Assembly: GCA_037042185.1 (NCBI GenBank) | Contig: JAXQJY010000019.1 | Span: 434,001-498,000 of the forward strand | Length of the DNA: 64,000 bases | Reading direction: 5' to 3' | DNA from: Sordariomycetes sp. S80-01Y | Taxonomy: Eukaryota; Ascomycota; Sordariomycetes | In this document: positions 1 to 64,000 of the stretch, one piece after another | Numbering within the stretch: the first letter of the stretch is position 1 | Layout: the number at the start of each line of letters is the position of its first letter | Notes under the pieces: model-generated | Told to the model about the DNA's origin: nothing | What the model saw: the letters and a program-made list of their open reading frames with translations, nothing else | Databases searched by the model: none | Translations under genes and position numbers: made by a program

Positions 1-608
1 GACCTCTCCGACCCGGCCTCCGTACCCTCCATCTTCGAGACCGTCAGGGCAAAGTTTGGCGCGCCCCCCAGCGTCTTTGTCTACAACGCTGCCACTATCA
101 CGTTTCCTCAAGACCAGAGCAACCCATTCTCGGTTCCGATTGAGGGCCTGAACTCGGATAATGCCGTGAACAACACCAGTGCTTATATTGCTGCCCGGGA
201 GGCGGTTGCCGGGTTCGAGACACTGAGTGCCGAGACTCCCAAGGCTTTCATATACACGGGAAACCTCTTCGCAGGAAAGGTTCTGCCGCTGCCGCTCTTC
301 GCATCGATTGGAATGAGCAAGAGCGCTGCGAGCTTCTGGGTCGGTTCGGCCTCGGAGTTTTACAAGGACAAGGGATACAAGTATGTCGTGGCCTTGCCTG
401 TCATCAGCAGAGTGCTAATTTCCGCCGCTTCTTCTACGCAGGTGAACGGAAGGTAGATGGGAGTCCAGTGAGCTTGGAAGAGTTGTCGGGCCCGGGTGCT
501 GCCCGATTTTATTTCCACTTGGCTGAGCAAAGTCCTGATGTCCCTTGGTACGCAACATTTGTCACTGGAAAGGGATATGTTCATTTTCCAGAGTCGTCCA
601 GGCATTAG
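1..608 (+). CDS. SDR-family oxidoreductase, 3' part only
   Basis: The window opens inside a short-chain dehydrogenase/reductase gene read in frame 1. Visible are a FVYNAAT segment, where the SDR family has NNAG, and a central helix containing SIGMSKSA. The residue four before the Lys is Ile, so the catalytic Tyr of the YxxxK motif appears to be absent, which suggests an atypical SDR. A well-formed C-terminus in another frame (VPWYATFVTGKGYVHF, stop 606-608) clearly belongs to the same protein. The junction near 381-441 is unresolved: the canonical intron 381-441 (gtatgt...cag, 61 bp) would put TGA right after GYK, while joining the C-terminal frame needs a 32-nt intron (381-412) that is too short. 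A frame-breaking indel or unusual splicing is possible. The Rossmann N-terminus lies outside the window and the substrate is unknown. Confidence 0.6.
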
Positions 609-1272
609 GGCCTGTCACCAGGCCGAATATGACAGATTCTTCTAGGATTAGTGACATGCGACCATACGGCACACGCAACCAAGGCAATAAGATCAACAGC
701 TTTCTTGATGTAGCACACGTTACTCACTGCCAATGGCTTCGATGTTGGCCAAGCACTGTAGAGACGAAGCTGAGTATTTAATAAGGTGACTTGCTTATTT
801 TTCTTCCTTGACCTGCCGATAGGCGTTGACTACGTCGCTTGTCGCATGGAAATCTTGAATCTCATGCGTATCCAAGATCATCATTTCCACAACCAGTTCC
901 CCCAATGATCTCTGGCTTTCTCAAGAGAGTTCAACCGTGGAGTAGACCCTTATGAAATGCTTCTAGGCTCGTTGAGGTCGGCCTCGTGCTTCGCTTAGGG
1001 TTGCCACGGCGCTCCGTGAAATGCTGCTGGACGTGGCAGGCTCTTCGCTGATCACCTAACTCGCGGAAAATCAGTGGATTTGTTATCTATGAGAAGCTTA
1101 AACCGCTTCTAATCATACCGAGCAAGTCATTTTGATCTGAAAGTAGGACTTTTCACGTGCTTCAGCTGTGAGGTCCATCGGACCTAGTTCACCGTCTCAT
1201 CGCCCTACTCACACAACTGCTCTTCGAGGGGTTCTCGCAGGATGGTTTACAATCTTGAATTACATAATTTAT
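609..1272. other. intergenic, tail-to-tail 3' regions
   Basis: Space between the converging SDR fragment and the glucarate dehydratase-like gene. Short ORFs here have no coding character and I see no repeat or RNA gene. Confidence 0.5.
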
Positions 1273-2544
1273 CTACCACTTGGGAATGTCGGCCGAGAAT
1301 CCTGGCTCGAATTTCTTCATGTAGGTGGTGTCGTCCCTCTTTCGCAACCCGCACTCTAGGTACTGCTTGTGCAGCCTCTGCAGCCTCTCACGATCTATCT
1401 CGACACCAAGTCCTGGAGTTTTGGGAACGACGACGCCTCCATCCGCCCATTTCAGAGCACCGTCGAGAACGACGTCCTCATCCCTACGCTTCCACGGCCA
1501 GTGGGTGTCGCAAGCGTAATCAAGGTTGGTGGTCGCTGCAGCGAGATGTGTCATGGCGGCGAGGGAGATGCCCAGATGGCTGTTGGAATGCATTGAAAGT
1601 CGCATGGCCCAAGTCGCGCAGATAGCAGCCAATGTCTGGGATTTGCGAAGGCCCCCCCAAAAGTGATGATCCGAGAGAACGACCTGGACTGCGTCTTGGA
1701 GGATCGAAGGCGGCAAATGGTCGAAAGCCACAACGGCCATATTCGTTGCAAGTGGCATTGCCGCTTCTTTTGCGACTGCTGACATCCCATCTATTCCACC
1801 GGCGGGGTCTTCTAGATACTCGACGATGTCTTTGAGTTCTCTTGCCACCCACTTGGAGGTTTCGACGGTCCACGCCGCGTTGGGGTCAAGTCGCGTTGGT
1901 ATCCCAGGGAAAGCCTTGTGCAACGCCTTGATGGCCTCAACCTCCTGTTCGGGAGGGAAAACGCCACCCTTGAGCTTGATTGCTTTGAATCCGTACTCGT
2001 TGATGATTTTCCGTGCTTGTTTCACCAAGCCCTCGGGATCCAGGGCAGCGCCGTACTCATCGTCGGCATCGCCTGGGTGTCCGGCCCATTTGTAGAATAA
2101 ATATGCAGAGTACTGGACCGAGTCTCTCACCCTTCCACCGAGTAGCTCACTCACGGGAACGCCTGCTAGCTTCCCTTGGATGTCCAAGCATGCGACTTCG
2201 AAGGGGGAGAAGACCTTGTCGCACACAGAGGCAGTCGTCACCATTCCAGCCATCCCGTCGCCACCAGACGAGCTGTTAGGGTCCAGTGATTCATTGCAGT
2301 GCCTGTATATACCATTGGTGTCGTAAACCGAAAGACCCTTTAGCCTATCGGCTGCTGCCTGCAAGCGCTCCAAGTGTGTGGCGTCCCCATAGGATTCTCC
2401 CAGACCGTACGTGTCGTCTGTGATGACTTCGATGATGCTACGCAAAGCGAATGGTTCGTGAACGCCAACGCTGTTGAGTAGTGGCATGTCATGAAAGGCC
2501 ACCGGCGTGATCACGACGTCTTTAATGACACTGCTCGACGGCAT
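1273..2544 (-). CDS. glucarate dehydratase-like enolase-superfamily enzyme
   Basis: Single-exon gene of 423 residues. Family knowledge: glucarate dehydratases abstract the alpha-proton of D-glucarate/L-idarate and eliminate water to give 5-keto-4-deoxyglucarate, using Mg2+. Visible are the KxK base pair (K190, K192), metal ligands D220, N222 and E245, the diagnostic Asn in LATNM (N268), and the Asp-His dyad D292 (SDHHFW) and H319 (MHSNSHLGISLA). These motifs follow bacterial GlucD closely, including the CDTHWPW segment. There is no signal peptide, so it is cytosolic. It is divergently paired with an MFS anion transporter, with a DapA-type enzyme further on, which supports a role in sugar-acid catabolism. 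The exact substrate (glucarate, galactarate or an aldonate) cannot be read from the sequence. The ATG at 2544 is the first in the frame and gives the family's normal N-terminus. Confidence 0.85.
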   Translation of the reverse strand: MPSSSVIKDVVITPVAFHDMPLLNSVGVHEPFALRSIIEVITDDTYGLGESYGDATHLERLQAAADRLKGLSVYDTNGIYRHCNESLDPNSSSGGDGMAGMVTTASVCDKVFSPFEVACLDIQGKLAGVPVSELLGGRVRDSVQYSAYLFYKWAGHPGDADDEYGAALDPEGLVKQARKIINEYGFKAIKLKGGVFPPEQEVEAIKALHKAFPGIPTRLDPNAAWTVETSKWVARELKDIVEYLEDPAGGIDGMSAVAKEAAMPLATNMAVVAFDHLPPSILQDAVQVVLSDHHFWGGLRKSQTLAAICATWAMRLSMHSNSHLGISLAAMTHLAAATTNLDYACDTHWPWKRRDEDVVLDGALKWADGGVVVPKTPGLGVEIDRERLQRLHKQYLECGLRKRDDTTYMKKFEPGFSADIPKW

Positions 2545-3235
2545 CCTTACTAGCTGTTCGTTGACCTATCCTTGGGCTTACAGGGTTGTCTGTGATGGAC
2601 ATGTACCGTCTTGAAGGACGCAATGAACCTGGTCAAGTTACGGTCTTCTTGAATAGCCCAAGATTATATCAGCAGCACCAAAGAGTTGGCCACGTCTTGC
2701 GCGGACCGGCATCGGCATGATTTCGGGGTGGTCTCCGACGCGCGAGCTTCTACATATCCGTGTACCTTTGCATCTACCGGCATGCCAAGGTAGGCCGGAC
2801 TAAATTCCATCAAAAGATGCAGTAAGCGGTTGCAAATCCGCTCCGTCCGCTAATGCCGGAAGATGCAGCGGGTTTAGACCTGATTGGAGAAGTTGGGGTG
2901 ATAAGTCGCAACCATAGCCACGGTCGACAGCCGCGGGACTGAGTCGTGACCCTGGAGGTGACTTTTCCGTGTCGATCCAGGCCCGTCCCCGCACCTGGAG
3001 CGCGGAGGTTACATGCTGGTGCTGATCCGTAAGTGGGAGCACTTCCGAGACCTGGGGAAAATGGGGAAATGAGGAGTCTGGGGTTGGGAGGCTCGTCCAC
3101 GCGAGACACGGATATCCAAGACACGATTGTGTATATCATCGACACGTGCCGTCGCCCCATCCTCCGGCGATCAACAACAGCTTGTGTTCGTTCCAGACAG
3201 CTTCTTTCGAGTCCTTGTCTTATCAACCTGTCATC
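2545..3235. promoter_or_regulatory. shared divergent promoter region
   Basis: This 691-bp stretch separates the two start codons of the dehydratase (minus) and the transporter (plus), so both promoters must lie here. That arrangement would allow joint control. I see CGG-rich patches but no motif I can assign to a regulator. Confidence 0.45.
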
Positions 3236-4894
3236 ATGGCTGCAGTGCGGGGCTCAACGGAGAAGAACGACATTGAGTCGCTCAAAGACAACCATGTCGA
3301 GTCGACGACGCAGGCCATCGACATCGCGGGCTTCCGAGTGTTTGGCTTGGACCCTGCCGATGCTGACTTCTTCACCAGCTACCCCGAGGAGAAGCGTCGC
3401 AAGGTCTTCCGCAAGGTCGACTTCCGCCTCGTCCCCATGCTGGCCTTGCTGTACCTGATCTGCCACATCGACAGAGCCAACATCGGCAATGCCAAGATTG
3501 AGGGAATGGTCGAGGACCTGGGCATGACTGGTGTCCAGTATAACATCGTCCTGTCGATCTTCTTCATCCCATATGTCCTCCTCGAAGTCCCCAGCAACAT
3601 CATTCTCAAGAAATTCAAGCGCCCTTCCACCTACATTGGCATTCTTGCTCTTGGCTGGGGAATCGTCATGACTTGTACCGGCCTGGTCCAGAACTTTGGT
3701 GGTTTGATGGGAACGCGCATTCTTCTTGGTATTTTTGAGTGAGTCTGCCTCAACATAAGCCCTTCAACAACCTGGCTAATCAGACTACCACAGGGCTGGT
3801 TTCTTCCCCGGTGCCATCTATCTTTGCAGCTACTGGTACATGCCGAGGGACCTGGCCGCCCGCATCTCATACTTCTATTGCGCCAGTGCTCTGTCCGGTG
3901 CCTTCTCCGGTCTTTTGGCCGCGGGTATTGCTGAGATGGACGGTGTCGGTGGCTATGAGGGTTGGCGATGGATCTTCATCCTGGAGGGCCTCGCCACTGT
4001 TGTCCTTGGTGTTTGCTGCTTCTTCCTGCTCATTGACACTCCTGCTCTCTCCAAACGCTGGCTTGAGCCTGATGAGATTCGATACCTCGAGTTGAGCATG
4101 TTCATCAAGCAGGGTGGTGGCTTCAAGGACGAGACTTCCGTGAAATGGAAAGACCTGAAGATGGTCCTCACAAACTGGCGCATCTACGTCCAGGCTTACT
4201 TCCTTCTGTGCCAGTCTGCCCTATCATACGGTATGTATAGGTCCAATCCTAACAGATGCCTTCCACTTACAGGTCAACAGGCATCAAATTTACTCTGCCG
4301 ACCATTACCAAGTCTATGGGCTTCAGCACCACTGTTGCCCAGCTGACTTCAGCTCCCCCATACGTTGCTGCAGCCATCTCTGCAATCGTCTTCGCCAAGA
4401 TCTCCGATCGCTTTTACTGGCGCATGCCCTTCGTGGTCGCTCCCATGGCAATCGTCACAACGGCATACTCCATCATCATCTCGCTCAACGGTGCCCTTGA
4501 GGCGAAGAAGGGTGTGGCCTACTTCTCCGTCGTACTGGCTGTCATTGGTATCTACCCCATTCAGGCGGCCGCGGCTTCCTGGAACGCAAACAACATCGCC
4601 CCGTCTTCTCGCCGAGCTATCGGCATTGCCCTCATGAACTGTGTCGGTAATGTCGGTGGTATTGTTGGCTCCTTCATGTACCTGGAGAGCGAGAACCCGA
4701 AATACTACACTGGCTTCGGTCTCAGCTTAGCGTTTGGTGCCAGTGGAATGATAGTTGCTTTGCTGTTGGAGTGGAGCTACAAGCACGCCAACAGCCGCAA
4801 GGCTAAGATTGCCGACGAGGCCAAGGCTAAGTACACTGAGGAGGAACTGTTCGAGATGGGAGACAGATCTCCTCTGTTCAAGCACGTTTTGTAA
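3236..4894 (+). CDS. MFS transporter, anion:cation symporter (Dal5-like)
   Basis: Three exons, 3236-3738, 3794-4230 and 4281-4894, joined by 55- and 50-bp introns, give 517 residues. The start is ATG 3236 (MAAVRGSTEKND). The cytosolic N-terminus (about 60 residues) is followed by KVDFRLVPMLALLYL, LCHIDRANIGNAKI and GTRILLGIFEAGFFPGAIYL, which are hallmarks of the allantoate/nicotinate permease (ACS) family with 12 membrane helices. Fungal members import small organic anions such as allantoate, nicotinate, tartrate and uronates. The head-to-head position with the glucarate dehydratase-like gene suggests import of the same acid, which is an inference. The second and third exons join in phase through GGC, giving SYGIKFTLPTITKS, which confirms the splice. 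Confidence 0.88.
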
Positions 4895-5415
4895 TTGCGC
4901 AGAGAGCTACAGGTTATCTGGAGCACTTTGTAAGGAGCACATTTGGATGTCTTTAGCACAAGTATAGCGGAGCGTAAAGATCATAGCAAGCACCAGCTTT
5001 CCAGTAATGAGATTGATCCATAATGGAAGAAATCACCGTCTAGAATGGCCAAAGTATTTAAACGTGTCGATTTCTTACTCAGCAGTTATAGAGGTCGAGA
5101 GAAATGCCCTGAATACGTGGCATCGGAGCGAGCATCTGTAGCAGGAATACAGCCCTGCGTTTTTCAACCAGCAGGTGCACAACTTCTGCTGAACCTCAGC
5201 TGAAGACTCGAAAGGATTATCAATGGCTAAATGACTGGAAGAAGGCGATTCACAGTCCGCGTCGTAGCCAAGCTCGGGCTTAGTCCATTTCCAAATCACT
5301 TCTGGGAACACGATATGCAAGCAAGCTTGAGATGCTTGTTTCACTTGTCGAGTGGGTGATTTCGACATTGTAAATTGAAATTGGCACATATTCTGGGAAG
5401 AAACCACTAGACTGA
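4895..5415. other. intergenic between convergent genes
   Basis: 3' flanks of the transporter and the DapA-type gene. The minus-strand ORFs overlapping this interval have no domain and poor codon character, so I call nothing. Confidence 0.45.
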
Positions 5416-6456
5416 TCATGCAACAACGCTCGTTCCGTTGGTGAAACCATTGATGGCACCATTGACGATTCCGTTCGTTACTCCGTTGACGGTAGCGAGC
5501 TTCGCCTTTGCCCGCAGGTCCGCTTCTATGGGAACCAAACTCTCGATACCGTTCTCGATTAACTTCTTGGTAGCCTCATTTGGCTCCACGTAAGGCCTTC
5601 TGGGCTTCAGCTTCTCCAAGGCACCCTCTATGCCCGCCGCTTTCGCCGTGTTCAACGCAGCCGCGTACTTGACAGAAGCGATGCCCGCTTTGCACGGCTG
5701 CTCCGCCAGAGCCGCCACTTTGTGAAGCTCCATAGCTTCTTTGAGCTTTCCTTGCATGTACAAGTCGTAAATGCGGACGATGGTCCGAGGGAAGACATTT
5801 GCAAACCCAGCAATGGTTCCGGCTGAGCCAGAGGCCAGTCCTCCGATCAAGAAGTCTGACTGACCGCCATAGATAGCGAATCTCTCTGGTGGAAATTCAG
5901 CAGAAAGTCTCGTGATCTTCGCTACAGCGCCGCAGGTCAACTTAACGCCAACAATCTTGTCATGCTTTCTTGCCAGCGCAGCAATGGTAGCCGAATCGAG
6001 ATCAATCCCGTTGCAAACGACTGGGAAGTTGTAGATGACGATTGGGAGCTGACTTTTGCTCGCAACCTCGTCGAAGAAGTTCCCGACAACCTCGGGCGTC
6101 GTTTGCTTGCCGAAGTAAGCTGGAGGCAACAGAAGGCAGTAGTTCGCGCCAGCATCGGCTGCGTCCGAGATGTACTCAAGAACCTGCTTCGTTCCATGTC
6201 CGCCAACACCTGCCATGATTGGAAATGAAGGCCCGCATGCCTGACGTGCTGTTTCTAGCAAAAGTTTGCGTTCTTCGCGAGTGAGCAGGAAGGTCTCTGA
6301 GTTGGTACCCAAGACGACGAGTCCAGCAAGGCCTGTTTTTGACAGGTAAGAGTAGTACTTTGCTTGAGCTTCAGTGTCGATAGTGTCGGTTTCATGATCA
6401 AAGAAGGTGATAGTGGGCGCCCAGACGCCGCTGGCTGGTGTGCTTGGCAATGACAT
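5416..6456 (-). CDS. DapA-family aldolase/dehydratase
   Basis: Single-exon gene of 346 residues. The dihydrodipicolinate synthase/N-acetylneuraminate lyase fold is clear: VLGTNSETFLLTREER is the substrate-loop motif near residues 48-63, Y142 in VIYNFP is the catalytic Tyr, K172 in VGVKLTCG is the Schiff-base Lys, and YGGQSDFLIGGLASGSAG follows. Fungal relatives include 2-keto-3-deoxy-acid aldolases of the galacturonate and rhamnonate pathways, and the family also includes 5-keto-4-deoxyglucarate dehydratase. With a GlucD-type dehydratase next door, cleavage or dehydration of a 2-keto-3-deoxy or 5-keto-4-deoxy acid is the best inference. The last 30 residues form an odd tail in which Asn-Gly recurs every four residues (NGVTNGIVNGAINGFTNGT), absent from the core family. 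There is no signal peptide. Confidence 0.87.
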   Translation of the reverse strand: MSLPSTPASGVWAPTITFFDHETDTIDTEAQAKYYSYLSKTGLAGLVVLGTNSETFLLTREERKLLLETARQACGPSFPIMAGVGGHGTKQVLEYISDAADAGANYCLLLPPAYFGKQTTPEVVGNFFDEVASKSQLPIVIYNFPVVCNGIDLDSATIAALARKHDKIVGVKLTCGAVAKITRLSAEFPPERFAIYGGQSDFLIGGLASGSAGTIAGFANVFPRTIVRIYDLYMQGKLKEAMELHKVAALAEQPCKAGIASVKYAAALNTAKAAGIEGALEKLKPRRPYVEPNEATKKLIENGIESLVPIEADLRAKAKLATVNGVTNGIVNGAINGFTNGTSVVA

Positions 6457-7264
6457 GATGTGCGGTAGTGAGTCAAGTGGATTGAAGGAGAAGTGAATGC
6501 ACTTTCAAAAAAAGGGAACGCAACTGTGTTGACAGAATCCTTTCGGCGCGCAAAGTCTGTGTAAGAGAAAGGCTAGACGCGTTGAGAAATATGTAAAAAC
6601 CCCGTCTGAGTGGTGGACAGATTTCCGGCTCGTACCCGGCCTTGAGAACAGCCGATCGCGGCGCGCATGTATCACATGAAATGGCCCCTTCAATGAAGAT
6701 TACAGTATGCTGGTTTGGACCGCGAAAGCCGTCTATTTCCTAATCCCCAAAAGCTTGTAGCCGAGTTGCTTCACGAGTTAGACACTCCCATCAATGACTA
6801 GATGCGGCTCGCTTTGGAAACCTCGTCAACGAACCCATACTGAACGGAAACTCGCCCGGAATAGAGTGAACATCGGAATTCACGCTGGGACTCCCAAGAA
6901 TGCGCTCTTGACCCTCGGAAAGCGATAAGAGCGACGGGTTGGGAGTGGATTCACGGAGATGTAGAGGTCATGGGGCTGGAAGGGAGGCCACGACGCCGTG
7001 TGGGTACGGAAAAGGGGCACCCCGCACGGAAATGTCGATATTCCCCAAGGCCATCATCCGTGGAAGTGGAGAAGTTGCGATTTTCCAGTGATCCGCGCTG
7101 ATGAGGGGAACGATTGCACGATGATGAAGCACTCGGGCTTTCCGCGGGGTTTTCTGTGATTTTCCTGTATCTTAAACTTCAATTGATCTAATCACAGAAC
7201 AACTCGTGATTCTCACTATTTGCTACCCTTCAAGTCACAACTTCTGTCGCACTAAACCCTCAAG
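6457..7264. promoter_or_regulatory. divergent promoter region (aldolase / SDR)
   Basis: This 808-bp gene-free stretch lies between two divergent start codons. It includes G/C-rich blocks near 6940-7150 and a pyrimidine-rich leader just before the SDR start. I recognise no specific operator. Confidence 0.4.
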
Positions 7265-8185
7265 ATGCCGACTTCAATGTCTCAACGCCTGGAAGGCAAG
7301 ACTATCCTGATCACCGGTGCCTCGTCTGGCATTGGCCGATCGACAGCCTTCGAATTCGCCCGCACAAGCCCAAAGAGCCTGAAGCTGATTCTGACTGCTC
7401 GCCGCGTCGACAGCCTGAAGCAGATCGCGTCCGACATCACCAAGGAAGTCGGTGACGGTGTCAAGGTTCTTCCGGTCGGCCTTGACGTGAGCAATGCGGA
7501 TGAGGTGCGGAGCTTCTTGGGCAAGCTGCCTGCGGAATTCCAAGAGGTGGATGTCCTTGTAAACAATGCGTAAGTAATCACACTAGAAATGCAAGATCAG
7601 GAACTGACCGTTGGAACAGAGGTCTAGTCAAGGGCGTTGCCAAAGCCCCTGAGATCAAGGAAGAGGACACCGCAGTGATGTTCGCTACCAACGTCACCGG
7701 TCTTATCAACATGACACAAGCTATCCTCCCCAGCATGCTCAAGCGCAACAACGGCGAAGGTGCGGGAGACATTATCAACATCGGTTCGATCGCCGGTCGG
7801 GAGCCATATGTTGGTGGAAGCATCTACTGCGCCACTAAGGCGGCAGTGCGGTCTTTCACGGATAGTCTGCGAAAGGAGCTAATCGCCAAGAGAGTGCGAG
7901 TCATTGGTATTGATCCCGGCCAAGTTGAAACCGAGTTCTCGGTGGTGAGGTTCTACGGCGACAAGTCGAAAGCTGATGCTGTCTATGCGTAAGTGTCTGG
8001 CAAAAGAACAATTACAGATACCCTTGCTAATGTTTCAAAGGGGCTGCGAGCCGCTAACACCGGATGACATTGCCGAATCAATTGTTTTTGCGGCTGGTAG
8101 GAGGGAGAATGTGGTCATTGCGGACACCTTGATCTTCCCCAATCACCAAGCGGCAGCAACCATCATGCATAAGAAGTCAGCATAA
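7265..8185 (+). CDS. classical SDR, YMR226C/YdfG-like hydroxy-acid dehydrogenase
   Basis: Three exons, 7265-7569, 7620-7988 and 8041-8185, with 50- and 52-bp introns give 272 residues. The NADP-binding TGASSGIG motif lies near residues 18-25, VLVNNAGL follows, then NIGSIAG (catalytic Ser) and YCATK (catalytic Tyr and Lys). The [16 protein letters not shown] and PLTPDDIAE segments are typical of the yeast YMR226C / E. coli YdfG group, which oxidise 3-hydroxy acids and reduce semialdehydes including malonic semialdehyde. In this cluster a plausible job is reduction of a semialdehyde product such as tartronate semialdehyde, but that is inference. The 3' exon junction falls in an AG-GCTGCGAGCC context that keeps the conserved Y-A-G-C-E-P run in frame. 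Confidence 0.87.
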
Positions 8186-8345
8186 GCGATGTGGGTGCTT
8201 ATATACTTCAATGATAGACTATAGATTCACTTGAACATGCAACATGCAAGAAGCGCGATAAACATTAGTGGTGGTATATCATTGCTACAATCACATCCGA
8301 ATGTCACCGACCCCGCCACGGTGATCTGAACAAAGTATCCTACTT

Positions 8346-10577
8346 TTACATACCGAACGTGTCATCTTGGTGGAATATGTCGAGATTACCCAAGCCAGAG
8401 GTGACCATCGATGCAAATTGTTCCCAACCCTGAAACCCTTCGAAACCGCCCAGTGTGTCCGCGGGCATACCGTTGAAATCCATGCCGCCCCCGTCACCCA
8501 TCATACCCGCGTAGTTCGTCATGTTGCTCGGACTTGGATCCACAGGCACTGACGCTTCGAAGCCATCGACTCTCGAGACGCCCTCGAACCCCTCCAGGTC
8601 AATGGTTGGATGTAGCCTCTTGATCTGCCGTATCGCCTCAACGCGTAGCTCTTCCAACACAAGGCAGTATCGTTCAAGAAGGGAGCCTTTTTGGGCGATG
8701 ATGGCCATATGAGATTGACAACGTGTCGCAGCGGCGAAGTGGCGGGCATACGTATCAGGTGGTGACGCCCATTCCTGGATGACGAAAATGTAGAGTACCA
8801 TAGCTGCTGTGAAAGCGAAGTAGGCAGTTATCTAAGATCATGTTAGCGATGACCGGAAGCGGAACCGCAGTAGATTCGAGAGGCGACAAACCCAAAATGC
8901 GTGGAACATCTGTCCACTCCCCATAATCTCATCAATAGTAGTCATGGAGTCTAGGGCGGCTTTGAGACATTGTGCGATGCTGTTGCTGTCCTGAGTGGCC
9001 TCGTTCCCGTTCACGCCATCTTGCGGGGATATTTTAGCGAAGTTGTTGAGAAGTGACTGCCGATGCGTGAGGATGATGGCATGCCAGTATGTCAGATTGA
9101 GAACGTTTCGCTGTCTCTGGTAGATCGGGACGATGAGGGAGGTGCTGAAGAACTCGGCGTCAAGAAAACGCGATAGCTCTGTTCGCCATCGCTGCAGTTC
9201 TACCGATATTTGCTGCGTCTCTTCTACTCTGCGCGCATTTGAGATCGGCTTGATGGAATATAAGCTTTTCAGTATCCTGCTAATAATCTTCGCAAGTCTA
9301 GTCTGTCAGCCATACCTGAATTTAAGGAGCCAGGAAACTTACTTCATGTGCGCTAATGGAGCGAGCATGATCGAATAACCCCGGTCTAGAGCTGCCATGT
9401 TGACGCTATCGCGAGTGATCTCGTGGTCTTCCACGCACCACGGTAGCTCCACGTCAATGTCATCATCATGGAACGACCTCGGTCTACCCAAGGATACGCT
9501 CAGATAGGCATCAAGCGTGTAGGCACACCAGAATGTCCGGCGCCGACTCTCGACCTCAATGTGATTCAGCCCGCTCGAAGAGCCCGGGATCTTGTTTCTG
9601 TTGAGGCCAATAGCCAGTGCCAGATTCGTGACTGTTCCGAACTGACTCCAGCAGTGATTGACGCGCGATTGTGTCAAGAGGTAGTAGCACTGTAGAAGAC
9701 GTGCTTGAACGCTTGTCAGCCTGATCGAGCCACTTTCTTTCGACAGCTGGTGTTCAGCGGCCAGAAAGTATCGGGAGCTGTCACGTCAGCATAGCCGGTA
9801 AATGGTCACTCCGGTAGACACATACCTCAGGTCCGTCGGCCCCGGTCTATCGTTTTCGGGCATGTACACACGCGCATGAGCAAATATCATGAACAATAAC
9901 GCGATCTTGGCGCAAGCAGAAGAATTACCATCGCGCATGGTCCCGAGGGTGTCGTAAAACTCGACAAACCATTCCTGCAGCGTGGGCCTGTGGAGGAACC
10001 TGTACGTTGGCATGGCGAAGTCGAAATAGCGATCAAACAGCCTCTGCGCATCATCTCGAGGTAGCACCATGCAGAAGGAGGGATCGAAGTCGGGAGGCTG
10101 AAGAGGAGCATCGCCGAATGTGAAGATGCTGCTCGGGGCGGAGAACGCTATAGCCTGGTGAAGTCGTTTCTGGACCCTGAGAAGAAAGGAAACTCCAGAG
10201 GCCGGTCCGATGTAATGTCCCTGAAGATCCTCTTGCGGCTCCTGCGGTGATGGCTGCCTCTCGGGCTCAGTTGCCGACGGCTCTTCCTGCAACTCGGATG
10301 TCGAGGGAGTCTCGCTCTGCTGCTGGTCCACCCAGCCGCCCTCGACCACCGTGGGGATGGTCGGCAGACGCCCTCTGGCATATGAAGAGTTGAAAGTGCA
10401 CTGATCTTTCGCCCGCATGCAAAACTCGCAAGGTTGAGTGCCATTGCACTTGATCTTGCGGCGCTTGCAACGGTCACAGGCACGCGTGACCCTCACACGC
10501 TCCTGGTTCCTTGAGCGACGCCGCGGGGGCGGACGAGGCTGAGTCTCATCTGCAAGGCTTTGGCGGTGCGGAGCCAT
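8346..10577 (-). CDS. Zn2Cys6 transcription factor with Fungal_trans domain
   Basis: Four exons on the minus strand (10577-9826, 9777-9343, 9297-8892, 8831-8346), with introns of 48, 45 and 60 bp, give 692 residues in one consistent frame. The binuclear zinc cluster is C34-C37-C44-C50-C53-C60 (RACDRCKRRKIKC...PCEFC), preceded by an Arg/Pro-rich stretch. The middle homology region follows, with ALFLRPTL-like and RRRTFWCAYTLDAYLS motifs and SLGRPRSFHDDDIDVELP. The reading frame is open for 82 codons upstream of 10577, but MAPHRQS gives the usual short N-terminus. The gene converges with the SDR and borders the catabolic cluster, so it is the obvious candidate regulator of it. That link is positional only. 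Confidence 0.86.
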
Positions 10578-11093
10578 TCGAACGAAGAAAATGCTTGGGC
10601 CAAGAGAGGTAAGGGATCTCGATGAGGGTTTGTGGTTGCGAGAAGGATGATTGATCCCATCGCTTGGCAACCTCTGGACATAAACGCCACCAAGCGCTTC
10701 GGCTAGCCTCTCGTGGTCGACAAACACATCATAGAACGCCTTCGTTAACGACTTGTCATACGATGCTTGTTGAAACGAGAACCCTTCTTGGTCCCGGTCA
10801 CGCGGCTTCTGAAGCTTGAGCAAAGGTACAGGCGCTGTTTATCGTCTCGAGCACAAATAACCGTAACAGCTTCTGCTTTTACGTTTTTGTCTCCTCCCCG
10901 GACGGATAAACATCGCGGGGGTGGGACAAGTTTTAGTTTGTCATTGGTTGGAGAATACTCAGAGCCTGGGGTGGCGTGGTTGTTGGCGAACTGACCTACC
11001 CTGCGACAAGCGGTTCGCCAAGCTACAGCTGAAGACAACGAAAGTCGTAAGCCTGTATGGAAATAAAAGTGATGCTGTTGTTCAATTGGAGGG
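10578..11093. promoter_or_regulatory. 5' flank of the Zn2Cys6 gene
   Basis: 516 bp upstream of the minus-strand regulator and of the SET-like ORF. Open minus-strand frames extend into it but without domain content. No motif is assigned. Confidence 0.35.
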
Positions 11094-11990
11094 TTGATTC
11101 GGTCTTTCTTTTGGAAATGGCTAAGGCGCAAGACTACCACGTTCTGTCGGCCCATCTTATCCTGGGCGACACTGGCATTGCCACACAGCTGCTCACCGAA
11201 CGCCACTGTGTTGCCGATGCCCATAGTTGGAAACCGCGTAGAAATTTACGTGGTAGCAACAAAAGCCATCGCCAAAGAGACGTCCATTATAATCGACCAC
11301 AGCAACAGATTTTCCAACGGAAGACACACTGAAGTGCTGGACCATGGCGTCAGGAATCGATACGTCCAGGAGCACGAGTCCTTCTGTACCCCTTGGATGA
11401 AACATTGGCCGTGCATGATCGTGAGCGAGAAGCGGCGCATTGCGGAGAGCATCGTAAGACGTACCGTAATGCAGAAAATCGGTATGAGAATTAGCGAGAC
11501 AGCCGGAAGCGCCAGAAACGGAGGTGACCTGCGTCGCGGTTGGATGTTCCGCGAGGCTTTGGTTTTCGCCGACCTCCTCCGCTTAGATGGAATTGTAGAC
11601 CTGAAGATCAGCTTCGCCTACTTTGCCGCAGCGCTGTACGCGGGTAGAGAGGGTGACAGTCTCCGCGCACGTGAACTCGTGTGCCATGGTGTACATCAAG
11701 CCGCGGAGCTCCTGGCGATCGACCACCCCGTCTTGCGCGACTATGAACTCTTCGGTTTCAACAAAAAGTGGGATCCAAATGTTGAAGCGTTATGGAAGGG
11801 TGTCCTTGGGACACTGACCAAGGCTCAACATGGCGGGAGCTTGGATCTGGACTGGATGCTCGAGACAAGTGGAAACGTCAACAGTCTACGTGAAAATGTC
11901 ACATTCCCTACTTTCAAGCTATTGAATCGATGTGACCAAGACTTCAACAAAGGTATCATCGGATTCCTGCAAGGGCCTACTCGTCACTGA
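11094..11990 (+). CDS. SET-like protein, C-terminal half, possibly degenerate
   Basis: A continuous 298-codon frame encodes LPHSCSPNATVLP followed by GNRVEIYVVATKAIAKE and IIIDHS. These match the C-terminal half of SET domains (the NHxxxPN motif, here PHSCSPN, then the GEEI/ISY-type strand). The helical stretch FREALVFADLLRLDG onward resembles the C-terminal helices of fungal SET5-like proteins. The N-terminal half of the SET domain (GxG cofactor motif) is not found upstream in any frame, and the first Asn of NHS is Pro, so methyltransferase activity is doubtful. The frame ends 15 bp before the MYND-encoding segment in the same frame; the two may be one gene joined by an intron (for example 11898-12005, weak gtcaca donor) or a decayed locus. 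Confidence 0.45.
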   Translation: MIRSFFWKWLRRKTTTFCRPILSWATLALPHSCSPNATVLPMPIVGNRVEIYVVATKAIAKETSIIIDHSNRFSNGRHTEVLDHGVRNRYVQEHESFCTPWMKHWPCMIVSEKRRIAESIVRRTVMQKIGMRISETAGSARNGGDLRRGWMFREALVFADLLRLDGIVDLKISFAYFAAALYAGREGDSLRARELVCHGVHQAAELLAIDHPVLRDYELFGFNKKWDPNVEALWKGVLGTLTKAQHGGSLDLDWMLETSGNVNSLRENVTFPTFKLLNRCDQDFNKGIIGFLQGPTRH

Positions 11991-12005
11991 TTTCTCCTTG
12001 CGGAG

Positions 12006-12809
12006 GTCGACAAGTCTGCCGACTACGAGGGCAATACCATTCTGTGCCACGACAAGGATCAGAATAGTTTCGAGGTATCAACTGCTGGCTTCCGAAGTGG
12101 GAATGTTCGAATCCTGCGCCCTGGAACGGTCGTCATGTTTCCGTACCAGATGAGCCAGCCCATCAAGTCGGGCGGGGGCACAACCATCGGCATTGCTCCT
12201 ATCCAGCCAAATCGTTACGAGGTCAGTTAACCACTAGATCTCCAGTTCTCAATATGCTTGGACTCTTTGCTTACTGTAGAGAGAACAGGTCTTGCCGGTG
12301 TCCTCCTTAGCTCGGCTCATGGAGCTTAGCGACAGACTTGACAGCTACGCTCTCACCGAGAAGAACCAGCAGCCCAAATGTTTCGGCTGCACTAGAGTAG
12401 GAGATGAAACACTTTTGAGATGCCAATTCTGCAAGCTCTTCTTGATTTGCAGTGTGGTAAGGGAAACTTCCTTTTCCCAGGACTAGTCTGCTCTCCACCC
12501 TCTCTCTCTGGAAGACGCAGGCAGGGTGGTCATTCCGGCATGCTGAGCGCTAGCTGACAGGTTCTCAAACAGGAATGCGTGGTGGCCAACTGGACGAAGG
12601 GGAAACGTCATCGGGACGATTGTGAATTACTGCAAGACTTCCGCATCAAGCAGCTCTTTCTGCGAGACTGGTCAATCTTCACGGAGCCGGTTGAGGGATA
12701 CGGGCCGCTGGGAAGCTTGCAGCCGAAGATGCGAGAATTGGAGCTGGGGGTTCAGAAAGACTTGGCGGAATTGAGGGAGGAAGTCAAGCGTGGGAATGAG
12801 GGTCGTTAA
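12006..12809 (+). CDS. MYND zinc-finger protein (5' end unresolved)
   Basis: Three exons, 12006-12221, 12280-12456 and 12573-12809, are linked in frame by 58- and 116-bp introns. The last two exons encode a MYND finger: CFGC, then CQFC, then CSVEC, then an RHRDDC ending, with the Trp of the W-x-x-H region at ANW. The upstream exon contains an unassigned segment, VRILRPGTVVMFPYQMSQP. The C-terminal 40 residues are charged and helical (EEVKRGNEGR end). MYND fingers mediate protein contacts and often accompany SET domains, consistent with fusion to the SET-like frame just upstream. No ATG precedes the first exon in frame, so the true start is either in the SET-like segment or lost. Confidence 0.5.
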
Positions 12810-13017
12810 GTTTGATGCTCGGATAATACTGAGGATAGTTCGACTTAAGTGCGGAGTCTTTTCTGTTTACTGTCGATCAAGGAGTTCCGTCATGGCTTTG
12901 GATAGAAAGGCATATGCTCAGTGAGAAATAGATTTCTTTCTATCTTCCACATCTCTAAAGCACATATTTTCACTGTGAGGGCTGTTCAATCTTCCAGACC
13001 CTTCCGCAACCGAAGCT

Positions 13018-13989
13018 TTACTTGGACTCGATAGATCCAACCTCTGGCAGCTTTCCCAGAGCGGAAGCAGCAGCCAACCAAGCGCCGTCATCATCACCGT
13101 AAAGCTGGCTCCATAAGTACGCCCAGCTCAGCCTTTGCGTTACGCCCAACCTCTCCGGACTCTCATCATCCGACTCAGATGCATCCCAGGTTGCGATGCC
13201 ACCCAGTCCGTGTTTGCCGCCTTTGAGCTCGAGGAGGGTCTTTGGTGATGGGGAGCCCTCGTAAGAGTCGCGCAGCCAGGCCTTTCCCCGCGTGCTGAGG
13301 CCAACGTTGTCCTCATCACCGTATATGATGAGCGTGGGCTTCGTCATGGTGTTCCATTGAGGGTTATAGAAGGGGATGGCATTCTTCGCCATGTCGGAAA
13401 GGGAGTCACCACCGTTGCCAGCGCCGGCCATGAGAACGCCGGCCTTGATGCGACTATCGCTGCCGTCGAATATCTCCTGATTACGAGGATCGATGTTCTT
13501 GGTTCCGATGAGCTGAGACGCGGTGAAAGCACCCATGGAGTGTCCAACTATCGCAACCTTGTCCATATCCAAGCGCCCCTGTAGCTGCGGGGCCTGCTCC
13601 GTAATTTTATCCATTTCGTCCAAGATCTTTTTCATGTCCGTCACACGGCTCTTCCAGGGAAGGTCCTCATGCTTGATTCCCAGGAAGTGGGAGTCGAGGT
13701 GGGTTGGCTGGATGACAACGAAACCACGACCGGCGTAGAAGTCGGAGAGGGGAGTGTAAGCATAATGAGAGGAGATCCAATTGGCGTGTCCCAAGCCGTG
13801 CGACAAGAGAACCACAGGTAGCTTGTCAGAAGTCGAAGTAGAAGGGAAGGAGATCCGCATAACCAGATCGACGTTACGAGATGGCGCGGGAAGGGTGACC
13901 GGGCAGATGGTCTGAACGGGCGATGGCGAAGGCACAGGGATGGAGAGCGCCGAGCCGCTTTTGGTGTGGTAGTGAGGAAAGGGCGCCAT
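13018..13989 (-). CDS. alpha/beta-hydrolase
   Basis: Single exon, 323 residues, ATG at 13989. The fold is shown by VVLLSHGLGHANW (oxyanion strand and loop near residues 59-71), the nucleophile elbow GHSMG with S151, the Asp strand LIIYGDEDN (D225) and the His loop GGKHGLGG (H260), so the catalytic triad is complete. The arrangement, with an N-terminal lid segment that holds an HLDSHFLG loop, resembles fungal PAF-acetylhydrolase/chlorophyllase-like esterases. There is no signal peptide; the protein should be cytosolic. The substrate is unknown, and neighbours give no clue. Confidence 0.8.
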   Translation of the reverse strand: MAPFPHYHTKSGSALSIPVPSPSPVQTICPVTLPAPSRNVDLVMRISFPSTSTSDKLPVVLLSHGLGHANWISSHYAYTPLSDFYAGRGFVVIQPTHLDSHFLGIKHEDLPWKSRVTDMKKILDEMDKITEQAPQLQGRLDMDKVAIVGHSMGAFTASQLIGTKNIDPRNQEIFDGSDSRIKAGVLMAGAGNGGDSLSDMAKNAIPFYNPQWNTMTKPTLIIYGDEDNVGLSTRGKAWLRDSYEGSPSPKTLLELKGGKHGLGGIATWDASESDDESPERLGVTQRLSWAYLWSQLYGDDDGAWLAAASALGKLPEVGSIESK

Positions 13990-14914
13990 GTTGAGATTTG
14001 GTTCAGAAAGTCTGATGAAGTGGTAGTGAAAGTAGATTTGTGTTAAGGACGATGTTCACGGGTGTTGTCAGTCTGTGTGTTGTGCAGGCTGTTGTTTCAG
14101 TAGACGAAAGACCACTCTTTATAGATATCACTCCAGGCTTGTCTTCAGAATCAAGGTGTCTAGAACTCATACCTTACTCTGCAGATTCGATGAACGTCGC
14201 TTGGTACATGCCTTTACACTGGCATCTCTGGGTGTTGTGGGTTGGTAATCAACTGTGAGACATCACGGGGATAGGACTGCGCAGGTTTCCGGTTACGGGG
14301 AAGGCAATCCGACTGTAACGTAGGGAAACATTTGCACCAGCCGAGAGAAAGTAGTAAGTGTCCAGAGCTATTACAGAAACAAAAACGCGACGCTACTCTA
14401 ACCTCCGGAGCGCTGTTGTAGCGACACAGACGGGATTTAGGACTTCGGCAATGTAGAAATGTGCGGACGGGGGGTGTTAAACGGGGATAAACCGGCATTT
14501 TGGCACCCAGACAGCGGTTTTCGTACGCATCCCGGTGCCAAGTTTCTTATATCCGAAAAGATCCCTGGGCGACCTTCTTTGATATTTGGTCAGATTCACA
14601 CCGGTCCAGAAGCACTCACGGGGTTGACGGTACGTTCGGGGACGAGGTCGGCAAGCTCACGCCCGCTAAGGACTCGCTGGATGAACCTTGCTCGGCCTAG
14701 AGTTGACTAAAGACGACTCACGAGATGGGCGCATCGCGCGCAATGACCAGTGCCATCGAACGTCGCCAGCTGCTCTTTAGCGCGCGATAGTCAAATACTT
14801 TCGTCATCCCGCCATACTTGAGGGTAAAGGAGCTGCTGCACGTGTCGATGACAATGGAATGCCCGAATAAGGTTGATTGAAGATACGACAGTCCCATGAC
14901 CCAGCTACGGCGCA
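13990..14914. other. intergenic, no gene seen
   Basis: 925 bp holding the hydrolase promoter at the left and the 3' flank of the MPC1 gene at the right. Short ORFs on both strands lack domains. Confidence 0.45.
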
Positions 14915-15428
14915 TTACGGAGCCTTAACAGCCTCCTTTGCCTTCTCCACCACGTCCTTGCCCCCAAAGTAGTTGTGCTTCAAGTACCTGAAGCCTTGCG
15001 TCGTCTGCGCACCGAAGTTGGTCAGGTGGCAGGCAAACAGCAGATAGTTCTTGGGCGTGACGGCGAGGGAGTATCGCATGAAGGTCGCAGCATAGACAAC
15101 CAAAGCGCCGGTCATCGGCCCCGAGATCCTGCCAATGTTAGTAAAGGACTCTCTCTCTCTGGTTGATGGGAACAACATACATGTCAGGGTCTTTGCGCAT
15201 GTCCATGACGGCAGCGATGGGGATGCCAAAGTTGGAAGCCGGACCCCAGAAATCTGTTCGCATTGTCAGCTCGGTCCTCGAGAAGCTGCCTGATATCTGG
15301 TCGCTGCGCCAATGGTCGCGTCCGCTTCCCAGCCAGCGATAACGGTGGTCCTTACGCGTGCTGCAGAAATAGTCGGACACCGGGTTGGACCGGATCTTGG
15401 CATTGGCAGCCTTAATGAGAGCGGCCAT
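14915..15428 (-). CDS. MPC1: mitochondrial pyruvate carrier subunit 1
   Basis: Three exons (15428-15356, 15253-15181, 15128-14915), with introns of 102 and 52 bp, give 119 residues, the usual MPC1 size. The split codons restore CSTHFWGPASNFGIPIAAV and DPDMISGPMTGALVV, both near-invariant in fungal MPC1. Further along are RYSLAVTPKNYLLFACH and NFGAQTTQGFRYL, also family signatures. MPC1 pairs with MPC2/MPC3 in the inner mitochondrial membrane to import pyruvate. The start MAALIKAANAKIRSN is the family's N-terminus. This is an ordinary housekeeping gene. Confidence 0.93.
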
Positions 15429-16114
15429 CTTGAGCGACTCGCCTGACGAAGGTGGGCGGATGAGACGGTCGAGGGCTGTTGTTGTTGATGAGGGATTGAG
15501 TGAGGATTGATGAGATTGTTGGACCTCGCGGAAATTAACCGGGTTGGGTTGGGGGAGGCTCCAGTGGATGCTCCAGTGGACGCTCCAGTGGATATGCGCT
15601 GTGACGGCTCGCCGGAGGCTGGTCAAGTCCGTTCCCGGTTTGGGACGGCCGATGAGTCAGCAGCATTGACACCGAACTTAAATGGGCCCCTTTTCGGACG
15701 ATGAGGTTGAGATCTAACTACCTTTTCAGTTGGTGCTATGAAGAAAAGGGTCTTCCTGAAATATATATACAGAAGTCTTTTTCAGAAGAAGGTTAGATAT
15801 GTATCATAAGTAGTGTGATCTTCGCATTACCCATCGGTCCACTCGTCAAGTGGCTGCATCGTGGCGCTGGCGGCCTGCCTGCTACGCCGCCCTTCCATGT
15901 TGGTCTACACACGAGAACTTGGACGTGAAAACACAAAAAAAGGCTTGGAAATCTACGCCCTGAAATCTCGAACTGAATCTGTCGCATTGTGTTCCCGGGA
16001 AAGATCGTTGTAAAGACCCGGTCTTGTGCTCCCAACACGGCTTGTTGGTGTCACCAGTCAACCGAGGGTACGCGCTGTATCTCGCCATCTGATGACACGA
16101 CGCTCCCCGTAACA
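15429..16114. promoter_or_regulatory. MPC1 upstream region with 12-bp tandem repeat
   Basis: Upstream of MPC1 (minus). It holds three head-to-tail 12-bp copies of GCTCCAGTGGAT (15558-15593, one base different in the middle copy) and a TATA-like atatatatac run near 15761-15770. No gene is seen. Confidence 0.5.
15558..15593. repeat. 12-bp tandem repeat, three copies
   Basis: Copies at 15558-15569, 15570-15581 and 15582-15593 differ at a single position (GGAT/GGAC/GGAT). They lie about 130 bp upstream of the MPC1 start, in its likely 5' UTR or promoter. Confidence 0.8.
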
Positions 16115-17206
16115 ATGGTCAAAGAACCAAAGCTCAAGAGGGAGGCCAATTATGGCCGGATCCATTCGACTTGTTCGCCCTAGTAAGTAAAGCTGCCCAC
16201 CAAGTCTAGCTCGACACGCCCATGATGAGACACTGACGGCTCTCGCGACAGGACCACTGGGACTTTGCGGCCTCGGTAGAGAACGATCTTGACCAATGGA
16301 AAGTTTTGGTTGAAAGTTACATGGACTTGCACTGTATCGCTCGCCGGCTATATCAGAGTCTGCTTTAAAGAAACCAGACGCACAGATTTCGCTAACCTTA
16401 GACAGCCTTACCATGAGAGGGCGCAGAAGCTCAAGTCGCAGAAAATCGACGGATCAAACCCAACACTCAACTACGAAAACACCGAGAGAGGGCTCAAGCC
16501 CTTTCAAACAATCGAGGAGAGAAACGCCAGTGAGCTTTCGGGTCCAAGCGAACCCATCTTGGTGCAGTCGTGCTACGACGCGGACTTGGACCACAGATAT
16601 GCTGAGCTCACGTCCTGGGCTGGGGTTGGGTCTGAGTTTGGTCCTGTACCTAACGAAATGATAATGCATGACGCGAATCGATACAGCTTGGACGATGACG
16701 TTGAGAAGCTGCGTCAACGACTGCTCGAGCGGTGCCGGGGCTCTGCGATCGGCGCCGGTCACACTGTCGTGAGATGGACGCTCGTGCTATCAAGAATGAT
16801 CCTGATAGCATGGAAAGCAATGATATGGGAATGGATACCTACGTGCTTTTTGCGGATCGGGAGGCCATCGAGGGTGAGTTCGTCAAGGCCATGTGGCTAG
16901 ATGATCACGAATATGGCTTCTGCTGAAATTGAAAATATAGCGACCATGTTTGGCGAAGGATTTAGTATGAGTGAGGCTCTTGAATCCTACGGCCTCAGTG
17001 AGCCTAGCTCCTCAAAGCGAACGAGCCACGAGGAGGGCCGCAGTGGGAGTGAGGGATCGAAAAGCAAGGAACACGAGCTGGGCTTTGAAGCAGGATACGA
17101 AGCAGGAAGAGCGGCAGCGACCGAGGCCATGCGGGACAAGTCGTGCGATAAGGAGTACACTGATAGGCTCGTCGACAGAAAAGCTCGTCAGGGCTCGGCT
17201 CCTTAG
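16115..17206 (+). CDS. hypothetical protein, multi-exon, structure uncertain
   Basis: Several segments look coding but I cannot join them all. A piece resuming at 16252 after a clear intron acceptor reads DHWDFAASVENDLDQW. Further on are DDDVEKLRQRLLERCRG, NDPDSMESNDMGMDTYVLFA and, after a credible intron (gtgagt at about 16875 to atatag at about 16940), TMFGEGFSMSEALESYGL. The last exon is rich in Glu, Ser and Lys and ends in EAGYEAGRAAATEAMRDK before the stop at 17206. The 5' start (ATG 16115 considered) fails because the obvious splice makes TAG. No known domain is seen. It could be a real but poorly conserved gene or one that is decaying. Confidence 0.35.
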
Positions 17207-17631
17207 CTTCCGGTATCTTCTATCCACTGGAAAAGATGTTCTTGGTATTATCTGGAACAAACTCAACCGCCTCAGCCTCAGCTAGCCCTGATCCTTCGTT
17301 ATCCTCTTGGCGTCTTCGAGAGGGTCGACAGCCAAGATTAGACCATTAAGACTAGTATGAATTGGGTCGTGCACACGGAGAGAACGGCCTCTTTCTTTCA
17401 GAGACTTTAGCTCAAGGAAGATGTGCTAGATGTAACGTCGAAGCTTTTGCCACTGCACCGTTCTAATTTCAATTTCCTAGGGATTCGTGCATGCCTTGAG
17501 AAAATTCCGGACTTCCCTCTCAGTTCAACTGCGTGTGAATGAGATTAGAGAATGGAATGAATTGTGTTTTATCACGCACTACCATCCTTCTGTACTTGAC
17601 ATGAACTGCCTCAACTATAGATTAAACCAGC
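17207..17631. other. intergenic between convergent genes
   Basis: 425 bp, moderately A/T-rich, holding 3' flanks only. Confidence 0.4.
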
Positions 17632-18453
17632 TCAGTGCCAGCGCGGCTTCTGACGTTCCATCTCATCGTATGCCTTCACAAGTTCCGCAGCAAAAGCAGC
17701 GGGCTCCGACTCAAAAGCCATGTGATGGCCCGGAAACATCAAACGTGGACAATCGAGAATCTCAGCCTGCGGGAAGGTCGTGCGCGCGTAGGCAGCGTCA
17801 GCACTTTTGACACCCGCAGCCACCACGACGGAGACGTGGTTCTCCACGATGCGTCGAAGGTCGGGACAGTACGTCGAAAATTGGACGATCTCGTTTGCCC
17901 AAAAGTTCTCTCGATCCGCGTCCGAAGGTTTCGACAGCGGCGGGGTGTTCTCGTACCCTTTCATCTGGGTGTTGAACACCGCCTGCGCCGCAAGAGCACC
18001 CTCCTTCTTGTACATCACGACAAGCTCGAAGATCCAGTTGATCCACGCCGTGGAATCCTCAAGAAGCACCATAGTTGGCGCTTCGTGCGCAATGACATGA
18101 TCGAGCCACTCGGGATAGCTGACAGCAAACTGAAAAGCAAGAACTGCTCCTCCGCTGTTGGCAAAAATGGATGCCTTCGTATGATTGAGTGCCTTGATTA
18201 TGGAAATGACATCGCGGCATTGCTGCGTGGGATTGAGCAATTGCCGTTCCGCAACTTTGCTGTCACTATGCTGTCGACGGTCGAAGGTGCAAACAGTGAA
18301 CCGCTCGGCCAGGTATTCGAATATCTTGTTGTATTGACGGCCAACGCCGTTCCCTCCAGGGATCATGACTAGAAGTGGCCCTTTCCCCTGGTACCAGTAA
18401 TGCAAATCGCACCCTTCATGAGTGACTGAAGCCCGAGTTGGATCAAAAGGCAT
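17632..18453 (-). CDS. alpha/beta-hydrolase
   Basis: Single exon, 273 residues, ATG at 18453. The segments LLVMIPGGNGVGRQYN (oxyanion region), TFDRRQHSDSK, the nucleophile elbow FANSGGAV (S100) and the FPGHHMAFE loop with the catalytic His (H243 or H244) define an alpha/beta-hydrolase_1 family protein. The elbow is A-N-S-G-G rather than the usual G-x-S-x-G, a variant common in fungal and actinobacterial members with PGG near the N-terminus. It is predicted to be cytosolic. The substrate is unknown. It is convergent with the upstream hypothetical gene and divergent from the C2H2 regulator. Confidence 0.82.
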   Translation of the reverse strand: MPFDPTRASVTHEGCDLHYWYQGKGPLLVMIPGGNGVGRQYNKIFEYLAERFTVCTFDRRQHSDSKVAERQLLNPTQQCRDVISIIKALNHTKASIFANSGGAVLAFQFAVSYPEWLDHVIAHEAPTMVLLEDSTAWINWIFELVVMYKKEGALAAQAVFNTQMKGYENTPPLSKPSDADRENFWANEIVQFSTYCPDLRRIVENHVSVVVAAGVKSADAAYARTTFPQAEILDCPRLMFPGHHMAFESEPAAFAAELVKAYDEMERQKPRWH

Positions 18454-19219
18454 GGTGTGTGTGTTTTCTCAGTATCAATGATTTGAGGCTTAGATTTATG
18501 AGTCTGATATTGAACTTGAATAGTCTGGAATGAACGCCGAGTTTGAAAAAGAAGTCTGGGAGCACGCTCCTTTATAGCAACAGCTACTTACTGTTCATTT
18601 CATTGTCAGCACAACTGCGAGAAAAAGCGATGCTGTGGTAGCAACTGTCCCCGCAGATTGCAGGAAAATCATCAAGTAGCTGCGGAGAACACACAAAAGT
18701 TTCCCCAGTTGTAAACGTGAATGGTGTGATGCCGGTGACTCTTGGGGCAACCACTGCTATCTCCAGCACTTGTCAATGTATCATTTATCGAACTTATGAA
18801 AGAGTCCGGCTTGCAAGTTGCGAAGAGCAATCTACCTCTAGCAGATCACCGCGCAAGGAGTGTAGAGCCCAATTCCAAGCGTTCGCGTCGGACGCCATGA
18901 TGAAATATGCGCAAGGTAATGTGGGCATGAATCAAGATCAACTCAACAACCAAGGAACTTGCAGCTGTGATGCATCAGAGTCTTCGCGTCTCTTAGTCGC
19001 AGGCTGCGCCATCGCGCAGGCGAGTAGACTGTCCGTGCCTGCGGTTAAGATGGCGGGTAATTGCAAGGCAGCCTGTCAGAGAACGCCAATTCTGGAGCAC
19101 TCAATAACATGTAAGACGAATTCCCCGCAAATGTCGCATAAATGGGTTCGCCTCGCCGTTTCTCCACAAACGTGTCTCCGCAAAGAAGTCATGCTGACAT
19201 CAATAACCTGTGAGTTAAC
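18454..19219. promoter_or_regulatory. divergent promoter region (hydrolase / C2H2 regulator)
   Basis: 766 bp between divergent starts. A long plus-strand ORF (18717-19280) crosses it but its composition is not protein-like. Confidence 0.4.
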
Positions 19220-21655
19220 ATGCTCTCTTCTGAAGATAATCCGATCAACCGCCGTACGGATAGAAGAACGCCCCGCATGAACTCGGAGCTGCGTCGAACG
19301 AGAACGGGCAATAATGTTCGCCAGTGGGAATGCGGTATTTGCAAACAAGCCTTCGTGAAGAAAGAACACCTCCTGCGCCATGAGGCATCGCATACTAAGC
19401 AGAAGCCTTTCAGCTGTGGTCAATGCTCAAAGACTTATACTAGGTAGTAAGTCGAGCATCAGATAGGCCTTCTACCTGACTAAGTAACGCCCAACAGCGA
19501 TTCCTTGAAACGTCATGCGAAGAAGCATGCTGTACCAGCACCAGGAGTCTTCCCCGATAGTCTCACGCAAGGGATGCTTAGGGCGTCGAACACTGGCCGT
19601 TCTCCAAGCAATACCTTTGAAGTTGGTGGATTGGATGTTGGGATGCAAGGGCAGGTTGTGTCCATGCGCCAACCAGATGCCCCGAGTGGACAAGAGTCTC
19701 AAAATTTCGGAGAGGCGACTGGAATCGAGTTTGATGACGTTGACCCTATGTTTCAAGACAACTTTTGGCATCCCTTCGGGGCAATGGACCAGATTCCTTT
19801 TAACTTCACGGCGCTGAATTCATTTCTTGGCAACAACACTCTGGGATTAAGGTGGTTTCCAGACTATGCAAACAGCGGCCTTGGAGCAGAGGCGGCCTTC
19901 GGCACCCAACCCCGGAAGCTTACCACTCGCGAGGCTGTAAAGGCGGCATGGTTTACTAGATCTACCGTCGAAGCGCCTTGTGTTACAAGGCCCATGGAAA
20001 ACACCCATGACAGCTGTAAGCTTGTCGACGAAGCGTGCAGGTTGGATCTCTCCCGGAGTCTCACGGATCGGGAAGTCAATGATGAACTGCCTCCTGTGAA
20101 CTTCCTCGTAAGTCTCTTGTCTGAGAAACGTTGCAAGCCATCAAGAAGCTGACGATCCCAGAATCTGTGCGTGAAGATGTACTTTAGAAAGTTCCACCCT
20201 GTCTTTCCGGTCATTCACGCAGCGTCGTTCATGCCGTCATCGGAAAATGGCCTTCTACTTCTCTCCATCTTTTCAATCGGCGCACTCTCCATCGGCTCTG
20301 AAAGTTCTAAAGTCAAAGGACGAGGGATGTTTAGAAGATTGACTAAAGTGGTCTTGTCGGCGGTAAGTCAATCGAGGAGCTAAGCAAGCGGTACTAGTCA
20401 TCTGGTCCTAGTGTTCAGAGACCATCTGCTACCAAAATTCCAGGAGCCAACATACAAGAGCTAACCGAGAAACCAGTGGGAGACAAGCATAGAGAAGGGC
20501 AGCGAGGAGCTTCTAAGCATGGTTCAGGCTGCGACCTTGGCCCAAAATTTTGGCATGCTGTCAGGGGAGCCTAGTGATCTGCGCTTGACTGAGAGCCTGC
20601 ACGGGGCGGTCATTGGATGGGCTCGCCAGGCAGGTGTTTTCCACATGAAGAACACCTTGAGAAAGTTGAACCTGGGAGGAGAGACTGACCTTGATTCAGC
20701 ATGGAGGTCTTGGATCAGAGCAGAGGAGGGTGCTCGCATCGCTTTAGCTCTTCATCTGCACGATTCTCAGTTTGCTGCTATATTTCACCATGAGCCACTG
20801 CTGAGGCATAACCTGGAAAAGCTCCCAATGTGCTGCTCGGAACCAATCTTTGGAGCATCATCCCCACAGCAGTGGCATGACATGGTGAAAGAATCACAGC
20901 CTGCCAGAGTGCCAGAAGCGTCAAACGGGGACCTGCAAGCTCGGCACGCCGCCGCGTACGCATCTTCGCCAATCAATGCCTACACGTCGCTTGCCTGCAT
21001 CCACGCCTCGATATCCGAAGCCAGATGTGCCACGCTTAACGAGGAGAGGATTGTCTATTTGAAGGAGTCGCTCCTTCATTGGAGGAAAATTTGGTTTCCA
21101 CAAGGGTTCGAGCAAGAGGGAGTCTCTGGATGGGCAACAATTCAGTGGCATCAGTGCTTTATGTTGCTGTACGCTGATTTCGAACTCTTGGAGAGAGCCG
21201 TTGGTCGGGACGGCCAGTCACAAGAGACTGAAGAGGCCGCGGACGCTGTCTCGCAGTGGACGAAGACGAGGGAAGGAAAATGGTGCGCAGCCCATGCCGT
21301 ACTTACCCTTGAACGGTTGGAACCAATGCCCATGAGTATGGAGCCTGGTATTCACGTACCCCTAGCCTCCTTTCAAGCAGGTCTCATCCTAGTTTCACAC
21401 CTTCGATCCTCCGACAAGGCCAAGTTCGAGATCACATTTGACGCATCGGAGCTCAACGCAGCCAACTTCAAACAGCTATCGCAAGTCATAGGTGGTTATC
21501 ATCGAGCGCAGAAAAGGGAAATTGATGTCAGCGCGCTGCCTCGAATAGCAGATCTGCTTCGACGCCAAGGACACTGGGGCATCTCAAAACGATTCGCATT
21601 GATCTTAGATATTCTGACAGCAGATTTCGTAGAACTGGACGGGCTCGACGGTTAA
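19220..21655 (+). CDS. C2H2 zinc-finger / Fungal_trans transcription factor
   Basis: Four exons (19220-19446, 19498-20107, 20162-20362, 20477-21655), with introns of 51, 54 and 114 bp, give 738 residues. Two classical C2H2 fingers occupy residues 38-58 (CGICKQAFVKKEHLLRHEASH) without the final His and 66-86, the latter interrupted by the first intron between R75 and Y76. A Ser/Gly/Asn-rich linker follows, then a Fungal_trans-type region with YFRKFHPVFPVIHAASF, AQNFGMLSGEPSDL and AWRSWIRAEEGARIA. This architecture is common in ascomycete regulators of metabolism. Start choice: ATG 19220 versus 19277 (MNSEL); either keeps both fingers. The target genes are unknown. It is divergent from the alpha/beta-hydrolase gene and tail-to-tail with the F-box gene. 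Confidence 0.86.
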
Positions 21656-21656
21656 A

Positions 21657-23528
21657 CTAAGGATCCTGACCTCGGCTAGCTACTTCAATCAGAACCCTGC
21701 CGCTCATGAATTCCTCCAACTTGGGAAAAGCTTCTGCGTATTTCACGGCAATTTCAGGAACTGCCTGACGGGCTTCCTCGCCATTCGACGTTCTTGTGAC
21801 CCAAGGCGTAAGCCAGTCCTCCACAGAATTACCTGGGCGGTTATGACCACGGATAGCCTGGGACCACGCTTGCCCTTGATCAGGCTTGGCGCCATGTTTA
21901 CGTTCAACGAAGCTACGGCCTTGATGAAACCAGACATAGTCTTTGTAGAAGCGGTGCCAGGACCAGTGACTCCCTACCCAGTCTGCGATGTATTCATCCC
22001 CAAAGACGCCCAGCCTGACGAGTTTGGTTAAAGGTGAAATTGCCGAGATGATCTCTGTGTGATTCGGTGCCTTGTCTCCAACCCAAGTGAAGTCCCAGCT
22101 CACCCGTTCGATGATCCCTGCTCTTTCGGTCTCAGGTTGGAACCCAAAGGACAACTCCTTCAGACACAGCAAGTTGGAACCAATTGCTTGCAATACGCTC
22201 AGATCCGGATCTTGGACCCATGCGAAAGACAGCGAGCGCAGGTTTCTGAAGTCCCCGCTGGAGATGTGAGAAGCGATCTGGCTGGCGCCCAGATTTGGGA
22301 TATCGGGGACACCCAGCAGGTAAATGAACAGCTCTTCAAGCTGCGGACCGTAGCTGCGACCGACCTCAAGTACCTTGTCAATATACTCGGGCTGATCCGA
22401 CGGATGTACCTCCCTTGCAGCACCGACCATGGCGAACGTGCGAAGATTGGGCAGAGGGAACCTTTTGACCGCGCCGTGGGCGAGCATCGCTGAACACATT
22501 TGGCCAGAAGGGGCAAAGCTCTCCAGTGGCGCGGTCAAGAACGACTCGAGCACGACAAGGTCAATTCTGATGGAATCTTCATGGTATGACCAGAACTTCC
22601 GCAAGTTTCTAAAGTCGATAGGCCCGTCACGAAACGTAACCAACGACCCCGCCTCGAATTCGTACGGGCCTTGGAATTGGGAGGCCCAGACGTACGACTC
22701 CAGAGTCGATGCAGAGCGCCGCAAGATTGTCTCGACAAACAATGTTGTTCCACCGTCAGGGTCGCTGTAGGATGGCTCCCAGCGATTGAAGCCAAAGGCG
22801 AGATCTCGCAGGGATAAGGGTTCATCGGCGGGCAAGAAGGAGAAGACACTGATAGCATCTTCCAAATCGTTGAAGCAGAACCCGTAGTCCTCGAAGTAGA
22901 GGTTCCGCAGTCGTCCAGGTGGAGTTGCGCGTTGCAGGACGGCTGGCAGCAGACTGTCGGGCGGGTTAAGCTCAGCCATGTTCATCCAATACACTTGATC
23001 AAGATTGGGCATGCAGGTCTGGACCACCTGAGCAATCTCATTGACGAAGCCCTCCCATCGCTCTGTCCAGGCTTCTTCCAGTTCGTTGTCTTCCGGGGCA
23101 AGCCCAAACTCGCCATCGAAGTCTCGGTCTATGGTCAACGTCAGGCACCGAATGAAGTCCCCGATCGGTGGCAATCCATTCTCAGGGTTCTCGGTTTTGA
23201 GGTGGCGAACGAGAGCACATGATAGTTCGCTGCGAGTTATCCATACATCGGCGAACTGGTACGGACGTGCCAGCTGCCTGCACTCGCGATGCGTCAGCGC
23301 GAATTGTGACAGAAAGCGACCCTGCTTCTCCTCGGCAACAAAGCCCGTAATGAGCCATAAAATCTCATCGGGAAGATTGAGCAGACGGCTGCCGTCGCGC
23401 TTATGACCCTCGAAGACCCGGCCTGCTGGACGAACACTCGAGATCGGTGTCCGAGTCTGCTCGTAGCGAGGGTCTAATGGGAACGATGCGGGTGAAACAA
23501 GGCGCACGGCAGGTTTGTGATTGCTCAT
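21657..23528 (-). CDS. F-box-type protein with long repeat-like C-terminus
   Basis: Single exon. From the ATG at 23528 (MSNHKPAVRLV) the product has 623 residues; the frame is open for a further 126 codons upstream, but that part is low-complexity and hydrophobic, like a leader. An F-box-like segment occupies about residues 49-97 (LLNLPDEILWLITGFVAEE, then CRQLARPYQFADVWI). The rest reads like a degenerate leucine-rich array (FRNLRKFW, LPNLRTFAMVG, FRNLRSLSFAWV, KLVRLGVFG). F-box proteins recruit substrates to SCF ubiquitin ligases; the substrate is unknown. The stop lies only 2 bp from that of the convergent C2H2 regulator, so the 3' ends must overlap as transcripts. Confidence 0.72.
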   Translation of the reverse strand: MSNHKPAVRLVSPASFPLDPRYEQTRTPISSVRPAGRVFEGHKRDGSRLLNLPDEILWLITGFVAEEKQGRFLSQFALTHRECRQLARPYQFADVWITRSELSCALVRHLKTENPENGLPPIGDFIRCLTLTIDRDFDGEFGLAPEDNELEEAWTERWEGFVNEIAQVVQTCMPNLDQVYWMNMAELNPPDSLLPAVLQRATPPGRLRNLYFEDYGFCFNDLEDAISVFSFLPADEPLSLRDLAFGFNRWEPSYSDPDGGTTLFVETILRRSASTLESYVWASQFQGPYEFEAGSLVTFRDGPIDFRNLRKFWSYHEDSIRIDLVVLESFLTAPLESFAPSGQMCSAMLAHGAVKRFPLPNLRTFAMVGAAREVHPSDQPEYIDKVLEVGRSYGPQLEELFIYLLGVPDIPNLGASQIASHISSGDFRNLRSLSFAWVQDPDLSVLQAIGSNLLCLKELSFGFQPETERAGIIERVSWDFTWVGDKAPNHTEIISAISPLTKLVRLGVFGDEYIADWVGSHWSWHRFYKDYVWFHQGRSFVERKHGAKPDQGQAWSQAIRGHNRPGNSVEDWLTPWVTRTSNGEEARQAVPEIAVKYAEAFPKLEEFMSGRVLIEVASRGQDP

Positions 23529-24091
23529 GTTGGCGAGACTGGTTATGCGCAGTAAAAGGCGGGCTTTCTTGTGGTTCTGGCAAAGTGAGTTGCGGAGGTG
23601 CAGGGATGAAGAGAAGCAGATTCGGAGCAGACGTAAGAGAAACAAGCTTGGGGGAATTGCTCTCATGTATGTGATCTTTTCGCCCGAGTCTGCTGCCTGG
23701 GCCCGCAAAGCCGCAGCATCCCTCCCATGTTGCCAAGGGCTTACAAAGCTCCAGATTTCTGGTAGCACCAAAATTGGCATAATGCGATGTGCGATTGATG
23801 AGTTCAAGAACGATGCGCTCGATATGGAGGAGCTAGCCGTTTGAAATGCTGTGTTGAAAGACATTTGGCGACTTGTTGACATGGTTCTGGGACCGTTATT
23901 GCTCAAGCATCGTCAGATCAGATAGAAAATCGCAGCCTTTATTTGTTATTTGCAACCATACAAAATACTGCGTTCTTGACTTAAGCCGCTGTATGCATAT
24001 TGAGGTGCCCTTGACGAAAAGGTCAAGCTACGTCTTGACTCCCAGCTACTAAGAGCTTCGACCTTGATCTTTGCTCGCCCGTGCCCACTTT
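23529..24091. other. intergenic, F-box gene 5' flank and chitinase 3' flank
   Basis: 563 bp. It contains the N-terminal open extension of the F-box frame (to 23906) that I did not accept as coding. Confidence 0.4.
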
Positions 24092-27000
24092 CTACTTAAT
24101 GCGACAGACCTTGACCAAGTTGTCCACCAAATCGACATTGTTCTTGACAGACCCTCCCAGGTTCGCCAGATCAGTGGCCTTGAATCCACGGCGAAGGGCA
24201 GCTGCATCCCTCCAGACTCCCTTGACGGCAGAGCCGACGCCGACGAAGCCCAACAAGATACCAAAGATGCCGGCGGCAGCATTGTCAGGGTTCTCTGCAA
24301 TGTCAATCGCACCATACACGGCGCTTCCAACCTCGGCTGCGATAGCAGCTATACGAGCAATCATGGCAATACCAGTGACGGCACTGATAGCACTGCCAAC
24401 AGCAGGAATAACGAAGAGGATAGCGGTCACAATCATGCCAATGATCCACTTGCGGTCAGCCTCCTCAAGCTCCTCGCCAATGTCAGCCACCTCTTCCATT
24501 GCGTCTGTTGCTGTCATCACCATGAAGACAGGCAACATTGATCCGTCGACGACATCTTCCGGACTGGAAGAGGAGTCAAGAGCGTGCAGTACGTTGATGT
24601 CTTGCTCAGTCTGCTTCAGCAGGGGAGGGACCTTGCGGAGATTTCCGAGGGAGTCTGCAACGGCGTCCTTCGGGTTGGGCACGTCGGCGTCCTTCTTTAT
24701 ACGCGGGACGCCGTACATGTGGTACATCCCGCATGGTCCAAAGTTGCATCCGATGCCTATTTACGTATTAGATAGGCTCAAGAGCGAAGTTCCAGTGGTT
24801 GAACTTACCTGAACCATCATCTGTAGACGTCACGGTCTCGTAGACGATGTTTTCCCAGTCGATATCGTATTCTTCGAGAATGAACTTCTTGAGCTCGTCC
24901 TCGTCTTTCGGCTCGAGAATGATCCGAGACCCCAAACCAGGCGAGTCGTCAAACGGCGGACAGGCGTGGTCATACTTCTCATCATTTCTCTCGCGGTAGC
25001 AGTCGAAGTATTCATCGATATGGTTCGAAAAGAAGTCACCCATGTTTGAATGCCACTGGCGTTGGACCGCCTTCTTGAAGTAGCCGAACTTATCGTCGTA
25101 GCCATCGTCCATGATCTCGTCATATTTGTCGAGGGCTTTCTCAAGCATCTTACCCAGAGCACCGACAATGTAGCCCTCGAAACAGTGACCCGGGATGTTA
25201 GACTTGTCATCGTCAATGGCCTCTATCGAATCGTAGCTGCCGTCGCACTCTTCAAGTGGGCTCAATTCGTAATCATCATCGAAGTACTCATCGAAGCGGT
25301 AGGACTGGAGATCGATAGCCCAATCGCTCGTCCCTGCCATGTTATAGAAGTCGTAGAGCATCGTCCGAGTCGTCTTCGTCTCTTCAGTCATGTATGAAAC
25401 ATACTCCGTATCGTTGTAAACAATCGTATCTGCGAGTAGATCGTCCTTGACGTGGGTGAGATAGTATTCCCTCATTTCTTCAATCTCGGCGTTGGCAATG
25501 TATCCAGCCGTTTCGGTGCACATGCCCGGCGCAGCATCTGAATCAAGCCGGGTTCCTGTGAACAGGCACATCTCGGTGTAGCAGCCTTCCTCGGCCATTT
25601 TAAACGAGCGGCCATAACTCGTGACTCCGACAGCGAGCTTGTTGGAGGGCATTCCGGCCTTGGTCATCATAGAGAGGGCAGTGAATGTCTCAGTGAGATT
25701 GACGTGTGATCTTAGGCAGTTTCCAGTAGGGCAGCCGGGAGAGGTGAACTCGTTGCCGTAGTCCCATTGACCGTGTAGATCATATGTCATTTGCACGACA
25801 TAGTCGACGAAGGGGGCCATGATATCAATCGGATACGCCCGCAGATACCAGAAGGATGCTGGGGCGGCAAATGAGACACTCTTTCCTTCGGGCATGAAGA
25901 CACTGAGGGTGTTCATGAAGATCGCAAGAAGCTCTCCCTCGAGGTCACTGCCAGCAGGGGTGCCAGGAATATCCATAGCCTAGTGGTGTCGAAAGTTAGC
26001 ACTTATAAGCCTCAGGCTATGCGAAACAATGACTAGAGCTGCTATGTCACTGTTGCCTGCGGTATAGGCAGCAGCTGGGAAGGAAAGTGGTGATCGTACT
26101 GACCTCAGGGTACTCCCAATCAAGATCAATTCCGTCAAGTTCGTGCTCCTTCACGAAATCAATGATGTTGTTCCGGAATTTTGCCTGGTTTTCCAATAGA
26201 ACGGCCTTTCTGAGAATATGAACTGTCGGCGCATCGTTGCTCTACTCGCTGTCAGCTATGTCGATTTGACGTTTTTCTGAGACTTACGAAAGCCCATCCT
26301 CCAAGTGATACGATCTTCTTGACGCCTTCGAGCTTCTTGAACTTGTCGAACTCATCTTCCATTTTGGACACATCGATCTTGAAATCCTCCGTGACATCAG
26401 GGAATGCAAAGTGAATATGAGTGTACTTTTCAGTCGGGATCTGGTCGGCTCTCATGTTCAGACACGGCCGTTCTGCGTTCCAGGCCTCGAAGTAGCCAAT
26501 GCGCATAACCTCTTCCGGCGGACCGCTCTTAACAATTTCAACACCGCAGTTAGAGACGCCTGATTTGGATATTAGCATCTCAGCTCTGGTCGAACGCTGC
26601 AGCTGCACTTACATCCATTCTCTCCTGGTGCGGCTGTACCAGGCGCGCCAGATTCAGACTCAGACTCAGTGCAGAACTCTGCAGTCACACCACAGTTGCC
26701 CCAAATATTGCAGCATGCATTGAGGAGGCAAGGATTTAGATCGGCCAGATCAGTTCCTGATTCAGGTTTCTCGGTCCCAGGCACGACGGGACCGCACTTA
26801 GCATCCTGCAACAAGGATCAGTCGACGCTCTGTAACACCCGACAATATGTCTGTTGTGACTTACAGCTACTTCCGCCGGCATTGGGGGGTCACCTTTGCT
26901 GAGGCAGATCTTGATGTCAGACCACAGGTTCTTGCAGCCAGAGAAGTTCCAAGTCTTCTTGTTGAAATCGTCAATGTCCGAGGTCTTCAAGGAATTTGCC

Positions 27001-28287
27001 GCCGCAAGGGAGGAGCAAGTGTCTCCTGTTTGCGTAGTGTATACGAAGCAGCCGCCGTCTTCGTCAGGTTTAGGACGCATGTCCGGAAGGTCCCCTAAGA
27101 TCTCGTTAGTGCCATCCTATCTTGAATGAAGACATAGAAATACCTTCCCCGCAGCAAACATGCTGCCCAGGAACTAGTGTGGAGCACAGCTCGTCGTCAT
27201 AGTCATTGTACTCTGTGAATTCGGCTGGCGTAATCCCGCACTTGGCAGCCAAACCTTCACAGGTGTCCTTCTCCACGACTTGTCGAGTCGTGCAGGTACC
27301 GTCTTGCCTCCTCTCCAGGGTCCGTTGATGCCTCATTCTTTTAGTGTTCTTTGCTTTGGATACGTCGGGAACCTTCATATCAACCTTCGCAAACGCCTTG
27401 GTTCGGGCATTCGGCGAAGGCTCCGCCACACACTCTCCTTTGGCCCACTTGGCTGTTGCATCTTGGACAAAGCTGAAGTCACCCTCAGTGCTTGCTGCTA
27501 TACCGACGATATAATCAGCACCATGTTCCGCATCGGCGTCGCATATCTCAACAATAAAGGAGTCGGTAGCTCCATTTTCATCAATCTCGTCCCGCAGCTT
27601 TTCAAAGAGGGTCTCATAGATGCCTTGCTGGCGAGCTTGGTGCCCAGTATAGAGTCCCATAAGAACTCCTTCGGAAGAGCCAAAAGCAATGGTAGGCCGA
27701 CTGCCGTTAACGTTTGACTTGTTATCGAGGTAGTTCGTGATCTGACTGCTGGCAGCGGCAACTCCATCCACTGACTTAGAGCTAGCCTTGCTCCCTTTCG
27801 CGACATATCGAACGGCTGCGCTGGATTCTGTTTCGTATACCGGAGGCTCTTCAGGGTTCGAGTCTTCATCTCTCTTGGACTTGGAGCCCTTGTCAAAGTC
27901 CGCGGTGCAGACTCGGATGCTAGTTTTGCTCAAGCCGTCGTCAAGCTTGTTGAAGACGTTGACATCAAACAGCAGTGTCTCGTTGCAGGCCTTTACCCTA
28001 TCGATGTCTGCGTAGACCGACCACTTTGACGGATCAGAACCGACGTCACTGCAGGCTCTAGGACAGCGAGAAGGCTTGCCAGAGGGGTAGAGCTTGTTCT
28101 TCTGCTTCCATTCCTTGAGGGCGCCGTCAAACACGCTGGAGTCGGTAAAGTCACTGTGGGCACGGGAGCCGTACTCGACTGTCTTGATGGAGTTGACAAA
28201 CGAGTCCAGCTCTGGGTTATCCCACTGCGCGGTAGCCGTGTGAAGACAAGAGAGGCCCCACAATGGCAAGCTCTTTGAGAGCTTCAT
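24092..28287 (-). CDS. killer-toxin-like GH18 chitinase (subgroup C)
   Basis: Seven exons on the minus strand (28287-27144, 27094-26865, 26805-26613, 26559-26288, 26241-26104, 25979-24809, 24756-24092) give 1270 residues with every junction in phase. Order: signal peptide (1-20, cut near TATA-QW); a 300-residue N-terminal domain ending at a dibasic ERRQ (326-327), possibly a Kex2 site; LysM 329-381; a second LysM about 392-450; a hevein-type chitin-binding domain (NPCLLNACCNIWGNCG); and GH18 from about 540, with DGIDLDWEYP at 649-658 (E656 catalytic) and QMTYDLHGQWDYGN. The last about 120 residues carry an Ala/Gly-rich hydrophobic stretch (about 1152-1230). The architecture matches fungal subgroup C chitinases related to the alpha/beta subunit of zymocin, and the enzyme should be secreted and cut chitin. 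It is next to a LysM effector gene, a pairing known in other fungi. Confidence 0.9.
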
Positions 28288-28933
28288 CTTGTTTTGGGTC
28301 TGAAACAAAGGAAGAGCAGATGTGAATGAAGGAAGGACAAGGCAGTTGAATGAGCGTGGGAAAGGAGCTGTCATTGAAGTCGACTCTAAGGATGCTTTGG
28401 ATATTTAATATGCCCACCCAAAGATTACGGAGCTTTCTTCGGTCGGCCCTACGGGCATGGCCGGACACGATTTGCCGTGCGGCGCAGCGCAAAGCTCTTC
28501 CACGCCAAGTGTTTGTTCTACGCGAAACTGATTATCCATGGAAAGTTAGGGGTCTCGTGGCTCCAGCGCGGCCAAGCCAGATCCTGAGCATTGGCGCATG
28601 GGTGAATGCTACTATGTGCCTCAGGGATGATATGCGCGGTCGCCGATGCTTACTCGACCAGGGGCTGAGTCTAGACGCGGCAAAATAAACAGCATGCTTG
28701 GCGAAGGTCCTTCGAGTTACCAGAAACGCCGAAATATCTAAGAATACTTTTGAGCAAATATCTTGGCCATTTTCTTACAGCCACTGATAGGTATTCCAAG
28801 TACTTCCAATCCTGCCACAGAAGCACAGTAGAAGAGGCTTCCCCCTTTCCCGACCTCATGTTTTCCCTTTCATTCTCTGGGCAATCCGAATTCTTCTACC
28901 AACTTTGAGCTACGGGCTCAAAACTCCTTCATT
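28288..28933. promoter_or_regulatory. divergent promoter (chitinase / secreted protein)
   Basis: 646 bp shared by two genes for secreted products. A TATA-like tattaaatat (minus strand) lies near 28400-28410, about 115 bp before the chitinase start. Shared control is likely but not shown. Confidence 0.5.
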
Positions 28934-29770
28934 ATGAGATTCCTCTACTTCATTACGCTCTTTATGACACTCGCCTACGGCAAAGACAGCGAGTCTAAGC
29001 GAATCCACATTATGGAAAAGTTCATGTTCTACTTCAATTATCAAATCGAGACTCTGGTCGGCGGCGATAGAACCTTTGCTCCGGACTGTACGGATTGCAA
29101 ATTCAACGATGTAAGTTTTCTCCTCTTTGATATTGTTGAGACCTCACTAAAGGCTCTTGAGTTTGTGAAAGCTATCATCACCCCCAATAACAAGCCCTTC
29201 AACTGGGCTGAGCCTCCCGAGAGTGTGGAGGGTATGCAAAAGCAGGCCCGAGACATGGAGAAGCCCGCCACCAAGCTCAACGCGCAAAAGAGGCTCGATA
29301 ACCGGAGACTGATGCCCTCCATTCCCGAGGATACTCCCGATGCTCAGCAGTATGAAAGGCTGTACCAGCTCACGAACGACTGGGCCAAAGAGATTAAGGG
29401 AAAGATTGATGCCCTCGACGGTGATAAAAAGGAGAAGGCCAACAAGCTTCTGAGCGCTTCCAAAATTGCCGTTGGCGAAATGAAGGTCATGCGCTACAAC
29501 GGCTATCTCAACCAGCAGTTGGTGGACGCCAAAGCCAACCCTGACTTCGGTGGCAAAATGTCGCAGTTTGAGAAAAAGATCAATGCCAAAGACAATGGTG
29601 GGCTGGAAGGCTACAAGGAGATTGACTGGGCTAAGCTCAGGAAGAGCGGTAACACGGATCTTCTGAACAGTCTAGAGGCTTGGACAACGAACAGAAACGT
29701 CAACGACGAGGAAACTCGCAAGCATCTTGCTTCTGATCAGCTCGTTGAGGATCTTAGAAAGTGCTATTAG
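28934..29770 (+). CDS. secreted orphan protein
   Basis: Single ORF of 278 residues with a clear signal peptide (MRFLYFITLFMTLAYG, cut before KDSES). The mature part is mostly charged and helical (KIDALDGDKKEKANKLLSAS, without the final Ser matches no family I know), with only three Cys (DCTDC near the N-terminus and one in the terminal KCY). I recognise no domain. A 42-nt segment at 29111-29152 has intron-like ends (gtaagt...ctcactaaag) and is a multiple of three, so spliced and unspliced forms would both be in frame. It is divergent from the killer-toxin-like chitinase. The position recalls two-part systems in which a chitinase delivers a partner, but nothing in this sequence shows a toxic activity. 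Confidence 0.75.
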   Translation: MRFLYFITLFMTLAYGKDSESKRIHIMEKFMFYFNYQIETLVGGDRTFAPDCTDCKFNDVSFLLFDIVETSLKALEFVKAIITPNNKPFNWAEPPESVEGMQKQARDMEKPATKLNAQKRLDNRRLMPSIPEDTPDAQQYERLYQLTNDWAKEIKGKIDALDGDKKEKANKLLSASKIAVGEMKVMRYNGYLNQQLVDAKANPDFGGKMSQFEKKINAKDNGGLEGYKEIDWAKLRKSGNTDLLNSLEAWTTNRNVNDEETRKHLASDQLVEDLRKCY

Positions 29771-31913
29771 CTAGTGCCAGTGGATCTCGGAGGTGCTTCA
29801 AATGGATGTCACAGTTGTTAGGTGAGGAAGGGGCTTGTCTGGTAAATAAAAGTTGCTCAGTCGTTGAATCTACCTACTGCCTCAAGTGCTTGGCTAGACT
29901 CTCTATTCTCATATTAATTTTATTCTACATCTCGATATTCCTTTCGTTGACATCTCCCGACTGGTTTCTTCGTTCTTTCCGGACAACATGCGGGGTAGTT
30001 TAGAATACTCATTCCAGACTTTGATGTCCTTCAAAACATCACGCAAAATTGTCACTTTGTCCCTCCGTAATCTGCAGTTGCACAACTATGGACTACAACC
30101 TAGATTCTCCCAGGCCTTTCCCGGCTATGGCTCAGATACCCTTGGCTTCATGCGTCTCTCGAATTGGGGCACAATTTTCGGTCATTTGTCGTGTTCTTCG
30201 ATTTGGCTCACCGTGAACATTCTCAGCCCCTCATCGCCAAGCAGAGGCCAAGTGTAGGATTCAGCCTGAGATAGCTCGCAGGATGCTCATGGTCTTTCCA
30301 ACGCCTGCTGCTACTGGCTTAGAATGGCCGCTGTAGCCATGAGACGTTACCTTGGGAGCTGTAAATGCTTAGCTATTCCTTCCGATGCAATGTGCCAATG
30401 TGGCGAAGAACAGGCTCAGCCAAGACGGGAGATTGACCGTTGAAGAAGTATAGATTCCCCATCGGGAGTCGGGTTCGATCGGACGTTCTCTTCGCCGAGA
30501 TGCTGGGATCTCGCTTAGCCCAGGCTGCGCCAATGTGGCGTCGAGCATAGTAGACCAGGGGTTTGGAAAGCAGGGCCGTGGCCGCGAGACGGCGATTCGC
30601 TGCCATGTGCCACGGGACCCCTTCTCCCCACCCCCACGAGCGGTCCGGTGCGGCACGATCCTCAATAGTCTCGGCTTCAACATGGCTTGTCACATAGGGT
30701 TTCCCGGTTTCTCACTGCCTGCCCCTTACATGCACATGATGCGAGGTCCAGGGACCAGCAGTCCATGTGCAAGGCACGATGAGTTAAGCTTATGCATATG
30801 GTTACTCTAGCTGAGGATTAGCCCTGTCTGGATGATCCCTGCTTTCTATCAAAGTCCATGATCATCATCTGCGCCATCCAGGACCGTGAGAGACTCAGGA
30901 ATGAGCACAAGAACCCAGATCGAGCAATCAACATCTCCAAAATCGACAACCGGATAAGGCTGTTTGGCTTCCCATCCTCCAGTCTCTGCGACAAAGTCTC
31001 TTCTGCTCGGCCGAAATTTGCCACATGGAAGCCACTCCGCCCCTTGCATGCATCACTTGGCAGGGCCGACGTAACATCAAGTTCTGCATGCGAGAATTTT
31101 CCCTTGCCCAGATCTTGAGACCGATGGGTCATCTGATCCTCATGATTGAGGTGCGGCATCTCGCCTGATGACCGGCATTGTTGTCCGGCTTGGGTTCTTG
31201 GTCCCGACGGTGGCGCGTGTGGGAGAACCTGCCGGGATCACCGCATCCGCTTCTTCAGGGGTCCAGGGCTGAGCTGGGCAATAACAGCGCAGAGGAAGAT
31301 AATGATTACATGAGATGTGGAAGTCTGATCAGCATGTATGAATTAAGCAGGAAGAACTCACTTGGAGCCGCAACATGGTCATGAGCACGTTCAGAGCGGT
31401 CCCAGTAGACGTTCACGGAGAACAGAGCAGACAATCGCCATCCGCATTTTAGATATGAGCCATCCGTGTCCCCATGTGGTGCCCTGCGCTGGATTGAACC
31501 CCTTCGAGGTGTCCTCGCTCGCATGTTGCCAAGGAGCAGCCATTAGTAGTGCTCATGTCGCCCACACCCTGCATTGCATCTAATGCTACGCTGTGATGAC
31601 TACAAGGTCGACGAACACCCTTGGCATCTAGCCTTCAGTATTCCACGTCGGCCATGGGGTTCGGACTTGGCCATCATCAAAGCCAAGCTTGCTCAAAGTC
31701 CAGAACACACTCGCTTGCGAGATTTTCAACCGCCAAGTCCGAGAAGATGTTTGCGCCGTTCCCGGAAGATTGCAAAGCGAGATATGTTGAAGACTTGAGT
31801 TCAAAGATTCCGTTCAAGGTGCGGGAGGGCTGTACATAAAGAGCAGAGCAGATGCCGGAATTTTGCATTTCACCATCACATTATCGCACCAAGAAGTTGG
31901 TTCCGCTTAAATA
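29771..31913. other. 2.1-kb gene-free stretch
   Basis: I find no domain-bearing ORF, RNA gene or repeat. Short ORFs on both strands have irregular composition. The last 90 bp hold a TATA-like tacataaa (about 31835), suiting the LysM gene. Confidence 0.45.
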
Positions 31914-33283
31914 ATGGCTCCTTCAGTCCTCCGCTCTCTCTTCGGTGTTGCCTGCCTTGCGGCTGGCGCATCTGCAGCTGCCTTGTCCAAGATTGAGCAG
32001 CGTGACGCTACAGACCGCCCAAGGTACACTCCTCTTGAAGACACCGCCTCAAATTGCATCTGGTGGTGGAACAGTGACGATGGTCTCTCGTGTAGCCTTG
32101 TCCTGTTGGTCGTTGGCATCAGCGAGCAAGACTTCATCAGCTGGGTAAGTTAGCGTGTACCCCATATCAAGCACAGCATGCTGACAGTTTTGAATAGAAT
32201 CCTTCCATCACCCCTGGCTGTGGTAACTACGTTGCGGACAATTCCTACTGTATCAAGGCGGATGCATCTTCACCCGCTCCAACCACGACAGTGGAGGACG
32301 TCACGACTACCGCGCCTCCTACTTCAAGCACCACTGCTCCTGGGAACGGCGTGGAGACTCCTAGTCCCCTCCAGGCCGGTGTTGTTGACAACTGTGATAA
32401 ATTTTACTATGTCGAAAGCGGCACCGGCTGCCAGGAAGTCCTCGATGAGAACGATATCTCCCTGAAGCAATTTTCTCAGTGGAACGACGTCGGCGATGAC
32501 TGCAGCTCCCTTTGGGCTGAAGTTTACGTGTGTGTCGGTGTCATCGGGTCGGACCCTACTGATCCCCCCCCTGCTACGACCACCGCACCTGACAATGGCA
32601 TCACAACTCCTACGCCTACCCAGCCTGGCATGGTGGACGACTGCTCCGAGTTCCACTTCGTCGAAGAAGGCCAGGGCTGCGCTGTTATCGTCTCAGAGTA
32701 CGACATTACCCTAAGCGACTTTGCCAAGTGGAACGATGTCGGTGGTACGAGCTGCTCCGGTCTCTGGGCTAATGTATACGTTTGCGTTGACATCATTGGT
32801 GGCTCTACTCCCCCTCCTCCTTCCACGACCGAAGAGCCTGGAAATGGCATCCCTACCCCTTCGCCCGTGCGGGACAACATGGTTGACAACTGCAACGACT
32901 TCCACCTTGTCGAGGATGGGGACGGCTGCGCCTCAATCGCATCGGACAACGACATCCCCCTCAACAAATTCTACGAGTGGAACCCCGACGCGGGCAAGGA
33001 CTGCTCCTCCTTGTGGCGCGACACCTACGTCTGTGTCGGCACCACGACCTACGAGCCCACTCCTACCGACCCGGGCAATGGCATTGAGACCCCGACGCCC
33101 ATTCAGAATGGGATGACGGAGAATTGCGATGAGTTCCACTTCATCAAGAGGGACCAAAACTGCGAGGCCATCGCTAAGATCTACGGCATCTCTGTGGCCC
33201 AGATTATCCGTTGGAACCCAGCGGCTGGTTCGCAATGCACCGGTCTGTGGGCCAACACGTACGCGTGTGTCGGTGTGCTATGA
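31914..33283 (+). CDS. secreted protein with five LysM-type domains
   Basis: Two exons, 31914-32144 and 32198-33283 (53-bp intron), give 438 residues. A signal peptide (cut near GASA-AA) is followed by a divergent LysM (NCIWWWNSDDGLSC... to CI), then four similar LysM modules each with a D-C-x-x-F-x-x-V/I-x-x-G/D-x-x-C start and a W-N-D/P...CSSLW/GLW-V/T-YVCV end. The modules are separated by Thr/Pro-rich linkers that each carry a GNG-I/V-E/T-TP-T/SP motif. Fungal LysM effectors bind chitin oligomers and hide or protect hyphal chitin; some self-regulate hyphal growth. Linkage to a subgroup C chitinase is a known arrangement (for example the Trichoderma LysM gene tal6 beside its chitinase). 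There is no catalytic domain or anchor. Confidence 0.9.
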
Positions 33284-33445
33284 GCACCGAAGATTGGTTG
33301 GGGGGTATAAGATATCGTCTTGGATTAATTTATGCAAATGATATGACTGAATTGCGATATGCCTTCTCTCCCAGTGAGCGGACCGTTGTCAATCCGAGCC
33401 TGTGCAACCTCAGGCTTTAAACCAGTACATCCCAGACGCCAGTCA

Positions 33446-34759
33446 TTAGTGGCGTAGCTGATCTCTACTGTCTTCCGTCTCGCCTTCTCCAAAATTATAT
33501 TCAGGCAATGGATACTTTTCAGCACTCGCAAAAGCCCCCGCCCAGTATCCTCCAAACCTCTGCAAGAAGTCAAACAGTCGGCTCCAGGATAAGAACGCGA
33601 AGAGACCATTGCGTATGTTCAGGCCCCACTGGGTCTGAGGTGCCATGAAGCCCATATTGGGTATTTTCTGCAGATCGTCTAGAAGCGGTCTCATTCGTGC
33701 CTCGTACGCTTCCAGACCAGCTCGGACGTCGCCCTTGTGTCGTGAGAGCTCTCCCGCCAGAAAGTAGCCACCGGCCATCGCTAGAGAAGTCCCGGCACCA
33801 GGAGCGCCGCCGTACCCTGCGTCGCCTACCAGGACGAATCTACCCTTCGATAGAGTCGGCAGCTTGACCTGTATCCATTCGTTTGCATAGAAATCATCGG
33901 AATCCTTTAGGTCCTTCAGCGCTTCGTCCGTGATCCATCCCATCCCCTTGTATTGGGCTGCCACGTATTCCTTCAATGCACCCTCGCCCTTTTTTGAAGC
34001 TTCTCTGAACGCAGCTGTTGGGTCTTCTTCGTCTCGAGGGTACAGCTTCATCATTGCAACTCGATTGCCGACGGCAGGGTCCAACTGCGCCGCAATCATC
34101 CTCCCCGGCACGGCGCAGTGCCCATATCCGATCCTGCCGCCCTTCACGTAGTCCTTATTCGTGGAGAAGTATGCGGACCACATGTTCATCCGGGTCGTAT
34201 AGTCGCGAACGCCGCAGCCAAGGCCGAGGGCTCTTGTTCTAGAGGTCGATCCATCGCAGGCGACCACAAGATCGTATTTGGCCGATGGGTAGTTGTTGGC
34301 AAAGTCCACACCAATCTGCCCGTCTTGTTTCTCGCTGTTGTGCAACGCTTTTATCTGCTCCCCAAAAACGTACTTGATCTTCTTGTTGTCTTTGGTCATA
34401 TCGTAGATAATTTTGGAGAGATCTCCCCTGAAGATCTCGTATTCTGATAACAACGACTGCTGATCGGGATTACCGGTAGGACGAAGCACGCCATAGGGTC
34501 TACCATCTTCTCTAACGAAGCCGAGGCCGTCCAACGGCGCCAGTTTGGCTCGGACTTTACTTTCCATATCTCCCATCTTTCGCATAGTCGCGACGCCCAT
34601 TGTGCGAATGTCGACAGCTTGGCCTCCTTTCCTTAGGTCTGAAAACCGCTCGATGACTGTGACATTGGCGCCGGCTCTGGCGAGCCAGTAGGCCGTAGTT
34701 GGTCCCGCGATGGATGCCCCAACGACAAGGACGTTCAGGTTACCAAGTGATGATGCCAT
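33446..34759 (-). CDS. FAD-dependent monooxygenase
   Basis: Single exon. The ATG at 34759 (MASSLGNLNV) gives 437 residues. The FAD-binding fold begins VLVVGASIAGPTTAYWLARAG (last Gly omitted in motif terms), with the Glu of VIERF binding the ribose. VVACDGSTSRTRAL is the DG motif, and FVLVGDAGYGGAPGAGTSLA is the second FAD motif (GD). This is the aromatic-ring hydroxylase/PHBH-like flavoprotein monooxygenase family, often active on phenolics or antibiotics such as tetracycline. There is no signal peptide. No biosynthetic neighbours are seen, so the substrate is open. It converges with the LysM gene. Confidence 0.85.
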   Translation of the reverse strand: MASSLGNLNVLVVGASIAGPTTAYWLARAGANVTVIERFSDLRKGGQAVDIRTMGVATMRKMGDMESKVRAKLAPLDGLGFVREDGRPYGVLRPTGNPDQQSLLSEYEIFRGDLSKIIYDMTKDNKKIKYVFGEQIKALHNSEKQDGQIGVDFANNYPSAKYDLVVACDGSTSRTRALGLGCGVRDYTTRMNMWSAYFSTNKDYVKGGRIGYGHCAVPGRMIAAQLDPAVGNRVAMMKLYPRDEEDPTAAFREASKKGEGALKEYVAAQYKGMGWITDEALKDLKDSDDFYANEWIQVKLPTLSKGRFVLVGDAGYGGAPGAGTSLAMAGGYFLAGELSRHKGDVRAGLEAYEARMRPLLDDLQKIPNMGFMAPQTQWGLNIRNGLFAFLSWSRLFDFLQRFGGYWAGAFASAEKYPLPEYNFGEGETEDSRDQLRH

Positions 34760-36352
34760 GACGAGCAACGGCGGGTTGGAGGCGAAAAGTTTCGCGCGTG
34801 ATCAACAAGGCGGGTTCCGGTGCTTTGCGTGTTTTGTCTTAATCGAAGTTGGTGCGAATGAACAAAGTTAATCAATAGGAACATCTGTGCTCATTTCATA
34901 TACGTTTCCAGAGGGAATTCTAAGTTGTCCGACCGGCCTCAGGACACGGACATTTATCGATGTCCGGCCGGTCTCAAACTCCACAGCTCCGGATGTCAGT
35001 GCCGGTTGTGACGCATCGCGGCAACGCCGTGCCGAAGAAGTGTCGCCCATCACCCCGGCAATTGGCGTTTTGGGCTTTAGGAAGCGAATTGGAGGGTCTC
35101 TAAGCCTGAGTTGATTGCACTAAATTGAGCCTGTCAGCCTCTGCTTCAAGCCGCCGTAGGGTGAACTTTGTTCTCGTCGGCCCAATCGACGCGTGTTGGA
35201 ACACTTCTGGTCGTCAAAGTGCACCAGATTCTTGATTTATACTAGCTCTGGATCTGCGAGAGTACAAGCCTAAAGATATCTGGCGTTGAATCTAGTCTTG
35301 AGTCCGCAGCGAGGCTCTGCGGCGTTTCATGATGGACAGCGCGCGTCGCGCTGGAGCGGGTGTTCGGGAGACGAAGGGTATGGTCCCCCACTGCCATCAT
35401 CATCTCACGTTTAGAACAACGCTGCACAGATCTCACGAAGACTAAAACATCGTCCATCAATCCTGACTACTACACATGTCTGGTTTGGTTGATGTCTCGT
35501 GACAGCTTTGGCAAGGCTCGGGGCTGCCCGGCAGCGCGCATCCAATCACTTTACACCATTTTACACAGTTCCCTCCCCCACCCTCAGCATCATCCGTTGT
35601 CTGCCGATAGGATGCGTCAGATTGTCCAATATGTCGTAAGCCGTGCAATGCTTACCATGCAATCTCTGGTCCGGCTCGCAATGACTCAATGCCTTGAGGT
35701 ATTGCGCAACGCCGGGTGCTATCAGCTTGGCTCTCTCGTGACACTAGCTTCTCGATCGCGCACACGTGACGGCTCAGTCGAGTTGTACTGATAGTCTAGT
35801 AGTCTACGTAGAGAATAGGCAATCTACAGTGCCTTTGAGGGTCCCAGGCGTGTGTTGCAAACGTCTGGCTCGTATCGTAAGTGGTTTATCGCAGCAGGTG
35901 CTCGCCGTATGTCAAAGAGTAGATCAAGGCCCAGCTATTTGCAAAACGAACAGTGTAATCAACGTCATTACTACATCCACATCGAACAAGAGAATGTGAG
36001 CGACACTAGTGTCATCGATCAAGCACTCAAACAGCACATTGAACACATTCGTGTTCTTGGACTCATGATATTCGGCGAAAACACCCACTCAGCCCAGGGT
36101 AGGCAAGACTAAACCCAATTCGCCGACAGGTTGAGGAAAAACCTAGAGTCACATAAACCGTGCCATCAAGGCGGTTTGAAGTAAGAAGGTAAGCTAAGGG
36201 CCTAATTTCCAACTCAGAAGTTTGATCGCGTAAAATATGCTGTTTCAGGATATATAGTTGGGTATACAAATGATCCGACAACGCCAAGCTCTCCACTGAA
36301 CTCCGTGCTGACACGCAACAAGCCACCATCTTCATTTTGAATCATCCAGCCT
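34760..36352. other. 1.6-kb gene-free stretch
   Basis: Promoter side of the monooxygenase and 3' side of the CFEM receptor. No domain, RNA gene or repeat is recognised. Confidence 0.4.
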
Positions 36353-37923
36353 TCAAAATTCCAAGTCACGATTCCGCTTCTTCTCCTTGTCAATCGAGTC
36401 ATCAGAGCTCGAGCTCAGCCACCTCGGGTCGCCCGCTTCCACCAGGTGCGCTTCGTCACTGTGAGGATCGCTGACCCTCTCAAACTCAACGTGACACGTC
36501 CTCTCCATCCTAATGCCGTCCTCCGGGTGATGCCTTGACCTTCCGCCCTCGACTGGCTCAGCGATAGATCGAGATATTGTGCCGAAGTGTCGGCTTTTGC
36601 GGTACTGGTCGTCGGAGCCCAGGTGTCTGCTGCTACGCTTGGTGCTGCCGGGGAAACGGATGCGACCCAGGGCCATGACGACCAGTGTCCGGATCGAGGG
36701 AAGGCAGGCGCAGATGATGCCGACGTTGATTTCTACGGTGGACCAGATGGCGACTTCTTGCTTGACCCAGGTGGCGTTGGGGGAGTCGACGTCGTTGGTG
36801 ATAAGGGTTTCGAGACGGAGACAGCTCATGATTGTGACGCTAAAACTGTTAGCGGATGAACAACGGGGGTTGACGGGAATGACTTACAAAAGACCGACAC
36901 AGAACATGAAAGCCACCTCGGCCTTCTTCTTCCAGTCCAGGTTTAGGGTGTGAACCTGCGACAGCGGGATCGCGATCATCCACAAGTCCAAGGCGATACT
37001 GACAGCGCTGTTGGCCCAGGCCACGGCGGAGACGTTGACACACGAACCTTCGTACTCTCCGGTCCACCTGTTCCAGTAGTGGGACACCGGCTGGCATTGG
37101 AAGATGCCCGCGAAGACGAATGTGACACCGAAGCACACCGTGAAAGCAACCGTCGCCCACAAGTACCGTCGGACGCTTCGCTTGGGGAACACCCGCAGGT
37201 AGAAGAAGAGGAAGGCCAACTTGACGATGGCAATGTTGAGGAAGTAGAGCACCGTAAATACGTAGAGGAAGAAGCTGAAGTCGGTGACCTGCCAGAACTC
37301 CAGGGTCCAGATGTCACGGCCCAGACCGGAAGCAACACCGCCCTCAACACCGACCGCGGCCATAGGAGCCTGCACAACAGCAGCGAGAAGGACCATGTAG
37401 TCGTCAATACCAAGCTGGAGGGTTTCCGCGAGGATCTTGGCGACGAAGCGTTGCAGCACCGCCACACCCGAGATGACGGAGAAAGCGATGGCCAGTGTCG
37501 TATATGTCTGCGACTTGTCACGGATGGGAAGACCGCAGGCTGTCGAGGTAAGGTTGCGAGCTAGCAAAGACTCCTTCGTAGAGCAAGCGCCCATAACACA
37601 CTGCGTGACCTCGCCGTCGAGTGACGATGAGTTGCAGAGGCATTCTATGTCGTCCTGATCACAACCGGTTCCCTTTTGCCGCATCTCGAGGAAACAGGCC
37701 ATCTGGTCTAAGTCAGTCACGACGGTCCCTGTCATCGACGATCTTGATAGCAACTGACCGCACATTGGGGGAGCCCAAGTAGTATGTCCATACTCGACAT
37801 ATCGCTTCCACCTTCTGACTGTAGGTCAGTGCTGTTTCTGTCCGGATCCTCCTGTGCTACGGCCGCTGGCGCCAGCGCCACAACGGCAAGCGTGATGGCC
37901 TTGAGCCATCCGGTCCTCCTCAT
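36353..37923 (-). CDS. CFEM-domain PTH11-like receptor
   Basis: Three exons (37923-37759, 37702-36888, 36839-36353), with introns of 56 and 48 bp, give 488 residues. After a signal peptide (cut near AVA-QE) comes a CFEM domain at about 48-110; the first splice joins LPQCA to MACFLEM, which restores the eight-Cys CFEM pattern starting C54 and C58. Seven hydrophobic helices follow (for example FSFFLYVFTVLYFLNIAIV, VRRYLWATVAFTVCFGVTF), with the rhodopsin-like fold of the Magnaporthe PTH11 family. The cytosolic tail of about 120 residues is charged and ends in KEKKRNRDLEF. Members sense surface or host cues. No ligand can be assigned. Confidence 0.87.
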
Positions 37924-40428
37924 TGTCGACGTTTGGCCGCAAGACCAGTGCAACCAATGCAAAGGATAAGCTCGAGCCGAGGGATCTTGCTGTCGAACCA
38001 AAGCAAGGAAACTACTGCAGTGTGACCTTCGCGAGGGCGCGCAGTCTTATAATTAGATCTGCCTGTCGACACATGCAAATGGGGAAAGGAGGGAGGGAAC
38101 CACGCGCGGGAAAGACATGAGAAGATGGGGGGTGGATGTGAGGCTCATGGATGAAGGAGGGGAAGCTCGATATGTACGGGGAGCACACCAGACAGTACCC
38201 GTTGCGAGTGCGGACGGTTGTCGATGGGACCTACATGACGCAAACCAGATCCTGGCAACACGAGGGAGCAAGAGGCAAACTGACAGACAAGCAGCGAGCC
38301 CGTTGCAGCAGAGACTTCTCCAGCCAGTGGGTGCTGGCGCACGCGAAGGCACGGCAGATGCAGAGCAGTTTGACTGCAGCCTGGGCGGGATCTGATTGGG
38401 GGCCACGATGAGATGCTTGTCTGTTTTTCCCAGTGTAGGGAGCGATCAAACGGGGGCTGCCGCTGCTCCTTGTCCAGGCGGAAGCGATGCTGGATGCAGA
38501 GGGATCGTCCAGGGTCACTAGCCGACGTGGTTGCTGTTCCTGACGGGGGACCGGTGGGGGTCGTTGTAGGGAACGCCGTATTGAATAATTTGATATAGCA
38601 CGGCATATAGCTTCTGATACAACACGGCCTAGCAGTCAGGTTGCCCAAGAACTTGTCATGAGCTCCCACCAGAGCACAGAAGAGAGCGATGAGTTCCCGG
38701 AGTCTTTGAGACTTGATCGTCGCTGCGCCGTTGAACAACGTAAAATCGACCCGCTCTTCTGGCGTCATGCCGCTGTTCGAAGGAATCGATCCCTCGCAAC
38801 TCTAATCCTTTGCCCCCAGGTCACCCAAGCCAGACCTGTTTTGGGATGAGTTAAACCAGCCGAATTTCGAACTGCAAAAGATAAGGGATCCCCGCGTGCG
38901 ATTCCCTCATTTCTCGCACTGCAGCCAAGATGCCTTGAACCCATGGCAATCAAGGTGTAGAACGCCAGATCTTGCTTTTGCTGCGGTGACATTGCTCCGT
39001 CGCACAAGGTCGCGTCTCTCGGCAGGAGACTTCCTGGCATTCTTCTTCTTTGTGAGGAGTGAGTGATTGAGTAAATCTGCATCTGTCGGCTTTGCGTCAC
39101 ATCTGTGCTGCTATGGTATGTCTGCATGTCGATGGCCGCCACAGCACGGCATCGCCGGACTGTGGCGTTGGATGGAGCAAGCCGGGGACGGTTCATTAGG
39201 GCAGTGATTGAGCCTCATCGTTGGCTCGAGCTCGCGCTTGGATCACGCCCAAGGGCCCTGCTGGAAAACAGGGTCCCGTTGAGACATGGCGGCGTTCGGG
39301 GGCCATGAGCTCAAAAGAAAAGAGCAACGGCCAGCCACGTTTTCACACCACCCTTCGCACTCTCGCCGAATTAAAATGACAGCTTGGGTGAGCCTGTGTG
39401 CATGCCGTGCTGCTTGACCTGTTTTAATCATCTGCCCCTTGACCATCTCGATGCGGCGGGCGCCAGTCCCCTGGTCAATCTGTGTTTCCCATCACCACCA
39501 CCACCGCCACCGATTCTGCATGCCAATTTGACCGCCAAACGATGGAAATCAGACGAGGGCAATCGCTGAATCCAATGGATCAATTGATCAATGCATACGT
39601 GCCAACATGGTTGAGCGACCACGTGCACGGATACGGGGGTCTTCCGGATCCGGTTCGCATATCCGCGGTCGAGGCCCTCGACGGTCAGTTGTCTGTTGGT
39701 GCAAGGAGATGAAATGTCGGCAGCCAACCATATGAACAATTTTGTTTGGCAAGAGAGTTGAGATGATCTCGTGGGGGAAGAAAATAAATGCCCTTTAGGC
39801 TAGGAACGTGCGGGTGCGTGGGCGGACGTATGGATGTCTCGGCCGAGATCGAGTTTCTCGGCTCACTACCTTGAACCCATCACCCTGAACCCTCACATCC
39901 AGCTTCAAAAGCCTCTCTGGTCCTCTTCCCCTTCTGAGATACCATATCCGGTGTCTTGACCGCCAGCTCGCATGAACACAAGCCACTACCGGAGATTTCA
40001 GCGGCTGCCGAGCTAATGCTGCGACGTTCTGCAAGACCCTTTGGTCTCCGCGTTTCACGACTCGTGCCCCGGCTTAGGTCCTCCTCAATCGGCACTGGCC
40101 AGCCCGTCGTGCCGCACGCGCCGTGGACGGAAGTGGCCCAGAAGGTCCAGCACCGAGGCCTCGGTGCGCCGCGCATTGATGGCTCGAGACCACCGGCTGG
40201 ACAAGTCCAACATGCACAGAAAAAGCGCATTTACTAAGGGTATTTAGGGCGTCGAAGCCCTGCCCATCTGGCGCTGAAGCTGTTCGTTCCACGATCTTTA
40301 CGACTCGACTGGTGAAAGTTGCCAGACCTCTTGTCTAGACGGTTGAAACTTCAGCTGTCTGATCGTCCCAATCCCCGCCCTACTCAAAAACTACCGACTG
40401 CGAAGTTCGCACGCGGCCAGCCTGCAAG
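37924..40428. other. 2.5-kb gene-free stretch
   Basis: Upstream of both the CFEM receptor (minus) and the BBE oxidase (plus). Several ORFs of 60-207 codons occur on both strands, but they overlap each other and have no domain. A TATA-like ttataatta lies near 38045, about 120 bp before the receptor start. Confidence 0.4.
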
Positions 40429-42291
40429 ATGCGGTTTTCTCTGGCTCTCGTGGGCCTCTCTGCGGCTCTGAGCAGTGCGGCTCCTCGCGACTCGCAATGC
40501 CGCTGCCTCCCAGGCGACGACTGCTGGCCTGCAGCATCTGCTTGGAAAAAGCTCAACTCGACGGTCGAAGGGCGCCTCGTTGAGACTGTCCCCATCGGCT
40601 CGCCCTGCCATGACCCAAACTACGACGCCGACGCTTGCGCCGAACTCCAAGCCCGCTGGACCGACCCAAGCCTCCAGTAAGTCCCCTCCCTCCACCGGCA
40701 CTATGCCCCCATTCGGGAAGTTCCCCTGGCCGGAACACCCACCGCTAGGTGCCGTCGGTGACTAACCTTATATCCACCAGCCTCCCGTCGTCGTCGAGCA
40801 TCATGCAACTGTTCTTCGCCAATCAGAGCTGCGACGCCTTCACGCCCCGCCAAACCCCCTGCGTCCTTGGCAATTATGTCGCCTACGCGGTTGATGTCGG
40901 CACGCCGCAGCATGTGGCTGCCACGCTGAAGTTTGCACGGGAGAAGAATATCAGGCTCGTGGTGCGAAACACGGGTCATGAGTATGCAACCCTACCTCCT
41001 GCGATCCCCTGTCATTCGTGGAGAAGATGCTAATGATTTGCGCAGCTTCTTTGGGCGGTCCACAGGCGCGGGTGCAGTCTCCATCTGGACGCATCACCTG
41101 AAGGACACAGAAGTCCTCCCCGAGTACGAGTCTGAGGACTACACGGGCCCGGCATTGAAGGTCGGTGCTGGCGTCACGGGTGCCGAGGCTGTAGAGGCGG
41201 CACATGCGAGCGGCCTCGCAGTAGTTTCGGGCGAATGTCCAAGTGTTGGCCTTGCCGGAGGTTTCACCCAAGGTGGCGGCCACTCCACGCTAAGCACTAG
41301 CTTTGGCCTGGCTGCGGATCAGGTCCTGGAGTATGAGGTTGTAACCGCCAAAGGAGAGATCTTGACTGCCTCGCCGAAGAAGAACAGCGATCTTTACTGG
41401 GCGTTGAGCGGTGGCGGCGGCGGCACCTATGCTGTTGTAACCTCAATGACGGTTAGGGCCTACGACACCGGCAACGTCGGAGGAGCCAAGATACAGTTCC
41501 TTGCTAACAGCACCGACGCCGAGACATACGGCGAGATCGTCAAGAGGTTCCACTCTCTCGCTCCCGACATGGTCGATCAGGGTGCTACCATCACCTACAT
41601 TCTCAATGGTCTATACTTCCAGATTGGCCCCTTCACCATCGCCAACTGTACCGAGGAGCGCGTGCGAGAGATCGCCGCGCCTTTGGTGTCCGCCCTGAAG
41701 GAGCTGGAAATTCCCTTCGCCGCTGAGTACTCGTCACTTTCTTTCCGCGACCACTACGACAAGTACCTTGGCCCCCTCCCGTGGGGTTCGCTCGCCAGCA
41801 GCGAATGGCAGTATGGCGGACGCATGCTTCCTCGATCTGCCTTCACTGATGGAAAGACGGTCGTTTCTTCTGTCATCAATAAGCTCCTGGCCGCTGGTAC
41901 AGTTCTCGTGGGTACAGTCGGCACCTTCACGCCTCCCCACGAGGTTTCCAACGCCGTGATGCCGGCCTGGAGGGACACGCTCGTCCAGCTGCAAATTCTG
42001 ACTCCCTGGTCCACGGATCCCGCGGCCTGGCCTACCATGCTCGCCCTGCAGGACAAGATGACGGACGAGCTCATTCCCCAGATCAAAGCCGTCACTCCTG
42101 ACAGCGCGACTTATATGAACGAGGCCGACTTCCAGGAGCCAGACTGGAAGAACGAGTTCTTCAAAGGAACCTACGAGAAATTGCTGAAGATCAAGAAGAA
42201 GTGGGACCCCGAGAACCTCTTCTACATTTTGAAGGGTGTTGGCAGTGATGCCTGGGAGGTTGACAACGACGGAAGGATGTGCCGGACGTAA
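40429..42291 (+). CDS. secreted BBE-type FAD oxidase (AA7-like)
   Basis: Three exons, 40429-40676, 40781-40981 and 41046-42291, with introns of 104 and 64 bp give 564 residues. There is a signal peptide (cut near SSAAP). The FAD_binding_4 domain includes VVRNTGHDFFGRSTGAG (H149) and SGECPSVGLAGGFTQGGGHS (C214), the two residues that tether FAD covalently in berberine-bridge-enzyme-like and gluco-oligosaccharide oxidases. The C-terminal BBE motif is ENLFYILKGVGSDAW. The family oxidises sugars, oligosaccharides or secondary metabolites and makes H2O2. With a signal peptide and double tether, a carbohydrate oxidase role is plausible. The second intron interrupts the HD of the flavin-linking motif, and the splice restores it exactly. 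Confidence 0.9.
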
Positions 42292-43290
42292 CCAGAACGA
42301 CCGGTTCATTTATATGCAACGATGTAATGTACATAAGCACACGTAGACACGACAAGGTATAATTAAATACACTAGGCCGAGGGCAACAATACGAGGACGC
42401 AAGTCAGTGGCGCGCTTGGTGACGAGAAAGTTGTACAACGCACATGAAAAGGGAGCATGTTCGGGGCAATGGCATCTCTATGAGGAGCCAAGACGTAGCG
42501 ATAGTCGTTTTCGACTTTACGATGAGTCCTGACTGAGGTTTGTGGTTCTCGCATACACATGCGTGTCGATCGATGAATTCCCATTCAAGAAATCATCGAG
42601 GCGTGAAAAAATTAGGTTGCACAAGCTGATAATCGTAGGCCACGACATGGGTGAATAATCTCCTCTTCCAAGGACTGACTACAAGGAGCCGGGATATCCC
42701 CGTCTCAGGACTTACCCACTGATCCTCAGGTACCCGATGATGGGTTGATTGAGGCCACGCTTAGAGCGGAGATTATTTTCCTTTGGTTTCCGTCTTTGGT
42801 GTCGTATTGAGTGGCACGGTAAGCGTGAGTCAATGGATCCGGACTAAGGGTGCTTGCGTTGACCATCACAGCCTGGAATATTGCATTCGAGACCTTCACG
42901 ACGATGTATGGAAAATAGGAGAGTCACCAAAAGAAATGAGTTATTAAAGTAGGCAACAAAGCGATCAAGGCAAAATAACAAATCATTTATAAGGAGAACA
43001 TTATCGCTACGATGGTATGGTCTATCGTGTTCCATTATACCAAGACACGAGGTAGAAATGGCTGGGTTGTAGATCGTGCCAAACCGAAATGCCTTCCCCT
43101 GCGACACCCAAAAGACTGAAGGAAAATGCCGACAATACATGCATCCAATAGTTTCTAGATCAGGAGAGGTATCTCGGACGCCTTCACAATGATCCAGAGG
43201 GGGAGGCAAAAGGCGAACATGCCGTAGTTGCCTGGACGGAGAGTCTCACTCCGAAGGACTAGCATTGCTCGTTCATCGTGCTGTAGCAGC
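42292..43290. other. intergenic, no gene seen
   Basis: 1.0 kb of 3' flank on both sides. Short ORFs only. Confidence 0.45.
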
Positions 43291-43461
43291 TTAAAGCGCA
43301 TCAGCATTGCACTTCTGTTCGCGCTCAGAGGCTTTAGAGGCAGGACGCGAGAAACCAGCAGGCGAGCACCCACAGGTGCGACAACGGTTGCCCTCGTTAG
43401 GGGTGTCACAGACTGCACAGACCCAGACAGGGACCACATCGTTGGTCGTAGGAGACTGCAT
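43291..43461 (-). CDS. small zinc-ribbon protein, 56 residues
   Basis: A complete 57-codon frame (ATG 43461, stop 43291-43293). It begins MQSPTTNDVVPVWVCAVCD and continues TPNEGNRCRTCGCSPAG. The pattern W-x-C-x2-C-x3-N-x4-C-x2-C resembles RanBP2-type zinc fingers, which bind RNA or ubiquitin, though here the spacing after Asn is four rather than six. The rest is polar. It is short, so it could be missed by annotation pipelines. The Cys pattern is unlikely to be chance, but no homologue was checked. A longer frame in another phase on the same strand (43155-43439) has no such pattern. Confidence 0.45.
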   Translation of the reverse strand: MQSPTTNDVVPVWVCAVCDTPNEGNRCRTCGCSPAGFSRPASKASEREQKCNADAL

Positions 43462-44395
43462 GGTCAGGATCGAAGTGTTCTGTCTTTTCTGGTCGATCTT
43501 TTGGTGAAAATTGAGTCGTGTGATTGATGTAAAGAAAGTTGAGTCTGCAGAGTTCGGTAAGGTCTGGATACGGCGAAGAGGTTTTAACTCACGAGGGAGA
43601 CTGGATGTGAATCATCCCAAAGATGAACTATTCTTCGGTTTCAAGAACAAAAAGAAAAAAAATGAAAGGGTCTGAAGCTGGACTGTTCGTGTTCAACAGC
43701 AATCGTAGCCAGAACTTGGTCCCAACCAAGATCGAGGCCGTCTATGGCCCCTGGTGGTTCAAGAACAGGACCTTCTTCGGCTTGGACGGAAAGGGAGCAC
43801 CACGAACAATAGAAGTCTTTGGCTGAGGTAGACAAGGTTCTTCATGCTGTACAGTAGAAAACCTAAAGAATGGAGAGAACTTTCAAGGAGCATCTCAAGA
43901 GTGCACAGAACAGGCAGCTGTGGCTCGGTTCACAATACTTAGAGAACACCGCTCGGATCATATCGGCAGACACTCGCACAATGGACGCAATGATGTTCTG
44001 CTTATGTATCTAAAAATCTCGCACGTGCATACAACTATCTACGTTGTCTGCACCAAGGCACACAGAGGCCAAATGAGTTTCAGTGTGGTATGTAGACTGA
44101 CCTAGATCTGTCCCAACCCTTGCGCTCCCCGATGTCTCTCATTCGACACCTGTTGCATGGTGGCCACGTCTCGAATCACGTTTCTGTTGTTTGATTTGCT
44201 ATGCAGTAGGTCAGCTGGCGTCGGTAGCCAATCGTTCACTGCATGAAAGAGAGCCTGCTGTCGAAGCTTCGAGCCAACACTCAGGCCCTCGACACTTGCT
44301 CCTCATCGATACCCCGCAACTGATATGCAGTTCATTGTTCCAACCTACAGAGACGACTTCCCTCTGTGCGAGATTTTGCCTCTGCGCTGCCTACC
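43462..44395. promoter_or_regulatory. divergent upstream region (zinc ribbon / NYN-CCCH)
   Basis: 0.93 kb. A minus-strand ORF at 43641-43835 with one CxxC pair is noted but not called. Confidence 0.35.
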
Positions 44396-45857
44396 ATGGA
44401 GACGACCACGCAGCTCGACGTGTATCGCAGTCGTCTCGTTGACTTCCGCAAAAGTTTCGCCGTCGAGATCGATCAAGGAATAGAGATCATCGAGGTAGGT
44501 CGACAATCAGTGAGTTTCCACTTGGAACAACATGCTGATCCGCTCGACGACAGAAACTTCAGAATGAGCTCAGCGCCACGAAGAACGAATTAAGGCAGAC
44601 GAAGCTTGATCTTGAAAGCGAGTCCGATAAGAGGAGGCTCCTTCAAGAAGAAAATAACGAAAAGAAGCAGATTTTGGCACGGCGGCCATTCGTGGTTGCG
44701 TTGATAGATGCAGATCCGGATTGCTACGTGGTAAGAACGTGCCCCCCGAAGCTTGTGGATTAACCGTCCGCTAACCTGGGGTCGTGTATCAGTTCCACGA
44801 CAGGTTTATAACTAGAGGGGAGGAAGGCGGTCTCGACGCAGCCGATGCACTGTGTGCTGCGATGTTGCAGTACGTGCGAGACAGCCTCAAACTACCCGAC
44901 AAGGTAGATGTTGTTGTGAAGGCCTTCGCGAATGTGGCTGGTCTCGGTAAAACGCTCGAGAGAAACGGAAAGCTCGGAAATGTAGACGAGATGAGAAAGT
45001 TTGCTGCTGAATTCAGCAACCGGAAGCCGTTTTTCGACTTCGTTGATGTTGGGTATGGAAAAGACCGTGCCGATGTTAAGCTACAAGGTGAGTGGGCAAC
45101 AAAACCACAGGTTCTCATTGGCTTTCTACATTTCCATTGTCCGATCCGTTCAATTCTTCTGGTGTGTTTCTAATTTTCTTTTGCAGAGAGTCTCAATTTC
45201 TTTTTGGATAGTTTCCAGTGCAAACACCTGGTAATCGCTTGCGGTCACGACGGCGGTCACGCTCCGCGTTTGGGGCATCATGTTGGCGATGTGCAGAGCG
45301 CAGATCGCATTACTTTATTAGTAGGAAGCCAGTTTCTGGGCGTTTTCCGAAACATGGGGTACAGAACGACATGGTTCGATTCAGTGTTTGCCGAATCAAC
45401 CCAACCGGTTAAGAGGTCAGCAAGAGGACAACAGCTGGGGTTCACCATGCCAGCCACGAACATGAACACGAGGGAGACCACAGCGTTGGGACAGGAGAAG
45501 CCCTTTCAGCCCCGCCGCAATCCCCAGGCGCAAACACAGAGGCTGGGTCCGGTGTCAAAGAATGAGAGCGGCCAGCGTGTTGACAGGCCGCTGTCTGTTC
45601 CCGGGGCGGTTGTGGAGGCCCTGAGGAGCGCGACGTTGTGTTATTATCTGTCTCTCCGAGGAGAGTGTACTATCCCCTCATGCAAGAAAAGGCATGAATA
45701 TCGGCCACTCTCGGATACGGAGTATGATGCTCTGTGGCTTATGGCGCGAGAGGGCCAATGTTGGACGAACAGGAATGCTTGTCGAAACGGTAGCGACGAT
45801 TGTTCGGACGCCAAGTGCATCTACGGTCACATGTCTGGAGAGGAGGGACGTGTTTAA
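44396..45857 (+). CDS. NYN/PIN-like domain protein with CCCH zinc fingers
   Basis: Four exons (44396-44494, 44554-44730, 44793-45087, 45187-45857), with introns of 59, 62 and 99 bp, give 413 residues. The N-terminal coiled-coil (about 34-72, KLQNELSATKNELRQTKLDL) leads into a nuclease-like domain: VVALIDADPD (D85, D87, D89), a helix with LDAADALCAAMLQYVR, DVGYGKDRADVKLQES and CGHDGGHAPRLG. Acidic residues at the strand ends match the PIN/NYN catalytic site. A disordered linker follows, then CYYLSLRGECTIPSCKKRH (C-x8-C-x4-C-x3-H) and a second CCCH-type finger ending CIYGH. This architecture is widespread in ascomycetes (annotated as CCCH or C-x8-C-x5-C-x3-H proteins with DUF7923). A role in RNA binding or cutting is inferred. 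Confidence 0.85.
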
Positions 45858-46398
45858 AGAGTTTGGTCCCCAATACAGCTGAGAGAGTGAGCTAACGCAT
45901 ACCAAGAAGAATCAGGAGGTTCGGAAGGGGTCGTGCACCTTAGGAAACGTGAGAAGATGCTGGTGACGACGGCGGCCCTGAATGGCCGCGGGATCGGATG
46001 AAGGCTAGCTCCCCCGTGTTTGTTTGATTTTCAGCTACTACAATCGTCTGTTCGAAGTTGTGTCACATTCGAGTCCACAGAAACGCACTTCTGGTCGTTC
46101 CGCTGTACATCGTGTGGTCGTCGACCTAGCCATCGACCCAGTCAAGAATCTCGACGAGAATTCGGCGAAGATTGAATACCTTAGTATTACTATCACTCAA
46201 GGTCGTTGCTCGTGAAGAAATAGACCAAGAAACGCCATTGAAAGATTACAGTCCGTACGCCCATACCGACCATTATCGCCATCGTCATCCGCCTGCCTCT
46301 GGACATATCCTATGTCCGCATCGGTTGTTTCTTATCACAGGTATACGTAAGCCAGCCACATGTGCGAAGAAGCCACTTGTTGTGAGACTCGGCGCCCT
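45858..46398. other. intergenic between convergent genes
   Basis: 541 bp with no recognisable feature. Confidence 0.45.
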
Positions 46399-47095
46399 TC
46401 AAGCCCTCGACTTCCCCTTTGGGTCATCTGCCGTCAGGGCCAGCAGCTCTCGCAAATTCCATCTCTTATCGCTGTCGGTCGGAGAGACGGCCTCCCTCTG
46501 GGACGGGTCCTGCTCGTCACGCGGAGTGGTAGGGGCTGAGCCGTGAATGACATCCGTCGGTCTCCGAATGTTTCCCACCCCGCCAATCCCATAGCCTCGC
46601 AGCTGTCCGGCCCTCAGAGCAGTCTCCTTCTCCTCCTCATCGTCTAGATTCCTCAAATCATCCACGGAGCGCCTTCGTGCCGATGGCCTGTCGCCCGTGA
46701 TGCCCCTGTCCACTCGCGACTTGGATCTTGTCTTTGACCTGGCTGCTATCGATACGCTTCGTACGGCGGCGAGCTTTCCCTGGACCCAGACGCGATGGGT
46801 GCGCTTCTTGGCTGGGATGAGCTGAGATGTCTCGGGGTCGAGGTTGTCAAGCGGGATGTCTCCTGTGGAGCGGTTGGCGTGGTATGTCGCTTTAGGCCGA
46901 GGGAGCATCGACCCCAGATCTTCGAGCATGGGAGGGAGCGGAGGTGGCGGCGTGTAGGGACGAGAGCGCATCGTGATGGAGCAGTTCTGGTCAATCTGGA
47001 GACGACTTCAGGGAGGAAGTCGGGCGTCGCGTAGCTGGTTTTACGATAGCAGCCACTGACCACATCAGAAGATGTTTGAGGCTAAACGAGGCCAT
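46399..47095 (-). CDS. hypothetical protein, Pro-rich N-terminus
   Basis: Proposed two exons, 47095-47045 and 46995-46399, with a 49-bp intron (gtaaaa...ccag), give 215 residues. The start is MASFSLKHLLMWS, whose hydrophobic stretch could be a membrane helix. It leads into MRSRPYTPPPPLPPMLEDLG, then basic RSVSIAARSKTRSKSRVDRG and an acidic DDLRNLDDEEEKE. No domain is known. The second exon alone is an open frame of 190 codons with its own ATG at 46971, so a single-exon form is also possible. The donor is weak, hence the moderate confidence. Confidence 0.45.
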
Positions 47096-48077
47096 CTTGA
47101 CAGACGAGCGACGCGACGCGGCACAATCCGGTGCCCCCCAAGGGTCCTGTGGGTGGCGTGGCGTGCAAAAGGAAAGTGAGGTTGTTGCAGCGGCTGCAGG
47201 GGCTCGAACCAAGAGGGTTAGCGCGGTCGAGGCGTCAGGGGTCTTGAGATAGCGACGCACGTCAGTGAGGGTGAGGGTGGGATCGCGATGTGGTGCGAGA
47301 TAAGTGACACGCTGCAATTACGGCAACCCAGGAATCTGAATGGTGTGAGCGGAGAGGAGGCCAATGACGGAGTGCGTCCTTCTCGAACGTTTGAAGTGTT
47401 ACGTTTCCATTCATACGAGGAACACGCCACGCTATCAATACTGTAGATCTCGGCTCCTCCCGCTCGCCCTCCAACGGTCAAAGCTAGACTAGTCCAGAAG
47501 ACGTGGCGTGTGAAGCGCACACGACACACAATAAATTAGCAACATTCTCGAGCCTCTACTACGAGCCTACGGACTGTTTTCGGGATCCCACCCACTTCCA
47601 AGTACATGGGCTGTTAATGGAGCTGACTGAGCACATGCTGATGAGCAGCTTACCCGGCGGTGTAATCTGAGGGACTCAATCACTGCCTTACGATCTTTTC
47701 ACTTCTCTTGATCGACCTGAGTACAAGACACTATCTTGGAATATCTCCACTAGATAGAGCTGCAATGTCAATTAGGACCATGAGGGTTGTGAGGGCTGCA
47801 CCTGACCAGTGGTCGCGAAATGCGCTTGGAGATGTTAGTGGAACAGGGGCAATCCTATGGCTATCGTTTTGATAAACGTGTATCTAAGCCACGTTGGCGT
47901 GATCAAGATTAAAGCCAAAAGTCCACACCCGGGATCTCCGGAGCCAAATATCCTCAATTCTCAGATGGGTTTGCTCCCTCACCTGTGAAAAGCCCACTCC
48001 TATTCCGCTCGAAGTCGCTTTCTTTCGCTAACCGCGAATTGCACAGGGGAAGCCCATCACGCGGTCTGTGTAGACAC
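47096..48077. other. intergenic, no gene seen
   Basis: 0.98 kb between two minus-strand genes. I note nothing coding or repeated. Confidence 0.45.
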
Positions 48078-48943
48078 TCAGAAAGGATACTTGAAAATGC
48101 ACAGCTCAAGAGGCTCCCACGCGTGCCAAGTTGGAAGGCCCCCTCGTAAGATCGGAATGGTGTTGACGAATGAACCAAAACGGGCGAACTCCGAATCGGG
48201 ACAATCTCGACGGAACGGTCGATTTTGATGAAGAGCATTGCGTGCCAGAAAGATCGCCTGTCGACTATTGAACCTTTTGAAAGTCTTGACAAGGCTGTCC
48301 AACACTTCATGAATTATCTCCTGCTCTGCTTGTAGAATCTGCGAATTCGGAAACCACTCAACTCCACACAGGTTGCTGGCGTCAAGTTCTGAACGGTCTG
48401 TGGACTCGAAATGCCAAGTCAATTCAAAGATAGGCTGTTTTTCGACAATGTCTAGCCTCTGGTATATCAAGACGGTCGTGTTCGCTGCAGAGCGTTAGTA
48501 AGAGAGTAAGAGAGGAATGGGTGCAGTTGCCAAGGTAAAAGCCTACAGATCTTGCGGAAGCCCACAACCTGCCGTTTGGAAGCGAGACCCTCGATCCAGC
48601 CCAGATCGCATCCGATCGGCCACTTGTCGATGATTTGCACCTCACCGGGCCTGGTCTTGGAGGTCCAGCCGTTGAACACCTGGCCCAAAAAACTTTCGAA
48701 CAGACGCTGGCTTAACGACCAGCGAGAGCTGATGGACTTGAGCCACTCAGTGAGGATCTCCAAGCAGACGAGAGTTTGAGAGTCATTGAGATCGTCAGGT
48801 CCTCGAAGCTCCTTTCCAGGGGACTGATAAGACTGCCAGTCATTCTGTGTGAATTCATGGAAGATCTTGCTCCTCTTCTTGAACGCAGACTTTTCGTCCT
48901 CACGCCGTCTTTTGTATTTCGGAGTGGGCGTTTCGGAAGGCAT
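48078..48943 (-). CDS. hypothetical protein
   Basis: Two exons, 48943-48547 and 48484-48078, with a 62-bp intron and a phase-1 split Ser codon, give 267 residues. The start is MPSETPTPKYKRRREDEK, followed by a basic KKRSK stretch that could be a nuclear signal. The body (QVIIDK-type strands, FESFLGQVFNGWTSKTRPG, EKQPIFELTWHF) is globular and mixed alpha/beta, but I recognise no family. The clean splice, with YQRLDIVEKQP restored across the junction, argues for a real gene. Confidence 0.6.
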
Positions 48944-49952
48944 GCTATCGGATGGCTTGATACGCTTGACGTGGTTTTTGGGAGTAAGATATGGTCAAAA
49001 GATATCGGGCTGCCGAGCGGTGGCAAATACAGATATGAAATTGGGTGAAGTGAGAGAGAAGGCAGAGGTAGAGAGGCGACGAATTTATAGTCTCGCTCAG
49101 CCACTTTGGTGGAAAACACTGGGGAAAGGCCGCACCCTCACATCGGATGAAGAGCGAGATGAGACAAAAGAGAAAACACGGACGCGGTTAATCCTAGATC
49201 AAAAAGTGGTGTGCTTCCTCCGGCAGAGACAGACCTCTCCATAAAGACGCACCGTATTGCAAGAGGGACTGCCGTTGCCAGCAGGTCGAGGAAAAACAAT
49301 AGATTTTTGAAGGATAACAGCAGACAAGGTTCTGGTTAAACAGCTATCTGGAGGATAATAGACCTGAGACAGCAGCACGCTGAAGTCTATACCCGACCAT
49401 AGCTCGAGAGCCAAACAGCATGGCCCATGTGAAACCCGATCTTCTTAAGGGAGCACTCGAATTTCTCATCGGGTATACTAGACTACTTCCAGACATCTTT
49501 GAATGCAGATATCTTGATTTTAAATAATTACGGAATCACCGTGATTTTGGCGACATAGGATCGTGAAGGAAAGGCGAGGTGGCCGAGCCGCTCCCAAAGC
49601 GGAGCTACTCGACCAGCTCTCAACCGAGGCCTTCAATGCCCAATCTGCTAAATCTCAGCGGGGATCTCTGTACTTGCATAAAATACAACGAAACTCTTTC
49701 CACTAAGTGGCTATCAAGTGAAAATGTCTTTGCTTAGGCGCTGTACAATGTCCTGCACAATGTCCTGCACAAATGTCCTACACAATGCCCTGCAGGACCT
49801 GTGACTTCAAGGCTCACGGCCCCATGATATTCACTTATTAATTCAATGAGCATATTGGAGAGTGAGAAGTCGAATGGCTATGAGACGGGACTTTCCATGG
49901 TGCTGTAGTAGAATTCTTTATTCGAGCCTCTCAAGGGCACCATGGCTTACCC
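48944..49952. other. intergenic with short tandem repeat
   Basis: 1.0 kb. The only structure is the 12-13-bp imperfect repeat listed at 49743-49795. A stretch near 49572-49600 begins like a Ser/Leu tRNA but does not fold on. Confidence 0.45.
49743..49795. repeat. imperfect 12-13-bp tandem repeat
   Basis: About four copies of ACAATGTCCTGC in a row, with one-base insertion and substitutions in the last two (ACAAATGTCCTAC, ACAATGCCCTGC). Confidence 0.75.
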
Positions 49953-51292
49953 TTAGCGGGAAAAGACAAGTACCTTTGTCTCTGTTGGCCGTATCCCTTT
50001 CAGTACGAGGTTGCCTTCGGAAGCTTGAACATTCTTTTTCGCCCATATATCGCGAATCTTCATACTCCGTTTTGTCTCGAGCCCAGGGACGTCCGAAAGT
50101 GGAATCTTGACGTCAACGGCCTTGGAGTCATAGTTTTGCACCAAGAGTACATGTCTGTTTTTGCCCGAGGACAGCGGACCGGACCATATTTGGTAGATCC
50201 CCTCTTCTGAAAGGTCTTCCAAATACAATGCTGGTTTGCCTTCGTCATCCTGATTCAGAGCGATTATCTCCTTGTTCTTGTAGATGGAGAGCGATGTGTC
50301 GCTGATGTTGTTCAGGTCAGCTCCAATGATGAGGGGTGATTTGAGGGCTGCCCAGAATGACATGTGCGTTTGCTCCTCAAGCTCAGTCATTGTCCATGTC
50401 CCTAGCTCGAGCATGTCCATATCGGCTGATGAGGGATAGGTTAGCAAAGAAACTCTCACAAAGTTCATGAGTTGTTATGAATGGTACTCACCCCACGCTC
50501 CTGGCTTTGAGAAGGGGCTGACCTCGCGCATCTTCCGAATTGTCGTCAAAACGCTGACGCCAGCGTATCCCTGATTCATGCAATAGGCACTTTTGCACAC
50601 GCCACTCTTATCTTCCGAGAAGGACTTGTGGATATCTCCAGCCATACGGTACGATTCTCCAATTTGGTCTGCCCAGAGCCAAGGGAATTGATTACCCCAC
50701 TGACAAAGTGAGTAGAAGATCTCTCGGCCGGATGCAGTCAAGGCATATGACATCTTGAGGAAGCGCTCTTGCACGGACAAGACGTTGCTCTGGAATCCGC
50801 CGCAGTTGTCGTACTTCAGATAGTCGATACCCCACGACGCGAACGTGTGTGCATCTAGCTCCTCGTTGCCGTGGCTGCCGGGGTACTTCTTCCCGCACGT
50901 GAAGGCGCCGGCGTCGCTGTAAATGCCCAGCTTCAGCCCCTTGTCATGGATATCCGAGGCCAGATTGGCGATACCCCCCGGGAATCTCGTTTTATTGGCG
51001 GCGAGCAACCCATCAGTGTCGCGCTCGCTGTCTTGCCACCCGTCATCAATGACCACATATTCGTAGCCTAACTTGGCGAGACCAGTATCGACTAGAGCGT
51101 CTGCTGTAGATCTGATGAGATCCTCACTGATTTCAAGCTTGAAGCTGTTCCATGAGTTCCATCCTGCAGCCGGTTAGTTCTGGTAGCGGATGAGCGGATC
51201 AATTGAAACGTACCCATTTGGGGCTTCTGGGCCAGTTGCTTCTTAGAAAAAGCCACTTGTGCCCCGAAGAGCAGAAGATGTGTGAATTTCAT
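49953..51292 (-). CDS. GH27 alpha-galactosidase
   Basis: Three exons (51292-51214, 51163-50492, 50425-49953), with introns of 50 and 66 bp, give 407 residues. A short signal peptide (MKFTHLLLFGAQVAFS) precedes the start of the barrel, MGWNSWNSF. VVIDDGWQ, GLKLGIYSDAGAFTC and YLKYDNCGG (D145, nucleophile) follow; the acid/base Asp lies in the spliced WGADMDML motif. A C-terminal beta domain ends with VLVFSR. The enzyme removes terminal alpha-1,6-galactose from galactomannan or raffinose-type sugars outside the cell. The two splices restore the GWNSWN and DMDM motifs, which supports the model. It is adjacent to the fasciclin gene and the uronate-polymer cluster. Confidence 0.92.
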
Positions 51293-51869
51293 GACGCAAG
51301 GATGTTGATACACCTCGGAGTTGAGAAGGATTGGTGGTAATGCACCTCGGAGACAGATATAGCAGCTATGTAGTGGAGAGTTGATTGTTAAAACTGTCGG
51401 CCCCAAACGTCAGTTTCAATCGCCCACCACGGGCTGCCGGGAACAACAGACCTCTTCACCCGGTTCGCCGGAGCGTAGAGGCTGGTCGTGATGGCGAGGG
51501 GCAATGCATCAGTCGAAGATCCCGGAGCAAGTACCGGAGCTCCCCCCGGATCCAACCCCACGGGGCGACTTTCGGTAGCGTAATTACCGGGCAAGCGCAC
51601 GAACTTCTCCGCACTCTGCATCCCCGAAAACATGCACATCATGATGATGGATACTCGGTGCAGTCGGACGAGCTTTCGGGGATGGCCCCAGTCTGCACAA
51701 GTCGGCTGGAGCTAGGGTTAGCTGGCGGCCCATCTGCCTGTTTTCAACTCTGACCGTGAAGGGCAAGAAATTGCCAAAAAGTCTCCATCAGCTCAACTTC
51801 TGTTCTCATTTCGACTTCAATGCTCCTGACTCCTACTATTGTCAAATCATTGCCTACGCAGCCTCCAAA
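51293..51869. promoter_or_regulatory. divergent promoter (GH27 / fasciclin)
   Basis: 577 bp between divergent starts of two genes for secreted proteins. No motif is assigned. Confidence 0.4.
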
Positions 51870-52612
51870 ATGAGGGTTCATCATGTCCTGTCTCTGTGCA
51901 CGCTTGCCTGCTTTACGCAAGCCAAAGTATTGGACAGACAGCCACTTTCGTATGCTTCTATCCCCGAAGACATCTACGAGCCTCCAAACAAGGCTGGGGA
52001 GACTACTCTTCTGGATTTAATCAAGTCAAGAGACGATCTTTCGGAGCTTGCGAAGGTTGTAGAGCAGACGCCTGGTAAGTCAAATCCGGTCTTCCGAAGG
52101 ATGAGAACTGAAAAGCAATGGGGTTCACGCAAGCGTTCTCCACAAGCGTCAACTGGCAGTACACCTTTTTTGCACCGTCAAACACAGCGTTCAACAACAC
52201 CGGCGAGTACTATGAGACATTCGCAGCGACCCCAAAGGGAAAGTGGTGGACCGGACAAATGCTCCAGCACCACTACGTACCCAACTCGCGTCTCTACACC
52301 AGCAACTTCACGGAGGACCGTACGAGGATTCAGATGGGGTCTTATCTCTGGGCTTCGACGCAGATCAAGGATGGACAGCTCGTTCTGAACAACGCCGCTA
52401 CAGTTGTGGAGGGCGATCTGCCTGTGACAAATGTAGGACCTTGAATATCCATTGATCATATTACCAGAAATGCTGATAGAATCCAGGGCATCGTTCACAT
52501 TACGAATCGTATCATCGGTGGAGATCATATGCTCTATGAGGCCGATATTGAGAGGACGCCCCAAGGCTTTATTGCGGGTTCATGCTCAAACCCTGATGTT
52601 CCGTACTGCTAA
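51870..52612 (+). CDS. secreted fasciclin-domain protein
   Basis: Three exons, 51870-52074, 52116-52432 and 52487-52612 (introns 41 and 54 bp), give 215 residues. After a signal peptide (cut near TQA-KV) comes one fasciclin (FAS1) domain: LLDLIKSRDDLSELAKVVE, YTFFAPSNTAFNN (the conserved H1-type motif FAPSNxAF), LQHHYVPN, and NGIVHITNRII (the YH-type end, here VHITN). FAS1 proteins act in cell adhesion or matrix. There is no clear GPI signal at the C-terminus, which ends SCSNPDVPYC. The 41-bp first intron is short but keeps the frame and the domain. Confidence 0.83.
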
Positions 52613-53471
52613 TTGCCAGACTCCGGCGCAGCTGAAAGTTCGTGAATATGCCAGACAACTGGCCTCAGGTATCATAGAACTAGAAACAAACAGGAGCTTC
52701 TTCTTTACTGCCTATGTTGTAAAACCCTAGTGACTTTCATGAGCCACATGTGATTCCCAGATGGTGGATTTTGCATCTATCCTGAAGCGATAGGTAGAAT
52801 GCCTTGAAACTGGAAGATGGATCTTGAATAAGTTAAACACGGCTCTCTAGTCGCAGTTACGTAGACCTTTGTTAAACGTTGGTGTATACGAGACCAGGCG
52901 TATCGTGCGCCTCTGGAGCCTGTCAAAGCGTACGAGGCATTGGTACGGAGGCCAATGTAACCCAGACGTCGAGATGCGGGATGATGGACGGGTAGGTGCC
53001 CGATGTCGATTGAAGGGTTACCAGGCAGTCAAGCTCCTCTGAAATCTGTTGCGTGTTTTCAAAACTCTTCTTGATCAAGGTCACTGATTCGGCCGCTTAC
53101 GAGCTGCTGTGCCCGCTCTGGGGTCAGGCTTGTTGCAGGATTGTGGGGAGCAGATCGACAGTCTGGGGTATGCAGCCACACCTCCAGAACCATGATCGCA
53201 GATGCAGTACGTTCTACCTCCGGAATTCACCATACCTGCGGTGGGAGGAAGATATGTCGGGGTTCGTCCGAAGTGAGGATCAGCGCTTGAAGTCAGATGG
53301 AGCGGTTTCACCGTGACTCTCCTGAGATCTTGCTGATACCCACTAACATGGGACGGCCCGCAAACATGTCCTTGCCCCGACAAAGCACTATAAGAACCCA
53401 CCTCATCTCCTCCGCAAATCTACAAGAGCTTAGACATAGCAAGAAGATCCGGATAAGCGCCGAAAACAAGT
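52613..53471. promoter_or_regulatory. intergenic, promoter of the lyase gene
   Basis: 0.86 kb. A TATA-like actataaga at about 53388-53396 lies about 80 bp before the lyase start. Nothing else is seen. Confidence 0.45.
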
Positions 53472-54765
53472 ATGATGATCAACAGATTCGCCGCTCTCGC
53501 TCTCGGAACCACCGCAGTGACAACTGCGCTCGTGCACCCCGGTTTGCTCCACAACGAGCAAGATTTCGAGCGTATCAAGGGGTTTGTCGAGGGTGGGGAG
53601 GAGCCATGGGCCGGTGGATGGGACAAGCTGGTCGCGCGGACCGACCCTGAGTATGAGCCCAACGCGGTCGAGAGCATCTGTCGTGGTGGCGGTGGCTGCG
53701 AGACAGAGAACTACCCGACCCTTTATCGCGATATTCACTCGGCCTATGCAAATGCCATCTACTGGAAGGTCACCGGCGATACAGCGTATGGCGATGCTGC
53801 TGCCCGCACTTTGGATGATTGGAGCTCAACCCTGAAGGAGGTCACCGGCGACTCCAATGCAGTGCTGGCAGCTGGCATCTACGGATATCAATTTGCCAAC
53901 GTCGTTGAGATCATGAGAGACTATTCTTCGTGGACCGGTTTGGACGCTGCAGTTCAACTGCTGGTTGACGTTTTCTATCCCATCAACCACGACTTCCTGA
54001 TCCGTCACAACGATACGCCAGATGACCATTACTGGGCCAATGTAGGTTTAGTTGCAGAAAGCTTTGCGAAAGCCCACCATTCAAGATGAAGACTTTCTGA
54101 CTTTTGTATAGTGGGACCTTTGCACAATGACCTCAATCCATGCCATTGGCGTAGTCGCTGACGACGAATCCCTTGTCAACGAGGCCGTTGACTATTTCAA
54201 GGCCGGCAATGGCAACGGCGCGATCGAAAAAGCCATCTGGAAGCTTCATACAGAAGAGGGATCCGGCAAAATCCTTGGACAAAATCAAGAGGCTGGCCGT
54301 GATCAGGGCCACGCGCTCCTCGTCATGGGGTTGCTCGGCGCTTTTGCACAGCAAAACTACAACCAGGACAACGACATCTTCGGGTACCTTGACAATCGCA
54401 TTTTGGCAGGGTGAGCGTCGATTCCACTTCCTAAATTTTTATCCAAGTCTGACGTCTCTAGTATCGAGTATGCCTTCAAGTACAATAGTGGCCACGACGT
54501 GCCCTTCGCGGAGTATGTCAACAGCGTTCACGGAACACACACCGAGATCAGCCCTGACTCACGTGGCACGCTGAGGCCCATTGTGGAGCTTCTATACGCC
54601 CACTATGCCAGTGTCAAAGGACTCGATGCCGGGTGGACGGCTGAGTACCGTGACCTGGTCTTGGAAGAGGGAGGCGGTGCTGAAGGTGGTGGCGGTGATT
54701 ATGGTCCCAACAGTGGAGGCTATGATCAACTCGGATTTGGCACTATCTTGTATCGCCGCGAGTGA
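53472..54765 (+). CDS. alginate-lyase-superfamily protein A
   Basis: Three exons (53472-54041, 54112-54410, 54462-54765), with introns of 70 and 51 bp, give 390 residues. There is a signal peptide (cut near VTTA-LV), then HPGLLHNEQDFERIK, the usual start of the Alginate_lyase (PF05426) alpha-toroid domain. Other family landmarks are YANAIYWKVTGD, DHYWANWDLC (the Asn-aromatic part of the active-site cleft, formed by the first splice) and NQEAGRDQGHALLVMG. The family depolymerises uronate polymers such as alginate or glucuronan by beta-elimination. The C-terminal tail is Gly-rich. Gene B, 421 bp away and convergent, is a divergent paralogue. The exact substrate cannot be told. Confidence 0.82.
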
Positions 54766-55186
54766 TTCCGAAAGCAATGCACATATTTGGCTGTAACTAG
54801 GTACTGAGATTCGGCAGAATGTTTCCCTTAGATACTTGCTACTGATTTCGGGAGGGTCTACTGAACATTGCATTTTCCTCTACGAAAGCCTCTACGTTTC
54901 TGTGTTGTGTTTTTGTCTAAATTATAACAGAGCTTTAGCTGGTTAGCCCTGATAATGACCAAGCAACTGCCTTCAGAAGATTCAATTGATTGGCAAATGA
55001 GTCTCCAAATCCGGGTTCGTTATCTGCCTTAACATTCGCACTCGATTGTGTGGGTGGCAACGAATGTGGGCACCTCTTAGCCACACTACGTTGGTCTAGA
55101 TTAAGTTCCAAAGATCGAGTAAATGCTCAATTTAGGGTAAGTCGTGATGCTGACGGTTGATTCTCCTTGAGGCTTCTCTGGAAGGC
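54766..55186. other. intergenic between two convergent lyase genes
   Basis: 421 bp, A/T-rich 3' flanks. Confidence 0.4.
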
Positions 55187-56593
55187 CTAATCTCTGACAT
55201 TGATGTTTCCATTGCCATCCTCACCAAGCTTACCCCCTCCCCAGATTGTTCGGTCATTGTCGTTTTCAAACTTCCCTTTCCCGGGATAAGACCAGATAAG
55301 ATCACCCCAGCCTGGGAAATCCGTACCGCCAGCTCCCTCGCCTCCCATGTCATCAATCGCTTCCTTCATTTCGCTGACAAGCTTTGACTTGTTGCTCCTC
55401 TTAACAACATACTGGTAGTATATGATCTACTTAAATCAGTAAACCTACTTTCATATTGCTAGGAGGGTACTTACGTCATAGGCGCCAGGCGTGACACCAC
55501 GAGAAATATTCGATGGTGCCGCCCATGGTCCGTTTACAAGGATCGCTTCGCAACGATAGAAGTTTCGGTCGTACTTCACTTCTCTTCCCAAATTGTACTG
55601 AGCCGTGTACTCTGCTGCTTTGAGGAGCAGGTTGTCCTCCAGACCGTAGATGTCACGTCCCTGGCTTTGGACGACACGCGCAGCCTGGGCGGCCCACGCG
55701 ACGGTGTTCTTCGCATGGCCCTGGTCCCGACCAGTCTCGGCACTCTGGCCTGTCCGAGGCTGAAAATTGCCACGGATTCCAGCACAGGGATCATTTTTGT
55801 ACATGTGGAGGGCATAGTTGTACATCGTGACGTCGTCGAGGTACACAGCGAACGATAGCAGTGCCTTGATACTAGCCATGCCGTAGTTTGCCTGGCCGAC
55901 GTTGATAGATTGCTTGCCGAAGAGCCAATACAACTGATTCGAGAAGCCAGTTGCGCCACTGAACCCAGAACCAGCCTCAACCCAGCCGCCCTCCCACCGC
56001 ATGATCTCGGCGGCGTTGGCGAACATGTCTCCCTCTAGGCCGACAAGAAGCGACGTGTCAGTGCCAATGATGTCGGTAAGGTTGGTACCCCAGGCATCTA
56101 GGATGGTTGTGGCCCTGTCCCAGTGATCTTGGTCCCGTGTGATGTACCACATGAGTGCATTTTGGTAGGCGGCGCGCGTGTCTTGCGTGAAGGAAGTATA
56201 ATTGCTACAGCTGCCTCGACAGAGAACAGCATGAGGTCCTTGCATCTCGTACTAATTTCAACGTCAGAATCCTTCCGTTCCCAGGCTCCAGTGATCCGTT
56301 GTACCTACATTAGACTGGGAGAATTTATCGTCTCGAAATTTCTCGTATGCGGAGCTCCAAGGCTCGCTCTTATCTTCGACGCCCGTTTTGATCCGTTCGA
56401 GATCATCGTGAGTATGCCACAGGCCTGGATGAATGAATTCACCGGGCCCGTGTTTCATGTCAGGGTCATCCTGAGGCACGACAGGAATGGGTCCATTCAG
56501 GATCGGGAGGCCATTCAGACTACCAGTTGCAATTGCCAACGAGACCAACCATGCCAGCCCCGTAGATGCAATCACTGTCACCCTTGGGATCAT
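55187..56593 (-). CDS. alginate-lyase-superfamily protein B
   Basis: Three exons (56593-56309, 56251-55475, 55426-55187), with introns of 57 and 48 bp, give 433 residues. The signal peptide is followed by a Pro-rich spacer, then HPGLWHTHDDLERIKTG, matching the start of paralogue A. AYQNALMWYITRDQDHW, NVGQANYGMASIKAL and GQSAETGRDQGHAKN are equivalents of landmarks in A. The second splice restores GAYDIIYYQYVVKRSN, where the family has a conserved aromatic YxYVKR stretch; stopping without it would lose 80 residues. The C-terminal tail is Gly/Asn-rich (TIWGGGKLGEDGNGN). It is presumed to be a secreted uronate lyase with a specificity different from A. Confidence 0.82.
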
Positions 56594-57212
56594 TGTAATT
56601 TGATATTAAAAGTTCTGGGATTTGACAGGTTGAGAATGTTCATGCAGGCGTGAACTGATGCCGAAACCGGTGACTGATTGCTGGCAAGGGTTTCTTTCTA
56701 TAGTCTCAACAAGCGCTACTTACCAGGGACACATTGCTGGGACCAGATTACTCCGGTTTCCAAGGCGAGCCAAGACTGGCTTGTAGGTTTCTGGAATCAG
56801 GACACATTGAACGGAGGCTGTCCGGTCATTAACCCGGCCATGCTTTGCGGGGAAAAGCATGACCTCCGCATCGACGAAGCGTGGGGAAGCTGATCAAGCG
56901 CGCCACTTAGCTTTCGAAAAGGCGCAATGGGGTAAAATATCGTAATCTTGCGCCCGACTTCTACTGGAACCTTTCAACGAGAGAAAGAAGCTTTCTCGGG
57001 GTATTTGCCGGACAGCACTGCTGAGATTCGTGTCCACTGGTTCGTGTTGTCAACTAGTGACTATTGGAGGCAAATCAAGCAGTTGGCGTAAATATTTGTA
57101 GTCTACCTGTTCAGATAAAAGAGCTGTTGTACGGTATCCTAATAAGACGGGTCGCAACCAAGTAAACAGTGAGGGTCTACTATCTGCTAAACCTAGCCGT
57201 GCAAACTGTGTG
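56594..57212. promoter_or_regulatory. divergent promoter (lyase B / GH43)
   Basis: 619 bp between start codons. A shared regulator is plausible. I find no site that I can name. Confidence 0.4.
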
Positions 57213-59015
57213 ATGAAGTTGTCCGCGGTCATCGGCCAGCTATGCTGTGCTCTGCTTGTCGAAGCTATTCGGAATCCCGTTATATCCGGGTAAGCGGTCA
57301 TTTCAAAACGCGAAGTACAAGGAACTGACATGATTCCCAGTTGGAATCCGGATGCTGCTATCCTCCGGGTCGGAAGTGACTATTTCATCGCGACCTCCTC
57401 CTTCGAAATCTTTCCTGGTACGCCAATCTATCATTCTACCGACCTTGCCAATTGGAAACTGTACTCGAACGCTCTCACGGACGCCGAGCAACTCCAGTTA
57501 TATGGTGTTCCCGGCAGCTCAGCCGGTGTATGGGCTCCAACGCTCTCGTACCATGAGGGCGTGTTCTACCTCGCAAGCATGACACGATGGGTCTACGATC
57601 CGGTGCAGAAGCTTTGGCCTCGAGTCATGTTCTATACCTCAACGGACCTTATGACTTGGTCTGCGCCGATCTGGTGCGATCCGTGGGGCATTGACCCAGC
57701 TCTTTTTCACGACCCCATCTCTGGAAAGTCGTACCTCAGTCTAATGGCTCCGAACAATAACGAAGACCGCCTCTGGGGTATCTACCAGTGTCAGGTAGAT
57801 CTTGAGACTGGTCGCTGCATAGGACCTTACATGGGTCTCTGGAATGGCACCATGGAACATACGGCAGATGCTCGACCAGAGTCGCCCAAAATGATATACA
57901 AAGATGGTTACTATTACCTTCTCATCGCCGAGGGCGGAACTGATGAGCTTCATCGAGCCTCGGTAGCCCGGTCTGAATCCCCTGAAGGCCCGTTCGAGTC
58001 AGCGCCGAACAACCCGGTTCTACACAACGGCAAATGGGGAGTTACCAACCTCACGGTGCAGTCCACCGGCCATGCAACATTTGTGGACACACCTGATGGC
58101 CAGTGGTACGCATCTTTTCTCGCAAGGCGAAATATCAATGGCTCCTCACCACTCGGAAGAGAAGGCTTCCTGACCACTGTGGAGTGGACAAATGATGCTT
58201 GGCCTGTCTTCAACGGCGGCAACCCCATCACTTTGAGCCAGAGCTTTGGGTCAGCACCTGACCAAAGCATGGTTCCGGAGACTTTTGTGGATAGTTTCAA
58301 CAGTGGCTCCCTGCACCCAGAGTGGTACCAGCTCCGCACGCCATATACGATGAACTACAAGCTTGGAAACAGCTCTTGTGGACCAGGCCTGACACTGCTA
58401 CCGAACGTGTTTGGCTTGAGTGATCGGGACACGCCAGCTGCTTTGCTTAGAAAGCAAAAGTCTCTCAACATGACATTTTCTGCAACTCTCAGGGAAACGA
58501 ACAAGCCCCTTAACATCAGGCAATCGGTTGGGGTATCCGCCTATCTGAGCGACCTAGCGCATCAGGACATTGGCATTGCTGGCTGTCAGAGTGCTGAAGG
58601 CATGTGTATTTACACATCGCTCATTATGAACGACACGAAAACCGTAAGCTCCCTTCGCTCTCTCTTTGAGCTCATGAAGACTTTGTTAACATTCTGGGTG
58701 TCACAGAGGAGCGAGATCCCACTCAATCACAGCATCATCCCGGCCGAACTAACGCTACACATTCGTGCAGAACCTCTAGAGTACTCCCTTGGTTACTCTT
58801 TCGGCAAAGACGATGTCCATTGGCTAGCTGACTTCTCCTCGTATTGGATGGCGTTCGCTCACCCGGAATATTTCGTCTTCAGTGGAGCGAGCTTTGCTCT
58901 TTTCGCAAGCGGGGGAGGTGAGCCGTGGGGTTTCGACAGCCCAGATGTCGGCTTCACAAGGGTGGAAGAAGAGTACTTCGAGGAAAATATCCCTGACTAT
59001 GATAACTGGGTATAG
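57213..59015 (+). CDS. GH43 glycosidase (xylosidase/arabinofuranosidase)
   Basis: Three exons, 57213-57289, 57341-58643 and 58707-59015, give 562 residues. The first exon gives a signal peptide (MKLSAVIGQLCCALLVEA), which the frame from 57330 would miss. The splice restores NPVISGWNPDAAILRVG, typical of GH43. Catalytic residues are D30 (NPDAA), D144 (GIDPALFHD) and E206 (RPESPK). A C-terminal beta-sandwich domain (about residue 340 on, FVDSFNSGSLHPEWYQLR) follows, as in beta-xylosidase-type members. The last intron (58644-58706, gtaagc...tcacag, 63 nt) is a multiple of three without a stop, so it can be mistaken for coding. Secreted; removes xylose or arabinose side groups or ends. It lies tail-to-tail with the GH88 gene. 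Confidence 0.9.
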
Positions 59016-59023
59016 ATAGCTAT

Positions 59024-60681
59024 CTACATAATGTTTCTTCCAACTCCGAGATCTAGAAGCAAGTTGCCCACCAACACGAAGTAATAGTCTGCGTACACCA
59101 ATCCATGATTTGCCCATCGCCGAGGAGCGAACTTGTAGTTGTTGATGGTCGCCCCGGTGAGGATGGTATCGCCTTCGCTGTTGCAGACAGCTTCAAAGAG
59201 TTGCTGCGAGATGCCTTGCTCCACCGTTTCGACGGGGGTCGAAGACTGCGAGAGATGCGCCGTCGACTCCGTGTGGGCTGCACAGACAGCAGAGGTGATT
59301 CGAAGCGCCGCATCAAGATATCTCTGCGCTTCCACAAGATTACCATTTCCTGTAAGAGCCTTGTAAATGAGAAGCATTCCATAGGAAGCTATCATAGCGG
59401 CGCTTGTGTCGGGCGGGTGAATATCTTCGTCTGCCATTGCCCCGTCAAAATCCCAGGGAGGTATAGCGCTGGAAGGCAGACGCGATAGGAAGTAATCAGC
59501 GCAGTTCCGAGATGTCTGAAGGAACGAATCGTCTCTTGTCCAACCATATGTCTCCGCAAAGCCCGCTATAGCCCACGCCTGGCCACGGGTCCAGCAGGAG
59601 GAGTCATCGTAGCCTTGGTTCGTGAGTTTCTGTCTAATGGCCCCCGTCTCGGGGTCGAAGACTACCAGGTGTGTTGAGGAGTTGTCGGATCGGATGTGTG
59701 CGGCTTGTGTGGTTTTGGCATGCTTTACCGCGTCGTTCCACATGGCTTGGTTTCTGGTTTGGGAGGCGACGTAGAAGAGCATGTCCAGATTCATCATGTT
59801 GTCCTGTACTGAATCAGCCATATGTTCTCTGTTATCTCCAGCATCAAGACATACGATAACAGTGAGGAACTCATTTCTCGGATCTTGGAAAGAATATCGT
59901 TTCGTGACACAGACGTCCCATGAGCGGATAAGTCCAACGACAGGGCTGAAGCGCGAGTGCAGCGACTTGGCCGCCAGTTTCAGAGTCTCAAAGGCTCGTG
60001 TGTCATGCTTGAGCTCCCAAGCCGGTCGGGCCCAAGGTGCGATCATGAAGCCGAGGTCATGCGTCGTGTTCAATGCGGCGTTGCTGTGCAGTCGCTCCGT
60101 CCACCATTCGCAAGCGAACCTGTCGCCAACGGCGTCAGTGCGTATTACATCACCGTCCTTTTCATTCCATGGACTCACTCTAGCTTCAAGGGGTGGATCA
60201 TTCGAGAATTCTCGCGGCTCTGAAGGTTTGGATACTTGCGTGCGCGGTACAGCAGTTCGTACAAAGTTCCAGGGAAGAACCCGGAGGTCCAGAACTCGAG
60301 GTCCCGGTAAACGTAGCTTCTCCCGCCCGGCTGTGTATACTCTGGAAATAGAGAAGGAGGCTCAGTCTTTTTGGAAGAGTTCAATCAGCGTTTTTCTTTG
60401 AGACAATCTCCCGTATTTCTTACCATGGTCAGCGCTTTTGATGCAACAGCCCAAACTTTGGCCTCTACGGCTGGCGAGTAGAGCGCCGACAACTCCTTTG
60501 AAGATGAGAGAAGATTGTGACCGGAGGACTTGGGAGTTTCCTGGAAACTCTGCGCATCCTCCACGTCTTTATGAACCAGGCTATTGTTGTTTGCCCCATT
60601 GAGAGGGTTGTCGTGATTGTGTCCATTCGAAGTTGGAGCGCCATTCTGTAGGCTAGAGTCATGAGTAGCCGCCATTGCCAT
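59024..60681 (-). CDS. GH88 unsaturated-uronyl hydrolase, intracellular
   Basis: Four exons (60681-60424, 60366-60179, 60119-59855, 59803-59024), with introns of 57, 59 and 51 bp, give 496 residues. Splices restore FWTSGFFPGTLYELLYRA, HPLKLEFACEWWTERL and FLTVIDNMMNLDMLF. Family landmarks are THDLGFMI (D170), DNMMNLD (D238), CWTRGQAWAIAGFAETY, PPDTSAAMIASYGML and GLVYADYYFVLVG. GH88 enzymes hydrate the 4,5-double bond at the non-reducing uronate left by polysaccharide lyases and release the 4-deoxy ketose form. No signal peptide is present: the first 60 residues are Asn/Gly/Ser-rich (NGAPTSNGHNHDN), so the enzyme is likely cytosolic. The 51-bp last intron is in frame and was chosen because it removes an insertion in a conserved segment. 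The neighbour transporter would feed it. Confidence 0.9.
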
Positions 60682-61294
60682 TGCGCAGATCGACAGTCTC
60701 GATGCCCTTCAGAAGTTTTAGAGACGAAAATAAGAGCGCCTGAAGAAAATTTTGCAAGAAGAAAAGGGTACTTTTACTGTCGGGGTGACTTCGTACAGGT
60801 GCATTGATTGCCTGCTATGCCCGTTGTACCGACTTCCCTTCCATCTTCGGCCCTGCCATCAGTTCCATGAAGCCAAGAGCACCGGTCACGATCCAGCTAT
60901 TGTCCCGCAGACCGTCTATGACAATGCCACTACCCATCTGCGGCCCCATCCGTCCTGAGTACGACCATCACAGACGTGAGTATGACGACCGGGCTCCGGC
61001 GCATCTTCCGGGCCTTCGCCGCCAGTGCTGGGGAGATGCGGGGTGCGTGTTCGGGGCCCCGACAAACCCAGATCAATACATTTCCAGATCCAGACTCTGC
61101 TACCCTACGAGAGCAACGGCAGCCCTCCGCCAGATGACCCAGACATTGGAAGACGGCAATCGGACATCCGTAGAAAAGGACCAACGAGAAACTGAACATT
61201 GAGAACATTCCTTGTAGTCCAGATCAGTTTTGCCGGCAAACTACGATTATAACCGCGCAACACCAATACCATTGCAAGCACCACAGACATTACG
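60682..61294. promoter_or_regulatory. divergent promoter (GH88 / MFS)
   Basis: 613 bp shared by the GH88 and the transporter genes, fitting common control of uptake and intracellular cleavage. No named site is found. Confidence 0.45.
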
Positions 61295-63020
61295 ATGGTC
61301 ACGAAACCAGACATGACAGCTCATCACCTGGAGGGTCAGCAGGCTAATAACAATGTTGACAAAGAAGTGAGTAAATCTTCCTACTGCATCTCTGAGAACT
61401 TCACTGACTGACATTTTTCCATAGATTGCCGCCTATGTAGGAGGCGACATTGTCCACGTTGATGAGAAGACGAGCAAGCGTCTCTTTTGGACCGTCAATA
61501 AACGAATTCTTGCCTGTATGTTGGGTACATATTTCTGCCAATCCCTCGACAAGGGAACACTGGGGTTTGCCTCGGTGATGGGAATTATTGAGGATGCCAA
61601 CTTGACCGGTGATCGCTTCAACTGGCTCGGCACCATCCTGTACATGGGCATCCTCGTTGGCGAGTACCCAACCAACTTCCTGCTGCAAAAGTTGCCAGTG
61701 GCCAAGTACCTGGCGGCCAATGTTGTCTGTTGGGGTGTCGTTGTTGGCTGCTCGGCGGCCGCCGTTAACTTCCCTGGGTTGATGGCGGTCAGATTCCTGC
61801 TTGGAGTTTTCGAGAGCTGCGTCCAGCCTGCTTTCATCATCATGTAAGTAGTAGAGGTGTCTATGCGATGCTAGGCCCTGAATGGTGGCTAATGATCGTC
61901 GGCACAGGACGAGCATGTGGTACACCAAGCGAGAGCAAGTCATCTTGACATCGCTCTGGTATTGCATGACAGGAGTCCAACTCATGGTGGGAGGCCTCAT
62001 TGCCTACGGTACCTCGCACTACAGCGGCGGCCTCATGTTCCCATGGCAGCTCCTCTTCATGGTTCTTGGAATCGCGACCGTTTGCTGGGGTCTCTTCATA
62101 GGCTGGTGGCTCCCCGACTCGCCCATGAAGGCCAAGTGCTTCAACGAGGATCAGAAGCGCTTGATGATTGAGCGCGTGCGCGCCAACGAGACTGGCATCC
62201 AGAACAAGGTCTGGAAGCCCAAGCAGGTCATTGAGACGCTGACCGACCCAGTGGTCTGGTGCTATGTCATGCTGCAGGTCACATCGACACTTATCATCGG
62301 CGGGCTCGGTGTTTTCTCGAATTTGATTATCCAGTCCTTTGGATTTGATGCTCTGACGGTGCAACTTCTCAATATCGCGCAGGGAGCTGTCACTATCATG
62401 GTCATGGTCGGAGGTGCCTGGGCAGCGACAGCAACTCGGCAAACCGCCATGATTATGCATCTTTGGACTGTGTGAGTAAAGCCTGAAGCTTACTTGGTGA
62501 TATAAGCTAATGGTGTTGCAGGCCAGCCATCATCGGCACCGCTGTCATCTTCACCATCCCGCCGACACCTTCGACACGCGCTGGTCTGCTGATTGCATTC
62601 TACTGCACCCAGTTCTACCTCGCAGAAGGTAACCTGATCTTCTCTCTTATTTCACGAAACATTGCCGGCCAGACCAAGAAGTCGACCACACTTGCCCTGA
62701 CGTTCGTCTTCTGGGCAGCCGGAAACATGGCTGCCCCTCAGATCTTCCAGAAGAGCGACGCGCCGCGCTACCGAAAGGGTTTCACCGCGCACTTTTGCCT
62801 CTATGCGCTGTTCAACATTTTCCTCGTCATCATGCGGGTCCTCCTGGCTCGCCGTAACAAGGCCAAGGAGAGTGCGGTGGCAGAAATCACGCCTGGGGAT
62901 CAGAATGCCAACGCAACGGAACAGGACGGCGACGGCAAGCCGACGGGAGGGGTCTCGCATTCCAACGCTTTTGCAGACATGACCGACAAGGAGAATCCTG
63001 CGTTTCGCTACGAGATGTAG
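61295..63020 (+). CDS. MFS transporter, anion:cation symporter family
   Basis: Four exons (61295-61366, 61425-61843, 61908-62471, 62522-63020), with introns of 58, 64 and 50 bp, give 517 residues. The first exon encodes only a 24-residue polar N-terminus. Helices include CMLGTYFCQSLDKGTLGFAS (helix 1, with the ACS-type LDK motif), LGTILYMGILVGEYPTNFLL and VRFLLGVFESCVQPAFIIM, and the family's TSMWYTKREQ segment. Relatives are allantoate (Dal5-like) permeases that carry organic anions. The gene is divergent from the intracellular GH88 and in a lyase cluster, so uptake of unsaturated oligouronides or uronates is the best inference. It is only distantly like the first transporter in the window. 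Confidence 0.88.
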
Positions 63021-64000
63021 CCAAACTTTTGGCTGGGGACTAAGACTTGGCGATTCCGCAAAGGTTGGGTGGGTTGTGCGAGGAGTCTGCAATAAGGTTG
63101 TCAAACTGGTGGTTGCTGTGAATTTTAGATGACCCAATAAATACATGGCTAAAGATTGTTAAGTTCTAGAGTATGGACATTATCAAATCTTTCAAATCTT
63201 TACTAGTGGTACACACGCCAGCGATGCGCCGAACAGGTCTACTGTTCCGGCGGCCAGCACTCCACCATCGTCGTTAGCGACATGGTCATTGCTTCTAGTG
63301 AGGAGACTCGGATTTATGGCCTTTTGACCAAAGAAAGGCCTGGGACACCCACGAGTCTCGTATTGGGCCCAGGATTATCAAATGCGCCTTCTGATATCGA
63401 TAGTTGGTGGGCAAACGTCGCAGACCGTGGGAGATGCTCCAATTGTGGCGAGGGCGGTGCCGGAGGTGGTCCGACAATTGGCCCGCGCTCCGGTAAGACC
63501 GCGACGGGGGCTCGCGTGCCGTGTTCCTGTAACACCAGGTTTTGTAGCGCTCCAGTAAATGAGGGCATAGACATCCGATGGCATGAAGACAATGATATAC
63601 CGCTAGGATGGGGCCGGCTCTGGCCACTCAGTCTGTTGCCTACACAAAGTCACCACAGGTGAGGCTCGGGAGAATGACTCGCGACCTTGGAGAAGACTGA
63701 ACGATTCTGAAGCTGGATGGGGGCTTGTAGAACGGCGCTTGTGTTGCTAGCCCCGCCGCAAAGAGGAGCGTCCGTAAGGGGCGGACTCGACATCATCTTT
63801 CCATTGGCTCGAGGTGTATGATCCCAGTCTCTAAGTTGCCTCTGTCGGGGGTCTCCGCATCTCCTCCCCGCACTAGTCTTCTGGTTTGCCTTTCCCTCCA
63901 CAACCTTGGTTACTTCCCCGCCTATCACGCTCTGGAACCCAGGCGAGGTCATGACATCCGAAGGAGGCTGCATGTAGCTGTGAGTCGTGACTCCGTCGTC
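63021..64000. other. right end, no gene seen
   Basis: 0.98 kb. ORFs of 100-126 codons on both strands overlap each other between 63280 and 63980 and have no domain. A gene could start beyond the right edge. Confidence 0.35.

Follow-up and report, generated by a model that had tools for sequence, protein, structure and literature searches.

A candidate polysaccharide-utilization-like gene cluster pairing two secreted lyases with a GH88 hydrolase in a Sordariomycete fungus

Trichoderma parareesei reportedly possesses a glucuronan lyase system, associated with the 2022 work of Pilgaard, that mixes enzymes of families PL7, PL8 and PL20. TpPL38A from this fungus and CUL-I from Brevundimonas are named as PL38 beta-1,4-glucuronan lyases in the discussion of a 2026 article (PMC13027841), and PL38 is also annotated in Sporothrix (PMC9281073). 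Beta-elimination can likewise serve to remove a terminal sugar: FoRham1 (PL42) releases rhamnose from gum arabic, as part of a Fusarium pathway that includes a GH27 alpha-galactosidase and arabinofuranosidases (PMC8377490). Members of GH154 act as uronate dehydratases feeding GH88 (PMC12269599), and P29_PDnc plays a similar dehydratase role feeding GH105 (PMC8511951). At the level of genome organization, fungal CAZyme gene clusters have been defined in Trichoderma as groups, within two intergenic distances, of three or more CAZyme genes or of two accompanied by a transporter or regulator (PMC8672877). By this definition, the locus described here (49953..63020 of the window, i.e. of the whole 64,000-nt stretch of DNA analyzed) is a CAZyme gene cluster, given that it contains GH27, lyase A, lyase B, GH43, and GH88 genes plus a transporter, with a regulator and a GH28-like gene at its right. 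In searches of the open-licence literature we recognized no description of a fungal lyase-GH88 cluster; an earlier one may exist.

All seven genes of the original prediction were found, with clean splicing and full-length proteins (Table 1). The spliced models are predictions made by hand from the sequence, with GT/AG introns of 41-84 bp; intron 1 of GH88 has two AG acceptors side by side, of which the second was chosen because it yields an in-frame model, and a possible second, in-frame intron of 63 bp in GH43 (58644-58706) would give the shorter of the two protein lengths. The anticipated secretion pattern was also recovered by simple hydropathy: hydrophobic N-termini are present in GH27, the fasciclin protein, lyase A, lyase B, and GH43, and none is present in GH88. 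Lyase B and GH43 are divergently arranged, as are GH88 and the transporter (spacers of 619 bp each), and GH27 and the fasciclin gene form a third such pair (577 bp) beyond the two that had been claimed. The gene set does not, however, end at 63020 as had been assumed. A Zn2Cys6 regulator and the GH28-like gene, of which the genome holds one intact copy, follow to the right of the transporter just outside the window, and the cluster probably comprises nine genes rather than seven. The fasciclin gene has no obvious role in it and is a putative member.

Table 1. Predicted genes and promoter sites of the locus (window positions).
Feature	Position	Exons	Strand	Remarks
GH27 (alpha-galactosidase / beta-L-arabinopyranosidase type)	49953..51292	51292-51214, 51163-50492, 50425-49953	-	407 aa; Pfam
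Two overlapping CCGG-N8-CCGG sites	51522..51549		.	GH27/fasciclin divergent promoter
Fasciclin-domain protein, secreted (predicted)	51870..52612		+	215 aa; Pfam
Lyase A, secreted alginate-lyase-superfamily protein (predicted)	53472..54765	53472-54041, 54112-54410, 54462-54765	+	390 aa
Lyase B, secreted divergent homolog of lyase A (predicted)	55187..56593	56593-56309, 56251-55475, 55426-55187	-	433 aa
CCGG-N8-CCGG site	56822..56837		.	lyase B/GH43 divergent promoter
Secreted GH43 + GH43_C2 domain (beta-xylosidase / alpha-L-arabinofuranosidase type)	57213..59015		+	583 aa, or 562 aa
GH88 unsaturated uronyl hydrolase, without signal peptide	59024..60675	60675-60424, 60339-60179, 60119-59855, 59803-59024	-	485 aa
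CCGG-N8-CCGG site	60996..61011		.	GH88/transporter divergent promoter
MFS transporter, anion:cation symporter (ACS) type	61295..63020	61295-61366, 61425-61843, 61908-62471, 62522-63020	+	517 aa

The GH88 protein scores 26.0 bits in Pfam, 0.6 bit under the family cut-off of 26.6, and matches eight GH88 / unsaturated uronyl hydrolase sequences of known structure with E 2e-35 to 9e-32 (phmmer). The catalytic Asp pair of Bacillus UGL (1vd5; positions 88 and 149) has its aligned counterparts in Asp159 and Asp227 of the fungal protein, whose identity is clear at the level of sequence. Similarly, GH27 (Melibiase_2, E 2e-63) carries Asp145 (KYDNCG) and Asp203 (RMAGDI), which align with motifs of the alpha-galactosidase 1uas and which we take to be its catalytic Asp pair. 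The Pfam assignments of GH43 (E 2e-67, plus GH43_C2), the fasciclin protein (Fasciclin, E 2e-13), and the transporter (MFS_1, E 1e-31) complete the picture. An NCBIfam scan of lyase A, lyase B, GH27, GH43, and the transporter returned nothing above cut-off; the best model for the transporter was TIGR00893 (E 2e-54), whose 185 bits lie below its cut-off of 395.

Lyase A matches PF05426 (Alginate_lyase, E 5e-07), and lyase B, which has no Pfam match, is its remote homolog by profile-profile comparison (prob 100, E 8e-56). The two families contain 2027 and 243 proteins, respectively, at E up to 0.001, and among the matches listed the names are only of the domain type or hypothetical. Neither the lyases nor their profiles gave a relevant sequence match to solved structures: a mixed profile reached an unrelated fusion construct (E 0.02) and three alginate lyases (E 0.4-0.7), a bacterial homolog matched the Bacteroides ovatus alginate lyase 3nfv weakly (E 0.14), and no BoPL38 chain was matched by the lyase A profile at E up to 1. 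The fold is that of the alginate-lyase superfamily (alpha/alpha toroid), as judged from models of two proteins standing in for the lyases (P0001, 65% identical to lyase A, and P0121, 73% identical to lyase B), which match alginate lyases with TM by query length of 0.42-0.58 in rows with E up to 0.001; the family labels of these matches (PL15, PL17, PL38, PL5) derive partly from structure entry titles. Lyase A resembles PL38 in fold alone, with a TM by query length of 0.54-0.62 and an rmsd of about 6-8 A. Asn190, Glu250, Arg253, Asp254, Gln255, and His257 (lyase A numbering) are common to A, B, and their relatives in 78-79 of 79 rows; some of these residues may act in catalysis.

The association with GH88 is repeated elsewhere in this genome. 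Three loci of the lyase family were found (C2, which is the window, C8, and C13), and each lies near a GH88 gene, with gaps of about 2.4 kb, 8.0 kb, and 11.4 kb, respectively. For both loci outside the window to fall less than 15 kb from GH88, a limit set after the distances had been seen, p is 5e-05 with eight GH88 loci and 1e-04 if five further PF07470 loci are added. The C13 cluster also contains an ACS homolog of the window transporter (34-38% identical), a PF14099 lyase, and a Zn2Cys6 regulator; for the beta-helix protein at C8, BLAST detected no similarity to the GH28-like protein with E up to 10. Candidate makers of unsaturated uronates, as assigned by family (lyase A/B, PF14099, DUF2264), are located within 15 kb of six of the eight GH88 loci. 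Here, we take PF14099 to be the Pfam family of the fungal PL20 glucuronan lyases and DUF2264 to correspond to GH154. The genes are grouped beyond chance.

The original prediction had staked itself in advance on conservation of the gene set, and it survived this test at the level of shared contigs, locus tags, and gene models, by which GH27, GH88, and both lyases appear linked in other ascomycetes. Among organisms in both respective lists, the longest contig is the same for lyase A and GH88 in 13 of 23 organisms, for lyase B and GH88 in 14 of 24 (about 0.9 expected in either case, assuming a genome size of 40 Mb), and for lyases A and B in 5 of 12. The longest contig is not common to the pair in 10, 10, and 7 organisms, respectively, so the A+B pair is not obligatory. 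These counts were compiled by hand from the best 120 matches each for lyase A, lyase B, and GH88, matched by organism name, and a shared longest contig was deduced from equal length, which is an indirect sign of linkage. They leave out organisms in one list only, nameless rows, and pairs seemingly from different assemblies (A. felis, P. longicatenatum, Sporothrix eucalyptigena, F. nematophilum, V. albo-atrum B, F. oxysporum, T. virens, Pseudogymnoascus, and V. dahliae). For Xylaria arbuscula and Leptodontidium, with two lyase A proteins each, the contig-sharing copy was entered, a slight bias in favor of linkage; the entered non-matches of Truncatella (GH88), Ilyonectria, F. solani, and Daldinia possibly stem from different assemblies, a bias against it.

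Locus tags are near one another in Monosporascus (GH88 008943, lyase B 008944), Plenodomus (lyase B 000006, lyase A 000007), Diaporthe (GH88 010711, lyase B 010714), and Verticillium (GH88 005844, lyase A 005850), and three fungal gene models join GH27 with lyase B (P0199) or with GH88 (P0346, P0352). On other common contigs the tags are further apart, by 21 in A. nanangensis and 182 in Neopestalotiopsis, and in C. jinshuiense lyase B and GH88 occupy one chromosome about 870 tags apart. In A. turcosus, tags differ by about 580 within a single 67-kb contig and are therefore not positional. Lyase-GH88 linkage thus recurs inside one fungal genome and on common contigs of other ascomycetes, and two fungal protein families, those of lyase A and lyase B, gain GH88 as a candidate functional partner together with a gene-cluster context.

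The divergent promoters might be controlled jointly. CCGG-N8-CCGG, a word picked out after viewing 63 CGG/CCG patterns, has 658 sites in the 30.9 Mb genome, yet occurs in all three divergent promoters of the locus (Table 1). A reversed control word is commoner genome-wide (1274 sites), and CCGG-N8-CCGG is therefore not generally favored. The looser CGG-N8-CCG core is modestly enriched in four promoters (6 seen versus 0.9 expected, p 3e-04 uncorrected) and missing from the GH28-like promoter; no exact 8-mers were found in four of the five promoters, nor 9- or 10-mers in three of the five.

We consider it likely that the locus is a fungal PUL-like cluster for beta-elimination of a uronate glycan, import, and intracellular hydrolysis by GH88, with regulator-driven promoters. 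The secreted lyases A and B would cleave a uronate-containing glycan by beta-elimination, leaving the new non-reducing end with a 4,5-unsaturated uronate, and side chains would be trimmed by the secreted GH43 and GH27 and probably by the GH28-like enzyme. The small unsaturated acidic product would be imported by the ACS-type symporter, and intracellular GH88 would take off the unsaturated uronate, which would rearrange to a keto-uronate and enter catabolism; the regulator would turn on the divergent promoters jointly through their CCGG-N8-CCGG-type sites. As to the target, we infer, rather than alginate, a branched glycan that contains 4-linked glucuronate and is probably of plant origin (gum/arabinogalactan-like or pectic). 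Among the candidates proposed earlier, alginate and plain glucuronan appear less likely, given that an unbranched polyuronide offers no obvious task to GH43, GH27, or the GH28-like enzyme. The earlier interpretation of the locus is supported in part, by the lyase/GH88/GH27 linkage in fungi and by a lyase/GH88/GH43/GH28-like set in one bacterial SusC/SusD locus, and gives way in its seven-gene extent, with nine genes being probable. In addition, the cluster offers concrete enzymes to try against a defined acidic-glycan panel.

Two other readings retain a minor share of probability. The locus could serve glucuronan, or a fungal-wall polyuronide, as in T. parareesei, with lyase A as a PL38-type glucuronan lyase, B as its helper, and the hydrolases devoted to another substrate. 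The PL38 enzymes of Trichoderma and Brevundimonas, the Sporothrix annotation, the lyase A homologs in Trichoderma (P0011, 61%) and Asticcacaulis (L106), a relative of Brevundimonas, and the PF14099 lyase in the paralogous C13 cluster all point in this direction; however, GH43, GH27, and GH28 have no obvious work on glucuronan, and lyase A is at most a putative PL38 member in view of the BoPL38 and 3nfv comparisons above. This reading is unlikely. Improbable to a similar degree is the proposal that lyases A and B leave the backbone whole and instead act on terminal glucuronate, stripping its 4-position of a capping sugar or of water and so readying side chains for GH88. FoRham1, the GH154-type dehydratases, and P29_PDnc provide precedents (PMC8377490, PMC12269599, and PMC8511951, respectively), and three of the four DUF2264 loci of this genome have a GH88 gene at a distance of less than 4 kb, whereas in the fold search both lyases match alginate lyases, which mostly cut between uronates, and PL42 forms a separate protein family. 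That unrelated CAZyme genes came to lie together by chance within a CAZyme-rich region is disfavored as very improbable: GH43 and GH27 are indeed common families (Melibiase_2 also on C7, C9, and C12) and the fasciclin gene has no obvious role, but linkage to GH88 at three of three lyase loci, common contigs in many fungi, and an overlapping gene set in a bacterial SusC/SusD locus (L103) speak against it.

The bacterial locus L103, from Labilibaculum (Bacteroidota), runs SusC, SusD, lyase A homolog, GH88, GH28-like, GH43 with GH43_C2, second lyase, GH43, and GH28-like. It resembles the fungal cluster in its two alginate-lyase-family lyases, GH88, GH43+GH43_C2, GH28-like protein, and adjoining transport system, and the first of its GH28-like proteins is 39.5% identical to the fungal one over 491 aa. 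In contrast, import there involves SusC/SusD and in the fungus would use an MFS symporter, with regulation by a Zn2Cys6 factor; the fungal cluster has a GH27, absent from the ten L103 frames scanned; and the second lyase of L103 and fungal lyase B do not cluster together. Bacterial second lyases stand apart from fungal lyase B in a midpoint-rooted tree, in which the separating fork is weak (94/76) and own_C8 and own_C13 sit on long branches. GH88 was detected in one of the 80 bacterial loci examined, kept from at least 437, and neighborhoods outside Bacteroidota and Streptomyces/Kribbella had no nameable recurrent partner. We tentatively entertain, as a doubtful possibility, that the fungal, Bacteroidota, and Streptomyces loci represent one cross-kingdom module for one acidic plant glycan, consisting of lyase A, a second lyase, and a GH28-like protein with GH88 and GH43, that fungal lyase A came from bacteria, and that A and B each represent a polysaccharide lyase family in its own right. 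If this match is functional, fungal substrates could be predicted from knowledge of bacterial PULs. SusC/SusD models matched none of the seven window genes or five right-flank frames scanned; the fungal cluster is thus no strict bacterial-type PUL, and may nevertheless work like one.

Among fungal systems, the glucuronan lyase system of T. parareesei resembles the present locus in its ascomycete lyases, which act on a glucuronate polymer, as is proposed here, and include a PL38 enzyme. Unlike its reported family mix, the seven window genes include no Pfam match to the PL7, PL8, or PL20 lyase models, and the present cluster adds GH88, GH43, GH27, and GH28-like genes. The gum arabic pathway of Fusarium oxysporum is similar in its GH27, arabinofuranosidase-type step, and beta-elimination at glucuronate, and differs in its PL42 enzyme, which belongs to another protein family; the main text describing it does not use the terms GH88 or gene cluster (PMC8377490). 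Likewise, the terms GH88 and PL38 do not occur in the main text on the Trichoderma CAZyme clusters (PMC8672877), to which the present cluster adds a lyase-to-GH88 reaction logic and common contigs in many ascomycetes.

The two predicted secreted proteins of the alginate-lyase superfamily encoded in the window, lyase A and lyase B, share their cluster with a GH88 gene, and this association recurs elsewhere in the genome. Searches with both lyases located the family at only two further loci, on contigs C8 and C13 (best candidates scored), and a GH88 of the window type lies close to each, 8.0 kb away on C8 and 11.4 kb away on C13. With the eight GH88 loci identified, chance alone would place a GH88 from the seven outside the window no more than 15 kb from each of the C8 and C13 lyase loci with a probability of 5e-05, or 1e-04 when five further PF07470 loci are counted; the window locus is left out of these figures, and the 15 kb cut-off was picked after the distances were known. 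GH88 also lies within 15 kb of two of the four PF14099 loci and three of the four DUF2264 loci. Taken by GH88 locus, six of the eight (C2, C8, C13, C15, C10 at 1.18 Mb, and C11 at 1.60 Mb) have a nearby lyase A/B-family, PF14099, or DUF2264 gene, a neighbour that could make unsaturated uronate; near the loci on C11 at 2.63 Mb and C10 at 3.24 Mb no such member was found. Across all these stretches, the Pfam scan covered selected open frames. The C13 locus, whose transporter is homologous to that of the window (34-38% identity), is a candidate glucuronan-type cluster. On C10 and C11, DUF2264 genes neighbour GH88, and DUF2264 is probably GH154. GH154 enzymes are presented as uronate dehydratases priming GH88 in a 2025 report (PMC12269599). 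If DUF2264 is indeed GH154, its proximity to GH88 fits the priming described there, and the C10 and C11 pairs may be the fungal equivalent of the uronate dehydratase and GH88 pairing of bacteria.

Comparable linkage is indicated in other fungi. The contig comparison drew on organisms present among the best 120 rows for each family of a pair, a common longest contig was the scored event, and expectations assume random places in 40 Mb genomes. Within these lists, lyase A and GH88 had the same longest contig in 13 of 23 organisms (about 0.9 expected). The pair of lyase B with GH88 gave 14 of 24 (about 0.9) and the two lyases 5 of 12 (about 0.3); for contigs below 500 kb, the counts were 7/11, 9/12, and 1/6, respectively. 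Locus tags are adjacent or near-adjacent in Monosporascus, Plenodomus, Diaporthe, and Verticillium, whereas Colletotrichum jinshuiense provides a counter-case, with lyase B and GH88 about 870 tags apart on one chromosome. GH27 is joined to lyase B in a Neofusicoccum gene model (P0199) and to GH88 in models from two related Colletotrichum strains (P0346, P0352). Gene prediction tends to join adjacent genes, and these three models are what it would produce from such neighbours.

The original prediction of seven genes at 49953..63020 stands insofar as all seven could be rebuilt by hand from the raw sequence as complete proteins, with GT/AG intron ends and short introns of 41-84 bp; its right boundary does not, given that the cluster extends past the window, which corresponds to C2:434001-498000. 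The GH28-like gene found there is intact at a single place in the genome, and C2 also carries a broken relic of it.

Features of the cluster and of related loci (unprefixed positions refer to the window)
Feature	Position	Strand	Basis or content
GH27	51292-49953	-	hand-built spliced model, Pfam
Fasciclin	51870-52612	+	hand-built spliced model, Pfam
Lyase A	53472-54765	+	hand-built spliced model, weak Pfam PF05426 (E 5e-07)
Lyase B	56593-55187	-	hand-built spliced model
GH43 with GH43_C2	57213-59015	+	hand-built spliced model, Pfam
Likely in-frame 63-bp intron	58644-58706		left unspliced within GH43 model
GH88	60675-59024	-	hand-built spliced model, phmmer
MFS transporter	61295-63020	+	hand-built spliced model, Pfam
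Zn2Cys6 transcription factor	zinc cluster 64306-64386 in extended numbering; frame from 64477		Fungal_trans domain in frame; directly right of window
GH28-like gene	C2:501235-502794		right of window
GH28-like relic	C2:521748-522386		about 19 kb from intact copy
C8 lyase/GH88 cluster	C8:41001-52000		L022, L023; DUF2264, beta-helix protein, transcription factors; sugar transporter just left (L021)
C13 lyase/GH88 cluster	C13:731001-761000		L024-L026; PF14099 lyase, ACS transporter, Zn2Cys6 regulator, sugar transporter, GH31, beta-galactosidase domains, alpha-L-fucosidase
DUF2264 adjoining GH88	C10:1177131-1182989		GH2 in between
DUF2264 adjoining GH88	C11:1602303-1608125

The GH88 scored 0.6 bit below the Pfam family cut-off. 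Despite this, its identity is clear at the sequence level: phmmer matched eight GH88-type sequences of solved structure (E 2e-35 to 9e-32), and Asp159 and Asp227 align with the known catalytic pair of the Bacillus enzyme, Asp88 and Asp149. Hydropathy indicates a hydrophobic secretory-type N-terminus for five of the seven proteins and none for GH88, in line with its proposed lack of a signal peptide. Lyase B had zero Pfam matches; compared profile against profile, it is by sequence a remote homologue of lyase A (probability 100, E 8e-56). In fold search, structural models of near relatives of the two lyases (P0001 for lyase A, mean pLDDT 86; P0121 for lyase B, 78) matched alginate lyases at E up to 0.001 in 6 rows for A and 20 for B, with modest TM-scores of 0.42-0.58, and sequence comparison did not demonstrate PL38 membership for lyase A.

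The divergent pairs lyase B/GH43 and GH88/transporter were also recovered as proposed, each with a 619 bp promoter, and GH27/fasciclin share one of 577 bp. CCGG-N8-CCGG, with 658 sites in the 30.9 Mb genome vs 1274 for the reversed control word, has six sites in the window, where shuffles predict 0.8. The three divergent promoters contain four of these, including one overlapping pair; the others are at 57511, within GH43, and at 3895. The chance of at least one site in each divergent promoter is about 2e-06, uncorrected for the 63 CGG/CCG patterns inspected first. Four of the five promoters contain the looser CGG-N8-CCG core, at 6 sites against 0.9 expected (p 3e-04, uncorrected), and it is near expectation window-wide (22 vs 14.6 from shuffles, with 4 of 100 shuffles as high). 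The related CGG-N9-CGG occurs in all five, with 14 hits on both strands, which none of 400 random sets reached, and these hits are largely the same sites. Together, the promoter words suggest a common regulator.

Bacterial relatives of lyase A share 45-54% identity in the best segment, along almost all of the protein, among the best 80 loci out of at least 437. In a tree rooted at its midpoint, fungal lyase A forms a clade (100/99) nested within bacterial sequences beside a Pseudomonadota group (99/98). Fungal B is a separate clade (100/98), and the second lyases of the bacteria fall outside it, the dividing fork being weak (94/76). Most of these best 80 loci held none of the searched-for partners, and GH88 was detected in one, a Labilibaculum SusC/SusD locus (L103) with lyase A, GH88, a GH28-like protein, GH43 with GH43_C2, a second lyase, GH43, and another GH28-like protein. 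Over 491 aa, the first of these GH28-like proteins shows 39.5% identity with that beside the fungal cluster. Sixteen of the 80 loci combine a GH28-like gene with a second lyase and lyase A: 13 Streptomyces loci (including L066, L088, L099, L102, and L108), one other actinobacterium, Kribbella, and Labilibaculum. Some of these Streptomyces species are plant-associated or scab-type. A module shared by the fungal, Bacteroidota, and Streptomyces loci, with lyase A acquired from bacteria and A and B representing two PL families of their own, seems rather unlikely.

We consider the locus to be probably a fungal PUL-like cluster degrading a uronate glycan through lyases, import, and GH88; confidence in this and in the cross-kingdom reading is tempered slightly by the fairer chance figure, which leaves out the window locus, and by the weak fork at the bacterial second lyases. 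Lyases A and B would cleave an acidic glycan outside the cell so that unsaturated uronates cap the new ends, while GH43, GH27, and the GH28-like enzyme would trim it; an ACS-type symporter would import the small acidic product, and intracellular GH88 would free the unsaturated uronate. The lyase/GH28-like set in plant-associated Streptomyces species may point to a plant glycan. Two alternative targets are best defined. One is the side chains of gum arabic, attacked in Fusarium with GH27 together with a glucuronate lyase (PMC8377490); the other is glucuronan, the substrate of known PL38 lyases (PMC13027841). The trimming hydrolases would make an unbranched polyuronide such as alginate or glucuronan less likely as the sole target. 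For the PUL-like cluster as a whole, searches of an open-licence library gave no account of this gene set that we recognised; its kind is already known, since CAZyme gene clusters have been described in fungi (PMC8672877).
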